Part shown: positions 1 to 57,979 of the stretch, piece after piece | How positions within the stretch are numbered: position 1 is the stretch's first letter | Layout of the letters: each line of letters starts with the position of its first letter | Source: Lentimicrobium sp. L6 | GTDB taxonomy: Bacteria; Bacteroidota; Bacteroidia; Bacteroidales; UBA12170 | DNA: 57,979 bases | Direction: 5' to 3' | NCBI RefSeq assembly: GCF_013166655.1 | Contig: NZ_JABKCA010000027.1 | Span: forward strand, 1 to 57,979 | Position numbers and translations under genes: made by a program | The notes under the pieces: generated by a model | Database searches by the model: none | What the model saw: the letters and a program-made list of their open reading frames with translations, nothing else | What the model was told of the DNA's origin: nothing

Positions 1-2
1 AT

Positions 3-41
3 GATTTGGAGAAAGACGATCAATTAGCTCTGTTTTTATAA
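3..41 (+). CDS. possible C-terminal tail of a gene entering from the left edge
   Basis: From base 3 a reading frame runs without a stop to TAA at 39-41 and would give a short tail ending in DDQLALFL. It would be the end of a gene whose body lies outside the window. Twelve codons are too few to identify a family, so this is only a possibility; no terminator follows closely. Confidence 0.2.
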   Translation, partial: DLEKDDQLALFL

Positions 42-224
42 TCGAACTCAGGTTTTTAGAAATGATTTGCTTAAACCAAGCTATTACAATCAACACTAAA
101 CACTGACAATCTGCTCCTTACAAACCTATATAAATTTATTGTTAATTGGGTATTCAAGATATTATAATAGAACGCTACGCTGTAGCTCAATTGAAAACAT
201 GTGACATGTTTTCTATAAAGAGCT

Positions 225-479
225 TGGTGTTCTGCACCAAATTCTCTTCGGAAAAATCATTCTTCTTTAATTTCAAATATCATTGTTTTAATGAAAAAAT
301 TAAACAATCTCAATTTGACATAAATCATTCTACCATATTCACACTCAAGGTCCAGAACACCACCCTATTTATAAATGCATAAATCAGACATGAAGCCTAA
401 GGTGAAGAGCACCGACCCTGTTTATAGAAACCGTATTCCCCAAATAAAACCAGAGGTGCAGCGCACCGTTCTATTTATC
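225..479. repeat. array of short GGTG/CACC hairpin units
   Basis: Four imperfect units are visible: GGTGTTCTGCACC at 225-237, then GGTCCAGAACACC (349), GGTGAAGAGCACC (401) and GGTGCAGCGCACC (455). The last three are each followed by a tail close to CTATTTATA and are spaced 52 and 54 bp. The arms pair as small hairpins while the centre varies. They resemble interspersed palindromes seen in other Bacteroidota; that comparison is from memory. Confidence 0.55.
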
Positions 480-486
480 ATTGATC

Positions 487-516
487 AAAAAAAAGACCCA
501 GCCAAAGGCCAGGTCT
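487..516 (-). terminator. intrinsic terminator of the TPR-protein gene
   Basis: Read on the minus strand, the stem AGACC-(2 nt)-GCC with a 3-nt loop is followed by eight T residues. It lies about 140 bp past the stop codon of the giant TPR gene and has no T-run in the plus direction, so it fits that gene. Confidence 0.75.
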
Positions 517-657
517 CAAATATATTTTAGGGGATACTATTATACCGATGAGAAATTGATGGAGTTTTAAATGAGATTTTAGCCTAATATATTTCTATCG
601 GCATTAAGCATAGTAATTTTAAAGCTTCATTATACTCGCTTTAAAAAACAATGGCTA

Positions 658-3600
658 TTAAATCCCATTACGAGATATCTTAATCAACTTCACTTCCACC
701 GAACCTCCTTCTGGGAGAAGGCTGATATAATCGTTATCTTGATTCACCCACTTCACTTGTTTACCAATGCTGACAAAATAGCTGTGGTAGCCATCTGAGT
801 TCTTTAGTGGAATGGAGTAACCTCCGCTTTGACTTCCACCTTTACCGAAATTCACAAATAGCTTCACGGCTTGTTCGGGGTCAGATAATTTCACTTCCAG
901 AAGGATATAATTCTCACTTCTGTCTTTAAAAGAAATAGGGTCAAAAGTAAATTTCTCTTCATGGTTTTGGGCGATGGTCATTTTTCCATCGAGAATATGG
1001 ACCATGGAATTTTTCTTAATGAGCTCAAAAATCTTATCAATCATTTCAGAAGGATATTTCTCGAATGGAAACACCGTCAAAGCCTTCTCAAAACTCAAAA
1101 TAGATTCCTGATAATACTTGGTTCCATAGAAGCGTTCTCCATCAGCAATATATCGGTCATATTCTTTCTGCTGTGCTAAGAGTTCTTTCTCTAGAATAGC
1201 ATTGATTTCTGCTAGCTTCTCTTGAGGATACAGCTCCTCTGTTTTTATTTCTGAAGCTTCCTGATAAGCTAATTTAGCAGTATCCCATTTCTTAGATCTA
1301 AAACTCTTATCACCATTATCTATAGCTTTCTGATAGGCCACATCTTTTTCTCTTTGGATTTTTGCTAATGCGGTTCTGGCCTCCTCTATTTTTTGTGGAG
1401 GATAGGTCTCATGAACATAAATGGCTTGAGCTTGTGTAAATAGGCTGATAGAGGTTTCGTAATCTTCAGCTACAAATGCTTGGTCTCCTTGCGCTACTAG
1501 ACTTTCAAAGCGAGCTTGTTGATCAGCCATTAACGCTAAAATCCCATTGATTTCCTCTATCTTCTGCTGTGGATATAATTCCTCTGGTAAAATCTCTAAT
1601 GCAGCCAGATATTTTGTTAAGGCCATATCGTAACCTTGTTCTTTAAAGGCAGCATCACCGGCAGCAATAGCTTTATCAAATTCCATTCTTTTGCGGGCAA
1701 TATCTTGTAGAATCTGGTCTATTTCCATGATTTTTTGTCGTGGATAAACTTCCGTTGATAAATGCTCTAAGGCTGACTGATAACTTTGTTTTGCAGCTTC
1801 ATGTTCAGAAGCAGCCAATTGGGCATCACCCTGAGTAACTGCAGCATCATAAGCGGCTCTAGTGGCGGCCATGGCATCTAAAATCGTTTGAATCTCGGTG
1901 ATTTTTTCAGCAGGATAAGTCTTAGCAGGTAATATTGCTAAAGCTTCTTGAAAATGGCCTAAAGATGCTTCAAATTGACGCTCTTTAAACTCACCGTCTG
2001 CAGTATTTATTAATACCTGGTATTGCTCATGCTTTGCTACTAATTCATCTATCTTCACTATCTGTTCTTGAGGGTAAGTTCTATCCGTAAAAATCAATGA
2101 AGCTTCTTGGTATTGTTCTTTGGATTTTGCAAAAGATTCTTGCTGCAATAAATCATCAGCTTTAGCAATTACTTTATCATATTCTGCGTTTTTCCTAGCT
2201 AGTTCCTCTAAAATATCTCTAATCTCGCTCATCTTTTGCTTAGGATATTCTTCCTCCACTTTAAGTATAGATGCAGCCTCATATTTAGTGATAGCCGTTT
2301 CATAATCTAATGCAGTAAACAATTGATCAGCTTCTAAAATAATGGCATCATATTGGGCTTGCAAATCAGCAATGGCTTGTAATTTTTCATTAATGATATT
2401 GATTTGCTCTTGAGGATAAACCTCCTCTGTTTTTATTACTAAAGCTTCTTGATATTTAGGAAGTGCTAAACTCCACTCCTCTTTCACAAATTGCTTGTCG
2501 GCTTCTTTGATTAAAGCATCATACTGCTTTTGCTGGGCAGCTAGTTCCAATAAAATCCCTTCTATCAGTTTCAATTGTGTTTGAGGATATGCTTCATTGG
2601 CTTTAATAACCAATGCTGCTTCATATTTATCGATAGATGCCGCATAGTCTTTTAACTCCAACAACTGGTCTGCCTCAGCTACTAAAGCATCATACTGTGC
2701 TTGCTGAGCAGCTAACTCACCTAATAGATTATTTAATTCGGAGATTCTTTCCTTTGGATAGGCCTCCTCCGTTTTGATTTGAGATGCAAGAGTATAATTT
2801 GTTAAAGCATCTTGCCAGCTATTGGATTGATAGAAAGCATCTGCATCGGCAATGGCTTTGGCATAGGCCGCTTCCATTTCGGCCAACTCTGTTAACTTTT
2901 TATCAATTTCTTGAATTTGAGTTTGAGGATAAACCTCATTGGCTTTTATTCCAAGTGCTTCTTGATATCCTTCTTTAGCCACTTGCCATTCTTGAATAGC
3001 AAATTTTTCATCGGCAGCAGCAATAGCAGCCTCATAAGCCGCTTGTTGTTCTGCTTGTGATTTCAGCAAGTTTTGAATGGCTAAAATCTGTTCCTTAGGA
3101 TAAGCCTCCTCTGTTTTTAATGCAGATGCTTCCTCATATTTAGTGATGGCAGCATTATAAGATTCTGCATCTCTATTTTGGTCAGCGGCAGCAATGGCTT
3201 CTGAATATAATCTATCATTTTCAGCTATTTGCAATAGGATGGCTTCTATTTCCGCAATCTTCTCTTTAGGATAAGCTTCCTCTGTTTTCATTTCAGAAGC
3301 TTGTTTATATTGCCCTAATGATATTTCATAGCTCTTCTCTGCTAAGGCTGCATCCGCCGATTGAATTAACTGAGCATACAGTGCATCTTGATCTGCCATT
3401 TCCTTGAGGAGGGCATCAATTTTAGCAATTTGTTCAGTCGGATAAGTCTCGTTGGACAAGATAGTGAGTGCCTCTTGATACTTGGCTCTAGAATCCACAT
3501 AAGTACTGGCTGCAAACAATTCATCAGCGCTAGCAATTAAGGCATCATATTGAGCCTTCTGAGCAGCTATCGCTTCCAGTTTTGCATCAATATCAGCAAT

Positions 3601-6600
3601 ACGAGTTTTGGGATATTCCTCCTCAGCTTTGATTTCTAAAGCATCCTCATAAGCGGTTCTTGCCATTTCCCATTCACTTTGGTCATAATAAGCATCAGCT
3701 TTTGTAATGGCAGCTTGATATGCCGCATTTTTATCCGCCATAGCTTGCAATAAACCATCAATCTCGGCAATACGCTGCTGAGGATGGCTTTCGTTGGCAA
3801 AAATCACTAAAGCTTCTTGGTATTTACCTTTAGACTCTGAATAAGTCTGGGTTCCAAATAAGGCATCAGCTTCAACAATTAGTGCATCATAAGCCGCTTG
3901 TTGTGCTGCTTGGTCTTTTATCTTCTGGTTGATTTCAGTAATTCTATCTTGTGGATATTGTTCTGCGGGTTTTAATCCCAAAGCAGTTTGATAAGAATCT
4001 AAAGCTGATGTCCACTCGGTAGCATCAAAGGAAGCATCACCATCGGCAATAGCTTTGGCATAAGCGGCTTCTTTATTGGCTAGAATTCCATCAATCTCGG
4101 CAATCTTTTCTTGAGGATAAGTTTCGCTAGGTAGAATGGTCAATGCTTCTTGGTATTTGGCTTTGGCATCTTCATAAGTTTGAGTTCCGAATAAAGCATC
4201 AGCTGCCGCTATGATGGCATCATATTCTGCTTGTTTGGCTTCTTGGTCTTTTATCTTTTGGTTGATTTCTGCAATTCTATCTTGGGGATATTGTTCCGCT
4301 GGTTTTAATCCCAAAGCCGTTTGATAAGAAGCTAGAGCTGATGTCCACTCGCTAGCATCAAATGAAGCATCACCATCGGAAATGGCTTTGGCATAAGCCG
4401 CTTCTTTGTTGGCTAAGATTCCGTCAATCTCTGCAATCTTTTCTTGAGGATAAGTTTCGCTAGGTAGAATGGTCAATGCTTCTTGGTATTTGGCTTTGGC
4501 ATCTTCATAAGTTTGAGTTCCGAATAAAGCATCAGCTGCCGCTATGATGGCATCATATTCTGCTTGTTTGGCTTCTTGGTCTTTTATCTTTTGGTTGATT
4601 TCTGCAATTCTATCTTGGGGATATTGTTCTGCTGGTTTTAATCCTAAAGCCGTTTGATAAGAAGCTAGAGCAGCGGTCCATTCTGTGGCTTCAAAGGAAG
4701 CATCACCATCTGCAATGGCTTTTGCATAAGCTGCTTCTTTATTGGCTAAGATTCCGTCAATCTCTGCAATCTTTTCCTGAGGATAAGTTTCGTTTGGAAG
4801 AATAGCTAAAGCCTCTTGGTATTTGGCTTTGGCCTCTTCATAAGTCTGAGTTCCAAAATGACCATCTGCTGCCACAATGATGGCATCATATTCTGCTTGT
4901 TTGGCTTCTTGGTCTTTTATCTTTTGGTTGATTTCTGCAATTCTATCTTTTGGATATTGTTCCGTTGGTTTCAATCCTGAAGCTGTTTGATAAGAAGTTA
5001 AGGCATGAGCCCAATCTCTGTTATCAAATTTAGAATCACCTTCAGCTATGGCAGCAGCATAGGATGCATCTTTATCTGCCATTCCTTGTAATAAAGCATT
5101 TATTTCTGCTATTTTAGTCTTAGGATATTCTTCACTTGGCTTTAATTCTGAAGCTTTTTGAAAATGGCCTAAGGCTAAAGACCAAGCACTTGCTGTAAAT
5201 TGTTCGTCACCAAATTTGATTTCTTCTTGGTAAGCTAATTCTAAATCGGCGAAATCTTTCATGATTCCCTCAATAATGGCCATTTGATCTTTAGGATAAG
5301 CCTCCTCTGTTTTCAGCTGAGAGGCTAATTTATAATTATCAAAAGAGGGTGCATATTCCTTAGCCTGAAATTCTACATCTGCCTGTGCGATTAGCTCATC
5401 ATATTTTTCGGCATCTGCAGCTAATTTGACCAATAAACCATTGATGATTTCTATTTGTGCAGGAGGATAGTTTTCTTTAGGCTTTAATTCACTAGCACTT
5501 GCATAAATTCCAAGTGCGGCTTGATATTCTAGAGCTTCAAATTTAGCATCGGCTTGAGCAATAAGGTCAGCGTAGTTACCATCCATAGCTCTTATTCTTC
5601 TTTGCTCTTCTATGGTATTGATGTCCTCAATTTTATATTTAGGATACATTTCTTCAGACTTAATTTGAGAAGCAATGAGGTATGCTGATTTGGCATCACT
5701 AAGCTTTTCTTGCTCGAATAACTTATCGGCATTGGCAATGGCATCCTCGTACTTCTTATCCAATTCCTTTTGAGCACCAAGTCTTCTTTCAATTTCACTG
5801 ATACGTGATTTTGGATAAACCTCCTCCGATTTTATCTCTAAGGTTTGCTGATAGGCTAATAGCGCAGGAGATAAACTGTCAACAGCATATAAATCATCAG
5901 CTATCTTCAAGGCAGCTAAATAGCTTGCATCCAGTTCTTTTTGCGCATTGATTAAAGCATCAATCTCATCAATTTTTTCTTGAGGATAGACTTCGTTTGG
6001 CTTCAGGTTTTTGGCTGCATAATAATCGTAAAGGGCATTCTCATAATCCTTGGCTTGGTACTTGGCATCCCCTGCCATGATTAAGGCTTGGTATTTATCT
6101 GCAGCTTCTAAAACAGACTGGATTTCAGCTAGTTTATCTTTTGGATATTGTTCATCTGCAATTAATAATGAAGCTTCGGTATAGGATTCAATGGCCTTTT
6201 CATAAGACTTCTGCTCAAAACTTCTATCGGCTTTGGCTATTATTTTATCGTATTCTTCTCTATTGGCTTGTTGGGCTCTAACCTCTTTACATTCTTCCTT
6301 TAACTCATTCACTCTATCTATCACCAATTGAGCCCTTTGCTCATCAATATAGAAATTGCCTTTGTTCTTATGATAAGTAATTTCAGTTAATGGCCTATCA
6401 AGAATAGAAAGGTCTACAGAACAATCGGGGAATAATTCCACCACTAAATCATATTCAAAGATAGTATTGTGATTTACATCGCGAGGCAGGGCAGTATTGA
6501 CATCAAATATCTTCTGCACATAATTGGATTTATAGAACTTAATTTGATAGTTGGAGTTTAAATTCAATTTGAATTTGTGTCTTCCATTTGTTCCAATTTC

Positions 6601-7794
6601 GGCAGTTTCTTTTACACTACCTCCTTCTATTAGCTGAATTCGAGCATCAAATAATCCATTGTCATTTTCATGAACAAAACAGGAAATTTCGATATATCCC
6701 GTTGCTAAAAGGATGTCAATTTCTAATAACTGATCTTTCGGGTATTGCTCATCTGGTTTCAATTCAACAGCCTTGGAATACCTAGAAAACGCAGATTGAT
6801 ATTTCTTATCTTTAAAAAGCTGATCACCATCAGCAATAGCTTTGGCATAGTCTGTTTCCAACTTATCAGCTTTGGCTTGTTCTTTATCTAATCCAGAATT
6901 AATCTTTGTCAACATGTTGGCGGCATAGGTTTTCTCAGGGAGAAGGGCAATAGCTTTTTGATACTCTGACTTAGCAGCGGCCAAATCCTTGTCCACATAT
7001 AATTTATCAGCAACAGCAGTAATTTGGTCATATTCTTTTTCTTTCTCAATGAAGACCTTCATTTTAGCAATTTGAGCTATAGCATATTCATCTCCAGGTT
7101 TTGTTTCCAATGCTAATTCATACTGGCTTAATGCTTCAGAAAATTTTTGATAATTGAGCTGTTGGTCAGCCTTGAGGATGGCTTGCTCGTATTTCTGTCT
7201 ATTGGAATCTTGGTTTTGGAGTATATTGGCAATCTTGATAATCTGATCATTGGGATATTTCTGAGCGGCATCAACATTAGCAGCATCGCGATAGAAACTA
7301 ATGGCCTGCTCGTATTCCTGTTTTACAAAATGCTCATCGGCGGTTTTTATAGCTTGTTCGTAAACCGAATTCTTCAAATTAGCCGCCTCTAATAATGTTT
7401 GAGACTCCTCTAATCTTGATTTCGGATGTGCTTCGTAGGCAATAAGCGCAAGAGCTTTTTCATAATTGACGATGGCCGTTTCATAGTCTTTTACATCAAA
7501 AGCTTCATCGGCAGTTTCTATATATTCATCATATTCACCTCTTACGGCCATTTCTGCTTTAAGGAGGTTGATGATTTCCTGAACTTTTTCATTAGGATAA
7601 GCCTCCTCCGGATTGAGTTTTGCAGCTAATTGGTAGGTAGCTTTAGCATTATAGTAATCCTTGTTTTGGTAGTATTCATCTGCCGATTTTATCACCGATG
7701 CATAATCCTTAACCTCTTGGGCCCAAATTGAACCAGTGAAAAGGATAAAAAAGGCCAATAGGCTGATGATGTTTTTTGTATTCTTACTATTCAT
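658..7794 (-). CDS. giant exported TPR-repeat protein (37 EYP-type units)
   Basis: This 2378-residue protein has a signal peptide (residues 1-25, ending SIWAQ). It then has about 37 units of 53-59 residues, each a TPR-like helical pair plus a linker helix. The unit pattern is Y-x3-I-x2-A/G-D-x2-F, then Y/W-x2-A-x3-Y-x2-A, then E-x-YP-x3-I-x-EI. Six units precede a beta-rich insert (about 365-515) that looks like a carboxypeptidase-regulatory or Ig-type fold. Thirty-one units follow it, and a beta-rich C-terminal domain of about 115 residues closes the protein. There is no T9SS tail and no C-terminal membrane helix. The repeats suggest a periplasmic or surface scaffold for protein-protein contacts; the partner is unknown. 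It lies 126 bp downstream of lolD on the same strand. Some units are nearly identical in DNA, showing recent internal duplication. I do not recognise a named family. Confidence 0.88.
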   Translation of the reverse strand: MNSKNTKNIISLLAFFILFTGSIWAQEVKDYASVIKSADEYYQNKDYYNAKATYQLAAKLNPEEAYPNEKVQEIINLLKAEMAVRGEYDEYIETADEAFDVKDYETAIVNYEKALALIAYEAHPKSRLEESQTLLEAANLKNSVYEQAIKTADEHFVKQEYEQAISFYRDAANVDAAQKYPNDQIIKIANILQNQDSNRQKYEQAILKADQQLNYQKFSEALSQYELALETKPGDEYAIAQIAKMKVFIEKEKEYDQITAVADKLYVDKDLAAAKSEYQKAIALLPEKTYAANMLTKINSGLDKEQAKADKLETDYAKAIADGDQLFKDKKYQSAFSRYSKAVELKPDEQYPKDQLLEIDILLATGYIEISCFVHENDNGLFDARIQLIEGGSVKETAEIGTNGRHKFKLNLNSNYQIKFYKSNYVQKIFDVNTALPRDVNHNTIFEYDLVVELFPDCSVDLSILDRPLTEITYHKNKGNFYIDEQRAQLVIDRVNELKEECKEVRAQQANREEYDKIIAKADRSFEQKSYEKAIESYTEASLLIADEQYPKDKLAEIQSVLEAADKYQALIMAGDAKYQAKDYENALYDYYAAKNLKPNEVYPQEKIDEIDALINAQKELDASYLAALKIADDLYAVDSLSPALLAYQQTLEIKSEEVYPKSRISEIERRLGAQKELDKKYEDAIANADKLFEQEKLSDAKSAYLIASQIKSEEMYPKYKIEDINTIEEQRRIRAMDGNYADLIAQADAKFEALEYQAALGIYASASELKPKENYPPAQIEIINGLLVKLAADAEKYDELIAQADVEFQAKEYAPSFDNYKLASQLKTEEAYPKDQMAIIEGIMKDFADLELAYQEEIKFGDEQFTASAWSLALGHFQKASELKPSEEYPKTKIAEINALLQGMADKDASYAAAIAEGDSKFDNRDWAHALTSYQTASGLKPTEQYPKDRIAEINQKIKDQEAKQAEYDAIIVAADGHFGTQTYEEAKAKYQEALAILPNETYPQEKIAEIDGILANKEAAYAKAIADGDASFEATEWTAALASYQTALGLKPAEQYPQDRIAEINQKIKDQEAKQAEYDAIIAAADALFGTQTYEDAKAKYQEALTILPSETYPQEKIAEIDGILANKEAAYAKAISDGDASFDASEWTSALASYQTALGLKPAEQYPQDRIAEINQKIKDQEAKQAEYDAIIAAADALFGTQTYEDAKAKYQEALTILPSETYPQEKIAEIDGILANKEAAYAKAIADGDASFDATEWTSALDSYQTALGLKPAEQYPQDRITEINQKIKDQAAQQAAYDALIVEADALFGTQTYSESKGKYQEALVIFANESHPQQRIAEIDGLLQAMADKNAAYQAAITKADAYYDQSEWEMARTAYEDALEIKAEEEYPKTRIADIDAKLEAIAAQKAQYDALIASADELFAASTYVDSRAKYQEALTILSNETYPTEQIAKIDALLKEMADQDALYAQLIQSADAALAEKSYEISLGQYKQASEMKTEEAYPKEKIAEIEAILLQIAENDRLYSEAIAAADQNRDAESYNAAITKYEEASALKTEEAYPKEQILAIQNLLKSQAEQQAAYEAAIAAADEKFAIQEWQVAKEGYQEALGIKANEVYPQTQIQEIDKKLTELAEMEAAYAKAIADADAFYQSNSWQDALTNYTLASQIKTEEAYPKERISELNNLLGELAAQQAQYDALVAEADQLLELKDYAASIDKYEAALVIKANEAYPQTQLKLIEGILLELAAQQKQYDALIKEADKQFVKEEWSLALPKYQEALVIKTEEVYPQEQINIINEKLQAIADLQAQYDAIILEADQLFTALDYETAITKYEAASILKVEEEYPKQKMSEIRDILEELARKNAEYDKVIAKADDLLQQESFAKSKEQYQEASLIFTDRTYPQEQIVKIDELVAKHEQYQVLINTADGEFKERQFEASLGHFQEALAILPAKTYPAEKITEIQTILDAMAATRAAYDAAVTQGDAQLAASEHEAAKQSYQSALEHLSTEVYPRQKIMEIDQILQDIARKRMEFDKAIAAGDAAFKEQGYDMALTKYLAALEILPEELYPQQKIEEINGILALMADQQARFESLVAQGDQAFVAEDYETSISLFTQAQAIYVHETYPPQKIEEARTALAKIQREKDVAYQKAIDNGDKSFRSKKWDTAKLAYQEASEIKTEELYPQEKLAEINAILEKELLAQQKEYDRYIADGERFYGTKYYQESILSFEKALTVFPFEKYPSEMIDKIFELIKKNSMVHILDGKMTIAQNHEEKFTFDPISFKDRSENYILLEVKLSDPEQAVKLFVNFGKGGSQSGGYSIPLKNSDGYHSYFVSIGKQVKWVNQDNDYISLLPEGGSVEVKLIKISRNGI
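3900..4950 (-). repeat. near-identical 333-bp tandem repeats inside the TPR gene
   Basis: Equivalent points recur at 4121, 4454 and 4787, giving an exact 333-bp (111-codon) period, and a more diverged copy sits one period earlier near 3788. Each period encodes two TPR-type units (AYAKAIADGD... and YDAIIAAADALFGTQTYEDA...). Long stretches are identical between copies, so the array is a likely site for copy-number change and assembly error. Confidence 0.85.
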
Positions 7795-7920
7795 AAAAGT
7801 ATTTTCAGGCTTTAGAACTAGTTTAAACTTAGACTTAAAATTGTGAGCAATCTGTTGTCATCATTAAACATATTCTTAAAAGATTATCAAAATATAACGT
7901 TTCGTCCCTTGCTTTATTGC

Positions 7921-8574
7921 TTATTGTATTTGACCATCAACCAGGTGTACCGTACGATCGCAAAGCGATGCCAAATGTTCATCATGGGTCACCATTATAA
8001 AGGTTTGTCCAAACTCATCGCGGAGTTGGAAAAACAAGCGATGTAGTTCTTCGGTATTGGTTCTATCGAGGTTTCCAGAAGGCTCATCGGCAAAAACCAC
8101 TTTCGGCTGATTGATTAAAGCCCTTGCAATGGCCACTCTTTGTTGCTCCCCTCCCGATAACTCAGAAGGTTGATGCGTTAAGCGGTGATCCATTTTCAAA
8201 AACTCTAGAAGCTTCTTTGCTTCTCTCTCTACTTCTCGAAAATCTCGTTTGCCAATAAAACCAGGCATACAAACATTCTCTAAACAATTAAACTCAGGTA
8301 ATAAATGATGAAATTGAAATACAAAGCCAATATTCTGATTTCTGAAATCCGCTAGCTTTTGCTCCTTCAAATCGAAGACAGAAACACCATCAATCAAAAC
8401 CTCCCCTTCAGAAGGTTTATCCAAAGTCCCCAATATTTGTAATAGTGTGGTTTTACCAGCACCAGAAGCACCAGTAATCCCTAAGACTTCGGAGGAATTC
8501 ACTTGAAAATCGATACCTTTCAGTACTTGTAGATCTCCGTATGACTTCTTGATATTTCTAGTTTGTATCATCAT
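7921..8574 (-). CDS. lolD: LolD-type lipoprotein-releasing ABC transporter ATPase
   Basis: This 217-residue ATPase has all the expected motifs: Walker [10 protein letters not shown] near residue 38, the signature LSGGEQQR, Walker B VVFADEP followed by SGNLD, and the switch histidine in VTHDE. The length and the SGNLD form match the LolD/MacB/FtsE group, whose members power release of lipoproteins from, or transport across, the inner membrane. The LolC/E-type permease is not in the window, so the substrate assignment rests on sequence type only. It is followed by the giant TPR gene in the same direction. The start is the ATG pair at 8569-8574; no clear promoter box was found upstream. Confidence 0.85.
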
Positions 8575-8845
8575 TTCTATTTAACCCGCAAATATCAGAT
8601 TATTTTGGGAATAAAAGGACTTCTAAAAGGGGTATCACTTAATTATTTATCAAACCTTCGGTGGTTTTTAACTTAATTTAAATGTTGAGGATATTTTGAT
8701 TGAAAAGCAAAGCCATTATTTTAGAAATATTGGCTTATTCTATTGATTCGGCATATGAATCTTATTTAAGAGTTTAATTCTTCCTAGTTTCTTGAATAGC
8801 TCACTTCGAAGAAGATTTTAAAGCTATAAATTCAATTGAAATAAG

Positions 8846-8873
8846 GTCATTGCGAATAAAGTAAAGCAATCTC
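8846..8873. repeat. degenerate GTCATTGCG...GCAATCTC interspersed repeat
   Basis: The sequence begins GTCATTGCGA and ends AAGCAATCTC. Its outer parts match a palindromic repeat that recurs in many bacterial genomes (from memory), with a decayed centre. Only one copy was seen in this window. Confidence 0.4.
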
Positions 8874-9130
8874 ATTAAATCTAGACCAGCTTTTTAATGC
8901 CAGAATTAGACATTGAAGATTAAAAATTTGGATTAAATGTTCATTGTATGGGTTTCGATTTTCATAAGGTATGACTTCCTTTTCTTTAAGCTGTTTCGAT
9001 GCCTGAATAGGAAATCTGCGCAAACAGACCTATTTTAGAGATTACTTCTATTCTATCTTTTTAAGGATGGTATTAGATACAATTTTCGTTTTTCCTTCTT
9101 TACAAACTGGTTTCTCAAACTTATAACATC

Positions 9131-9160
9131 TTTGATATATAGTATTTTTTCTTAAATTTG
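9131..9160 (+). promoter_or_regulatory. Bacteroidota-type promoter of the TM2 operon
   Basis: TTTG at 9131-9134 and TAAATTTG at 9153-9160 are separated by 18 nt, matching the TTG...TAnnTTTG promoter of this phylum. Transcription would start near 9167, leaving a leader of about 120 nt before the ATG at 9290. Confidence 0.6.
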
Positions 9161-9289
9161 AGCTGTTTTTGATTTCACAGTATGATTTATATCAAAACAA
9201 ACTATCTTATGGAGTCCAGAAACCATAATTAAACGGGGAGTATCCGAAAAGCCAGAAGAGTAGGAAAATCAACAATCAAAATCAATATT

Positions 9290-9628
9290 ATGGATGCTCA
9301 AAAAGTAGACATGTTTATCATTAGCAACAACAAATTCTTTGAAAGTCATAGAGTTGTTCAAATTCGTGAAAAAATGCTTGAAATGGATGAATCAAAATGG
9401 GGATTTATTCAAACGCTTCAGTTTAAAGATCCAACTATTGCCTTAATCATCTCCTTATTGGGTGGTTCATTAGGTATTGACAGGTTCTTTATTGGTGATA
9501 CAGGCTTAGGCATAGGTAAACTATTGACTTGTGGTGGCTTGGGTATATGGGCCATTATTGACTGGTTTTTGATTATGGGGGCAACCAGAGAAAAAAACAT
9601 AGAAATATTAGCACAAGTGATGCGCTAA
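9290..9628 (+). CDS. TM2-domain membrane protein
   Basis: This 112-residue protein has a polar N-terminal half of about 48 residues, then a TM2 domain: a first helix (ALIISLLGG), the conserved turn LGIDRFFIGDTGLGIGKLL, and a second helix (GIWAIIDWFLI). TM2 proteins are small inner-membrane proteins of poorly known role. It opens an operon with DUF2752, DUF4870 and M48 peptidase genes; the next start lies 4 nt past its stop. The promoter at 9131-9160 is in front. Confidence 0.85.
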   Translation: MDAQKVDMFIISNNKFFESHRVVQIREKMLEMDESKWGFIQTLQFKDPTIALIISLLGGSLGIDRFFIGDTGLGIGKLLTCGGLGIWAIIDWFLIMGATREKNIEILAQVMR

Positions 9629-9632
9629 TCTA

Positions 9633-10034
9633 TTGAAGCCTACAAAATTTTATATTATTGTTTTAGGCGCTTGCATGGCAGGATATATTTGGCTTGGACT
9701 TCAAACCTATTTGCCCTCTGATAAAGTTGGCCTCTGTTTGATCAAACAAAGCACAAATATCCCCTGCCCTTCTTGTGGTACCAGTAGATCTATTTTGAGC
9801 ATTTGTAAAGGTGAATTTTCGCAGGCTCTCCAATGGAATCCTTTAGGTTATATTTCACTTTTTATCACGCTCATTTCTCCTTTTTGGATCCTTTTGGATT
9901 GGGTATCCAATAAAACCACCTTCTTCAAAGCCTATAAAAACATTGAAATTCAATTAAAAAAACCCATCATCTATATTCCAAGTATAATATTAGTATTGGC
10001 CAATTGGATTTGGAATATTCTAAAAGGATTATGA
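9633..10034 (+). CDS. DUF2752 membrane protein
   Basis: This protein of about 133 residues has the DUF2752 hallmark, a short cysteine motif IPCPSCGTSRS near residue 44, followed by a glycine/alanine stretch and WNPLGY at about 69. Hydrophobic segments lie near residues 5-25, 72-92 and 112-130. The function of the family is unknown; the paired cysteines could bind metal or be redox active (inference). The start is taken as TTG at 9633, 4 nt after the TM2 stop, because the next in-frame ATG would remove the first membrane segment. Its stop overlaps the next start as ATGA. Confidence 0.75.
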   Translation: MKPTKFYIIVLGACMAGYIWLGLQTYLPSDKVGLCLIKQSTNIPCPSCGTSRSILSICKGEFSQALQWNPLGYISLFITLISPFWILLDWVSNKTTFFKAYKNIEIQLKKPIIYIPSIILVLANWIWNILKGL

Positions 10035-10495
10035 TTCAAATTAAACCATTTCATTACCAGCCTAGCGAGCATGAAGCTGAGAAAGCTTCCAATAGTTATC
10101 TGATGTCCCTAGTAGCTTTAGTAGGAGGGCTGCCTTTCCCTATTATTAACTTATTTGCTACTCTTTTCTTTTATATTGCCAATAGAAAAGGGACAGGCTT
10201 TGTAAGATGGCACTGCAAACAAGCACTCTTTTCGCAATTATCCCTCCTCTTCATAAATACTGTTGCTTTTTGGTGGACCATCGCTATTCTCTTCGAAAGC
10301 GAAATTATTACCAACTTTTATATATCCTATATTATAAATGCGCTTATTTATAATATAGCCGAGTTTATTGCAACGGTGTATACCGCTATTCAAACCCGAA
10401 AAGGACTGCATGTGAATTGGTATTTTTATGGAAATCTATGTGATTGGCTCACTAAGGATTCCAATGTCAAAGAAATAGATTCTCCATTCCTATAA
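10031..10495 (+). CDS. DUF4870-like membrane protein
   Basis: This 154-residue protein has membrane segments near residues 25-50, 70-95 and 105-125, and a motif around the first two (PFPIINLFATLFFY then FVRWHCKQAL) typical of DUF4870/Tic20-like small proteins. The ATG at 10031 is chosen over an upstream TTG at 10004 because ATGA overlaps the stop of the DUF2752 gene, a common coupled arrangement. The M48 gene starts 7 nt past its stop. The function is unknown. Confidence 0.7.
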   Translation: MIQIKPFHYQPSEHEAEKASNSYLMSLVALVGGLPFPIINLFATLFFYIANRKGTGFVRWHCKQALFSQLSLLFINTVAFWWTIAILFESEIITNFYISYIINALIYNIAEFIATVYTAIQTRKGLHVNWYFYGNLCDWLTKDSNVKEIDSPFL

Positions 10496-10502
10496 AGATT
10501 AA

Positions 10503-11297
10503 ATGATGAACAAATTATTCACCGAAGGGCTCCTCATAATTATCATATTCTTTGTCAGTCTTTTTATGATCAATCAAATCAACTGGATGACTTTTTTCCA
10601 AGTAGAAAAAAAGACGGAAAATTTAGAAGAAGAGCTTGGAGAACTGTTCTATGATTTTATCTTACAGGATTATATTGAGATTCAAGATGAGAATACTCTG
10701 ATAATCATAGATTCAATTTTCTTTAGAATCACCGAACAAAACCACATAGATTCTGATAAAATTCAAATCCACATCATCGATAATAAAGAAGTAAATGCTT
10801 TTGCATTACCTGGAAATCATTTAATTATCAATACTGGATTAATGAGTTCCACAGACTCGCCAGAAGAACTAGCTGGAGTTATCTGTCATGAAATCGCACA
10901 TATAGAACTGGATCATATAATGAAAAAACTGGTTAAAGAAGTTGGGGTGAGTTTATTAGTTTCTTTGGCTGGAGGAAATTCAGGATCTGAAGTTTTAGCA
11001 GAAACAGTTAGACATTTATCCTCCTCAGCATTCGACAGAAAACTTGAAAAGGAAGCTGATTTAAAAGGCGTTGATTACTTAATAAATTCGAATATCGACC
11101 CCAATCCTTTTGCCGATTTCTTTTATAAGATAGAAGACAATGATGATTTTATAAAGCATTTCTCATGGCTAAATACCCACCCAGAATTAAAAGCTAGAGC
11201 TCAATATATTGTAGAATATATCAATAAAAAAGAATATCAATCTGAACCCATTATTTCTGCATCTTCCTGGAAGATACTAAAGGAAACAACTAATTAA
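10503..11297 (+). CDS. membrane-anchored M48-family zinc metallopeptidase
   Basis: This 264-residue protein has one N-terminal membrane segment (about residues 8-27) and an M48 peptidase domain. The zinc motif HEIAH lies at residues 129-133, and the third ligand is in EKEAD (Glu184). A downstream THPE motif near residue 220 is also typical. It resembles the LoiP/BepA-like group that acts in the periplasm or at the membrane on misfolded envelope proteins. It ends the TM2-DUF2752-DUF4870 operon, so a role in membrane protein quality control is a reasonable inference. No terminator is visible after it. Confidence 0.85.
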   Translation: MMNKLFTEGLLIIIIFFVSLFMINQINWMTFFQVEKKTENLEEELGELFYDFILQDYIEIQDENTLIIIDSIFFRITEQNHIDSDKIQIHIIDNKEVNAFALPGNHLIINTGLMSSTDSPEELAGVICHEIAHIELDHIMKKLVKEVGVSLLVSLAGGNSGSEVLAETVRHLSSSAFDRKLEKEADLKGVDYLINSNIDPNPFADFFYKIEDNDDFIKHFSWLNTHPELKARAQYIVEYINKKEYQSEPIISASSWKILKETTN

Positions 11298-11707
11298 TCA
11301 GCAGCAAACACCTGACCTTGAGTATCTAATATTTGAAATAATATAATTCCACACAAAGAAAAGGCAAAGGAAAATCGCTAAGCTTGCAAAAGAAGATAGA
11401 ACGCAGATGACACTGATTTGACGGATTTTCGCTGATTAGATTTTATAATAAGACAAGATTTCGTGTATTAGAATGTTCGCCACCACCCCAGATCTCCTCC
11501 TCAATCGTTTACCATTCCTTACAATTCCTCAAGTCTCCAAGTCTCACTTTCACCAGTTCTCCAGCTCGTTCTTACTTCATCTCGATATGAAAAACAATTC
11601 TTTCAGTAGCACACAACCTTGAACCTTGAACCTTGAACCTTGAACCTTGAACCTTGAACCTTGAACATCTAAACTTTGAACTTTTAGTTTATAACTCCAA
11701 TACATAT
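11298..11707. other. intergenic region with repeats between convergent genes
   Basis: No gene is seen. A stretch near 11395-11445 (ACGCAGATGACACTGATTTG and on) resembles an interspersed repeat common in several phyla, from memory. A heptamer tandem repeat sits at 11615-11666. The pyrimidine-rich part near 11500-11575 is low in complexity. Confidence 0.5.
11615..11666. repeat. tandem heptamer AACCTTG, seven copies
   Basis: AACCTTG repeats seven times without error from 11615 to 11663 and continues for three more bases. Related degenerate heptamers (AAACTTT, AAACCTT, GAACCCT) appear at about 46748-46780. The array lies between convergent genes and outside any coding region. Confidence 0.9.
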
Positions 11708-12826
11708 TTAAAACCCAGCCCAAAGGCCAATAGCACCCGCCAATAATCCCACAGCTACATTTATTGCCTTCATGGTGAAAAAGCTTTTTCTGGATTCTGC
11801 TAGTAATGGTAAGGCACCATGTCCGTCTTGAACAATGGAGCTAGCCAATAATACACTAAATGGAATTAAGCCTTGGAAAAACATAATAACAAATACCAAG
11901 TGTGGGCCAGATTCCGGAATAATTCCAATTAGAACTGCAAGCAGCAATACCATCCAAATATTATCAGTTATCCACTCGTTAAGCTCATAAAACTGTCCTA
12001 AAAAGGCAATTAAAATCATGGCACCAAAAGACCAGCCTAAAATCTTTAAAAAGTGTTTTTTGATCACATGACCCCAAAGGTGATCCTCCAAAAAGTGATC
12101 GGAGGAAGTTAAGAAAATATATAAAGCCGTTATCATTACAATCACATAAGTAAGCATAATCCAGTCGATTGTAAAAGATTCGTGGCCATGCTCGTGATCG
12201 TGGTCGTGAATATGCTGAGGTTGGGCTCCATCAAGAGTTGAAATATCAAAATGCTCATGGTGAAAAACGCCAGTGGCCATTCCAATCAAAAAGGAAACTA
12301 CTCCGAAAATTAATATAGCCCTGATAAAAGTGATATTCTTTAAATTCTGAATAATGGATGTAGCTGACTGAGGATGGGCATCTACTTCATGTTGGTGGAC
12401 TTCCATGTGTCCAGGAGGAACACAGAAAAACTCAAATCGCTTTCCAAAATACATCAATAAAACTCCAACAGCAATGGCAATCGCCATCACAATTAAATTA
12501 ATTAGAAGCGCATACTCCGGAATTAATGAAAACATTACAAAAGCTTCATCTCCAGAAGTAGCTATCATGGCTGTCACCAATGCTGCAAACCGAATGACTT
12601 CATGTGCATAGAGCGAAACAATGGTATAAGCCCCCAAGCAACCAGGAACAATTCCTAACACCGCCGCAAAGATGATCTGAAGGAAAGGAGATTCCTTCAA
12701 GCGATGCGCCCAGTCTCCTCTAGTTTTTACATTCATATATTCTATCACCATCATCATGACCATCACAAAGGTGGTAATCATAATAGTTTGGCTGATAATT
12801 TTATGAAATTCAATATTTTCTAACAT
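11708..12826 (-). CDS. ArsP_2-type (DUF2899) heavy-metal permease, His-rich
   Basis: This 372-residue protein has about ten hydrophobic segments and the paired signatures of the ArsP_2 / putative manganese transporter family: PGCLGAY and ATSGDEAF in the N-terminal half, IPESGPHLVF and QDGHGALPLLAE in the C-terminal half. The two halves look like an internal duplication. A central loop (about 186-215) carries HHEH and HIHDHDHEHGHE, a likely divalent-metal site. Members of the family are predicted exporters; the metal is not proven. It begins one base after the stop of the NRAMP-like gene, so the two are co-transcribed, and they may handle the same metal in or out. Confidence 0.75.
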   Translation of the reverse strand: MLENIEFHKIISQTIMITTFVMVMMMVIEYMNVKTRGDWAHRLKESPFLQIIFAAVLGIVPGCLGAYTIVSLYAHEVIRFAALVTAMIATSGDEAFVMFSLIPEYALLINLIVMAIAIAVGVLLMYFGKRFEFFCVPPGHMEVHQHEVDAHPQSATSIIQNLKNITFIRAILIFGVVSFLIGMATGVFHHEHFDISTLDGAQPQHIHDHDHEHGHESFTIDWIMLTYVIVMITALYIFLTSSDHFLEDHLWGHVIKKHFLKILGWSFGAMILIAFLGQFYELNEWITDNIWMVLLLAVLIGIIPESGPHLVFVIMFFQGLIPFSVLLASSIVQDGHGALPLLAESRKSFFTMKAINVAVGLLAGAIGLWAGF

Positions 12827-12827
12827 A

Positions 12828-14063
12828 CTATAAGTATTTCCAAATCATATAAAACACACTAAATAAACTTAAGAATATCATTCCCACCCAAGCATAAATT
12901 TTAAGCCACTTGGGAGCTTGGTCGTCTTTATCAATAGACATCATAGCCCAATAATTGAGGATGGCTAATAGTGGAGCTGTCACAAAAGAAATGGTGGTGG
13001 CCAAGTCTACCATAAACTTCATACTCTTGCCAAACCAAATCATCAGACCCCAAGAACCCAAAACCAAAACCACCATCCAAATAAGATAGTTTTTATTTTG
13101 AGACGTATTATTAAGTTTTTTGGAGGGCAAAAGTAAGCTAAAAGTTGGTTCGAGCACACGAGGGTAAGCATCTAAAACAGTAATTGAAGTTGAAAGCATA
13201 GTGGTGAAAGCAGCTACTCCTATAACATAATAAGCCCAATGACCTAAACTGGCAGTATACATGTTCACCAATTGCCCAGCAAATGCAACTCCTTTATCAG
13301 AAAACTCTTGACCACTCCCATACATTACAAAAGCTCCTAATGCTAAGAAACCAATAGCTAAAAATGCAGTTCCTATATACCCAATATTGAAATCTCTAAT
13401 GACAGCTCTCATATTGGGTTTTTCATTACCTTCCTCATATTTTGCCTCTGTCCATGTTGAGTGCCAAACAGATATATCAATAGGTGCTGGCATCCAACCA
13501 ACAAAAGCTATCAAGAAAGCAATATCAAAGGCATTGGTCCAATCAAAATGATAGATCCCAGCCAATTCAGATTTAAATGAGAAAGCTATTGCAAAAATGG
13601 TACTAACTGTTAAAACTAGGATAATATATTTCATACCCTTTTCTAAAATCCGAAATTTTCCGATAATTAGAAAAACCATAATTAAAACCATTATCCCCAT
13701 TGTCATCCACTTAATATCAGCAGATAAACCAGTCAAACCACCCAATAACCCAGCAGTCACCATACTTACAGCTACTGTTATGACAAACATGGTAGATAAG
13801 GTAAACAAAGCATATAAAACCAAAGCCCATTTTCCTATTTTTTTATAGCCATGCACTAGACTTTTCCCTGTACTTGCTGCATATCTTGGTGCAAATTCGA
13901 AAAACGGATACTTGAGTATATTAGCCAATAATAATACTCCAATTAAACCAAAACCATAACTAGCACCTGCTCTTGTGCTTTGCACTAAATGAGAAACTCC
14001 CACGGCAGCGCCAGCATATAAAAGCCCTGGTCCAAGATTTTTTAATATTGAAACGATTTTCAT
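12828..14063 (-). CDS. non-canonical NRAMP-family divalent metal transporter
   Basis: This 411-residue protein has eleven or so membrane segments and the NRAMP (SLC11) layout. The first helix begins GPGLLYAGAAVGVSHLVQS. Canonical NRAMP proteins have DPGN here and a MPH motif in the sixth helix for Mn2+/Fe2+ binding. Here the first is replaced by VSHL and the second region reads GWMPAPIDISVW. The substrate may therefore differ from Mn/Fe, or coordination may use the histidine. It is the first gene of a two-gene operon with the ArsP_2-type permease. A TAATTTTG promoter box (14081-14088) and a perfect inverted repeat (14109-14140) lie directly upstream. Confidence 0.75.
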   Translation of the reverse strand: MKIVSILKNLGPGLLYAGAAVGVSHLVQSTRAGASYGFGLIGVLLLANILKYPFFEFAPRYAASTGKSLVHGYKKIGKWALVLYALFTLSTMFVITVAVSMVTAGLLGGLTGLSADIKWMTMGIMVLIMVFLIIGKFRILEKGMKYIILVLTVSTIFAIAFSFKSELAGIYHFDWTNAFDIAFLIAFVGWMPAPIDISVWHSTWTEAKYEEGNEKPNMRAVIRDFNIGYIGTAFLAIGFLALGAFVMYGSGQEFSDKGVAFAGQLVNMYTASLGHWAYYVIGVAAFTTMLSTSITVLDAYPRVLEPTFSLLLPSKKLNNTSQNKNYLIWMVVLVLGSWGLMIWFGKSMKFMVDLATTISFVTAPLLAILNYWAMMSIDKDDQAPKWLKIYAWVGMIFLSLFSVFYMIWKYL

Positions 14064-14080
14064 TCGTATTATTTGATATA

Positions 14081-14088
14081 CAAAATTA
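14081..14088 (-). promoter_or_regulatory. TAnnTTTG box of the NRAMP operon
   Basis: On the minus strand the box reads TAATTTTG, 17 nt before the NRAMP ATG. No TTG is found at the usual -33 distance; that position falls at the inner edge of the inverted repeat at 14109-14140. Confidence 0.45.
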
Positions 14089-14108
14089 CATTATTCTTTA
14101 TTGTTAAA

Positions 14109-14140
14109 AATAAAAATTGACTTCATAGACAATTTTTATT
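14109..14140. promoter_or_regulatory. perfect 11-bp inverted repeat, candidate operator
   Basis: AATAAAAATTG (14109-14119) and its exact complement CAATTTTTATT (14130-14140) are separated by 10 nt, so the half-site centres are 21 bp apart, two helical turns. It lies between two divergent genes, so it cannot end a transcript of either, and abuts the -33 region of the NRAMP promoter. A metal-responsive repressor site is the simplest reading; the regulator is not in the window. Confidence 0.5.
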
Positions 14141-14264
14141 CTACTTTCTGGTCTACAAATCATAATATCAGGTAAATCACTGATTTATAAAGAATGATAA
14201 AAAGTACTATTTTAGCAAACTTATCAAGTTACATACTACAAAATCAATAATTAATTATTTAAAG

Positions 14265-17200
14265 ATGAGAAAAATTACTCTAAGCCTTTTGGCTATTTTG
14301 CTTTCTATCCAGTTTATCTCGGCACAAAACCAAAAGGATGAATTTCCTAAATGGGTTCAGATGATGAGTGATGAAAGTGCTAATTTTTATGATGTTCAAG
14401 CAGAATTCAATGCTTATTGGGCAGGTAAATCTCCTGCAAAAAGCTCTGGTTGGAAAGTTTTTAAGCGCTGGGAATACATGATGCAATTTCAGATTGATGA
14501 GAATGGCAATAGAATTCCTGCAGATCAAGTTTATAAAAGAGTAAATAATTTCAAAAGCCAAAGAACAGTAAAATCCGATGCTAACTGGACTAATATCGGC
14601 CCAATAAATCTACCTATAAATACAGGTACTGGACAACCCAATGGAATGGGACGAGTAAATGCTATAGCTTTTCACCCAACTGATGCAGATATTGTTTTCA
14701 TAGGCGCTCCTCAAGGAGGTTTATGGAAAACTGCAGATGGTGGAAGCACATGGGAAGTTTTAACCGATGACCAACCCACGTTAGGTGTATCAAGCATTAT
14801 CATCAACCATGACAATGCCGATATTATTCTTATTGGAACTGGTGATAGAGACGCTGGCGATTCTAATGGCATGGGGGTTTTCAAATCTACTGATGGAGGA
14901 GAAACTTGGACCGTTTCAAACGATGGTATGGGTAATCGTACTGTTGGAAGAATGATTCAAGATCCTAATGATTCGGACATTATCTTGGCTGCAACTGATG
15001 GTGGTGTTTATAAATCTAGTGATATGGGAGCTACTTGGACACAAAGCCAAAGTGGTAATTTTAAAGATATCCTTTTTAAACCAGACAATTCTTCTGTGGT
15101 TTATACCATTTCATCAAATAATTTTTATAAAAGTACCGATAATGGTGATAGCTTTACAAATAGTAGTAGTGGACTTCCTGGTGGAAGTAGAGGAGCCATT
15201 GCTGTTACTCCTGCCAATCCAGAAGTAGTTTACGTATTGCTTTCTAGTGGAAGTGTTTATGGAAGTACAAGTAAATCAGACGACGCTGGAGATAGCTGGA
15301 CCGTAAAATCTACAAGTCCAAATATTTTTGATTACAGCTGCGATGGTTCTGGTAGTAATGGTCAAGGTTGGTATGATATGGATATTGCTATTGACCCTAA
15401 CGATGAGAACTTTGTTTATGTTGGTGGAGTAAATACGTGGGTTTCTAGTAATAGTGGAAGTAACTGGTCTATCAATTCACATTGGTATGGTGGATGTGGT
15501 GTTCCTTCTGTTCATGCCGACATGCACGTTTATGAAATCAACCCATTAAACAACAGACTTTATAATGGTAATGATGGTGGACTTTATTATACAGATAACC
15601 AAGGTGATTCTTGGCCTCAAATTAGTAGTGGTTTAGCTATTTCTCAAATTTACAAGATAGGCTCTAGTGCTACTGTTAAAGATTTAGTGATCAATGGCTA
15701 CCAAGATAATGGAACAGCAACTTTCACGTCTGATGGTTGGAAGACAGTAATGGGTGGCGATGGTATGGATTGTGCCATCGACCCAGTTGATCCAACTTAT
15801 TCTTATGGTGAGTATTATTATGGTGCTATTGATAGAATTAAGAACAATAGTCAAAATCAAGGTAATATTGTAGGTGGAATTAGCGAAGAAGGAGCTTGGG
15901 TAACACCATTTCTTATTTCTTATGCCGATGCCAATACTATGTTTGTTGGTATGAAGGGTGTTTGGAGAACTAATAATGTAAAAGCAAATTCTACCAGCCA
16001 AGTTCAGTGGACAAAAATCACTGACTTTAGTGGTTCTAATTGTAGTATGCTCGAACAAAGTGACGCCAATCCTGATATCCTTTGGGTAGGAAAAGGAAGC
16101 TCCATGTATATGACCCTTAATGCTAACGATGAAGCCCCTACTTGGAACATTGTAACCAATATGCCAGGAAGTGGTGATATTAGATCTATTGCTACAAATC
16201 CAAATAATGAGGATGATGTATATATGGCTAGAGGAAACGGGATTTATTATTCTAACAATCTTTGCGAAACTTGGACAGATATTTCTGGTAGCTTACCAAG
16301 CATAGCTATGAATAGTATTGTATTTTACAAGAATAGTGGTGATGGTTTATATGTTGGAGCCAATGCTGGTATCTATTACAAGGATTCAAACCTAGATGAT
16401 TGGGTGCTTTATAATGATGGTTTCCCATTATCTTCTAGAATTACAGAATTAGAAATTTATTATGATGCCGCCAACCCTTCTCAAGACCTACTCAGAGCCA
16501 GTACTTATGGCCGTGGGCTTTGGGAAACCCCAATGTTCCAAGGCGTTTTAACTGCTAATTTCAGCGCTGACCAAACAAACATTCCTTCTGGTTGTACTGT
16601 TCAATTCTCAGACTTATCTATTGGAGTTCCAACTTCTTGGAACTGGACATTCGAGGGAGGAACACCAGCTACTTCTACAGAACAAAATCCTATTGTAGCT
16701 TATGAAAACAATGGAGAATTTGATGTAACACTTGAAGTAACAAATGTAAATGGAAGCGAAAGCATTACCGAGGAAAACTATATCTCAGTAGTAGCAGGAT
16801 TAACTCCTGAAGTTCATTTTTCAGCCAGTCAACAAGGTTTTTGCGAAGGTGATGATATGATCGTGGAATTTACTGATGAGTCACTATATTGCCCTACAGC
16901 TTGGACTTGGACTTTTAATCCTTCATCTGTTAATTTCTTAGAAGGTACCGATGCCAATTCTCAAAATCCTAAATTAGAATTTACAGCTAATGGTTCTTAC
17001 GATGTAAGTTTAGAAGTACTTAATAGTAATGGGAGTTCTACAAGCACTGAACTTGCCTATATTCAGTCAGGAGGCTCTGCTATTCCTTTCTTTGAAGATT
17101 TCGAAGGAGAAGACCCTCTATCTAGAGGTTGGATTATTGAAAATGAAGATGACGGTATCACTTGGAAAGATTATAATGTAGCAGGAACAGAAGGTTCCAA

Positions 17201-17897
17201 AGCGATGGGAATCAATTTCCATGATTATGTAAACTTTGGAGCCAGAGATAGATTAATTACCCCTGCTCTTTCATTACCAGCAAACTTTATAGATATTACT
17301 TTCAAACATGCCTATACACAATATTATTCTGCTTATACCGACTCACTTATTGTTTTAATTTCTACAGATTGTGGTGAAAATTGGACAAGAATATTTGAAA
17401 AAGGAGAAGATGGAAATGGCACATTCGCCACTCATGAATTAACTACCGATGCCTTTGTTCCAGCTGAAAGTACAGATTGGTGTGGTTCAGGTTGGGGTAG
17501 CGAATGTTACTCTATCGACATTAGCGAGTATGGAGGAATGAATAATGTGAAAATTGCCTTTGAATCTTATAATATGAGGGGTAATTATCTTTATATTGAT
17601 GATATCATGATAGATTTTTATGCTGGAATTGACAATACACAAATAAATGAGAATTTATTAAGCATTTTCCCTAACCCAAGTAATGGTGAATTTTCTATCA
17701 ATCTTATTCAAAATATGAAAGATGCACAGATTGAAATTTATGATCAATTAGGTCAACAAGTATTCTTCCTTGCCAAAACAGACATCACTAAAGCTGAAGA
17801 ATTTAGAATCAAGCTCGAAGGTGTTTCTACTGGTGTCTACTTAATGAAAATTAGTAATGAAGAATTAAGCATTCAAGATAAAATTATTGTGGAATAA
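14265..17897 (+). CDS. T9SS-secreted protein with Asp-box propeller, PKD and jelly-roll domains
   Basis: This 1210-residue protein has a signal peptide (residues 1-20, FISAQ). Residues about 110-760 form a sortilin/BNR-like beta-propeller with many Asp-box motifs (ADGGSTW, TDGGETW, SDMGATW, DDAGDSW). Two PKD domains follow (about 762-846 and 850-935), each with a WTWTF-type core. A MAM or choice-of-anchor-J-like domain covers about 941-1120. The last 80 residues form a type A T9SS sorting tail (IFPNPSNGEF, then VYLMKI). It is therefore exported across the outer membrane and probably attached to the surface or released. The ligand or substrate is unknown; no catalytic motif was identified. A strong hairpin terminator follows at 17918-17955. 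Confidence 0.88.
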   Translation: MRKITLSLLAILLSIQFISAQNQKDEFPKWVQMMSDESANFYDVQAEFNAYWAGKSPAKSSGWKVFKRWEYMMQFQIDENGNRIPADQVYKRVNNFKSQRTVKSDANWTNIGPINLPINTGTGQPNGMGRVNAIAFHPTDADIVFIGAPQGGLWKTADGGSTWEVLTDDQPTLGVSSIIINHDNADIILIGTGDRDAGDSNGMGVFKSTDGGETWTVSNDGMGNRTVGRMIQDPNDSDIILAATDGGVYKSSDMGATWTQSQSGNFKDILFKPDNSSVVYTISSNNFYKSTDNGDSFTNSSSGLPGGSRGAIAVTPANPEVVYVLLSSGSVYGSTSKSDDAGDSWTVKSTSPNIFDYSCDGSGSNGQGWYDMDIAIDPNDENFVYVGGVNTWVSSNSGSNWSINSHWYGGCGVPSVHADMHVYEINPLNNRLYNGNDGGLYYTDNQGDSWPQISSGLAISQIYKIGSSATVKDLVINGYQDNGTATFTSDGWKTVMGGDGMDCAIDPVDPTYSYGEYYYGAIDRIKNNSQNQGNIVGGISEEGAWVTPFLISYADANTMFVGMKGVWRTNNVKANSTSQVQWTKITDFSGSNCSMLEQSDANPDILWVGKGSSMYMTLNANDEAPTWNIVTNMPGSGDIRSIATNPNNEDDVYMARGNGIYYSNNLCETWTDISGSLPSIAMNSIVFYKNSGDGLYVGANAGIYYKDSNLDDWVLYNDGFPLSSRITELEIYYDAANPSQDLLRASTYGRGLWETPMFQGVLTANFSADQTNIPSGCTVQFSDLSIGVPTSWNWTFEGGTPATSTEQNPIVAYENNGEFDVTLEVTNVNGSESITEENYISVVAGLTPEVHFSASQQGFCEGDDMIVEFTDESLYCPTAWTWTFNPSSVNFLEGTDANSQNPKLEFTANGSYDVSLEVLNSNGSSTSTELAYIQSGGSAIPFFEDFEGEDPLSRGWIIENEDDGITWKDYNVAGTEGSKAMGINFHDYVNFGARDRLITPALSLPANFIDITFKHAYTQYYSAYTDSLIVLISTDCGENWTRIFEKGEDGNGTFATHELTTDAFVPAESTDWCGSGWGSECYSIDISEYGGMNNVKIAFESYNMRGNYLYIDDIMIDFYAGIDNTQINENLLSIFPNPSNGEFSINLIQNMKDAQIEIYDQLGQQVFFLAKTDITKAEEFRIKLEGVSTGVYLMKISNEELSIQDKIIVE

Positions 17898-17917
17898 CAT
17901 AAATCTATCAATAAACA

Positions 17918-17955
17918 AAAAGAGGAGGGTTTCGTAAATGAAACCCTCCTCTTTT
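17918..17955. terminator. bidirectional terminator
   Basis: A perfect 16-bp stem (AAAAGAGGAGGGTTTC and its complement) with a 6-nt loop lies between two convergent genes. A-rich and T-rich ends on both sides let it serve the plus-strand T9SS gene and the minus-strand SatP gene. Confidence 0.9.
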
Positions 17956-17972
17956 GTATTTTACAACATGAA

Positions 17973-18560
17973 TTATTTAAGATTAATCCAAGGTTTACCA
18001 GTTTTTAAAATTTCTTTTCCAGCAACATCATTAATAACAATTGCCGCCATCATATACCAAGCACCTAGAGCACAAAGTATCAATTCGTAACCCGCTACAA
18101 CATTCAATATTGGCAAGCCAAAGTGCCCTAGATCTAAAAGAACGAACCCTATGAGGAGCAATGTAAAAGTAAAGGCCATTGCAAAATGGACAAACCAAGA
18201 GGCAACCCATAAAATCGCCACCAATAAAGTCCAAACTACCAAATAATAACCTACATCAGTAGTAGATGAAGCATAGACACCAAAATGGTTTGACATCCAA
18301 ATAAAACCTAAACCAATCCAGAAAGCACCGAAACTAACAAATGCTACATACCCAAAGTTGTTTCCCATTTTCTGTTCCATAAAACCAGCTATCATTTGAG
18401 CTAGACCACCAAAAACAAATCCCATGGCTACCACTGGCCCTAGACCACATAGTCCAATATTATGCAATTGTAACAAAAGTGTAGTTAAACCAAAGCCTGC
18501 TAAACCAATCACTGCTGGGTTAGCCAATTTTCCATTATTCATACTATAATTTTTAGTCAT
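17973..18560 (-). CDS. satP: SatP/YaaH-type acetate (succinate) transporter
   Basis: This 195-residue protein has six membrane segments and the GPR1/FUN34/YaaH motif near its N-terminus, here NPAVIGL at about residues 14-20. Family members are inner-membrane channels or proton symporters for acetate and succinate. The length is typical. It is a single gene ending at the bidirectional terminator. The first ATG is used; an in-frame ATG six codons later is also possible. Confidence 0.85.
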   Translation of the reverse strand: MTKNYSMNNGKLANPAVIGLAGFGLTTLLLQLHNIGLCGLGPVVAMGFVFGGLAQMIAGFMEQKMGNNFGYVAFVSFGAFWIGLGFIWMSNHFGVYASSTTDVGYYLVVWTLLVAILWVASWFVHFAMAFTFTLLLIGFVLLDLGHFGLPILNVVAGYELILCALGAWYMMAAIVINDVAGKEILKTGKPWINLK

Positions 18561-18671
18561 TTTTTCAGCTGGCGAAAATAGGTTTAAACTACAGTGAAAC
18601 TACTATAAACACTAGTTTATACTCATTCTTTTTAAGTAATGATGGCCAAGAGCTAAGTCACTAAAAACCAT

Positions 18672-18703
18672 AAAAAAAAAGGGTTACCCGAAATGGATAA
18701 CCC
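18672..18703 (-). terminator. terminator of the superoxide-reductase-like gene
   Basis: On the minus strand GGGTTATCC and GGGTAACCC form a stem with one mismatch over a 4-nt loop, followed by nine T residues. It lies 24 bp past the stop of the gene at 18727-19104. Confidence 0.8.
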
Positions 18704-18726
18704 TGATATATTTTTCAATAAAACAA

Positions 18727-19104
18727 CTATTCTACAGTAACTTCTACTTCATCACTTTGCCATAAACCGTGTTTTGTACAGTAAGCATGAGCAATTAACT
18801 TCATTCCTTTTTGAGGAACAATATAGAAATCCACCTCTAAATTTGAAGGGGCAGAACCTTGCGCTCCAGCAGTAAAAGTGGCCTGAGCTAACTGAGTTTC
18901 TTTATTCCATAATTGAACATACTGGATATAATGATCAAAATCATCTGGATGTTTATACTCATCACCAACTTTAACCTTTACTTTAAATTTTTCGCCAACA
19001 ACAGCTTTGTCATCACAATAAACAAAAGCAGAATGTCTATCGATATAATCTTTTTTAGCTTCTCTTTCAATCTGAGAAATGTCTTCGTACTTGTTAATTT
19101 TCAT
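18727..19104 (-). CDS. class II superoxide-reductase-like (neelaredoxin) protein
   Basis: This 125-residue protein matches the single-domain superoxide reductase fold. The iron-site ligands of the family are visible as His24 (in DRHSA), the histidines in KHPDDFDHY, and Cys and His in AYCTKHGLW. The enzyme reduces superoxide to hydrogen peroxide in anaerobes and microaerophiles. The lysine that normally precedes the first histidine (EKH) is arginine here (DRH), which could affect catalysis. No N-terminal desulforedoxin iron site is present. It is a single gene with a good promoter (19141-19171), a 30-nt leader and its own terminator. Confidence 0.8.
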   Translation of the reverse strand: MKINKYEDISQIEREAKKDYIDRHSAFVYCDDKAVVGEKFKVKVKVGDEYKHPDDFDHYIQYVQLWNKETQLAQATFTAGAQGSAPSNLEVDFYIVPQKGMKLIAHAYCTKHGLWQSDEVEVTVE

Positions 19105-19140
19105 CAGTTTATTTTTTTATTAAATATTATATTCTGCTTA

Positions 19141-19171
19141 CAAATTTAAAGAATCCCACTTAAGAAAACAA
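19141..19171 (-). promoter_or_regulatory. promoter of the superoxide-reductase-like gene
   Basis: On the minus strand TTG (19171-19169) is followed after 20 nt by TAAATTTG (19148-19141). This is a full match to the Bacteroidota promoter and puts the transcript start about 30 nt before the ATG. Confidence 0.65.
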
Positions 19172-19284
19172 GAAATGAAATACCTAAATAAGCAACTACA
19201 AAAACTATATCCCTTAGAATGTTTAATTTAGAGTCAAAGTTAAGATTTTGATTAACAATTTTTAGGAGTTTTTAATTTTAATTT

Positions 19285-19995
19285 TTAAGTCTTAAGCATA
19301 TCTCCTGGAGCAAAAAAGATAAACCCTTCCGTTTTTTTTACAATCTTTAGAATATCTAGAACATTTGGTGTAATTCCTCCTGTAGAACCATGATCAACAG
19401 CAACACTTCCTCCTAATTTCATCATCAATGCGATGGCCAACTCATTTAACTTCTTACTCCTTCTTCCAATGTTTAAAATACTATAAAGCATGGTTTCTTT
19501 GGCTCTATTGGGAGCGTTCTCAATATCCTCCCCTATCTTGTCTAAATATTTGCTAAAGACTTCATCCTTCATAAATCCATTTTCTTTAGCTAACATGAAT
19601 ATGATGGAATAAGCATGTCGAAGCGTATATTCATCACTACTATGAATCCATTTATTAGCCAATTGCAAACTACCTTTAAATGGGGCCAGAATATTCCCAA
19701 TGAAAGCATCGCTTAAAAGGTAGAAATCAATATCTGTATTCCATTTTTCCAATAATTCACCTGTAAGCTTCTCTTCTTCTGCCAACATGGTAGCCAATAT
19801 CTGAACCTCTGGAATTTGAGTATCCCAAAGTTTAAGGGCATATTTATGATTTTTCCCTAACTCTTTTTTATAATGTTGTAAATAAGTATATTTAAGACCT
19901 ATTACTTTCTCACTTCCTCCATTCTTTATATATTCTTTCCTCAAGCTTTCAGATGCTAAACCCTTTAGTTCTTCTATAAACTCTGAAATAGTCAT
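19285..19995 (-). CDS. AlkD-like DNA alkylation repair protein
   Basis: This 236-residue all-helical protein fits the DNA alkylation repair (AlkD/AlkC-like, HEAT-repeat) family by length and by its LWDTQIPEVQILATML segment, the usual entry to the HEAT repeats. These enzymes remove N3- and N7-alkylpurines from DNA. A GSVAVDHGSTGGITP segment near residue 193 belongs to a subgroup tail. It is a single gene with a promoter at 20016-20048 and a leader of about 15 nt. The exact subfamily is uncertain. Confidence 0.75.
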   Translation of the reverse strand: MTISEFIEELKGLASESLRKEYIKNGGSEKVIGLKYTYLQHYKKELGKNHKYALKLWDTQIPEVQILATMLAEEEKLTGELLEKWNTDIDFYLLSDAFIGNILAPFKGSLQLANKWIHSSDEYTLRHAYSIIFMLAKENGFMKDEVFSKYLDKIGEDIENAPNRAKETMLYSILNIGRRSKKLNELAIALMMKLGGSVAVDHGSTGGITPNVLDILKIVKKTEGFIFFAPGDMLKT

Positions 19996-20015
19996 AATCT
20001 TGTTTTTGTTTCATG

Positions 20016-20048
20016 CAAAGGTATATGTTTTTCAGTGCTCAGAGGCAA
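20016..20048 (-). promoter_or_regulatory. promoter of the AlkD-like gene
   Basis: On the minus strand TTG (20048-20046) and TACCTTTG (20023-20016) are separated by 22 nt, within the range for this phylum. The ATG lies 20 nt downstream of the box. The rest of the gap to 20306 holds only the upstream box of the next gene. Confidence 0.55.
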
Positions 20049-20200
20049 CTATTTTAGTTAAATGCTGGTCTAGAAAGTAAATCTCCCATTTCACAATTAT
20101 TTTGAATGAATCAATATGAGCATTATTTTCCTATTGCACAACAGCAAAGAAAATAGTATTCAGCATATTACTTAAAAATAAAATCCCTTTATTTAGGGCA

Positions 20201-20220
20201 TATTTTTTTGTATTATTGCC
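20201..20220 (+). promoter_or_regulatory. upstream box shared with the downstream paralogue
   Basis: TATTTTTTTGTATTATTGC lies 106 bp before the start of the first paralogue. A near copy lies 96 bp before the second (22729-22746). Conservation of this box in otherwise diverged upstream DNA suggests a promoter or regulator site carried along in the duplication. Confidence 0.45.
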
Positions 20221-20306
20221 ACCTAAAAATAGTTATTTAGAGCTAGTCTCCTAAGCTGTTTTAGAATGAATAACAAATAGATAAAATTAATTTAATTAAA
20301 CATACT

Positions 20307-22640
20307 ATGAATCGTAATTTATTATTTCTGTTACTATTTGCGGTAAGTCCTTTTTTTGTTCTTGCACAAGTAGATGAGACTAAACCCTTTGAGGTTGCCA
20401 AAAATGTTGGCTATGCTAAATCAGAGCCATTATCTGAATTAGCAGCTAGATTAAGCCCTGATAAAATTGATGCTATTCCTGTTGAAAAGGAAAATAAGAA
20501 TAAGCTTGATGTTGTTAAATGGCCTGATACAGATTTCTCTAGAGAAACTGAGAATGTACAATCAAAAATGGGACAAAGAATAAGCCGCGGTCCTGGTGTT
20601 GGATTTAATGGTCAAGGCCCAACTGGCTCTTACCCCCCTGATACCGATGGCGATGTGAGTGATGAACATTTCATTCAGGTAGTAAATTCAAAATATAACG
20701 TGTACACTAAAGATGGTACTAAGGTTTTAGGCCCATTAAATTTAAGTACACTTTGGCAGAGTCTACCTGGCCCTTGGCAAGGTGCCAACCACGGTGACCC
20801 TATTGTATTATGGGATGAGGATGCTGGAAGATGGATGATTACTCAATTTTATGTTCCTAATTCAGGAAATAATTATGAATTATTCGCTATTTCAGAAACT
20901 AGTGATCCTCTTGGAGCTTATCATTTATATGCTTTCTCTTTTGGAACTACCATGAATGACTATCCAAAACTTGGAGTTTGGAGAGATGGTTATTATGCTA
21001 CTTATAATATGTTCCAGAATGGAAGTCACACGGGTTCTAGAATCACTGTTGTTGATAGAGACAAAATGCTAGTAGGAGATCCTGATGCTGAAATGATTTC
21101 ATTTCATAAAAATGGATTCTATTCAACTATGCCAGCCGATATCGATGGCGAAGCTCTACCTTTAGAAACTGACGACTGTCCAGTTATGTTTATTACTAAT
21201 GCAAAAACAATCCAATTATATGGTTTTCATACTGATTGGGAAAATACCTCTAACTCTTATCTTAACCTCATGGTTACTTTAGTACCTACATATTTTAGTG
21301 AGTACAATCAAAATATTCCTCAGCCTAATGGTCAAGGACTTAATTCTCTTGCCGGAATGATTATGAATCGTTTAGCATATAGAAAATTTGATACTTATGC
21401 TTCCATGGTAACCAACCATACTGTTCATGCCAACGGAAAATGTGGTGTAAGATGGTATGAATTTAGAAAAGACGACGACGGTGGAAACTGGACTTTATAC
21501 CAAGAAGGTACTTACGCTCCAGATAGTGATGTTTATCGTTGGATGGGCTCTGCAGCAATTAATGGTAGAGGAGATATCTCCATTGCTTATTCTGTTGCTA
21601 ATAATACTGATGTTCACCCTTCTATTAGATATACCGGTCGTTTAGCTGCTGATCCACTAGGAGAAATGACTATACAAGAAGTTGAACTTAAAACTGGAAC
21701 CACTTCTCAAAGTAATTTCGAAAGATGGGGAGATTATTCTTGTCTTAACGTTGACCCTGCTGATGATACTACATTCTGGTTTACTACAGAGTATAATGGT
21801 TGGAGAACATGGATTTCTTCTTATGATTTAGGTGGAATATCTGGGCCAAGTGTTAATGCTGGCGAAGACGCTTATATCTGCACAAATGACCAATTTATGA
21901 CAAGTGCGTCTGGTTCTGGTATTTTAACTATGGAATGGACTACTGATGGTGATGGTTTCTTCTCTCCTGCAAATGGTTTTGAAGTTACTTATATTAGAGG
22001 AAACCAAGATGTAGCAAACGGAGGATGTACATTAACTCTTACTGCTACTGGTTTTGATGGTGTTACAACTTCAAGTGATGACATGGTATTAAGCATTGTT
22101 CCTACTGCAAATGCTGGTTCTGATGCTACAATTTGGGATACTGAATCTTTCACATGTGAAGGTTCTGGAACGACAATAGGAACCATCGAATGGACAACAA
22201 GTGGTGATGGAACCTTCAGCGATGCTGGTATCATGACTCCTATCTATACTCCTGGTGAAACAGATCTAGCTAATGGCTATGCTACCTTAACTCTTACAAC
22301 AGCAGTTACTGAACCTTGCGTTGCTGAGAAAGATGACAGTATGCTATTAACTATCCAAACCGTAGGTATTAATGATTTAGAAGCTTCAAACAAACTCTCT
22401 ATCTACCCTAACCCGACTAATGATATCTTTACTTTAAACGTTGATGGTTTAACTAGTGGTGAAGAATTCACCTATATGGTTTTCACCAGCTATGGTAAAG
22501 AAGTATATCGTCAGATTGCTACAGCTAAAGCTGATACTTATGAAAGAGTTATTGATATGTCTGACTTTGTTGCAGGTATTTACTTTGTAAGTGTTCAAAC
22601 TGAAAACGGAAACACTACAATGAAAGTGGTTAAGAAATAA
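20307..22640 (+). CDS. T9SS-secreted protein, tandem paralogue 1
   Basis: This 777-residue protein has a signal peptide (1-20, FFVLAQ), a linker with LSELAARLSPDK, and a large domain (about 90-515) opening with FNGQGPTGSYPPDTDGDV and rich in aromatic and DPxG motifs, like a beta-propeller or sialidase-type fold. Two Ig-like repeats follow (about 520-605 and 605-690), each with a WTT-DGDG-F core. A T9SS type A tail (IYPNPTNDIF, GIYFVSVQT) ends the protein. It is exported across the outer membrane. No catalytic residues could be assigned. The next gene encodes a close paralogue and has the same terminator stem. I cannot name the family. Confidence 0.82.
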   Translation: MNRNLLFLLLFAVSPFFVLAQVDETKPFEVAKNVGYAKSEPLSELAARLSPDKIDAIPVEKENKNKLDVVKWPDTDFSRETENVQSKMGQRISRGPGVGFNGQGPTGSYPPDTDGDVSDEHFIQVVNSKYNVYTKDGTKVLGPLNLSTLWQSLPGPWQGANHGDPIVLWDEDAGRWMITQFYVPNSGNNYELFAISETSDPLGAYHLYAFSFGTTMNDYPKLGVWRDGYYATYNMFQNGSHTGSRITVVDRDKMLVGDPDAEMISFHKNGFYSTMPADIDGEALPLETDDCPVMFITNAKTIQLYGFHTDWENTSNSYLNLMVTLVPTYFSEYNQNIPQPNGQGLNSLAGMIMNRLAYRKFDTYASMVTNHTVHANGKCGVRWYEFRKDDDGGNWTLYQEGTYAPDSDVYRWMGSAAINGRGDISIAYSVANNTDVHPSIRYTGRLAADPLGEMTIQEVELKTGTTSQSNFERWGDYSCLNVDPADDTTFWFTTEYNGWRTWISSYDLGGISGPSVNAGEDAYICTNDQFMTSASGSGILTMEWTTDGDGFFSPANGFEVTYIRGNQDVANGGCTLTLTATGFDGVTTSSDDMVLSIVPTANAGSDATIWDTESFTCEGSGTTIGTIEWTTSGDGTFSDAGIMTPIYTPGETDLANGYATLTLTTAVTEPCVAEKDDSMLLTIQTVGINDLEASNKLSIYPNPTNDIFTLNVDGLTSGEEFTYMVFTSYGKEVYRQIATAKADTYERVIDMSDFVAGIYFVSVQTENGNTTMKVVKK

Positions 22641-22660
22641 TCTTTCATTTTAGATATACT

Positions 22661-22693
22661 AAAAGCCCGCTAAATTTAATTTAGCGGGCTTTT
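22661..22693 (+). terminator. terminator of T9SS paralogue 1
   Basis: A perfect 14-bp stem (AAAAGCCCGCTAAA and its complement) with a 5-nt loop ends in a T-run. The same stem recurs after the second paralogue at 25233-25265. Confidence 0.9.
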
Positions 22694-22728
22694 TATTTAA
22701 TAAATTCCCAATTATCAACTTTATAGGC

Positions 22729-22746
22729 TATTTTTTGTATCATTGC
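22729..22746 (+). promoter_or_regulatory. upstream box of T9SS paralogue 2
   Basis: TATTTTTTGTATCATTGC matches the box at 20201-20220 except for one missing T and one C. It lies 96 bp before the ATG. Neither copy is an exact TAnnTTTG, so the role as promoter is not certain. Confidence 0.4.
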
Positions 22747-22824
22747 TAAAATTTCAGGAGAAATAATGAATAGTTTAAACTTTTCATTATCATAAATACA
22801 TCGCCATTTTTAAAAAACACTTCT

Positions 22825-25215
22825 ATGAAACAGACCTACATACTTATCGTTTTTGCTTTACTATTTGCTAGTGCTAATGCTCAAATAAATCATGTAAAAA
22901 CAAAAACTTCTAAAGCTATAGCTTTTGTTAAAACCAAGCCCTTATCAGAATTAACAGCCCTATTAAGCCCCGACAAAGCAGAATCTATCAAACCTGAAAA
23001 AGAAGTCAAAAATTTCCTAAATATTCAAAAATGGGAAAACACAGATAAATCTGCAAGACCAGGCCAAGTGCAAACTAAAAATGGAACAGAAGTAAGCAGA
23101 GGTCCAATAACTGGCTTCAATGGCCAAGGTGGCACTGGATTTGTTCCACCAGACACTGATGGTGATGTGAGTAATGAACATTTTGTACAGATGGTGAACT
23201 CAAAATATAATGTATACCTTAAAGATGGAACCAAATTACTAGGCCCACTCGATTTGGGAACCCTTTGGGGACAATTACCTGGCGGCCCTTGGGGTAATTC
23301 TGGCGACCCAATAGTTCTTTATGATGAGGAAGCTGACAGGTGGATACTCACTCAATTTGCTCCTAAAAACAATTACTCTGAAAACTATGAACTATTTGCT
23401 GTTTCGGAAACAAGCGACCCTACTGGAGCTTATTATTTATATGCCTTTGAATTCGGAACCATATTTAATGACTACCCAAAAATGGGTGTTTGGTATGATG
23501 GTTATTATGCCACTTATAATATGTTCCAAAGAGAGGATGATAGCTTCTATTTTGTTGGAGCAGCGCTTACCGTAGTTGAAAGGGAGAAAATGCTTATTGG
23601 TGATCCCGATGCACAAATGATCACCACACCTGGATATAGCAATGGATATATTCCAGGTTATTATTCAACCATGCCAGCAGATATTGATGGAGAGAACTAT
23701 CCTGAAGAAGGCTCCCCCTGCCCTATCATGTATATTAATGATGAACAGGAAATTGAAATCTGGAACTTACTTGCCGATTGGGATAACCCTTCAAATTCTA
23801 CCTTAATAAAACAAACACCCAATATTATAGTATCTAGTTTTACTGAAACACCAAGTGCAAACGATGATGGTGGTTTCATTAGCCAACCAAATACCGAGCA
23901 AAAACTTGACGGTCTAGGAAGGATGATCATGAATAGACTGGCTTACCGAAAGTTTACTGATTACGAAACCATGGTTGTGAATCATTCTGTACTAGCACAA
24001 CCAGAAGGAGGAGGTCCTTTTGACAGAAGTGGTATTAGGTGGTATGAGTTCAGAAAGACTAACGAGAATTGGGAATTATACCAAGAAGGTACTTATGCAC
24101 CTGATGATGGAATTAATCGCTGGATGGGCTCCATTGCCATGAATGCAAACGGAGATATAGCTATAGGATATTCTGTGGTGAATGGAGAAGATATTTATCC
24201 TTCCATTAGATATTCAGGAAGAAGAACTAACGATCCTTTAGGTGAAATGACCATTGAAGAAATTGAAGTAAAATCAGGCACTTATGGACAAAACCACTAC
24301 AGATGGGGCGATTATTCTTGTATGAATGTAGATCCTGCAAACGATACTTCATTTTGGTATACCACAGAATATAATGGCTGGAGCACGTGGATTGCTGAAT
24401 TTGACTTTAGCCCGATTATTAGCGCTACAGTTGAAGCTGGTGAAGATGGATACATATGTACTAATAATCAGTTTCAAACCAATGCTAGTGGAACTAGTGT
24501 ATTATCGGTACTGTGGACTACCGATGGAGATGGTGTATTCTCGCCACATAATCAGTTTAATACTACTTATATTAGAGGAAATGAAGATATTGCCACAGGA
24601 GGTGCAACACTAACTCTAACTGCCACCGGCTTCGATGGTATTGAAGTTTCCGACCATTTATATTTAAATATAGTACCTTATATTAATGCGGGAGAGGATG
24701 CTAATATTATTGATTCCGAAGCCTTTCAATTAGAAGCTGTTGGAACAGAGACAGGTAGCGTTCAGTGGACAACGAGTGGTGATGGGAGTTTTAGTAATTC
24801 CAACATCATGACACCTATCTACAATCCTGGTTCTCAAGACATCTCAAGTGGACAAGTAACATTAAGTGTTGAAGTTGCCATCACTGAACCTTGTATTGAC
24901 AATAAAAGTGATGAAATGACTTTGAATATTACCACTGTTGGAGTTGAAGAAAGGAGTAATACTAGCAACTTAAGTATCTACCCTAATCCAACCAATGATA
25001 TTTTCACATTAAATATTGATGGTTTATCTTATGGTGAAGAATTTACTTATATGCTTTATACCAGTTATGGGAAAGAGATCTTTCGTGAAATCGCCAAGGC
25101 TAAAACTAGTTCCTATTCTAAGTCGATAGATATGAAGAACTTCATCTCAGGTATTTACTTTGTAAATGTTCAAACAGAAAAAGGAAATTCTACTATGAAA
25201 GTTGTGAAGAAATAA
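22825..25215 (+). CDS. T9SS-secreted protein, tandem paralogue 2
   Basis: This 796-residue protein has the same plan as its upstream neighbour: signal peptide (1-19), LSELTALLSPDKAE linker, a large PPDTDGDV domain, two Ig-like WTTDGDG repeats and a T9SS type A tail (IYPNPTNDIF). Most of the length aligns by eye with clear identity, with small insertions near residues 265-275 and 340-360. It is a gene duplication that also carried the upstream box and the terminator stem. It is exported to the surface or outside; the ligand is unknown. Confidence 0.82.
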   Translation: MKQTYILIVFALLFASANAQINHVKTKTSKAIAFVKTKPLSELTALLSPDKAESIKPEKEVKNFLNIQKWENTDKSARPGQVQTKNGTEVSRGPITGFNGQGGTGFVPPDTDGDVSNEHFVQMVNSKYNVYLKDGTKLLGPLDLGTLWGQLPGGPWGNSGDPIVLYDEEADRWILTQFAPKNNYSENYELFAVSETSDPTGAYYLYAFEFGTIFNDYPKMGVWYDGYYATYNMFQREDDSFYFVGAALTVVEREKMLIGDPDAQMITTPGYSNGYIPGYYSTMPADIDGENYPEEGSPCPIMYINDEQEIEIWNLLADWDNPSNSTLIKQTPNIIVSSFTETPSANDDGGFISQPNTEQKLDGLGRMIMNRLAYRKFTDYETMVVNHSVLAQPEGGGPFDRSGIRWYEFRKTNENWELYQEGTYAPDDGINRWMGSIAMNANGDIAIGYSVVNGEDIYPSIRYSGRRTNDPLGEMTIEEIEVKSGTYGQNHYRWGDYSCMNVDPANDTSFWYTTEYNGWSTWIAEFDFSPIISATVEAGEDGYICTNNQFQTNASGTSVLSVLWTTDGDGVFSPHNQFNTTYIRGNEDIATGGATLTLTATGFDGIEVSDHLYLNIVPYINAGEDANIIDSEAFQLEAVGTETGSVQWTTSGDGSFSNSNIMTPIYNPGSQDISSGQVTLSVEVAITEPCIDNKSDEMTLNITTVGVEERSNTSNLSIYPNPTNDIFTLNIDGLSYGEEFTYMLYTSYGKEIFREIAKAKTSSYSKSIDMKNFISGIYFVNVQTEKGNSTMKVVKK

Positions 25216-25232
25216 GTGCTATGCAAATATAT

Positions 25233-25265
25233 AAAAGCCCGCTAAAATAAATTTAGCGGGCTTTT
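25233..25265. terminator. terminator of T9SS paralogue 2, also serving the convergent gene
   Basis: The 14-bp stem is identical to that at 22661-22693, with another 5-nt loop. A-rich and T-rich flanks allow it to work in both directions, for the paralogue and for the convergent threonine aldolase gene. Confidence 0.88.
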
Positions 25266-25291
25266 TCATTTATTTAAAAATAAGTATTCAA

Positions 25292-26299
25292 TTACAAATT
25301 AGACACCATTTTATCGATATCTTCTTCTGTAGTATCCCAGCTACACATGATTCTATATTCCGAAGCTCTTAGGTCCCAAGGATAGAAAAAACCCGACTTT
25401 AGTAATTTTTTAGCAGTGTCATCTGGCATCACAGCCCAGACACCATTGGACTGAACTTCTTGAGTGATTCTTATTTGTGGAAAAGCATCTAATTTTTGAG
25501 CAAGAATCTGAGCCATAGCATTGGAATGCTCAGCATTGGTTTTCCACAGATCATTCTCAAGTAATGCCAAAAACTGAGCCGCTACATAACGCATTTTACT
25601 GGCCAAGTGCATGCCTTGCTTTCGGTAAAGCTCCACATGTTCTCCCAATTGAGGATTCAAGAAAACAACTGCCTCTCCAAACATTAAACCATTCTTTGTT
25701 CCTCCAAAAGAAAGCACATCTACACCAGCATCTGTAATCATTTCTTTAAAACTCAATCCAAGACTTGCTGCAGCATTAGAAATTCTAGCACCATCCACAT
25801 GTAGATATAAATCATTATCATGTGCCAACTGTGCTAAAGCTTTAATTTCTTCCACAGAATAAACTGTTCCCATCTCTGTAGATTGTGTAATGCTGATAAC
25901 TGCAGGAATGCTTTGATGTGGAATTCTATCGGCTTTCACGTAATCTTTAATCTGCTCTGGATGTAGTTTTCCATCAGCAGAAGGAATAGCAATTAATTTA
26001 ACACCCGCATGTTTTTCTATGGCTCCACACTCGTCAACATGAATATGAGCATGTTCACTGCAAATCACACTATTAAAGGAATGGCATATACTATCTAGGG
26101 CTATAATATTAGCAGCAGTACCATTATAAACGAAATATGTTCTAGTATCAGCCCCAAAAATCTCTTTAAATCTCAAGTCTGCCTTTTTGGTGAAATCATC
26201 ATCACCATAAGCTGTCTGATGGCCAGTATTGGCTTTGATTAAGGCTTCCATTATTTGAGGATGAACTCCAGCCCAATTATCGCTTGCAAATGCTTTCAT
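25292..26299 (-). CDS. ltaE: low-specificity L-threonine aldolase
   Basis: This PLP enzyme of about 335 residues splits L-threonine or allo-threonine to glycine and acetaldehyde. The family motifs are present: an N-terminal FASDNWAGVHP, HVDGARI before the cofactor region, and SFGGTKNG containing the lysine that binds PLP. The ATG at 26299 is used. An upstream in-frame TTG at 26320 is part of the TAATTTTG promoter box and so cannot be the start. It shares a bidirectional terminator with the convergent T9SS gene. Confidence 0.88.
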   Translation of the reverse strand: MKAFASDNWAGVHPQIMEALIKANTGHQTAYGDDDFTKKADLRFKEIFGADTRTYFVYNGTAANIIALDSICHSFNSVICSEHAHIHVDECGAIEKHAGVKLIAIPSADGKLHPEQIKDYVKADRIPHQSIPAVISITQSTEMGTVYSVEEIKALAQLAHDNDLYLHVDGARISNAAASLGLSFKEMITDAGVDVLSFGGTKNGLMFGEAVVFLNPQLGEHVELYRKQGMHLASKMRYVAAQFLALLENDLWKTNAEHSNAMAQILAQKLDAFPQIRITQEVQSNGVWAVMPDDTAKKLLKSGFFYPWDLRASEYRIMCSWDTTEEDIDKMVSNL

Positions 26300-26317
26300 A
26301 ATATCATATTTTTTTGG

Positions 26318-26325
26318 CAAAATTA
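26318..26325 (-). promoter_or_regulatory. TAnnTTTG box of the threonine aldolase gene
   Basis: On the minus strand the box reads TAATTTTG and ends 18 nt before the ATG at 26299. No TTG was found at the -33 distance. Confidence 0.45.
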
Positions 26326-26358
26326 AGAAATTACAGTGGATATAAAACAGATAATCAA

Positions 26359-27294
26359 CTAATCTAAATATAAATACGGTTCCAACTTTAGGTATAAAGA
26401 ATCAGGAAAACAATTAGAATCTTTCAATTGATATAGAGCCGAGAACTTACCCAGTTGTTTTCTCATATTCACAATATACTTTGTAGTTTCATAATCAATA
26501 TATGGGTGCCTAAGAATGCTTTTAAATTCGGCCGTATTTAATGGAATTTGTTTAATGATAATCGTATCTAATTTTAACCCCAAAATCATCTTAGCATACT
26601 TCTCATCATCCATTTTATAAAGCTCTTTTAACTGCTCCATCCTAAGGTAACCACCTAAACGATTTCGATATTCCACTATGGCACCTGCATAGAATGGGCC
26701 AATTCCTGTTACCTCGATCAATTGAATGGAATCAGCAGTATTTATATCCACTAGAGGAGCTTTCATGAGGGGTTTGGCGATCACCAACTTGTCCAACTTC
26801 TTTATCTCTAATTCCTTTTCCTTTTTGGGTTCTGGAAGTTCAATTCTGATATAAGGTTCTAATTGTTTAAAAACAGATTCCTCCATTCCATATATTTTTG
26901 ATAAATCATTTTTACTTTTAAAAAAACCTCCTTTATCTCTATACTTCATCACATTTCTCACTACATATTCTGATAAACCCATTTTAAGCAATTGCGCTGA
27001 GCTTACTTGATTGGGATCAAAAAAGGACAAATTAACAAGTGCTATTTTTTCTGGAGGATTCTTAAAATTTGAACTTTTGGGATTATATTTTGATTTTTCT
27101 TTTTCAGCCTCAAATTTTACAGTATTCAGTTGATTGAGAAAAGGAGTATTATGAGATAAATGAGCTGGAGCTTTTGTTAAATATTTCGGGCCAAAGTGAT
27201 TAATACTCAGGCTGACAAGAAATATAATACTCAAAACGAGCACACCTCTTTCTTGTCGTTTATTGAAATTAAAATAGTCCTTGATAAATTTCAT
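26359..27294 (-). CDS. helix-hairpin-helix (ComEA-like) membrane-anchored protein
   Basis: This 311-residue protein has one N-terminal membrane segment (about residues 18-36) followed by three HhH-type modules. The second reads DINTADSIQLIEVTGIGPF, the classic ComEA form, and the others are near residues 92-150 and 250-310. HhH modules bind the DNA backbone without sequence preference; in ComEA this serves DNA uptake. Bacteroidota carry related multi-HhH proteins whose role is not settled. A TAACTTTG box ends only 6 nt before the ATG, so its transcript may have almost no leader. Confidence 0.78.
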   Translation of the reverse strand: MKFIKDYFNFNKRQERGVLVLSIIFLVSLSINHFGPKYLTKAPAHLSHNTPFLNQLNTVKFEAEKEKSKYNPKSSNFKNPPEKIALVNLSFFDPNQVSSAQLLKMGLSEYVVRNVMKYRDKGGFFKSKNDLSKIYGMEESVFKQLEPYIRIELPEPKKEKELEIKKLDKLVIAKPLMKAPLVDINTADSIQLIEVTGIGPFYAGAIVEYRNRLGGYLRMEQLKELYKMDDEKYAKMILGLKLDTIIIKQIPLNTAEFKSILRHPYIDYETTKYIVNMRKQLGKFSALYQLKDSNCFPDSLYLKLEPYLYLD

Positions 27295-27300
27295 CTACAC

Positions 27301-27308
27301 CAAAGTTA
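27301..27308 (-). promoter_or_regulatory. TAnnTTTG box just before the HhH gene
   Basis: On the minus strand TAACTTTG is followed after 6 nt by the ATG at 27294. No TTG lies at the normal spacing, so the match is partial. Confidence 0.35.
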
Positions 27309-27413
27309 AGAACTTATGGAGCAAACTACTGAGTAAATGAGCAAGCTTTGCCAGTGATTTAACCAACGTGGTGTTTTAAAGAAAAAACGTTTAAAATATT
27401 TACAATGGGGCAT

Positions 27414-27443
27414 AAAAAAAGCCCGGATTCACATCCGAGCTTT
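27414..27443 (-). terminator. terminator of rpsA
   Basis: On the minus strand AAAGC-x-CGGAT... forms a stem with ATCCG-x-GCTTT over a 4-nt loop with one internal mismatch, and ends in a T-run. It lies 23 bp past the rpsA stop. Confidence 0.85.
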
Positions 27444-27465
27444 AATATGTAAATCAATGGTTGGA

Positions 27466-29349
27466 TTATTTTCCTTCCATTTGAGATTTTAATTTTGCTA
27501 ATTCGCTACTTGCGATATCACCAAGTGTTGTAGCTTCGTTGCTATCGTTATTACGTTTAACAGCGTTGCTTTGTCCTCCACCACCTTCACGTCTTGGAGC
27601 AGAAGTCTTTTTGTCTTCAGCTTTCCAAGTGTTAATGTGAGAAAGAATGATTTTCTTATTCTCTTTAGAGAATTCGATAACTAAGAAATCTAATGCTTCA
27701 TCAACAGAAACTTTAGTATTATCTTCTTTCTTTAGGTGACGATTTGGAACGAATCCTTCAACACCATAAGGTAAAGATACAACAGCACCTTTATCATTAA
27801 CAGTAAGAACAGTTCCTTTATGAGTAGAATTCATTGCAAAAACAGTTTCGAATACATCCCAAGGATTTTCTTCTAATTGTTTATGACCTAATGATAATCT
27901 TCTGTTTTCCTCATCTACTTCTAATACTACAACATCTAAAGAATCACCAATCTTAGTGAATTCAGCAGGATGCTTGATTTTCTTAGACCAGCTTAAGTCA
28001 GAGATATGGATTAAACCATCAACTCCTTCTTCTAGTTCTACGAAGATACCGAAGTTAGTGAAGTTTCTAACTGTAGCTTTATGCTTAGAGCTCACAGGAT
28101 ATTTAGTAGCGATATCTGCCCATGGATCTGGAATCAATTGCTTCATTCCAAGAGACATTTTACGCTCTTCACGGTCAAGAGTTAAGATTACAGCTTCTAC
28201 TTCATCACCAACTTTCACAAAGTCGTGTGCAGTTCTAAGATGCTGTGACCAGCTCATTTCTGATACGTGAATCAAACCTTCAACACCTGGCTGAATTTCG
28301 ATAAATGCACCATAATCAGCAATAACAACTACTTTACCTTTAACTTTATCATTTACAGCAAGTTTCTCATCGAGAGAATCCCATGGGTGAGAAGTTAATT
28401 GTTTAAGACCAAGGGCAATACGTTTTTTGTTTTCGTCGAAATCAAGGATAACCACATTGATTTTCTCGTCCAACTTAACGATTTCCTCTGGGTGAGAAAT
28501 ACGTCCCCAGCTAAGGTCAGTAATATGGATTAAACCATCAACACCACCTAAATCAATGAATACACCGTAAGAAGTAATATTCTTAACGATACCTTCAAGA
28601 ACTTGACCTTTTTCAAGTCTAGCGATGATTTCAGCTTTTTGTGCTTCTAATTCGTCTTCGATAAGTGCTTTATGAGAAACTACAACATTCTTGAATTCAT
28701 GGTTGATCTTAACCACTTTGAATTCCATGTTCTTTCCAACATAAATATCGTAATCACGGATTGGCTTCACATCAATTTGAGAACCTGGCAAGAATGACTC
28801 AATACCAAATACATCAACAATTAAACCACCTTTTGTACGGCTTTTCACGAAACCAGTAATAACTTCATCATTATCGTGGGCTGCGTTAACGCGATCCCAA
28901 GACTGAAGAATTCTAGCTTTTTTGTGAGATAATTGTAATTGACCTTTAAGGTTTTCTTGGTTCTCAACGTAAACGTCGATTTTATCACCAATCTTAATAT
29001 CTGGGTTATATCTTACTTCAGAAGCAGCGATAAGACCATCAGATTTATAACCAATATTCACAACAACTTCGCGAGAATTGATAGCTACAACAGAACCTTC
29101 AATAACCTCATGCTCAGTAATTGATTTTAATGTTTGACCATATAAATCTTCCAATTTATTACGATCATCAGATGAATAAACCTCTTGTTTTTTACCAATA
29201 GCATCCCAATTAAAATCTTCTTCAAGTGCAGGCTTGGCTTTCTTTTCAGCTTTCTTCACCACTTTTTCTTCAGCAACTACCTCAGTTGCTTTTACTTCTT
29301 GTACCTCAGGAGCAGCTTGCTCTTCAGTATTTTTAATGTCTTCGCTCAT
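27466..29349 (-). CDS. rpsA: 30S ribosomal protein S1
   Basis: This protein of about 627 residues has an acidic N-terminal extension (rich in EE and KK) followed by six S1 RNA-binding domains, each with a G-V-x-x-x-F/L-V and DGLIH-type core, and a Gly-rich tail. S1 binds mRNA leaders on the small subunit and helps start translation. The start is taken as the ATG at 29349 (MSEDIKN), which matches family N-termini better than the in-frame ATG at 29403. That upstream ATG would sit in a possible leader hairpin. A full promoter lies at 29465-29495 and a terminator at 27414-27443. It is a single gene. Confidence 0.93.
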   Translation of the reverse strand: MSEDIKNTEEQAAPEVQEVKATEVVAEEKVVKKAEKKAKPALEEDFNWDAIGKKQEVYSSDDRNKLEDLYGQTLKSITEHEVIEGSVVAINSREVVVNIGYKSDGLIAASEVRYNPDIKIGDKIDVYVENQENLKGQLQLSHKKARILQSWDRVNAAHDNDEVITGFVKSRTKGGLIVDVFGIESFLPGSQIDVKPIRDYDIYVGKNMEFKVVKINHEFKNVVVSHKALIEDELEAQKAEIIARLEKGQVLEGIVKNITSYGVFIDLGGVDGLIHITDLSWGRISHPEEIVKLDEKINVVILDFDENKKRIALGLKQLTSHPWDSLDEKLAVNDKVKGKVVVIADYGAFIEIQPGVEGLIHVSEMSWSQHLRTAHDFVKVGDEVEAVILTLDREERKMSLGMKQLIPDPWADIATKYPVSSKHKATVRNFTNFGIFVELEEGVDGLIHISDLSWSKKIKHPAEFTKIGDSLDVVVLEVDEENRRLSLGHKQLEENPWDVFETVFAMNSTHKGTVLTVNDKGAVVSLPYGVEGFVPNRHLKKEDNTKVSVDEALDFLVIEFSKENKKIILSHINTWKAEDKKTSAPRREGGGGQSNAVKRNNDSNEATTLGDIASSELAKLKSQMEGK

Positions 29350-29396
29350 ATATTGAACTAAATTGTCAAAAGACAAAAATTTGCGATTTCTATTTT

Positions 29397-29462
29397 GCCC
29401 CATTCATTTCAAAATTCGAAATCAGGTTAAAAATCAATTATTTACACTTTTTCGAATGGGGC
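29397..29462 (-). promoter_or_regulatory. candidate hairpin in the rpsA leader
   Basis: GCCCCATTC at 29397-29405 and its exact complement GAATGGGGC at 29454-29462 could pair in the rpsA mRNA leader, enclosing about 48 nt. The upstream ATG (29403) falls in the 3' arm. S1 often controls its own translation, so a regulatory role is possible. The expected transcript start is near the 5' arm, so part of the arm may not be transcribed. Confidence 0.35.
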
Positions 29463-29464
29463 TG

Positions 29465-29495
29465 CAAATTTACAATAATAAATAGGAATAAGCAA
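29465..29495 (-). promoter_or_regulatory. promoter of rpsA
   Basis: On the minus strand TTG (29495-29493) and TAAATTTG (29472-29465) are 20 nt apart, a full match to the phylum consensus. The leader to the ATG at 29349 would be about 109 nt. Confidence 0.65.
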
Positions 29496-29522
29496 GTTAT
29501 TTCTAATGAAAATTATGCTGTC

Positions 29523-29538
29523 TCTCAAAGCTTTGAGA
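29523..29538. other. 16-bp perfect palindrome
   Basis: TCTCAAAGCTTTGAGA is fully symmetric. It lies between the end of folC and the rpsA promoter, with no T-run. It could be the end of the folC transcript or a protein site. Confidence 0.35.
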
Positions 29539-29543
29539 ACAAA

Positions 29544-30800
29544 TTATAGAACCTCGGCTACTGTAAAGGTTGAGCCGCCAATAAAAACTAAATCTTCGGC
29601 AGTAGCCTGCTTTAAAGCAGCTTGACAGGCTTTTGCTACAGAATAATAAGATTTACCCAAAAGACCTAGTTCCTCGGCTTGTTTTTGCAAGGACTCTACG
29701 GCTAAGCCGCGGGGAATATCTGCTTTACAAAAATAATACTGTGCAGTTTTAGGGAAGTATTTTAATATTTCCTGTAGGTTTTTATCATCCACAACACTGA
29801 TTACCATATGAAGGTTTCTGTATTTCTCAAGGGATAATTGCTCCATCACCAAAGACAAACCCGCCTCATTATGAGCTGTATCTGCTATTACTTTGGGTTC
29901 CTTACCTATAATCTGCCAACGACCAGTGAAATTGGTATTCACTAAAACATTCTCAAAACCTAATTTAATATGTTCTAAACTCATCCCTGCTTGTCGACAT
30001 GCTGCAAAAGCCGTAATGATATTCTTCTTTTGATAATTACCAAAAAGTGGAATACTCAAACTACCTAATACCATTTGATTATTTTTGAGGATGCTATATT
30101 GATCTGCTGACTTTTCTATTTGATAAACCTCATCTGCTAAAATCATTGGAGCAGAAAGTTCATTCGCTCTTTCTTGAAATACATTAAAAGTTTCTGGATG
30201 AAACTCTCCAATAATAAGTGGAACTTCTTTTTTGATGATTCCTGCTTTTTCACCAGCAATTTTCCCAATAGTATCTCCTAAAAACTGAGTATGGTCTAGC
30301 GCAATATTTGTAATCACAGAAAGTTCAGGATTTACAATATTAGTACTATCAAGCCTTCCTCCCATTCCAGTTTCCAAAATAGCAATATCTACTTTTTGAT
30401 CAGCAAAGTATTTAAAAGCCATTCCCACTGTCATTTCGAAAAAGCTAGGCTGAATTTCTTCAAACTTCTTTTGCCTTCCCTCAATGAAATCTAGCACTTT
30501 AGCTTCTGGAATCATTTCACCATTGATTCGAATTCTTTCTCTAAAGTCTTTAAGATGCGGTGAAGTATATAATCCAGTCTTATAACCCGCTTCTTGAAAA
30601 ACTGAAGCGATTAAATGGGAGGTAGACCCTTTTCCATTGGTTCCGGCAATATGAATAGATTTGAATTTATTCTGAGGATTATCCAACACCTCCATAATAG
30701 CATAGGTATTGTCGAGGTTGGCTTTGTAAGCTGCTTTTCCCATTCTTTGAAAAATGGGCAATTGTGCATACATCCATTTTAAACATTCTTTGTAATTCAT
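29544..30800 (-). CDS. folC: folylpolyglutamate synthase / dihydrofolate synthase
   Basis: This 418-residue Mur-ligase-type ATP enzyme adds glutamate to dihydropteroate and folates in the cytosol. It has the P-loop AGTNGKGSTSH near residue 52, SPHLKDFRERI, and ETGMGGRLDSTNI. The Mur-ligase C-terminal domain begins near residue 300. Its ATG overlaps the stop of nnr by one base (TAATG), so it is translated from the same mRNA as nnr and the methyltransferase gene. Confidence 0.92.
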   Translation of the reverse strand: MNYKECLKWMYAQLPIFQRMGKAAYKANLDNTYAIMEVLDNPQNKFKSIHIAGTNGKGSTSHLIASVFQEAGYKTGLYTSPHLKDFRERIRINGEMIPEAKVLDFIEGRQKKFEEIQPSFFEMTVGMAFKYFADQKVDIAILETGMGGRLDSTNIVNPELSVITNIALDHTQFLGDTIGKIAGEKAGIIKKEVPLIIGEFHPETFNVFQERANELSAPMILADEVYQIEKSADQYSILKNNQMVLGSLSIPLFGNYQKKNIITAFAACRQAGMSLEHIKLGFENVLVNTNFTGRWQIIGKEPKVIADTAHNEAGLSLVMEQLSLEKYRNLHMVISVVDDKNLQEILKYFPKTAQYYFCKADIPRGLAVESLQKQAEELGLLGKSYYSVAKACQAALKQATAEDLVFIGGSTFTVAEVL

Positions 30801-32314
30801 TAGTATAATAATTTAAATGCTTGGCCTAAATGTTCTATAATATCGCTGGCGATCAAACTCTCAAAACCTAATTTCTCAGCAGCCAAATCCCCTGCTAAAC
30901 CATGAAGGAATACAGCTAATAAGCTAGCTTCTAAGGAAGAATATTTCTGTGCCATCAGCGCTGCAATCATACCTGTTAAAACATCTCCAGAACCACCAGT
31001 TGCCATTCCTGGATTTCCAGTAGAATTGAAATAAACATTAGAAGTGGGTGTAAAAACCATGGTGTGCGCCCCTTTTAATATCAAGTATACACTATATTTT
31101 TTGCTAAAAGCTTTTGCTTTTTCCATGCGCTCAAAACTATGCTTGGAATTCCCTAATAAGCGGTCGAATTCCTTTATATGAGGAGTCAAAACAGATTGAG
31201 CTGGAATAAAGCTAAGCCAAGTCTTGTTATCAGATAAAATATTGATGGCGTCGGCATCAAAAACCATGGGATTCTGCACTTGCTGCAAGAGCATCTTTAA
31301 TGCCTTGGCGGTTTGTTGACGAGTCCCTAATCCTGGGCCAATAGCAATATTTGAATACTTTGCCAAATCTGGTAGGCTAGTAAATGCTTCCGCACTATCA
31401 TCGGGACTAGACATCAACTCTGGCATCATATTTTGGGAAAGACCCGATGCTTTGGGATGATGTAATGTGACCAATCCCGCTCCAGATCTCAGAGCCGCTT
31501 TTGAGCTTAAAATGGCAGCACCCATTTTTGTATGGTCCCCGGCAATCATTAACAAATGTCCAAAACTGCCTTTATGACTAAATTTGGCTCTTGCTTTTAG
31601 AAGCGTAGTTACAAACTCAGCATTAAGATAATAATAAGGCGTTTGAGTTTGATAAATATAATCTGGAAACAAACCAATATCTAATAGATTCCATTGCCCT
31701 ACATATAATTCATTTTCTGGTAATAGAAAGCTCAACTTGGGAAACTGAAAGCTCAATGTATAATCCGCAAAGAAGACCATGTCTTTTAGGCTTTCCATAG
31801 CTTTATCGGCAAACAATCCACTTGGGATATCTATTGCCACTTTTATATGATGGCATTCATTGAGTTTCTTGATGACTTGAGCTGAAAAGCCTTTTAAAGG
31901 TTTTGAAAGACCACTTCCGAAAACAGCATCTATAATAATTGTATCAGCAGAAAACTCAGGAAACTCATTTGGCATCTCCTTCCACTCGAATAACTGAATA
32001 TACTCAATAGACTTTAATCGCTCATAATTAATAGAGAAATCATCAGAAAAACGATCGTTTAAATTCAGCACAAAAACTTTTACTCCGTAGCCATCCTCAG
32101 CTAATAACCGGGCAATGACCAATCCATCTCCTCCATTATTTCCTGGCCCACAGAAAATGGCAAACTCTTGATTTATTTGTGCTTTTTGCTTTAACCAGAG
32201 CACACATTCTTTAGCCGCTCTTTCCATTAAATCAATAGAAGCAACAGGCTCATGTTCAATCGTGTATTGATCAACCATCCTGATTTGTTCTATTGAAAAT
32301 ATTTTTTGAATCAT
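30800..32314 (-). CDS. nnr: bifunctional NAD(P)H-hydrate epimerase / ADP-dependent dehydratase
   Basis: This 504-residue protein joins an N-terminal epimerase domain (YjeF_N, with GPGNNGGDGLVIARLL near residue 56) to a C-terminal carbohydrate-kinase-like dehydratase (with GNPGMATGGSGDVLTG near residue 440). Together they repair damaged, hydrated NADH and NADPH. Length and domain order are typical. It overlaps the methyltransferase gene by 4 nt upstream (ATGA) and folC by 1 nt downstream, forming a three-gene operon. Confidence 0.92.
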   Translation of the reverse strand: MIQKIFSIEQIRMVDQYTIEHEPVASIDLMERAAKECVLWLKQKAQINQEFAIFCGPGNNGGDGLVIARLLAEDGYGVKVFVLNLNDRFSDDFSINYERLKSIEYIQLFEWKEMPNEFPEFSADTIIIDAVFGSGLSKPLKGFSAQVIKKLNECHHIKVAIDIPSGLFADKAMESLKDMVFFADYTLSFQFPKLSFLLPENELYVGQWNLLDIGLFPDYIYQTQTPYYYLNAEFVTTLLKARAKFSHKGSFGHLLMIAGDHTKMGAAILSSKAALRSGAGLVTLHHPKASGLSQNMMPELMSSPDDSAEAFTSLPDLAKYSNIAIGPGLGTRQQTAKALKMLLQQVQNPMVFDADAINILSDNKTWLSFIPAQSVLTPHIKEFDRLLGNSKHSFERMEKAKAFSKKYSVYLILKGAHTMVFTPTSNVYFNSTGNPGMATGGSGDVLTGMIAALMAQKYSSLEASLLAVFLHGLAGDLAAEKLGFESLIASDIIEHLGQAFKLLY

Positions 32315-33045
32315 AAATCTAAATTTAAAGTGATACGAGCCAAATAATCGTAGTGTGCGCCTCTTTGCAATAATTCAGCCTGAAATCCATGGCGTTCAGC
32401 TAAATTCTGCAAATTATCGAAGTCGATAAAAAGCCACGGAAAAGGCTTGGATGGGATTCCTTGATATTCCACTTGAAATTCTACTTCTCCATAATAATGG
32501 TCGTTAAGATCTATCATAAAAGAACCATCCTCTTCTTCAAAAAGATAAATTAAATCGGAGGAATCAAATAAAATTTGTCCGCCCTCATTGAGTAGATTCT
32601 TGCACTGAGAAAAGAATTCTTTAAAGCCATCAAAGTTTTCGACCAACCCAATTCCGTTCATTAATAATAAAATAGTATCGTATTTATGGTCTTTGAGTTC
32701 AAAGAAATCTTGACAAAGAGCATGTTTCACACCTCTTTCCTCCATGATCTGAACACTCAACTCACTGATATCAATGGCATGACATTCAAAACCCAGTTTC
32801 TGTAGCGCCAAAGCATGTATACCTGTTCCAGCACCCACATCTAAAACTTTTCCTTTGGATAGTTGAATGGCTTTTTGCTCCAACTCAGGCATTTCATCAA
32901 AATTCCTAAAAAAGTATGCTGTTTCATATTCTTCATCATCGCTAACGCTGGTTCTCACTATTAATGGCACATTATTTTTATGAAGGTGCTCCTCCATTAA
33001 TGCCTGACCCATGATATCGTCAACTGCTTTCACTATCTTTCCCAT
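32311..33045 (-). CDS. class I SAM-dependent methyltransferase
   Basis: This 244-residue protein has the SAM-binding motif I LDVGAGTGIHALALQ near residue 68, a motif II acidic turn (HAIDIS) and a motif near LLLMNGIGL that places it with small-molecule or quinone-type methyltransferases. The substrate is unknown. The last four bases overlap the nnr start. A TAATTTTG box at 33210-33217 may drive the operon, with a 104-bp repeat element lying in the leader. Confidence 0.75.
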   Translation of the reverse strand: MGKIVKAVDDIMGQALMEEHLHKNNVPLIVRTSVSDDEEYETAYFFRNFDEMPELEQKAIQLSKGKVLDVGAGTGIHALALQKLGFECHAIDISELSVQIMEERGVKHALCQDFFELKDHKYDTILLLMNGIGLVENFDGFKEFFSQCKNLLNEGGQILFDSSDLIYLFEEEDGSFMIDLNDHYYGEVEFQVEYQGIPSKPFPWLFIDFDNLQNLAERHGFQAELLQRGAHYDYLARITLNLDL

Positions 33046-33065
33046 AATCGTTAATTAGTGTTCGT

Positions 33066-33169
33066 CTATAAAGTCCATCTTCGTCGTTGTTGCTCAAAAT
33101 CCAAATCCTCAAATACACTAGTATTCTGCGGTTTGAATTTTTCACACGCCTCGAATCTAAACTTTATAG
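33066..33169. repeat. 104-bp MITE-like element with 9-bp terminal inverted repeats
   Basis: CTATAAAGT at 33066-33074 and its exact complement ACTTTATAG at 33161-33169 bound a 104-bp segment. The interior (minus strand GAGGCGTGTGAAAAATTC and on) resembles a repeat seen in other Bacteroidota genomes, from memory. A stop-free frame through it has no start codon. No second copy was seen in this window. Confidence 0.45.
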
Positions 33170-33209
33170 TTCAAACACTCGACTTTATGGACAGACTTTA
33201 ATTAAGTTG

Positions 33210-33217
33210 CAAAATTA
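33210..33217 (-). promoter_or_regulatory. TAnnTTTG box upstream of the methyltransferase operon
   Basis: On the minus strand the box reads TAATTTTG. It would give a leader of about 155 nt containing the 104-bp repeat element. No -33 TTG is at the usual distance. Confidence 0.35.
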
Positions 33218-33253
33218 ATAGAATATGAGTTTAAGTTCAGAAAAATTTAAGAT

Positions 33254-33280
33254 AAAAAAAGCCCTTCATAATGAAGAGCT
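33254..33280 (-). terminator. terminator of the GH130-receiver gene
   Basis: On the minus strand AGCTCTTCA pairs with TGAAGGGCT over a 3-nt loop (one G-U pair), followed by six or more T residues. It lies 20 bp past the stop of the gene at 33301-35148. Confidence 0.8.
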
Positions 33281-33300
33281 GATTAATCAAAATCAATCCA

Positions 33301-35148
33301 CTAAAACCCAATAATCTTTTCCAGCTTCAGTAGCAATAATTCTCTATCCACAGGTTTTCTAATATAATCTACTGCACCCATTTGTAAACTCTTAAGTTCA
33401 AGAGAAGCATCTTGCAATCCTGTCAAGAATATTACAGGAACATCTATTTTTTTCTCCGTCATGTATTTTAATAACTGGAAGCCATCAAAATTAGGCATAT
33501 TAATATCAGACAATACCACATCTATGTTTCCTTGAGCCAATTCCATCAGAGCGTTTACCCCATCAGAAGCTACCGTCACCCGAATGTTTTTCGTTTCTAA
33601 AACAGCAGTTACTACTTTCTGATTTATCTTATCATCCTCCACCAATAAAATATGTGCCGATTGACTATCATAATCGACTCCATGTTCAGGAATCATTAAA
33701 TCCCAAATATCTTGAAGATAAACATAAGCGAAAGCAGAAGAAGTATCTGAAACACCATAAGGAATAATCAATTTATCATCGTTTACCATGGCTCCGCAAC
33801 TGTAAACAACATTGGGCACTCCACCTTCTCGCTCCACTGAATTTGCTTTTAATAATGGCTCCTTTAGACGAGCAATCACTTTTCGTGGGTTTTCGAGATC
33901 CAATAACACAGCACCAATTACATATTGACGCATCACTCCTACTCCATATGTTAATAACAACCATCCTTTTTCTGTTTCTATGGGCGAGCCAACATTTCCT
34001 ACCTGATTACTTTCCCATGCGAATTTAGGCTCGTGAAGTAAGTGTGACTCCTCCCATTTATTGATATCATCGGAGAAAAGGATATAATTATTAATACCAT
34101 CTAAGCGACTAATCATGACATAATCACCTTTTATCTTTCTAGGGAATAATGCCATTCCTTTCTGATGGGCACCGATTCCGTGCAAGGGCATCATGGTAAA
34201 ATGGTAGAAATCATAGGTTTCAATCATATGTGGCAAAACCTCTTCCCCATCATTGGCATTATAAGTGGCTATATAACTGACAACTCCAGCATTATTAGTG
34301 TATTTTACAAATCTAGCATCCTCTATACCTTGTGATTCCGAAGCCGTATTGGGAAACAAAACTCTTTCGGACAAAGTAGTATCTAATGAAAATGTGGTTT
34401 CATAGTTTATTTCTGCTAATGAAAAAAGAAAATCCAAAGCCTGCAAACGCTCGTCACTATCTCTAGATTCTAATTTAACATCATCAATAATTTGAGTCAG
34501 GTGATTATAATCAAACTCTTTGGGAAGAATAGCCTCTATATAATTTTCATGGTCTGAAAAAGCCTCAGATTTTTTTACGGAATCTAGGAAGTGTTTTTTC
34601 TCATAGGTTTTACTGCTAATTCTCTCTGGCAAAGCTACAACCCTTCCCATTTCCTCCAATTCTAAACTGCCATCTTTATTTAATATTCCTTCTCTAAATA
34701 TCAAATTGCTGATACCATCTTCACCAACGCCTCTTAGGCTAATGACAACTCTTTTCTGACCTCTAAGTAAGTCGGTTTGATCAGGAGCTTCCACCATACT
34801 AGGGTTACAAATAGATTTTGATTCAATAGACTGTTCTTTGGTGAAATAAGCTCCAATCAACAGCTGCTTGGATTCAGGTAAAGCATCATTAGAAATCCCC
34901 AGCTCCTCTATCAAAGGCAAAATGTGATTATAATTAGCTTTAAAAATATTTGAGATATTTATATGCCGATTGGAAAACAAGCGAAGTGTTTGCTGAAGTG
35001 TGATACTAGCTTCATTTTCATTCAAACCCAATACACGCTTGATTAGTATTTTTGCTCTCTCTTTTGATTTAGGAAATGAAAATTTAGTGATCACTCTTTT
35101 TGGATCTGGCTTAATTTTGGTTTCAAGGCGCTGTACATTTATACTCAT
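33301..35148 (-). CDS. GH130-type glycoside phosphorylase fused to a CheY-like receiver domain
   Basis: This 615-residue protein has three parts. Residues 1-120 are the helical N-terminal part of a GH130 subgroup (LLIGAYFTKE then NPSMV). Residues about 120-485 form the five-bladed propeller. They carry the GIEDARF motif near residue 273, the EDxR signature holding the catalytic Asp of characterised GH130 enzymes, and GNVGSP, TYGVG and PYGVSDT. Residues 495-615 are a complete receiver domain: acidic E504-D505-D506, phospho-acceptor Asp548 (VVLSD), Thr576 and Lys598 (IRKP). GH130 enzymes split beta-mannosides with phosphate; the receiver suggests phospho-control. No signal peptide is seen, so it acts in the cytosol. 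No histidine kinase is adjacent. A terminator lies downstream. The fusion is unusual in my knowledge. Confidence 0.85.
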   Translation of the reverse strand: MSINVQRLETKIKPDPKRVITKFSFPKSKERAKILIKRVLGLNENEASITLQQTLRLFSNRHINISNIFKANYNHILPLIEELGISNDALPESKQLLIGAYFTKEQSIESKSICNPSMVEAPDQTDLLRGQKRVVISLRGVGEDGISNLIFREGILNKDGSLELEEMGRVVALPERISSKTYEKKHFLDSVKKSEAFSDHENYIEAILPKEFDYNHLTQIIDDVKLESRDSDERLQALDFLFSLAEINYETTFSLDTTLSERVLFPNTASESQGIEDARFVKYTNNAGVVSYIATYNANDGEEVLPHMIETYDFYHFTMMPLHGIGAHQKGMALFPRKIKGDYVMISRLDGINNYILFSDDINKWEESHLLHEPKFAWESNQVGNVGSPIETEKGWLLLTYGVGVMRQYVIGAVLLDLENPRKVIARLKEPLLKANSVEREGGVPNVVYSCGAMVNDDKLIIPYGVSDTSSAFAYVYLQDIWDLMIPEHGVDYDSQSAHILLVEDDKINQKVVTAVLETKNIRVTVASDGVNALMELAQGNIDVVLSDINMPNFDGFQLLKYMTEKKIDVPVIFLTGLQDASLELKSLQMGAVDYIRKPVDRELLLLKLEKIIGF

Positions 35149-35255
35149 AATATTATTTTTCAGAATTGTTCATTAAATGGTTTTTACCAACCCTATTCTA
35201 TAAAGCTCTTTGACAATCAAAATTGCTCTATTCTAAATAGTTGTTAGTGTTAATC

Positions 35256-35263
35256 CAAATATA
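35256..35263 (-). promoter_or_regulatory. possible -7 box of the GH130-receiver gene
   Basis: On the minus strand the box reads TATATTTG, about 108 nt before the ATG at 35148. No TTG lies at the right distance, so this is a weak call. Confidence 0.3.
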
Positions 35264-35404
35264 ATCAATTAATTCCAAAAAAGAAAATAGAAAATAAAAA
35301 GCGATTGAGAAAGCCAGAAAAAGTCTAAATTGGGAGACCTGGGGACTGGGAGTCAAAGCGATTGAACAACCTTCTAAGGTTGGGTCTATACTACCATTCT
35401 ATCA

Positions 35405-36013
35405 TTAATTATAAAATTTCATCCAAGTTTTATAATCATCGCGGCTAGTATCATAGATTCTGATGATGGCTGATGTCCAATAATCTTCAAATTTCCTGCC
35501 TTTTCCTTCTGCTCTTGTAGGCTCACTTATCAATACTTTACCCGTTCCAATATCAAAGAAAACTACCCAAATAGATGCATATTCATTAATAGCATTTAAA
35601 GATTCTACCATATAGACCAAACCTAAACCGGCTTTTTCTGAACTTGAATATTTCTCAATAAAACCTTCAATTTGGGACTTCTTGAAAATAAAATTTTCAG
35701 CCTGGATTATCTCATCAAATGGGATCATTCGGTTCAATTCATAAACTGCGGTATCATATTCCACCCTCTTTTTTTTGTATGGAGCGCCAATGGGAATATT
35801 TTTCTTTCCTTCAGAAAACATTTTATTCCATGTTGGATAATAATAATTCACCATCTCAGCGCCTCCCGGAAATTCTCCTATACCTACACATTTAGCATGA
35901 GTGAAATCTAATCCAAAAAAGGTGACAGCTTTATATTCAAAAACATCAGAAACTGATTGAGAATAGCTAAATAAACTTGATGCAAGTAATAATACGATGA
36001 GTAACTTTTTCAT
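35405..36013 (-). CDS. exported protein of unknown function, paralogue A
   Basis: This protein of about 202 residues starts at the ATG at 36013, giving a clean signal peptide (MKKLLIVLLLASSLFSYSQ). A longer frame upstream would place polar residues before it. The mature part has FFGLDFTHAK early, a central GLGLVYMVE and IWVVFFDIGTGKVL near the end. These three segments are shared with the next upstream gene, so the two are tandem paralogues. The function is unknown. Periplasmic or outer-membrane location is likely. The two genes are 59 bp apart and probably share a transcript. Confidence 0.7.
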   Translation of the reverse strand: MKKLLIVLLLASSLFSYSQSVSDVFEYKAVTFFGLDFTHAKCVGIGEFPGGAEMVNYYYPTWNKMFSEGKKNIPIGAPYKKKRVEYDTAVYELNRMIPFDEIIQAENFIFKKSQIEGFIEKYSSSEKAGLGLVYMVESLNAINEYASIWVVFFDIGTGKVLISEPTRAEGKGRKFEDYWTSAIIRIYDTSRDDYKTWMKFYN

Positions 36014-36072
36014 TAGAGTAATTTTCTGCAATTTAAGAAAATTTACAAAATCAAAATTGCTTAACAATAGTT

Positions 36073-36702
36073 TTAGTTTTCAGCCTGCTTTTCCCATTTC
36101 TCATAAAACTCTTGAGACTCTTTAATGATTTGTCGTATTCCACCAGCATAATAATTCCTGATGCTGAAACCTTTCATTCCTCCTCTAGCTCGTTTTACCA
36201 ATAGCACCTCTTGAGTATCAATATCGAAGAAGACTATTTGTATGCTTATCAGATTATTTCCATGGCTAACCTCATCTATAATATATACTAAACCAAGGCC
36301 ACTATGTTTCTCATCATTATAATTTTGGACAACCGATTGAATCTGCTCCTCACTCAAGCTTTCTACTTTGCCATTCATATAATGCTCATAAACATCAAAG
36401 GCTGCATTTAGATCATCTGCTCTATAAAAATTATACTCCACATTTTTCTTTTTATAGCTTTTTGCCACATCATAGCGCTTTCGTTCATCCATCATCAATT
36501 CATTTAATGCTGGCATATATTTATCTTGCATACTGGCTGGGCTAGTAAGTCCAGAACCACCAGTAAAACGAGCTTGAGTAAAATCTAAACCATAAAATAC
36601 CATGTCTTTGGATTTGAATACATCTACATCTTGCGCATGAAGGCTCCATCCCATGGTTAATGATAAGAATACTAGAATTAAATATTGTTTGGTTATTTTC
36701 AT
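36073..36702 (-). CDS. exported protein of unknown function, paralogue B
   Basis: This 209-residue protein has a signal peptide (1-23, SLHAQ) and the same landmarks as its neighbour: VFYGLDFTQAR, SGLGLVYIIDE and IQIVFFDIDTQEVL, plus a KKKNVEY segment where the neighbour has KKKRVEY. It is probably the first gene of a two-gene transcript. No domain I recognise is present. Confidence 0.7.
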   Translation of the reverse strand: MKITKQYLILVFLSLTMGWSLHAQDVDVFKSKDMVFYGLDFTQARFTGGSGLTSPASMQDKYMPALNELMMDERKRYDVAKSYKKKNVEYNFYRADDLNAAFDVYEHYMNGKVESLSEEQIQSVVQNYNDEKHSGLGLVYIIDEVSHGNNLISIQIVFFDIDTQEVLLVKRARGGMKGFSIRNYYAGGIRQIIKESQEFYEKWEKQAEN

Positions 36703-36924
36703 TTCTTAAGAGTTTGTTTAAAAACAAGAACAAGAAGTTTTATTTAGGGTTGCATTTTTTAAAAAATTCCCAATAAAAAAAATGATCATCCACCACTCAT
36801 TTTTTTAAACTCTTCTTGCAAATATTTCATTAAAAAATCAATTCATCTTTCTATCAGACGCAAAGGGTTTAAAAAAGCTACACTTCGACCAAAAATAAGC
36901 CTATTTTTCAGCCGAAAAAATTAC

Positions 36925-36932
36925 TATTTTTG
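36925..36932 (+). promoter_or_regulatory. -7 box of valS
   Basis: TATTTTTG fits TAnnTTTG exactly and ends 19 nt before the valS ATG. The -33 region has no TTG. Confidence 0.45.
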
Positions 36933-36951
36933 CGCCCTTAAATATTACGAT

Positions 36952-39579
36952 ATGGACATTCCTTCAAGATATCAACCCCAAGAGGTTGAGAACAAATGGT
37001 ATAAATGGTGGCTGGAGCAAAACTACTTCCACTCAGAACCAGACGATAGAGAAGCTTTTACAATAGTAATCCCTCCTCCTAATGTTACTGGTGTATTGCA
37101 TATGGGTCATATGCTCAATAATACTATTCAAGATGTTTTGGTTAGAAGAGCCAGAATGCAAGGTAAAAACGCCTGTTGGGTTCCTGGAACCGATCATGCA
37201 TCTATAGCTACAGAAGCCAAAGTGGTCAACCATTTGAAAGAAAAAGGAATCGCGAAAAATGACCTCAGTAGAGATGAGTTTTTGGAGCATGCTTGGGAAT
37301 GGAAAGAAAAACATGGCGGAATCATTCTTGAACAATTAAAGAAACTAGGCGCTAGTTGCGATTGGGAAAGAACTAAATTCACCATGGATGAGGATTTATA
37401 TGAATCTGTAATCGATGTATTTATCGACCTTTACGATAAAGGACTTATCTACAGAGGTGTGAGAATGGTGAATTGGGATCCATCAGCACTTACTGCTCTT
37501 TCTGATGAAGAAGTGATTCATAAAGAAGTTCAATCCAAACTATATTATATCAAATATCAAGTAGAAGGCGAAGATGAATGGGTAACTATTGCGACTACTC
37601 GTCCTGAAACTATATTAGGAGATACTGCAGTTTGTATTCACCCCGAGGATGAGCGTTTTGTTCACTTAAGAGGAAAGAAAGTAATTGTTCCTTTAATTAA
37701 TAGAGCTATTCCTGTTATTCAAGATGAATATGTGGATAGAGAATTTGGAACCGGTTGTTTAAAAATTACTCCTGCACACGACATCAATGATTATACTTTA
37801 GGTATCAAGCATAAATTAGATACCATCAATATATTTAATGATAATGGAACTTTAAACGAAGCAGCTGAATTATATATTGGCGAAGATCGTTTTGAAGTGA
37901 GAAAGAAAATCAGCAAAGAGCTCCAAGAAAAAGGCTTCATGGTGAAAGAAGAAGATTATACCAATAAGGTAGGATTCTCTGAAAGAACCAATGCTGTTAT
38001 CGAACCAAAATTATCATTACAGTGGTTTATGAGCATGAAAGAAATGGCCAAGCCTGCTCTTGATATTGTGATGAACGACACCGTACAATTTTATCCAGCC
38101 AACGTTAAGAATACTTATCGCCACTGGATGGAGAATGTAAAAGATTGGAATATTTCTCGTCAACTGTGGTGGGGACAGCAAATTCCGGTTTATTATCTTC
38201 CAAACAAAGAAGAAGTCGTAGCAAAATCTGCGGAGGAGGCTCTTGAAAAAGCAAAAGCTAAATATCCAGAATTAGCAGATATTACTATTGATGATGTAAA
38301 GCAAGACGAGGATGTTTTAGACACTTGGTTCTCTAGCTGGTTATGGCCCATCTCTGTTTTTGATGGAATCAGAAACCCTGACAATAAAGACATACAATAT
38401 TATTATCCAACCAACGATTTGGTTACCGCACCAGAGATTTTATTCTTCTGGGTAGCTAGAATGATCATGAGTGGATTGGAGTATAAACAAGAAATTCCAT
38501 TCAAGAATGTATATTTCACGGGTATTGTAAGAGATAAGCTGGGTCGTAAGATGAGTAAATCTTTAGGAAACAGCCCCGACCCTATTAAATTAATGGAAGA
38601 ATATGGAGCTGATGGTGTAAGAGTTGGAATGCTACTCACCTCTCCAGCGGGTAACGACTTACCATTTGACGAGTCGCTTTGTGAGCAAGGAAGAAATTTC
38701 TCTAATAAGATATGGAATGCCCTCAGATTAGTGAAAGGCTGGGAAGTGGAAGAGAAAGAACAAGCCGAAGCTGCAAAAGTAGGAATCGATTGGATGCATG
38801 CTCGTATCAATCAGAGCTTAGAATCCATGGAGGATAACTTTAGCAAATACAGACTTTCTGATGCTCTAATGTCAGCATACAGGTTGGTTTGGGACGATTT
38901 CTGTTCTAATTACCTCGAAATCATCAAGCCACCTTATCAAAAAGCCATTGACGCAAGCACTTATAATGAAACCATCCTCATTTTTGAGAAACTCATGAAG
39001 ATTCTTCATCCATTTATGCCCTTCCTTACAGAAGAGATATGGCATTTATTGGCAGAAAGAAAAGAAGGTGACGATATCATTATCAGTGATATGCCAAAAA
39101 GTACAGATATTGCTACTGATATTATCAAAGCTTATGAAGAAGCTGCTGAGGTAGTCAATAATATTAGAAAAGTAAGAAAAGAGAAAAATATTCCTCAAAA
39201 GGAAGCTTTACAATTACAATATACACAAGGGGAGCTCAATCAACATGCTTTTGCGGCTGTTATCAATAAACTGGGGAATATTGAAGCATTTGAAAAAGTT
39301 GATGAGAAACCTGGAGCGGCATTGAGTTTTATGGTAGGTTCTGATGAGTATTTCATTCCACTTTCGGAAAATATTGATGTGGAAGCTGAGATTGCCAAGT
39401 TGGAACAGGATTTGAAATATCAAGAAGGATTTATCAAATCGGTTGATAAAAAACTCGGCAACGAACGATTCGTAAATAATGCTCCAGCTCAAGTGGTGGA
39501 GATAGAAAAGAAAAAACGAGCCGATGCAGCCGATAAAATATCCAAGATAAACGAAATGATTGCTTCATTTAAGAAATAA
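36952..39579 (+). CDS. valS: valyl-tRNA synthetase
   Basis: This 875-residue class I synthetase charges tRNA-Val. It has the HIGH motif as HMGH in [16 protein letters not shown] near residues 41-56 and the KMSKS motif at about 533-537. The editing domain lies between, and a coiled-coil C-terminal arm (about 805-875, rich in Glu and Lys) ends the protein. Length is typical for bacteria. It has its own promoter box and terminator. Confidence 0.96.
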
Positions 39580-39591
39580 TAAGAAGGAGAG

Positions 39592-39627
39592 CCTATCTAA
39601 ATGTAAATTTTTGATAGGTTTTTTTCT
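39592..39627 (+). terminator. terminator of valS
   Basis: CCTATC and GATAGG pair around a smaller inner AAAT/ATTT stem, followed by seven T residues. It lies 12 bp past the valS stop. Confidence 0.75.
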
Positions 39628-39798
39628 TTGAAAATTAATCTTGATTTAACATAGAACATGAGATAAACCGGCATATTTGCCGCTCTAAAGTAAAACCAAA
39701 AACCTTATAGATATTCAAACTTATGAATATTTATGAACACTTAAAAAATGTTAAAAATAATTTATAATTTTACATCAAATTTCTAAAATCAAAAGTTT

Positions 39799-42696
39799 AT
39801 GAGAAAAATGTTACAAAAGTTTACTTTGATTGCAGTGATGGCGCTATTTACTGGCGGATTATTCGCTCAAGGTACTCTAACAGGAAAAATTAAAGACGAC
39901 ATGACTGGCGAACCATTAATTGGTGCTTCTGTTGTTTTAGAAGGTACAACTACTGGTGCTACTACTGATATGGACGGAGTTTTCACTCTAGATCTTCCTT
40001 CAGGAATGCAAAAAGTTGTGATTAGTTATGTTGGTTTCGAAGATGTTGTTATGGACATTGACGTTGCTAATGGGGAAACTAAAAATTTAGGTAAAGTTTT
40101 ACTTCAGGGTAAAGCTATTGGTATGGCTGGTTTAGAGATTATCGCTGACCGTGCTAAGGAAAGAGAAACTCCAGTTGCTATTTCTAATGTTTCTAAGAAA
40201 CAATTAGAAGAGAACTTGGGTTCTAGAGACCTTCCTATGGTTATGAACAATACTCCTTCGGTATATGCTACTCCTCAGGGTGGTGGAGCTGGAGATGCTC
40301 GTATCAACGTTCGTGGATTTAACCAAAGAAACGTAGCCATTATGGTGAACGGTGTTCCAATTAATGATATGGAAAACGGTTGGGTATATTGGTCTAACTG
40401 GGATGGTGTTGCTGATGCTACCTCTTCTATCCAAATGCAAAGAGGTTTATCTGCTATTAACTTAGCTACTCCTTCTGTTGGTGGTACTATGAATATCCTT
40501 ACTGACCCTGCGGCTCACAAATTAGGTGGTTCTGCTAAATTCGAAGTTGGTTCTGGACAGTTCTTCAAAACTACTCTTTCTGGTCACTCTGGTTTAATCA
40601 ATAATAAATTTGCTGTTAGTGCTGCTGTTGGTAAGAAAACAGGACAAGGTGTAATTGACAAAACTTGGACCGATGCATGGACTTATTATCTAGGTGCAGC
40701 TTATAATATTAATAAAAATCATCGCTTAGAAATTTATGCTGTTGGTGCTACTCAGCGTCACGGACAAAACCTTTATAAGCAAAATGCTGGTGCTTACGAT
40801 ACCGATTATGCGAAAGATATTTACGGTGATGATAATTCCTATACATATGATTACAGCAAGTATACGGATGAAGAAATTCAAAAACTAAAAGATTGGGGAG
40901 TTTATAGCGAATCGGGTACAGAATATGCTACAGACGCATTTCCTCAGGCTGATGCAGGAAGATTATATAATGAAAACTGGGGTCCTGTAAACGAAAGCTA
41001 TACAGGCCAACAAAGTTGGAATGGTAAATCTGCACGTGACAGATATAATTCTGGTTATATTAATGAAAGAGAAAACTATTTCCACAAGCCATTGGCTAAC
41101 TTAAACTGGTATGCTCAATGGAGTGATAAAGTATCTCAATTTACTACTTTATATTATTCTGGTGGTACTGGTGGTGGTACTGGTACATATGGTAAAATTC
41201 AGTATGATTATGCTGGTCCTTCAAGAACTCCAGACTGGAATTCTACTATTTCCCAAAACTCAAACCCTGAAGATGAAAACTACGGAAATCAAGGTATCTT
41301 AAGAAACTCTGTTAACAATCAGTGGACTGTAGGTGCTATTTCTAAAGTTAAAGTTGATTTCACTGAGAAATTCAAAATGCAATTTGGTGTAGATTGGAGA
41401 ACTGCTGAGATTGACCATTACCGTGAAGTTAGAGATTTATTAGGTCTTCAATCTTATGATGATAAATATACAAGAAATGATTTTGGTTCTCAGTTAGGTT
41501 TAGGTTTAGGTGATAAAATCGCTTATAATAATACCAATACTGTTGATTGGTTTGGTGGTTATGTCCAAGCTGAATATTCTACTGAGAAATTCTCATTCTA
41601 CGGAACTGCTGGTTACTCTGTAATCAAGTATAACTTCCTCGACCATTTCAAAACCGCATCTGAAATACAAGATGGCGTTGATGATGACGGCAATCCAATA
41701 ATGATTCCTGATGTAAATAGTGGAAATTTACAAGCCAATACTGATTGGATTGGTGGATATCAAATTAAAGGTGGTGTTAATTACAATATCAACGAAACAT
41801 TCTCAGTATTTGCCAATGTAGGTATAATATCTAAAGTACCTATTTTTGATGCTGTTATTGATGATGGTGATGGAACTGTTGCTGAAGACCCACAAAACGA
41901 AAACTTTACTGCTTTTGAAGGTGGTGCAATTTATAGCACACTAGATGACAAATTAACTGTTAAAGCTAACTATTACTATACCAAGTGGCAGGACCGTACT
42001 TTAACTCGTAGTATTAGAGTTACTGAAGATTTAAATGGCATTGCTTTTATTAAAGGTTTAGACCAATTACACCAAGGTTTTGAATTAGAAGCGAATTACC
42101 GTCCTATTAAATTAGTAGGTATTGGTGGTATTGCTTCTTTCGCTAAATGGGAATATTTAAATAATGTTTCTGCTCAAGTTAAAACTTATGATGATGGTGA
42201 TTATAATACTTATGACTTAAATCTTTATACAAAAGATTTAAAAGTTGGTGATGCTCCTCAAACTCAATTTGCTGCTTGGGTTGACATTTTCCCAGTAGAA
42301 GGATTAAAACTTCAGTTTATCATGCGTCATAACTCTAATCATTATGCTGATTTTAACCCAGCTAATAGAGATGATGAAACAGATACAGAACAAGTCTGGA
42401 AAACTCCTTCATATACTGTTTTTGATGCACATGCTAACTACCAACTTCCTTTAAAAGGCAAAGTAGGTGTAAATATCTTCTTCCATGCATTCAATTTATT
42501 TGACACATTTTATGTGCAGGATGCAGTAGATAATAGTGCATATAATTCATTCCAAAGAATTGATACTGATAGAATGTTATCAGAAGATTCAGGTAGAAAA
42601 AGAACTGTTATCGCAAATCCTCATACAGGATCAGCTGCTGAAGTATACTTAGGTCTTCCTTTTAACTTCAATTTGGGTGTTAAAGTTACTATCTAA
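39799..42696 (+). CDS. TonB-dependent outer-membrane receptor with carboxypeptidase-like N-terminal domain
   Basis: This 965-residue protein has a signal peptide (1-23), a carboxypeptidase-D regulatory-like domain (about 25-105, GTLTGKIKDDMTGEPLIGA), a plug domain (about 125-235, with VRGFNQRNVAIMVNGVPIND) and an outer-membrane beta-barrel that ends in the usual aromatic/hydrophobic strand. It imports a large nutrient with TonB energy. No SusD-type partner is next to it, so it is not a standard polysaccharide locus; an iron complex or other small ligand is possible. It follows valS in the same direction but has its own terminator. Confidence 0.88.
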   Translation: MRKMLQKFTLIAVMALFTGGLFAQGTLTGKIKDDMTGEPLIGASVVLEGTTTGATTDMDGVFTLDLPSGMQKVVISYVGFEDVVMDIDVANGETKNLGKVLLQGKAIGMAGLEIIADRAKERETPVAISNVSKKQLEENLGSRDLPMVMNNTPSVYATPQGGGAGDARINVRGFNQRNVAIMVNGVPINDMENGWVYWSNWDGVADATSSIQMQRGLSAINLATPSVGGTMNILTDPAAHKLGGSAKFEVGSGQFFKTTLSGHSGLINNKFAVSAAVGKKTGQGVIDKTWTDAWTYYLGAAYNINKNHRLEIYAVGATQRHGQNLYKQNAGAYDTDYAKDIYGDDNSYTYDYSKYTDEEIQKLKDWGVYSESGTEYATDAFPQADAGRLYNENWGPVNESYTGQQSWNGKSARDRYNSGYINERENYFHKPLANLNWYAQWSDKVSQFTTLYYSGGTGGGTGTYGKIQYDYAGPSRTPDWNSTISQNSNPEDENYGNQGILRNSVNNQWTVGAISKVKVDFTEKFKMQFGVDWRTAEIDHYREVRDLLGLQSYDDKYTRNDFGSQLGLGLGDKIAYNNTNTVDWFGGYVQAEYSTEKFSFYGTAGYSVIKYNFLDHFKTASEIQDGVDDDGNPIMIPDVNSGNLQANTDWIGGYQIKGGVNYNINETFSVFANVGIISKVPIFDAVIDDGDGTVAEDPQNENFTAFEGGAIYSTLDDKLTVKANYYYTKWQDRTLTRSIRVTEDLNGIAFIKGLDQLHQGFELEANYRPIKLVGIGGIASFAKWEYLNNVSAQVKTYDDGDYNTYDLNLYTKDLKVGDAPQTQFAAWVDIFPVEGLKLQFIMRHNSNHYADFNPANRDDETDTEQVWKTPSYTVFDAHANYQLPLKGKVGVNIFFHAFNLFDTFYVQDAVDNSAYNSFQRIDTDRMLSEDSGRKRTVIANPHTGSAAEVYLGLPFNFNLGVKVTI

Positions 42697-42718
42697 ACTT
42701 TTAGCTTAAAATATTATT

Positions 42719-42754
42719 AATCCCTATGGCTTTTGTCGTGGGGATTTTTTTTTT
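42719..42754 (+). terminator. terminator of the TonB receptor gene
   Basis: AATCCCTATG pairs with CGTGGGGATT (two G-U pairs) over an 8-nt loop, followed by ten T residues. Confidence 0.8.
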
Positions 42755-42968
42755 ACATCTTTCAAGAAAAATTAAACCCTGCTAGCTCGTGGTAAAAACA
42801 TAAACCACTACAGATACTACAAATATCAAACATATTAGTAAAAATAGTCTTAAAGCATTTCTTGGTGATTCTATCATATCGACATAATAAACATTTTTCT
42901 TACCATAAGTTACGTTCCCTCCGCTCACTATGATTTAGGAAGATTCCCGAGTGAACTGGTATAGCTAT

Positions 42969-43514
42969 CTATTTCCCTTTCTCTGGAAGTTTATAACCTA
43001 TCTTTCTTCTTGGCTCTTGTTTTTCTTTTCCTTCCAACAGTTCATCCAAATAATTAAACACCAATTCTATATTTTTATCATGGTTCTTAAGTTTCTTCTT
43101 TATCTCTAATATTTCCTTTAGTATTTCTTGATTTTGTAACCATGCTTTCCTAAGCATAGTAAATGTTCGCATAATTGCTATATTAATATCTATTGCCATT
43201 TTACTATTTAAAACACTGGACAACATTGCAACACCATTCTCTGTAAAAGCAAAAGGAACCGCTCCACCAAAATGTCTTTTAGAAGGTATCACATTTTGTG
43301 ATACCACATCCTCAATATCAGTTTCGGTTAATTCATACATAAAATCATCAGGAAAACGTTCCCTATTTCTTCTTACAGCCTGTTTTAAAGCTCTTGTTTC
43401 AATACCATAAAACTCAGCAAGATGAACATCAAGCAAAACTCTTTCCTCTCTTATTTTTATTATCTTACTAGCTATTAATGCTTCTTGATTCATAACTGTT
43501 TTATCTTTATCCAT
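42969..43514 (-). CDS. ORF6N-domain protein
   Basis: This 181-residue protein has the ORF6N domain at residues about 10-95: RVLLDVHLAEFYGIETRALKQ followed by RRNRERFPDDFMYELT. The middle region (FAFTENGVAMLSSVL) is typical of this group. A helical C-terminal part (115-165) may form a coiled coil. ORF6N proteins come from phages and mobile elements and often act as DNA-binding or anti-repressor-like factors; the exact role is unknown. It stands at the edge of a patch of transposase remnants and REP palindromes, so it was probably acquired. Confidence 0.85.
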   Translation of the reverse strand: MDKDKTVMNQEALIASKIIKIREERVLLDVHLAEFYGIETRALKQAVRRNRERFPDDFMYELTETDIEDVVSQNVIPSKRHFGGAVPFAFTENGVAMLSSVLNSKMAIDINIAIMRTFTMLRKAWLQNQEILKEILEIKKKLKNHDKNIELVFNYLDELLEGKEKQEPRRKIGYKLPEKGK

Positions 43515-43670
43515 CGTTACTATGAGCTTTACAAGACTAATCTCTTAATTCATAAACATAAGTACCCACAAGATCGGACTATATTGAATTATTATTCAAA
43601 GATAATAAAATAAGAATTTACTATACACACTAATAAATCCTTTTAGAGCTTAATATGAAAATTAAGAATC

Positions 43671-43699
43671 CAGCTCGCTCGGATTTGCAATCCGAGTGC
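43671..43699. repeat. REP palindrome, copy 1
   Basis: An 8-bp arm CTCGGATT pairs with AATCCGAG over a 3-nt loop, preceded by CAGCTCG. A second copy lies at 43894-43922, just past the end of the transposase remnant. Such palindromes flank REP-associated transposases in many genomes. Confidence 0.75.
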
Positions 43700-43769
43700 A
43701 AATACCAACCATAAGTATTCAATTCAGATGTATTTTAACATAAGAAAACTCTAAATGTATCTATTCAAT

Positions 43770-43841
43770 TCATATCTCAGGCGAGAACATGGTCGTAAAA
43801 TAGGCTTTATCTGGTTCGTGAACGTTGTATTTATCTGACAT
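43770..43841 (-). pseudogene. truncated N-terminus of a second REP-associated transposase
   Basis: The minus strand reads MSDKYNVHEPDKAYFTTM and then runs to a stop after 23 codons. It is nearly the same as the start of the transposase remnant at 43929-44619 (MSDKYKIHESDKAYFITM). The upstream 20 bp also match. It is a leftover of a second copy. Confidence 0.7.
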
Positions 43842-43893
43842 CCAACAAAGATAGAAAACTTTGGAAATTAGCTTTTCGTACTTATGTTATACT

Positions 43894-43922
43894 CCAGCTC
43901 GCTCGGATTTGCAATCCGAGTG
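43894..43922. repeat. REP palindrome, copy 2
   Basis: The palindrome and its CCAGCTCG lead are identical to the copy at 43671-43699. It abuts the 3' end of the transposase remnant, a typical place for a REP. Confidence 0.75.
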
Positions 43923-43928
43923 TATATA

Positions 43929-44619
43929 TCAATTACAAACCCTCAATTCAGGTGTTTCTAAAATCACATCCAATACACTTGGCAATTCAGCATAATTCCG
44001 AGCAGAACTAAACAAATATTCCTCAGGTTTTTCCACAATCATATCTTGCACTGGGTTCTGGTGAATATAATTCAATTTCTCATAAAAGAACTTTGTTGTG
44101 TATATAACTTTAGCATAATTACCTCTTTGCCAAAGTTTGTATTCTTGCTCTCTTTTTAAGTGCTCGCAATATTTTTGCAATAATGGCAATAGCCATTCTC
44201 GTCTGCTTTCTGGCTCCTCCTCTATTTGCTTTACAATTTTCTTTGAAACATTTTTTTTAAATCTCTGAGGATATCTGTTAGCTATGTCCTTCTGCTGCTC
44301 TACAAATTCTACCAATTGTTAATGAAAATGCTTTATGCAATTTCATTATTACAATGGTAAATGCCGATAATTTTTAATTGTAATCACCCATTTCAAACCA
44401 AATAATATTATCTCCTAAATTCATCGGCATTAAATGTAGATGGCTATGCATCAATACCCATCCGTATATTTCCAAGCCTTTGTTTTCTATACAATATTTT
44501 AGTGAATCAACCATAGCCATCTTATGATTTTTCCTTGTAAAAATATCTACCCAGCCAACTGTGGTCATTGTAATAAAATAGGCTTTATCTGATTCGTGTA
44601 TTTTATACTTATCTGACAT
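43929..44619 (-). pseudogene. decayed REP-associated tyrosine transposase (Y1/IS200-like)
   Basis: The N-terminal piece (44374-44619) has the HUH motif in HSHLHLM after TVGWVDIFTRKN and LKYCIENKGLEIYGWVLM. The C-terminal piece (43929-44315) has SRREWLL, KLNYIHQNPV and EEYLFSSARNY. Between them the frame breaks more than once: RAAEGHS, then TDILRDLKK, then NVSKKIV are found in three different frames, one shift being in a run of eight A. A 72-bp segment with inverted ends also interrupts it. The gene is not functional. A REP palindrome sits at its 3' end. Confidence 0.82.
44360..44431. repeat. 72-bp insert with 9-bp inverted ends in the transposase remnant
   Basis: AATGCCGAT (44360-44368) and ATCGGCATT (44423-44431) are exact complements. 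TAAATG occurs at both outer edges (44358 and 44431), like a short target duplication that overlaps the ends. It breaks the coding sequence right after the HUH motif. Confidence 0.4.
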
Positions 44620-44663
44620 CTAACAAAGATAGAAAATTTAATAAATTGACTGCCTATCTTGTT

Positions 44664-44696
44664 GTTATACGCACGGAAAACATTTCCGCGCTAGCG
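44664..44696. repeat. 33-bp repeat with CGGAAA/TTTCCG palindrome, copy 1
   Basis: The 33-bp sequence starts GTTATACGCACGGAAAACAT and contains CGGAAA, a 3-nt loop and TTTCCG. An identical copy lies at 44870-44902, and the two flank an IS256-type fragment. Confidence 0.8.
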
Positions 44697-44706
44697 GGTC
44701 GAGGCT

Positions 44707-44832
44707 GTTATGAAATCAGTGTTCTTAGCGGTAAATGAGACCACCAAAAGATGGACAATGCCAATTAGAGACTGGGGCATAATTTTGAATCAGTTTTTGA
44801 TTATTTTTGACGATAGATTAAATATTAACTAA
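44707..44832 (+). pseudogene. C-terminal remnant of an IS256-family transposase
   Basis: The frame from about 44710 reads [18 protein letters not shown], then [11 protein letters not shown] and FDDRL, ending at TAA 44830-44832. This matches the conserved end of Mutator/IS256 transposases (KKWTMPIRNWG). About 40 codons remain; the catalytic DDE part is missing. The following CACAGTTTTTGGGACACTGT resembles the terminal inverted repeat of such elements. Confidence 0.75.
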
Positions 44833-44869
44833 ACAAAATTACGTTTACACAGTTTTTGGGACACTGTCT

Positions 44870-44902
44870 GTTATACGCACGGAAAACATTTCCGCGCTAG
44901 CG
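44870..44902. repeat. 33-bp repeat, copy 2
   Basis: This copy is identical to 44664-44696 and lies directly after the apparent end of the IS256-type remnant. It is followed by a T-run of eight. Confidence 0.8.
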
Positions 44903-44978
44903 TTTTTTTTGTTTTGATGTTTACCTTAATACCACAAAAAATTATCAAATCATTTATCCTCCTCTAATTCATTTATTT

Positions 44979-44986
44979 TAACTTTG
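44979..44986 (+). promoter_or_regulatory. -7 box of the NPP gene
   Basis: TAACTTTG fits TAnnTTTG and ends 18 nt before the ATG at 45005. Its last three bases look like a TTG start but lie upstream of the transcript start. Confidence 0.5.
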
Positions 44987-45004
44987 CATGAAATGATTAT
45001 CCCT

Positions 45005-46219
45005 ATGAAAAACAATATATTATACCTACTCTTACTCGCTTTACTAATTTCCTCTTGTTCCACGAAAGAAATGGAAAAGGAACAGCCCTACTTAATCCTC
45101 CTCTCTATGGATGGATTTAGATGGGATTACCCGGATTCTATTGCTACGCCAAACTTTGATAGGATGGAAAAAATGGGCGTAAAAGCAGAATCTATGCAGG
45201 TTTCATTCCCCAGTAAAACCTTCCCTAATCATTATACTTTAGTCACAGGATTGGTTCCTGATCATCATGGGATTGTAAATAATACTTTCTATGCTCCTAA
45301 ATTTGATGAGGTTTATTCTATTGGAAATAGAGAAGCGGTGCAAAATGGGAAATTCTACCAAGGGGAACCCATTTGGAATACGGCCGAAAAACAAGGCATG
45401 AAAGCTGGCTCCTACTTTTGGGTGGGTTCGGAAGCCGATATTCAAGGCATGCATCCCTCCTATTGGAAAGAATATGATCATGATTTTGATTTTTATCAAC
45501 GTGTGGATTCAGTAATGGCCTGGTTAAGCTTAGAGGAGTCTAAACGACCTCATTTAATTAGTTGGTATGTTCACGAGCCGGATGGAGTTGGGCATCACTA
45601 CGGGCCTCATAGCGAAACAGCAGATTCCACCATTAGAGATTTAGATGCCCTATTGGGTTATTTTATGAAGGAACTATCGAAACATCCACTTGCTGATAAA
45701 GTAAATGTGATTGTTTTATCTGATCATGGAATGGGTAATATTTATAAAGATAAATCAATTCTTCTGACCGATTATCTGAAGAAAGAATGGTATACCTATC
45801 TTGTTGGTGGAAACCCCATTTATAATATTAAAGCCCAAGAAGGTTTTGAGGATTCTATCTATTTGGCTTTAGAGCAGGTGAATGGACTTACTATCTATAA
45901 AAACTCAGAAATCCCAGAAGCCCTGAATTATGGAACTCATGAGCGCTGCCTAGACTTTACCATAGTTGCAGATAGTTCATATAGCATAATGAAAAGGGCA
46001 CCGAGAAAGAATTATGGAATGGGAGGCACACATGGCTATGATATCCGCAACAAAGACATGAATGCTATTTTCTATGCTTATGGTCCAGCCTTTAAACAAA
46101 ATTATCAGCAAGAGATGTTCAAAAACGTGGATGTGTATCCTTTGATGTGCGAAATTCTGAACCTGACTCCTGCTCCTAATGATGGAGATCTGGAAGAAGT
46201 TAGGGGGATGTTGAAGTAG
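45005..46219 (+). CDS. NPP-type nucleotide pyrophosphatase/phosphodiesterase lipoprotein
   Basis: This protein of about 404 residues has a lipoprotein signal ending LISSCS, so it is anchored to an envelope membrane. It belongs to the alkaline-phosphatase superfamily of ectonucleotide pyrophosphatase/phosphodiesterases. Visible metal and nucleophile motifs are MDGFRWDY, SKTFPNHYTLVTG (Thr nucleophile), HEPDGVGHHYG, SDHGM, and GTHGYD near the end. It splits phosphodiester or pyrophosphate bonds in nucleotides or lipids; the substrate is unknown. The start at 45005 is set by the promoter box just upstream. It is a single gene. Confidence 0.87.
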   Translation: MKNNILYLLLLALLISSCSTKEMEKEQPYLILLSMDGFRWDYPDSIATPNFDRMEKMGVKAESMQVSFPSKTFPNHYTLVTGLVPDHHGIVNNTFYAPKFDEVYSIGNREAVQNGKFYQGEPIWNTAEKQGMKAGSYFWVGSEADIQGMHPSYWKEYDHDFDFYQRVDSVMAWLSLEESKRPHLISWYVHEPDGVGHHYGPHSETADSTIRDLDALLGYFMKELSKHPLADKVNVIVLSDHGMGNIYKDKSILLTDYLKKEWYTYLVGGNPIYNIKAQEGFEDSIYLALEQVNGLTIYKNSEIPEALNYGTHERCLDFTIVADSSYSIMKRAPRKNYGMGGTHGYDIRNKDMNAIFYAYGPAFKQNYQQEMFKNVDVYPLMCEILNLTPAPNDGDLEEVRGMLK

Positions 46220-46230
46220 GTGGAAGAATA

Positions 46231-46330
46231 GAAGTTGGGTGTCGGCTGACTGATGTTGGAAGAGCAAAGCCTGGAGTTGGAAGCCCGGAGTTGGAAGATG
46301 GAAGTTGGGGGACAGATGAACAATGCTGGA
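46231..46330. repeat. degenerate GGAGTTGGAAG repeats
   Basis: Units close to GTTGGAAG or GGAAGTTGG recur about seven times, with variable spacing, starting 12 bp past the NPP stop. It is low-complexity sequence without coding potential. Confidence 0.6.
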
Positions 46331-46385
46331 AGAGGCAGACTTGATGTGTGAAGATTTTGAGCTCCGTTTATATATTTAAAATAAT

Positions 46386-46556
46386 TGCCCGTAGGGCATT
46401 AGCTTTTGTATCAGAAGAAAGGTAAAAGATTTCATTTGCTCGTAGAGCATCTGTTATAAACATTTCAATAAAAGAATTGAATGCAAAGCAAATCCCCTAC
46501 AGGGAATCAATAAACCTTGACTAGAACCTTATACAATACTTAAACCGCTACGCGGT
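46386..46556. repeat. array of four 13-bp hairpins with GTA or TAC loops
   Basis: Four small hairpins have 4-5-bp arms and a GTA or TAC centre: TGCCC-GTA-GGGCA (46386), TGCTC-GTA-GAGCA (46437), a TCCC...GGGA unit with a CTACA centre (46493) and ACCGC-TAC-GCGGT (46544). Spacing is 51, 56 and 51 bp. The arms differ from unit to unit yet stay paired. The first two lie in one orientation and the last two in the other. Confidence 0.6.
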
Positions 46557-46776
46557 AATGATTTATAATCGAATAATAAAGGGTATAAATTTCAAGTAAA
46601 ACATGGAAAAACCCATCGTTTCAAATTTCAATTTCTAAAAACCATTATAATTTTCTAGAACACATGTAGGCTATACTTTAGCCAGTTCGTACTTTCATCA
46701 GCTTTCCAACTCAAAATAGAAACCTAAACCTCCAGGTTCACATCTCTTGAAACTTTAAACCTTGAACCCTTAAACC

Positions 46777-49161
46777 CTAGTCCACCAAATGATAATTAAA
46801 ATTCCGTTGTCTTAAGATATTCCAGTTTTTATTCTCAAAACCAGCATCTGGGATTTTTTTGAAGTCAAGATGATTTTCTAATAGCTCAACTTCCATATCG
46901 TCCAAGCAATCCTGAAAATTCAATCCGTAATTAGCTAAAGCTGTAAGGAAGTATTTTGTGACATCATAACCCAAGAAGGCATGGCGGTTTTTCTGAGGCT
47001 CAATACCAAATTCATCTCTAAAACTTAAAACAAAATCTTGCACTTCTGGTTTTGAATAATCAATATACTTTGCAGAAGCTACTTGTAAACCCAATGGCTG
47101 CGTATAGGCCACATCAATTTCTGTATAATCGCTCCAGTGTGGCAAACCTATTACCTGATAATCGAAACTATCTCTCACAAAATTCAGCTTGGTAAATAGC
47201 TCAATGGCAAAAACCTCTTCTGTTCCAAAAGCCACCACCAAATTATTTCTAATTAATGAGGAGGCCTCCGAAATACCATAAAGGCTATCGACACTATAAA
47301 CTACCGTTTTTAAGGAATTGGGAAGTAGGGTTGTATCGTTGGGGTAAGACTGGGTTAGTTCATAGTCAAAACCAGGCATTACCTTTCTAATTTCCTTAGT
47401 TGCCAATATACTGTAATCGATTTCTGTTTCTGGATAATCTAATTCGTATTGGCTTACTTTATAAAGAATATCGGCATTGGGAATCCCCATTTGATTGGGT
47501 ATACCCTCTTCTAAAATTTGTTTTAATTCTTTATATTCGTTGGCTAATTGATAGGGATTACTTCTTACCAATATGATATTATGATTCTGATATCTGTCTA
47601 CTATATAATTTCCAACCTGCTCTATTAAAGCATCCTCGTCAGGCTCTATTTTAAACACATTAGGATTGTCGTAAATTACCTTTCTACGCTTTGACAATAC
47701 ATTTACTAAAGGAATTTGATGACGGTTGGAATACTCACTCACCACTTCAAAACTTGAGCTATATAGCAAACTAATTATTAAATCCACATCGCTTAAATCC
47801 GTGGAATTTAATGCAGCTCTAGTTCCTTCAGTTTCTCTTGGAATATCCATTACATGAAGATCAAATTCCAGACCGGATTCATTTAATTCTCGTGCAGCCA
47901 ACAAAGCACCCTCGTAAAACTCGATAAACTTAAATGGCTTGTCATATCTACGGTCCATCAGAACCATAGTATCCACAAATATCAAACTATCTATTTCATT
48001 CAAATAAAGAGGAAGCATTAAAACCACTTTATATCTTTTATCTTGCTCCCCAATTTTCGAACATAAAGAATCCTCAATAACATCTGGAATATCATCCACT
48101 ATTTCTTCCCCACTCACCACTATATCTTCCAACTCTTCAGTCTCAAAATCAGTTTCAATAAAATCTAGAGGTATTAGCAAGCTTTCGCCTCTTTTTAATT
48201 TAGAGCTTACATTCGGATTGGCCATTTTCAAATCGGCCACTGTCACATCATAACTCACAGCAATTTGAGTCAATTTCTCTTTTCTTTCAGCCACTTTATG
48301 CTTGATATATCCAGTTTCATTTAACTTTCTAGGAATCAAAAGAGTCTGTCCAATTTGTATTTGCCTATCTCCCAATTCGTTATTCTTTTCGATTTCAGCA
48401 ACAGGAATAGCATATTGACGAGCTAAACCAAATAAAGTTTCTTGAGGTTTTACCTTATGCTGAATAAATCGTGCGGAGTCTATTGTAGATTGCTTTTGAG
48501 GCTGAGTAAGCTTTTTTGGTATCAACAAATCCTGTCCTTCTTGAATATTAGAATCAGTCAGGTCATTTATATACATTAAAGCATCCACAGAAATGCCAAA
48601 ACGCTTGCTTATGGTAAATAGGGTTTCCTTAGGTTGAACTTTATAAATACTATATTTATCATCATCTATTTTTGCTGTTTTAGCCTCCTGAGCTTCAGTG
48701 TGCAAAGAGCTTTCGTTGGATTGAACAAACATAGAAGGAATTTTTAAATACTGACCAGGGCTAATTTCTTCTCCCTCGATCTCATTCAAAGTCTTGATAT
48801 CCGCTATGGTGACGTTATATATTTTAGAAATATGATAGAGAGTTTCCTTCTTTTTCACAATATGATAAATAAAATCAATGGTTGCCGTTTTAGCCTGAAC
48901 TGGAATTCTTAGCTCCAATCCCATCCTTAAACCATCATTAAGCAATGGGTTATTTTTTAAAATAACATTGGTAGCCACTCCATAGGTTTTTGAAATATTA
49001 TAGAGGGTATTTCCTTTTACCACATGGTGAATATAAAATTTCTTACCATCCTCTGACATGGTTTCTTCACTTTTTTGCGCTGAATAGTCCTGAGAAACAG
49101 CAGTGAAATTAATGCAAAGACTCAATAATAGTGTAAGAAAAACGGGATACTTCATATTCAT
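46777..49161 (-). CDS. LysM-repeat protein with C-terminal periplasmic-binding-like domain
   Basis: This 794-residue exported protein has a signal peptide (1-23, AVSQ). Five LysM domains lie between about residues 40 and 320 (for example HHVVKGNTLYNISKTYGV and YKVQPKETLFTISKRFGI) and bind peptidoglycan. After an acidic linker, residues about 375-790 form a type I periplasmic-binding-like domain (YKVVLMLPLYLNEID, then LIISLLYSSSFEVVSEYSN), as in LpoA-like activators or amino-acid receptors. It may sense or tether ligands at the cell wall. It starts 25 bp after the AGCS symporter gene, in the same operon. Confidence 0.8.
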   Translation of the reverse strand: MNMKYPVFLTLLLSLCINFTAVSQDYSAQKSEETMSEDGKKFYIHHVVKGNTLYNISKTYGVATNVILKNNPLLNDGLRMGLELRIPVQAKTATIDFIYHIVKKKETLYHISKIYNVTIADIKTLNEIEGEEISPGQYLKIPSMFVQSNESSLHTEAQEAKTAKIDDDKYSIYKVQPKETLFTISKRFGISVDALMYINDLTDSNIQEGQDLLIPKKLTQPQKQSTIDSARFIQHKVKPQETLFGLARQYAIPVAEIEKNNELGDRQIQIGQTLLIPRKLNETGYIKHKVAERKEKLTQIAVSYDVTVADLKMANPNVSSKLKRGESLLIPLDFIETDFETEELEDIVVSGEEIVDDIPDVIEDSLCSKIGEQDKRYKVVLMLPLYLNEIDSLIFVDTMVLMDRRYDKPFKFIEFYEGALLAARELNESGLEFDLHVMDIPRETEGTRAALNSTDLSDVDLIISLLYSSSFEVVSEYSNRHQIPLVNVLSKRRKVIYDNPNVFKIEPDEDALIEQVGNYIVDRYQNHNIILVRSNPYQLANEYKELKQILEEGIPNQMGIPNADILYKVSQYELDYPETEIDYSILATKEIRKVMPGFDYELTQSYPNDTTLLPNSLKTVVYSVDSLYGISEASSLIRNNLVVAFGTEEVFAIELFTKLNFVRDSFDYQVIGLPHWSDYTEIDVAYTQPLGLQVASAKYIDYSKPEVQDFVLSFRDEFGIEPQKNRHAFLGYDVTKYFLTALANYGLNFQDCLDDMEVELLENHLDFKKIPDAGFENKNWNILRQRNFNYHLVD

Positions 49162-49186
49162 ATTTAATTAATTTACAATCAGATAG

Positions 49187-50818
49187 CTATTTATAGGCTT
49201 TTATTTCTCCAGATTTCACTCTCCTCAAATAGTCTTTTAAATCCTTCTTTACTTCAGGCGCCAAAATTAGTAAACCTATGATATTAGGAAAGCCCATACT
49301 TAAAATCATCATATCGGAGAAATCGACCACTGCCCCAAGGGTAGAAGAAGCGCCTATCACGATGAACGATAAAAACATTAAACGGTAAACGGTGTCAGAA
49401 TATTTTCTACTTCCTAAATATCTTTCGCTTAATCCACCAAAAAGATAATCGAAACCTTTTAAGCCATAATAAGACCAGCTGATCATGGTTGAAAAAGCGA
49501 AAAGAAAAATCGCTACCACTAAAACATAAGGAAACCAAGTAAAAACACTAGCAAAAGCTTGAGAGGTTAATTCAGTTCCTTGAAGGTTATCTGGATTGGT
49601 ATAAAAACCAGTGAAGATAATCACCAAAGCTGTCATGGTACAAATAACTACAGTATCAACAAAAGGTTCTAATAAAGCAACTAAACCTTCGGTAATGGGC
49701 TCCTTAGTTTTCACTGCAGAGTGCGCAATAGCTGCTGAACCAGCACCAGCTTCGTTAGAGAAACTCGCCCTTTGGAATCCAACTATTAATACTCCTATAA
49801 CTCCACCTTTCATAGCATCACCATCAAAAGCACCTTCAAAAATAAGTCTGAAAGCCTCCCCCACATGAGAAATATTCATAAAGATGATAATCAATGCAAT
49901 TCCCACATACATAACAGCCATAAGCGGAACAATTTTATCGGTAACCTTGGCGATACTTTTGATACCGCCAATAATGACCATTCCAACCAATAGGGCTAAA
50001 ACTAAACCAAACCAAAACCCATGTCCTTCTAATGCAGGAATCATGGAACTAAACTGAGCAAATGCTTGATTGGCTTGGAACATATTTCCACCACCAAAGC
50101 TTCCACCAATGACTAGAATAGAAAAAATAACAGATAAAACAGCACCTAAGCCTTTCATCTTACGCTTTTTCAAACCCATATAAAGATAATACATAGGACC
50201 TCCACTCACTTGGCCTAAGACATCTATTTTCCTGTATTTCACACCAAGTGTACATTCTACAAATTTGGATGACATGCCTAAGAGTCCAGCGATAATCATC
50301 CAAAACGTAGCACCAGGTCCACCAATAACAATGGCAATGGCCACTCCGGCAATATTTCCTAAACCAACGGTCCCTGACAGAGCCGTTGTTAAAGCCTGAA
50401 AATGGCTCACTTCTCCTGCATCATTTGGATTATCATATTTACCACTAACAATTTGTATGGCGTGTTTAAATCCTCTAATATTAATAAATCCCATATAAAC
50501 AGTGAAAATTACTGCCCCAATGATTAACCATACTACAATAATGGGCAAAGGAGCTTTTATAGGTTTACCATCTTCTCCAATGACCACAGCCCCTTCATCG
50601 TCATAAATAATGGGGTCGTAGATTCCTGCCCATTCAAAGGGATCGAAAAACAAGATTGTATTCATTTGTTCCACAATAGGTTCAAAGAAGTCATTAATAT
50701 GTTCACTGGTCGTTTTGGTTTGCTCTTCAACTGGTTTTTTTTCCGAAGCATGGGCCCAAGAACCAGCTAAAAAAACAAATACAAAACTGACTATTAGGGA
50801 TAGTTTTTTGATACTCAT
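49187..50818 (-). CDS. AGCS-family sodium:alanine/amino-acid symporter
   Basis: This protein of about 543 residues has the AGCS layout of eight to ten membrane segments. The family motifs are [12 protein letters not shown] near residue 155, [17 protein letters not shown] and [11 protein letters not shown]. An N-terminal hydrophobic stretch (about 5-25, ending WAHAS) could be a signal peptide, which is less usual. Family members take up alanine or glycine with sodium. The ATG at 50818 is used, one base past the stop of the universal-stress gene; an upstream GTG at 50845 would overlap that gene. Confidence 0.88.
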
Positions 50819-50819
50819 A

Positions 50820-51644
50820 TTAAATTTCCTCTTTATTTTGTGCACAAAACACTGGAATATTCGAATTATTATAAATAGTTTTTTCTTCTATGGCTCCAAG
50901 AATAAAAGAAGGTTCAAACTCATCATTATCTACTTTAATCATAATTAAATCTGCATTTTGTTCCTCGGCATATTTATTAATCTGCTTTGGAAAATCCACT
51001 GCGCTTTGAGCCTGATCAATGGTATATGGAATTTGATGGGTTTTGAAAGTATTGGTGATTTCATCAACCAGTTTCAGCATGGCTTTTTGAATATAAGCCT
51101 CCTCTGTTTTCATGATATAGATAAATACTTCAGCCTGAAAAGCCGTTGCAATAAAAATAGTCCAATCAATCTTTATACTATAGCTGGTCGAAATATTTAT
51201 GGGGAAGACAATCTTTCGATATCCCATGCCAAAAGTTCTCTTCTGAACCACTAAAATTGGAATATCCAAACCATGAATCACTTTCATGGCATGGCCACCA
51301 GTAATCTTTTGAATCCCCGTTTTACCATGCGTACCAAATACCACCATATCGGCTTGTACTTCTTTACTTACATTGGAAATAGAAGCTACTAATTTCCCTT
51401 CTACTTTTATGGTTTGAACAATGATACCATAGGATTGCTCTAGCTGAGTCCTTAAATCGTTCAATTGAGTTTCAATATAATCATTATTAAAGCTATTCTT
51501 TTTCAAAAATGCTAAACTATCAGCATTTATTACATGGAGCAATACGATTCTAGCTCCAATGCTGCGAGCAATTTCTGCCCCATGATTAATAGCATTATTA
51601 CAGACCTTTGAGAAATCTGTAGGAATTAATATTGTTTTGCTCAT
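50820..51644 (-). CDS. tandem-domain universal stress protein
   Basis: This 274-residue protein has two UspA-like halves. The first is well conserved, with [14 protein letters not shown] at its start and the nucleotide-binding signature GTHGKTGIQ-like segment near residue 104. The second half (about 140-270) is more diverged and lacks a clear signature, ending [19 protein letters not shown]. Such proteins bind ATP or other small ligands and act in stress responses. It lies three bases after the K+ channel gene, which often shares regulation with Usp proteins through cyclic nucleotides or ATP. Confidence 0.82.
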
Positions 51645-51647
51645 GGC

Positions 51648-52649
51648 TTACTTTTTTTTGATTTTGATTTTTTCTATTTGCTCCGGAGTCCCAAGAATAA
51701 AAATTTTAGAATGAGGGATAATTACTGTTTCGGGGCTAGGATTGATGATGAATTCGCCTTCAGGAGTTTTAAATCCAATGATATTAGCTCCTACCATTTG
51801 GCGAACTGCCATTTCCATAATGGTTTTATTATGAAACTCGATGGGTAATTCTGCATAATCGATAGCTTCGATAATGGTTTCGGAACCTCCAGTGATGGAC
51901 AAATGATCGAGAAACTCCAATACATCCCCTCTAGTCACCAACTTGGCCATATGTGCTCCTCCCACTCCCTCAGGCATAACCACATGATCTACACCCGCTA
52001 CATGAAGCTTTCGCTCAGCACTAGCATTGGAGGCTCTGCTCACAATCGTGATTTTGGGATTAAGAGAACGTGCTGTTAATACTACAAAAAGATTATCGGC
52101 ATCCACAGGCATAGTAGAAACGATAGATTTAGCAGACTGAATTCCTGCTTGCTCTAGAACTTCATCTTCAGTGGCATCTCCTTCAATAAATTTAACAGGA
52201 TCTCCAGAATAGTTCATGATAAGTTCATGATTCTGGTCTATAACCACAAAAGGCTGTTTTCTAACTCTAAGCTCATTGGCTACCGTTTGTCCATTTCGTC
52301 CAAACCCACAAATTATTACATGGTCTTTCATAGTTTTATTCTTTTTTTTCGATCGAACACCCATCACATCATTAATCTGTAATTCAACCAAATACGAAGT
52401 GATAATAGAGATAGCATAAGCGTAATTACCAAAACTAAAAATAATTAAGAATATGGTAAAAATCTTTCCGCCATCTGTTAATTGATGCGGCAAACCAAAG
52501 CCCACGGTTGAGATGGTAATTACAGTCAAATAAAGAGAATCTAAAAAGTTATCCTTCTCAATTAACATAAATCCAAAAACGCCAATGGTCATAATGATTG
52601 ACAAAATGGCCAAGGCCCATAAAACTTTCTTAAGATTGGTATTTTTCAA
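51648..52649 (-). CDS. two-TM potassium channel with RCK (TrkA-N/C) domains
   Basis: This 333-residue protein has two membrane helices (about 8-30 and 62-88), a pore loop and the selectivity filter TISTVGFG (about 45-52). A Rossmann RCK-N domain follows (VIICGFGRNGQ near residue 112), and a TrkA-C-type domain near the C-terminus. It is a ligand-gated K+ channel like MthK or GsuK. It is the first gene of an operon that also encodes a Usp, an AGCS symporter and a LysM protein, suggesting a role in ion and solute balance. A full promoter lies at 52742-52773. Confidence 0.87.
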   Translation of the reverse strand: MKNTNLKKVLWALAILSIIMTIGVFGFMLIEKDNFLDSLYLTVITISTVGFGLPHQLTDGGKIFTIFLIIFSFGNYAYAISIITSYLVELQINDVMGVRSKKKNKTMKDHVIICGFGRNGQTVANELRVRKQPFVVIDQNHELIMNYSGDPVKFIEGDATEDEVLEQAGIQSAKSIVSTMPVDADNLFVVLTARSLNPKITIVSRASNASAERKLHVAGVDHVVMPEGVGGAHMAKLVTRGDVLEFLDHLSITGGSETIIEAIDYAELPIEFHNKTIMEMAVRQMVGANIIGFKTPEGEFIINPSPETVIIPHSKIFILGTPEQIEKIKIKKK

Positions 52650-52741
52650 GCTTTGCTAATAATTAAGTATTTACTGCAATTATAGTGAATATAGCGATTT
52701 GATGCAAGAGGAAAGTGAAATTGGAAGATATAATCCTTACA

Positions 52742-52773
52742 CAAAAATAAGATGTGTTTTTTTAAAGATACAA
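52742..52773 (-). promoter_or_regulatory. promoter of the K+ channel operon
   Basis: On the minus strand TTG (52773-52771) and TATTTTTG (52749-52742) are 21 nt apart, a full match to the consensus. The leader is about 87 nt. The rest of 52774-53012 shows nothing notable. Confidence 0.6.
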
Positions 52774-53012
52774 GGTCTTTCTAACAGCTTTAAAAAACAA
52801 TTTAAATCGCTGATTTAATGATTCTTTAAATTTATCTTAAGCAGTGATAAGGATTGAGAAGAGTCAACCTAAGTGAAAGTAGATTTATAAAAACTCTTTG
52901 GATTGCGAAACCTTGCATTCTTTAATATTTAATTGCTAAATACTTTCAATTCAATAATTGAGCAGAATAAATCATGGGAGTGAAAAACAATAGATTTTAA
53001 CCAATATTGACT

Positions 53013-53657
53013 TCATCTACAAAGAAGCTCAGCAGCTACTTCAACCTTCTGCATATCCTCCATAACATCGGTGCAAAGGCAACCATAATAATATTGACCA
53101 AAATCTAAATCTTGCAGAAACCATCTCTGCCCATTTTGGGAAAATTTTTCATTGCTGGCATCAATTTCGATCTGGTGTAAATAGAATAAGTTAACGCCCA
53201 ATGCTTTAATAATACTTTCTTTACGTGTCCAATAGCAAAAGAATTTTTGGAGTGGTGACGTAGACTTATTTATGTTAACCCACTCTTTTGGTGTGAAAAA
53301 AGCTTCAAAATCAGAAAGCTTGATTTGCCTGTGCTGTTCAATATCTATACCTATTTGCCCTTGCTCTGCCAATACGCAAACCACCATATTACCCGAATGA
53401 GAAATATTAAAGGAGATATCCTCCAAATGTGGTTTGTCATTTTTCAGATAGGTGATATGATCCAATAAATCACCCCTTCCCATTTCCATTAAACCATACT
53501 TGAGGAGTAATCGCCCAATGACAAATTGATAGCCATCTGCTTCAAATTTATATCGAAGTGCACGCTGTTGAATAGCTTCAGGCATCCTCTCAATGAGCTC
53601 AGCTAAACTATATTTCTCCTGTATCAGCAAGGAGTTGGTATGGTAAATCATGTTCAT
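53013..53657 (-). CDS. 4'-phosphopantetheinyl transferase (Sfp/PfaE type)
   Basis: This 214-residue enzyme moves the phosphopantetheine arm from CoA to serine in acyl-carrier domains. It has the Sfp-type motifs: NISHSGN (about 84-90), IGIDIEQ (Mg-binding Asp and Glu) and FCYWTRKESIIKALG (W-x2-K-E-x3-K). It is divergent from the TetR-pfaA pair and is the obvious activator of PfaA. The short length fits single-domain transferases such as PfaE. The ATG at 53657 is used; an ATG two codons later is equally possible. Confidence 0.85.
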   Translation of the reverse strand: MNMIYHTNSLLIQEKYSLAELIERMPEAIQQRALRYKFEADGYQFVIGRLLLKYGLMEMGRGDLLDHITYLKNDKPHLEDISFNISHSGNMVVCVLAEQGQIGIDIEQHRQIKLSDFEAFFTPKEWVNINKSTSPLQKFFCYWTRKESIIKALGVNLFYLHQIEIDASNEKFSQNGQRWFLQDLDFGQYYYGCLCTDVMEDMQKVEVAAELLCR

Positions 53658-54013
53658 GAATCATCTAATAACTATCAATGAATAATCAATATCAACGAAA
53701 ACCATCAAGTATTGAATACTTGATGAGGCAATATTACGATAGAATTCTGGTTTTAGTAGTAATTATTAAGTATCTAATGAGCATATCAGTAAACTCACTC
53801 TCCGTATCCCACCCAAATATTTCACTCATCACACTCAGTCGTTAATTTAATTTAACACTACACAACTGCCGTATTTTCAGGCTATTGAAATTAATTATAC
53901 ACTATTTTATGTTAAAATAAAGAACCTTGGAAATAAAATCGGAATACTTTCGTTTCTTTGCGGTACTGCGAAGACGAAAATATTACCGTTGGTTTTAAAA
54001 CTATAATTTAAAC
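53658..54013. other. divergent intergenic region of the pfa locus
   Basis: It holds a perfect 23-bp palindrome (53703-53725) and an imperfect inverted repeat near 53949-53979 (TTCGT... and ...ACGAA), just before the TetR gene. A near-consensus TACTTTCG (53945-53952) may be part of the TetR promoter. No further coding sequence is seen. Confidence 0.55.
53703..53725. promoter_or_regulatory. 23-bp palindrome, candidate TetR operator
   Basis: CATCAAGTATT-G-AATACTTGATG is perfectly symmetric (11-bp arms around one G). It lies 46 bp upstream of the PPTase start and between divergent genes, so it is not a terminator. Its size and perfection fit the operators of TetR-type dimers. The adjacent TetR gene is the natural candidate. 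Confidence 0.6.
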
Positions 54014-54631
54014 ATGATTACACGAGAACTCATCATAGAAACAGCAACAAAATCATTCTTAGTGAATGGTGTAAAATCAGTTACCATTGACAAAATAGTT
54101 AAGGAATTACACACTTCCAAAAGAACCCTTTATGCTCACTTCAAGGATAAAGTGGAATTGCTTGAAGCTTGTTTGGAGAATTATAATCATAAAGTAAAAG
54201 CCGAAAATGAAGCCATTATAGAATCGGCTGATAATGTGATAGAGGCTATGGCCAAATTACATCATCAAATTGTGAGACGCTCCTATGAGGTAAATCCAAA
54301 CTTCTTTCAGGATGTACAAGCCTTTTACCCTAGCGTATTAAATAATTCATACAAAAGCACTGGAAAATACGCCCATAAACAGATGATTAAATTGGCAACA
54401 TGGGGTATAGAGGAAGGTATTTTCAGAAGTGATTTAGATATAGAGGTTGTAGGACAAACGGTATTGGTCATGCAGAAATTATTAAAAGACAAAGTGAAAT
54501 TCCCTATCTCAGAATTTAGTATCGAACGTCTCACATTTGGGACTTTAGTACCATACTTGAGAGGAAATTGCACACTAAAGGGAAGAGAAATATTAGAAAT
54601 TCAAGAGGAACTTTTTAAAGTTTCCATTTAA
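54014..54631 (+). CDS. TetR/AcrR-family transcriptional regulator
   Basis: This 205-residue protein has an N-terminal TetR helix-turn-helix: VTIDKIVKELHTSKRTLYAHFKDK-like at about residues 22-46. The C-terminal ligand domain (about 55-205) is all helical and not specific. It lies 11 bp upstream of pfaA on the same strand and so is probably co-transcribed. It could repress or activate the locus in response to fatty acids or another lipid signal. Confidence 0.88.
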   Translation: MITRELIIETATKSFLVNGVKSVTIDKIVKELHTSKRTLYAHFKDKVELLEACLENYNHKVKAENEAIIESADNVIEAMAKLHHQIVRRSYEVNPNFFQDVQAFYPSVLNNSYKSTGKYAHKQMIKLATWGIEEGIFRSDLDIEVVGQTVLVMQKLLKDKVKFPISEFSIERLTFGTLVPYLRGNCTLKGREILEIQEELFKVSI

Positions 54632-54642
54632 AAAATAAAGCT

Positions 54643-57600
54643 ATGAATATTAACAGCTCGCTTCAGAAAACACCAATTGCAGTAATAGGATTATCTACAA
54701 TTGTAGCAGACGCCCTAAATATTGAGGAATTTTGGACAAATATCATCCAAGGAAAAGACAGTATAACTGATGTACCCAAAAGTCGTTGGGACATAGATGA
54801 TTATTATGATGCAGACATGACTGCTCCTGATAAAACCTATTGTAAAAGAGGTGGTTTTATTCCTGACATTAATTTTAATCCCATGGAGTTTGGTTTACCA
54901 CCAAATATTCTTGAAGTAACGGATGCAAGTCAGTTATTAGGTTTGATAGCTGCACGTGATGCACTCAAAGATGCTGGTTATGGTAAAGATTCAGTGAAAT
55001 TCACAACTGCACTAAAAGCCAAAACTGGTGTTTTACTAGGTGTAGGTGGAGGCCAGAAATTAATTACACCATTAATTTCACGTTTACAATATCCTATCTG
55101 GGAAAAAGCTTTGCGTGAAAGCGGTATTGCCGAACAGGATATTCCACACATAGTTGACAAAATGAAAAAAGCCTATATCGGCTGGAATGAGAATTCATTT
55201 CCTGGCCTATTGGGTAACGTTATATCGGGTCGTATTACCAATCGTTTCGACCTAGGTGGTATTAACAGCGTTGTAGATGCTGCTTGTGCTGCTTCCTTGA
55301 GTGCCATAAAAATGTCCTTGAGTGAATTAGTAGAAGGACGTTGCGACATGATGCTGACTGGTGGTGTTGATACCGACAATTCACCATTTATGTATATGTC
55401 GTTTAGTAAAACGCCTGCCTTCTCAAAATCTGGAAATATCAGCCCATTTAGCGATAACGCGGATGGTATGCTGATTGGCGAAGGATTGGGAATGTTGGTA
55501 TTAAAAAGATTAGAGGATGCTGTGCGTGATGGTGACAGAATTTACGCGACCATTACAGGTGTTGGAACTTCTAGTGATGGCCGTTTCAAATCGGTTTATG
55601 CCCCTCGTCCTGCTGGACAAGCCATGGCTGTAGAACGTGCTTATGAAGATGCGGGTTATGCACCCTCAACTGTAGGTTTAATTGAAGCACATGGTACAGG
55701 TACTGCTGCAGGTGACCCTGTTGAATTTTCATCCATGCAAATGGTCTTTGGGAAAGACAACCCTCAAAAACAACATATTGCTTTGGGTTCCATCAAATCG
55801 CAAGTGGGCCATGCTAAAGCTGCAGCTGGTGCTGTGGGGATGGTGAAAGCGGTATTGGGTTTACACCATAAAGTGTTACCGCCAACAATTAATGTGGAGC
55901 AACCCAATTCTAAGTTTGACATTAGTAATTCGGCTATGTATATCAATACAGAAGCTCGTCCATGGTTAAGAAACGGACATCCGCGTCGTGCTGGTGTAAG
56001 TGCTTTCGGTTTTGGAGGCATCAATGTTCATATTGCATTAGAAGAATATGCTGGCACAAAGCCTAAGGATTATCGTATACATGAGCCCTATAAATCGGTC
56101 TTATTAAGCGCTCAAAATCCTAGTCAATTATTAGAGACTTGTAAAAGCACTTTAGCCAATTTAGAAGGAGAAGAAAGTAAATTGGCTTTCTTAAACCTAA
56201 CAAAGTCTAGTAAAAATAGCATCGCAGACAAATCCTTTGCTCGCATTGGATTTGTGGCCCAAGACATTGAAGAATGTATTAGTTTATTCCAAACGAGTAT
56301 ACAAATGCTTCAAACCAAACAAGAACAATGGAATCATCCTAAAGGTATTTACTACCGTCCGAATGGTATGGATGCCCAATCGAAAGATGTAGTGGCATTA
56401 TTTGCAGGACAAGGCTCACAATATGTGGGTATGGGTAAAGAATTAACCAATGCCTTCCCTGAGCTAAATGAAGCTTTTCAGCAGACCGACAAACTTTTTG
56501 AGCAAAACGGAGAAGCTGCTTTATCAAAAACTATCTTCCCTATTCCTGTATTCTCGAAAGAAGCAAAAGCAGCTCAACAAAAAACATTAACACAAACGAA
56601 ATTTGCTCAGCCTGCCATTGGTACCTTGAGCATGGGACAATATAAGATTTTACAAAATGCCGGATTTAAGCCTAGCTTTACTGCCGGACATAGTTTTGGT
56701 GAATTAACTGCACTTTGGGCAGGTGGTGTTTATGATGAAAATACCTTTTTAGCATTGGCTAAAACCAGGGGTGCTGTCATGTCGATTGAAAATCCCAATG
56801 CAGACAAAGGTTCAATGCTAGCTGTTGAAGCTTCGCAAGAACAGGTGCTACAAGCCATTGCCAATATGCCTGGTGTTAGCATTGCCAACGTGAATTCAAT
56901 TAGCCAGATTATTCTTGGCGGTAGCACACAAGCCATCCGCATTGCAGAACAACAATTAAAAAATCAGGGCTATGCTGTTATTCCATTACCGGTTTCAGCG
57001 GCCTTCCACACTGATTTTGTTAAACATGCACAAGAGCCTTTTGCTGGTTTTATTGCAGCACAGCAGTTTAACACACCGAAAATACCTATTTATTCAAATA
57101 CATCAGGAAATCAATTCCCAAATGATTCCAATGCAATAAAAGAAATTTTAAAGGGACAGATTCTAAAGCCTGTATTGTTTAAAAATCAAATTGAAAATAT
57201 TTATAATGCTGGTGGTCGTGTATTTGTAGAGTTCGGACCCAAAGGTGTATTGACCAAATTGGTTGGGAATATCTTAGAAGGGAAAGAACATACAGCCATT
57301 GCTATTAATCCAAATGCCAAAAAAGACAGTGATTTACAATTCCGTCAGGCTATTGTACAATTGCATGTTTTGGGATTACAATTATCAAATGTAGATCCCT
57401 ATTTAAAAGAAGCTGAAGCACCTGCTAAAGCAAGCAAAATGGATGTGATAATTAGTGGTGCTAATTATGTTTCTCCTGCTACGAAAAAAGCTTATTCCGA
57501 CGTAACGAATAACGGATTTAAAATTTCTGGCAATCAAACACAAGTTATTGAGAAGATTGTTGAAGTGGAAAAGGTCGTAGAAGTTGCAGCTCAAACCACA

Positions 57601-57979
57601 AACAATCCCTCAAATGAAAACAATGGCGTTTCCGAATTGCTACTTTCTACTTTAGAATCCTTTAAAACCAATCAGGCAAAGTCATTAGAGTTATTTGAGC
57701 GTTTTATCAATGATCAAAATACACAAAGTCAGCAGCTGATAGATATTATTGGACAGCAAGTAAATGCAAATTTGCCATTGACTCCTCAAGAGGCAGCTGC
57801 ACCAACAATTACCGCTCCTGTTATTGAAACAGTAGCTCCTATTCAAGCTGAAGTTCAAGCAGCATCAGAAGCAAACAAAACTACCGCTGATACTACACAA
57901 TTAGAAAAGATGTTGTTGGAAGTGGTGAGCGAAAAAACAGGTTATCCTGCAGAGATGCTAGAGATGAACATGGATATGG
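54643..57979 (+). CDS. pfaA: PfaA-type polyunsaturated fatty acid/polyketide synthase (5' part)
   Basis: The frame is open from the ATG at 54643 to the window end (over 1110 codons). Residues about 8-465 are a ketosynthase with YCKRGGF and FNPMEFGLPPNILE, as in bacterial PfaA, and the catalytic Cys215 (VVDAACAASL), His350 (EAHGTGT) and His390 (VGHAKAAAG). Residues about 585-890 are an acyltransferase (FAGQGSQYVGMGKEL, Ser684 in GHSFGE). A linker rich in Ala, Gln and Thr follows, and the first acyl-carrier domain begins at about residue 1088 (LEKMLLEVVSEKTGYPAEML). The remaining carrier and reductase domains should lie downstream. PfaA makes long-chain polyunsaturated or related lipids with PfaB-D. 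It is the second gene after tetR, with PPTase divergent. Confidence 0.9.
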   Translation, partial: MNINSSLQKTPIAVIGLSTIVADALNIEEFWTNIIQGKDSITDVPKSRWDIDDYYDADMTAPDKTYCKRGGFIPDINFNPMEFGLPPNILEVTDASQLLGLIAARDALKDAGYGKDSVKFTTALKAKTGVLLGVGGGQKLITPLISRLQYPIWEKALRESGIAEQDIPHIVDKMKKAYIGWNENSFPGLLGNVISGRITNRFDLGGINSVVDAACAASLSAIKMSLSELVEGRCDMMLTGGVDTDNSPFMYMSFSKTPAFSKSGNISPFSDNADGMLIGEGLGMLVLKRLEDAVRDGDRIYATITGVGTSSDGRFKSVYAPRPAGQAMAVERAYEDAGYAPSTVGLIEAHGTGTAAGDPVEFSSMQMVFGKDNPQKQHIALGSIKSQVGHAKAAAGAVGMVKAVLGLHHKVLPPTINVEQPNSKFDISNSAMYINTEARPWLRNGHPRRAGVSAFGFGGINVHIALEEYAGTKPKDYRIHEPYKSVLLSAQNPSQLLETCKSTLANLEGEESKLAFLNLTKSSKNSIADKSFARIGFVAQDIEECISLFQTSIQMLQTKQEQWNHPKGIYYRPNGMDAQSKDVVALFAGQGSQYVGMGKELTNAFPELNEAFQQTDKLFEQNGEAALSKTIFPIPVFSKEAKAAQQKTLTQTKFAQPAIGTLSMGQYKILQNAGFKPSFTAGHSFGELTALWAGGVYDENTFLALAKTRGAVMSIENPNADKGSMLAVEASQEQVLQAIANMPGVSIANVNSISQIILGGSTQAIRIAEQQLKNQGYAVIPLPVSAAFHTDFVKHAQEPFAGFIAAQQFNTPKIPIYSNTSGNQFPNDSNAIKEILKGQILKPVLFKNQIENIYNAGGRVFVEFGPKGVLTKLVGNILEGKEHTAIAINPNAKKDSDLQFRQAIVQLHVLGLQLSNVDPYLKEAEAPAKASKMDVIISGANYVSPATKKAYSDVTNNGFKISGNQTQVIEKIVEVEKVVEVAAQTTNNPSNENNGVSELLLSTLESFKTNQAKSLELFERFINDQNTQSQQLIDIIGQQVNANLPLTPQEAAAPTITAPVIETVAPIQAEVQAASEANKTTADTTQLEKMLLEVVSEKTGYPAEMLEMNMDM

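Follow-up and report, generated by a model that had tools for sequence, protein, structure and literature searches.

The window analysed here, the whole 57,979-nucleotide stretch of contig NZ_JABKCA010000027.1 of Lentimicrobium sp. L6, carries on its minus strand, at 33301-35148, a reading frame of 615 amino acids that runs from an ATG to a stop codon and encodes a GH130 domain followed by a C-terminal phospho-receiver domain. The Pfam model Glyco_hydro_130 matches residues 260-485 (115.5 bits, E = 3e-33, cut-off 26), which places the protein in GH130 (CAZy; Pfam PF04041) by profile, and Response_reg matches residues 500-609 (93.2 bits, E = 1.5e-26, cut-off 30.2). The preliminary description of this DNA had reported a full-length GH130 domain joined to a receiver at these positions without stating the strand; the translated frame confirms the fusion, and the two-domain reading is borne out by Pfam, by an AlphaFold model and by Foldseek. 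The NCBIfam equivalogs BtaManbiosPhlase (142.8 bits against a cut-off of 550) and BManbPhaseBMBP (137.5 against 450) score far below their cut-offs, and the window protein is therefore not one of these named GH130 enzymes.

The AlphaFold model, built on a 47-row alignment, is confident overall (mean pLDDT 87.9, pTM 0.73) and comprises a helix-rich N-terminal part, then a propeller that starts at about residue 103 and contains a helical insert (184-243), and finally a receiver (498-613); its weak 10-residue blocks are 441-450 within the propeller (mean pLDDT 55) and 491-500 in the linker (mean 63). In a Foldseek comparison with the PDB, the top matches were GH130 enzymes, headed by the 1,2-beta-oligomannan phosphorylase Teth514_1788 (E = 1.9e-22), with target TM-scores of up to 0.76, so that the five-bladed propeller of GH130 is assigned by fold match and not by counting blades; receiver-domain matches start at rank 36 of the best 50 matches listed. 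We accordingly delimit, all on the minus strand, a helix-rich N-terminal region (residues 1-95, 34864-35148), the GH130 propeller with its insert (residues 96-486, 33691-34863), a linker (residues 487-497, 33658-33690) and the receiver (residues 498-613, 33310-33657). The N-terminal region is common to the unfused GH130 relatives of about 490 amino acids, most of which begin to match at query residues 1-6. These relatives end approximately where the linker lies. Single-domain members had been described earlier as ending near residue 490, which agrees with the 50 unfused relatives fetched, 38 of which are 488-493 amino acids long (range 476-511). Within the propeller, Asp277 (34318-34320, minus strand) is Asp in 119 of 119 aligned rows, as expected of the invariant catalytic Asp of GH130; we predict that it is the catalytic acid, on the basis of homology to E141/D142 of BT3780 as given in PMC4599007, the pairing with E276-D277 being our own reading of the motif.

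The GH130-receiver fusion is genuine. The search for relatives covered 60 genomes (the window's own, 10 others of the genus and 49 of the order) and found the full-length fusion in the own genome and in six other genomes of the genus, those six being 53-88% identical to the window protein; two of them, G003 (88% identical) and G002 (60%), also share the flanking genes of the window. A second fusion (644 amino acids, 48% identity over the alignment) is encoded on contig 18 of the window's own genome. The preliminary description had named two ways in which its claim could fail, namely an assembly error joining two genes at about residue 490 and the absence of any GH130-receiver pair from related genomes. 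The pair is in fact present in orthologues in the genus and beyond, in relatives across Bacteroidota. The window genome is a draft of 195 contigs, which might be taken to favour an assembly or gene-calling artefact that fused a GH130 gene to a CheY-like gene, but the same junction recurs in independent genomes, including those of named cultured strains, and the divergence of the two halves is correlated; the orthologues with the identical junction rule this explanation out, and we leave it practically no probability.

Among the best 80 of 546 relatives, 63 loci contain a fused reading frame of at least 600 amino acids, 15 are unfused and two are fusions cut by contig ends; because these 80 are the best-scoring relatives, 63/80 is not a frequency. 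The two sets overlap, since L041, L042, L043, L044 and L046 are contigs of G003, G002, G004, G010 and G001, respectively. The cultured strains that bear the fusion include Chitinophaga dinghuensis DSM 29821, Maribacter algarum RZ26 and Flavivirga jejuensis KACC 14158. A sample of the class (396 genomes, at least 90% complete) is less biased than 63/80 and gave 33 genomes with a match, only two of them fused, and in plasmids, where 39 records gave a match, no match reached 80% coverage of the query. The fusion is thus a minority form of a wider family, most members of which have no receiver. Other long GH130 reading frames were sought in 296 genomes as possible independent fusions; of four stretches with long open frames picked by hand from the matches listed, none resembled a receiver when the frame ends were judged by eye, in a check that is not exhaustive.

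On the sequence trees, a single joining event in Bacteroidota is likely but not proven. In the tree of GH130 domains with 108 rows, a single branch separates the fused rows from the rest (support 88), and a mixture-model tree of 49 hand-chosen rows requires one change for the fused rows (support 89); a quick tree of 119 rows, which includes 11 minus-strand loci that the 108-row tree leaves out, requires two. The support for the fused branch does not reach the 95 mark in any tree. One fused row (L092) is a long and unsure branch, and L102, a fusion cut by a contig end, is treated as fused in the trees and is placed among the 51 others in the 119-row residue counts. Across 2278 pairs of fused rows, which are not independent because the rows are related, distances between receivers and distances between GH130 domains show a correlation of 0.81; this is consistent with inheritance of both halves as one unit. 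A fusion labelled Verrucomicrobia (L077) nests among Bacteroidota sequences in the 108-row tree and is probably either a misbinned contig or a transfer.

The receiver residues named in the preliminary description (E504/D505/D506, D548, T576 and K598) proved correct, and the window copy thereby has the characteristic residue set of a response regulator. D505 is present in 68 of 68 fused rows and K598 in 67 of 68, and position 576 is Thr in 27 and Ser in 41, with nothing else occurring. Asp548 (33505-33507, minus strand), the predicted phosphorylation site, is Asp in all 68. When the window gene is compared with its orthologue in G003, dN/dS (LWL85) is 0.07 for the whole protein, 0.07 for the GH130 part and 0.04 for the receiver, values that indicate purifying selection and that were obtained with synonymous sites near saturation. 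Receivers usually diverge faster than the GH130 half, with a median ratio of 1.42 over 2270 pairs of fused rows, eight pairs with a GH130 distance of 0.05 or less having been dropped.

The gene most often found beside the fusion encodes a GT4-type glycosyltransferase of about 740 amino acids, which is near 51 of the 63 fused loci and, in 45 of those 51, lies downstream, tail to tail, within 300 bp; of the 12 loci with no GT4 gene near, three have less than 600 bp of downstream sequence. A representative long GT4 protein matches Pfam Glycos_transf_1 and, more weakly at its C-terminus, the GH88, GH127 and C5-epimerase models, and we read this C-terminal region as a putative (alpha/alpha)6-type part. 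Of 51 other loci tested (36 of which offer a flank of just about 1.5 kb, and one of which, L121, is fused and GT4-less), 30 have a GT4 gene near, 19 best matching the long type and 11 a shorter type, and an annotated plasmid of Devosia carries a ManA-GT4-GH130 operon. Since GT4 genes are also near unfused relatives and in plasmid operons, we infer that the GT4-GH130 pairing is older than the receiver. A GT4-GH130-GH130-GT4 cluster also lies on an Ilyobacter plasmid typed as conjugative (L162:1994-7720), from which it follows that a mannoside module can ride a mobile element. ManA, the mannose-6-phosphate isomerase, adjoins three of the 63 fused loci (L043, L044 and L046), all of the window's genus, one of them examined with Pfam; the gene is also adjacent to the fusion in G005.

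Six of the seven genomes of the genus that carry the fusion have a GT4 gene. Some gene contents count against our main reading: no GT4 match was found in G003 (86% complete), the bearer of the closest copy, and G007 has a GT4 gene, about 0.1 kb from a contig end, with no match to the fusion. At the position of K330 of the window protein, four beta-1,2-type enzymes likewise have Lys, and the beta-1,4-type TM1225 has Arg; this Lys is described in PMC4599007 as a mark of beta-1,2-type GH130 enzymes. Together with the GT4 and ManA neighbours, K330 suggests a putative beta-1,2-mannoside module, and the neighbours point to a putative cytosolic module for the making and turnover of beta-mannosides. 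The role in mannoside metabolism put forward in the preliminary description is therefore in agreement with the GT4 genes and, at some loci of the genus, with the isomerase.

In the window copy, the enzyme half is altered. The window protein and its G003 orthologue, alone among the 119 rows, share H401Y, Y443G, Y299N, H145G and F114C at near-invariant positions, position 443 falling within the weakly modelled block 441-450. The residue at 401 (33946-33948, minus strand), Tyr in the window copy, is His in 117 of 119 rows and in the five solved GH130 sequences aligned (Teth514_1788, Teth514_1789, Lin0857, TM1225 and Uhgb_MS), so that the window copy does not have the His of the mannoside phosphorylases. 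We take the equivalent His in Uhgb_MP to contact phosphate. According to PMC4599007, three basic residues contact phosphate in GH130 phosphorylases, and acidic replacements go with hydrolysis. The window copy keeps D277, D468, K330, K338, R348, N115 and R139, of which K338 and R348 may be among the phosphate contacts. The term carbohydrate phosphorylase, which the preliminary description had applied to this protein, is thus overstated, as the His is lost and other near-invariant positions are changed, and phosphorylase activity of the window copy appears doubtful.

The pattern of divergence is also unusual here. The window and G003 rows sit on a long stem (0.69 in the 108-row tree), and the three lowest receiver/GH130 ratios of the 2270 pairs (0.25-0.65) are the pairs among the window, L041 and L042, in which, contrary to the general pattern, the receiver diverges more slowly than the enzyme half. 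No GT4 gene lies beside the fusion in the window or in G003. The G002 copy (L042) has the same gene surroundings and has kept His401, and its contig also holds a GT4 gene at a distance of about 27 kb. The paralogue on contig 18 of the window genome is canonical, has an intact 740-amino-acid GT4 gene adjacent to it, and groups in the trees with fusions of other Bacteroidota; it may be an acquired copy. Given this paralogue, it would fit that the native window copy was freed to change function, but G003 shares the changes, yet no second fusion and no GT4 gene were found in that genome (86% complete), which speaks against the idea.

The preliminary description had also asked whether histidine kinases are linked to the fusion; they are the exception and not the rule, with a few suggestive loci. 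Kinase-type reading frames number 10 in the 336 kb of flank within 3 kb of fused genes and 11 in the 628 kb farther out, raw counts by which any enrichment is weak at best; a dedicated neighbouring histidine kinase as a general rule was rejected on these numbers. No kinase was seen by eye in the reading frames listed for the window. The best lead for a cognate phosphorelay is L078, where a candidate Hpt gene (L078:9452-9994; 28.3 bits with the cut-off at 24.6, the match spanning half of the profile) abuts the fusion, ending at the base before its called start. The Hpt/fusion pair has genes for kinase-receiver proteins on either side, on the other strand. Same-strand kinases are located 104 bp (L101) and 268 bp (L067) upstream of the fusion, and the L107 fusion lies between genes for a LytTR regulator and a His_kinase-family protein. 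We conclude that most members of the fusion family are orphans, which would be fed by unlinked kinases.

Among known systems, the GH130 beta-1,2-mannoside phosphorylases Teth514_1788, Teth514_1789 and Lin0857 are the best matches in both sequence and structure, and they share the propeller fold and the beta-1,2-type Lys with the window protein. Unlike it, they are chains of 303-363 residues that have no receiver and no room for the long N-terminal region or the insert, and they possess the His that the window copy has lost. The beta-1,2-mannosidases BT3780 and BACOVA_03624, the fold of which is likewise among the Foldseek matches (5a7v and 3qc2), offer a precedent in which loss of basic phosphate-contact residues accompanies a change of reaction; as described in PMC4599007, they have glutamates as candidate base, as against Tyr401 in the window. 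The unfused GH130 proteins of about 490 amino acids (Bacteroidota, Devosia, Ilyobacter and Aminicenantes) are homologous to residues 1-486, with 38-51% identity in the long matches, and often have a GT4 gene near, like the fusion, but have no receiver.

The usual targets of two-component systems are transcription, second messengers or motility. CheB is a response regulator with an enzyme-type output, and receivers are also joined to enzyme-type outputs in PleD and in PorX, the latter a precedent from the same phylum, with its structure among the receiver matches of the window protein. In contrast to PorX and PleD, the window protein carries its receiver at the C-terminus and has a carbohydrate-active enzyme as output; it does not belong to the PorX-type class, its output being GH130 with no PglZ or alkaline-phosphatase-type Pfam match listed. 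We know of no receiver in the GT108 enzymes of Leishmania. As outlined in PMC8950772, these are propellers that make and degrade the beta-1,2-mannan reserve mannogen; the likeness to the window fusion is one of functional analogy, as GT108 is a eukaryotic and different family. In a limited open-access literature search, we found no described GH130-receiver protein: in the text matched in PMC5320581 the GH130 and receiver-domain terms occur in unrelated gene lists, the matches listed from the output-domain literature did not name COG2152 (DUF377 occurs in the matched part of PMC5342196), and those on mannan, GT4, storage and phosphate contacts named no receiver fusion. The GH130-receiver protein is a new domain architecture composed of two known kinds of domain, and it is apparently uncharacterised.

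We favour, with a probability of roughly 0.55, the reading that the protein is a response regulator of two-component signalling, the output of which is a cytosolic GH130 beta-mannoside-active enzyme under receiver control, with the window copy as a diverged member. Weighing against it are the kinase counts near the fusion, the receiver-free majority of relatives, and the loss from the window copy of both the His and a GT4 neighbour. In the fusion family, a beta-1,2-mannoside phosphorylase or synthase would change its activity or its oligomeric state when the receiver Asp is phosphorylated; with the GT4 enzyme it would make a mannose-containing oligo- or polysaccharide and recycle it, and the signal would thereby directly set how much flows between glycan and mannose 1-phosphate. 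For the family as a whole, such phospho-control of a phosphorylase is plausible; the window copy itself most likely acts on another mannoside, hydrolyses instead of phosphorolysing, or binds sugar without turnover, and would have retained receiver control. A conserved receiver on a glycan-phosphorylase-type enzyme would amount to direct post-translational control of carbohydrate flux, and the recurrent GT4-GH130 pairing suggests that many environmental bacteria have a glycan that contains mannose.

Two other accounts give the domains different roles. The GH130 half of the window copy might be a pseudo-enzyme that has lost turnover and acts for the receiver as a scaffold or sugar sensor. Phosphotransfer would then be modulated by mannoside binding, instead of the enzyme by phosphorylation; the five changes confined to the window and G003, the ratios of 0.25-0.65 against a median of 1.42, and the long stem leading to this pair all argue for it, but the seven retained residues from D277 to R139 and the purifying selection on the GH130 half (dN/dS 0.07) do not, and Tyr in place of His could equally mean changed chemistry. 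We consider this possible but unlikely. Quite improbable, in our estimation, is a receiver that works as an anchoring or dimerisation module through constitutive contact, for example with the GT4 enzyme, phosphorylation being irrelevant. The mostly orphan state of the fusion, with few linked kinases, and its strong GT4 association would suit such a role, but D505, D548 and K598 are kept in 67-68 of 68 rows with only Thr or Ser at 576, residues that a pure scaffold would not need to conserve, and an Hpt gene abuts the L078 fusion while kinases lie directly upstream in L101 and L067.

Returning to the favoured receiver-controlled enzyme, a more specific and speculative version, which we hold to be rather unlikely as a whole, would have a phosphorelay of Bacteroidota directly switch the enzyme by which an intracellular beta-1,2-mannoside glycan is both built and mobilised, a glycan that would be the bacterial counterpart of Leishmania mannogen. 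The GT4 enzyme, with ManA where it is linked, would supply and start the glycan, the receiver-GH130 protein would elongate or phosphorolyse it depending on the phosphorylation state of the receiver, and in the window lineage this protein would later have become a mannoside sensor linked to the receiver, or an enzyme with altered chemistry.

Several other features of the window were recorded. At 35405-36702 there are two tandem proteins of about 210 amino acids, alike and apparently secreted as judged by eye, with no Pfam match at E 0.01, and similar pairs adjoin the fusion in G003 and G002. At the end of the window (53013-57978), phosphopantetheinyl-transferase-like, TetR-like and large ketosynthase/acyltransferase-type genes were recognised by eye and together resemble a polyunsaturated fatty acid synthase locus. 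Near the opposite end, at 658-7794, lies a gene for a protein of 2378 amino acids, which by eye consists mostly of similar repeats.
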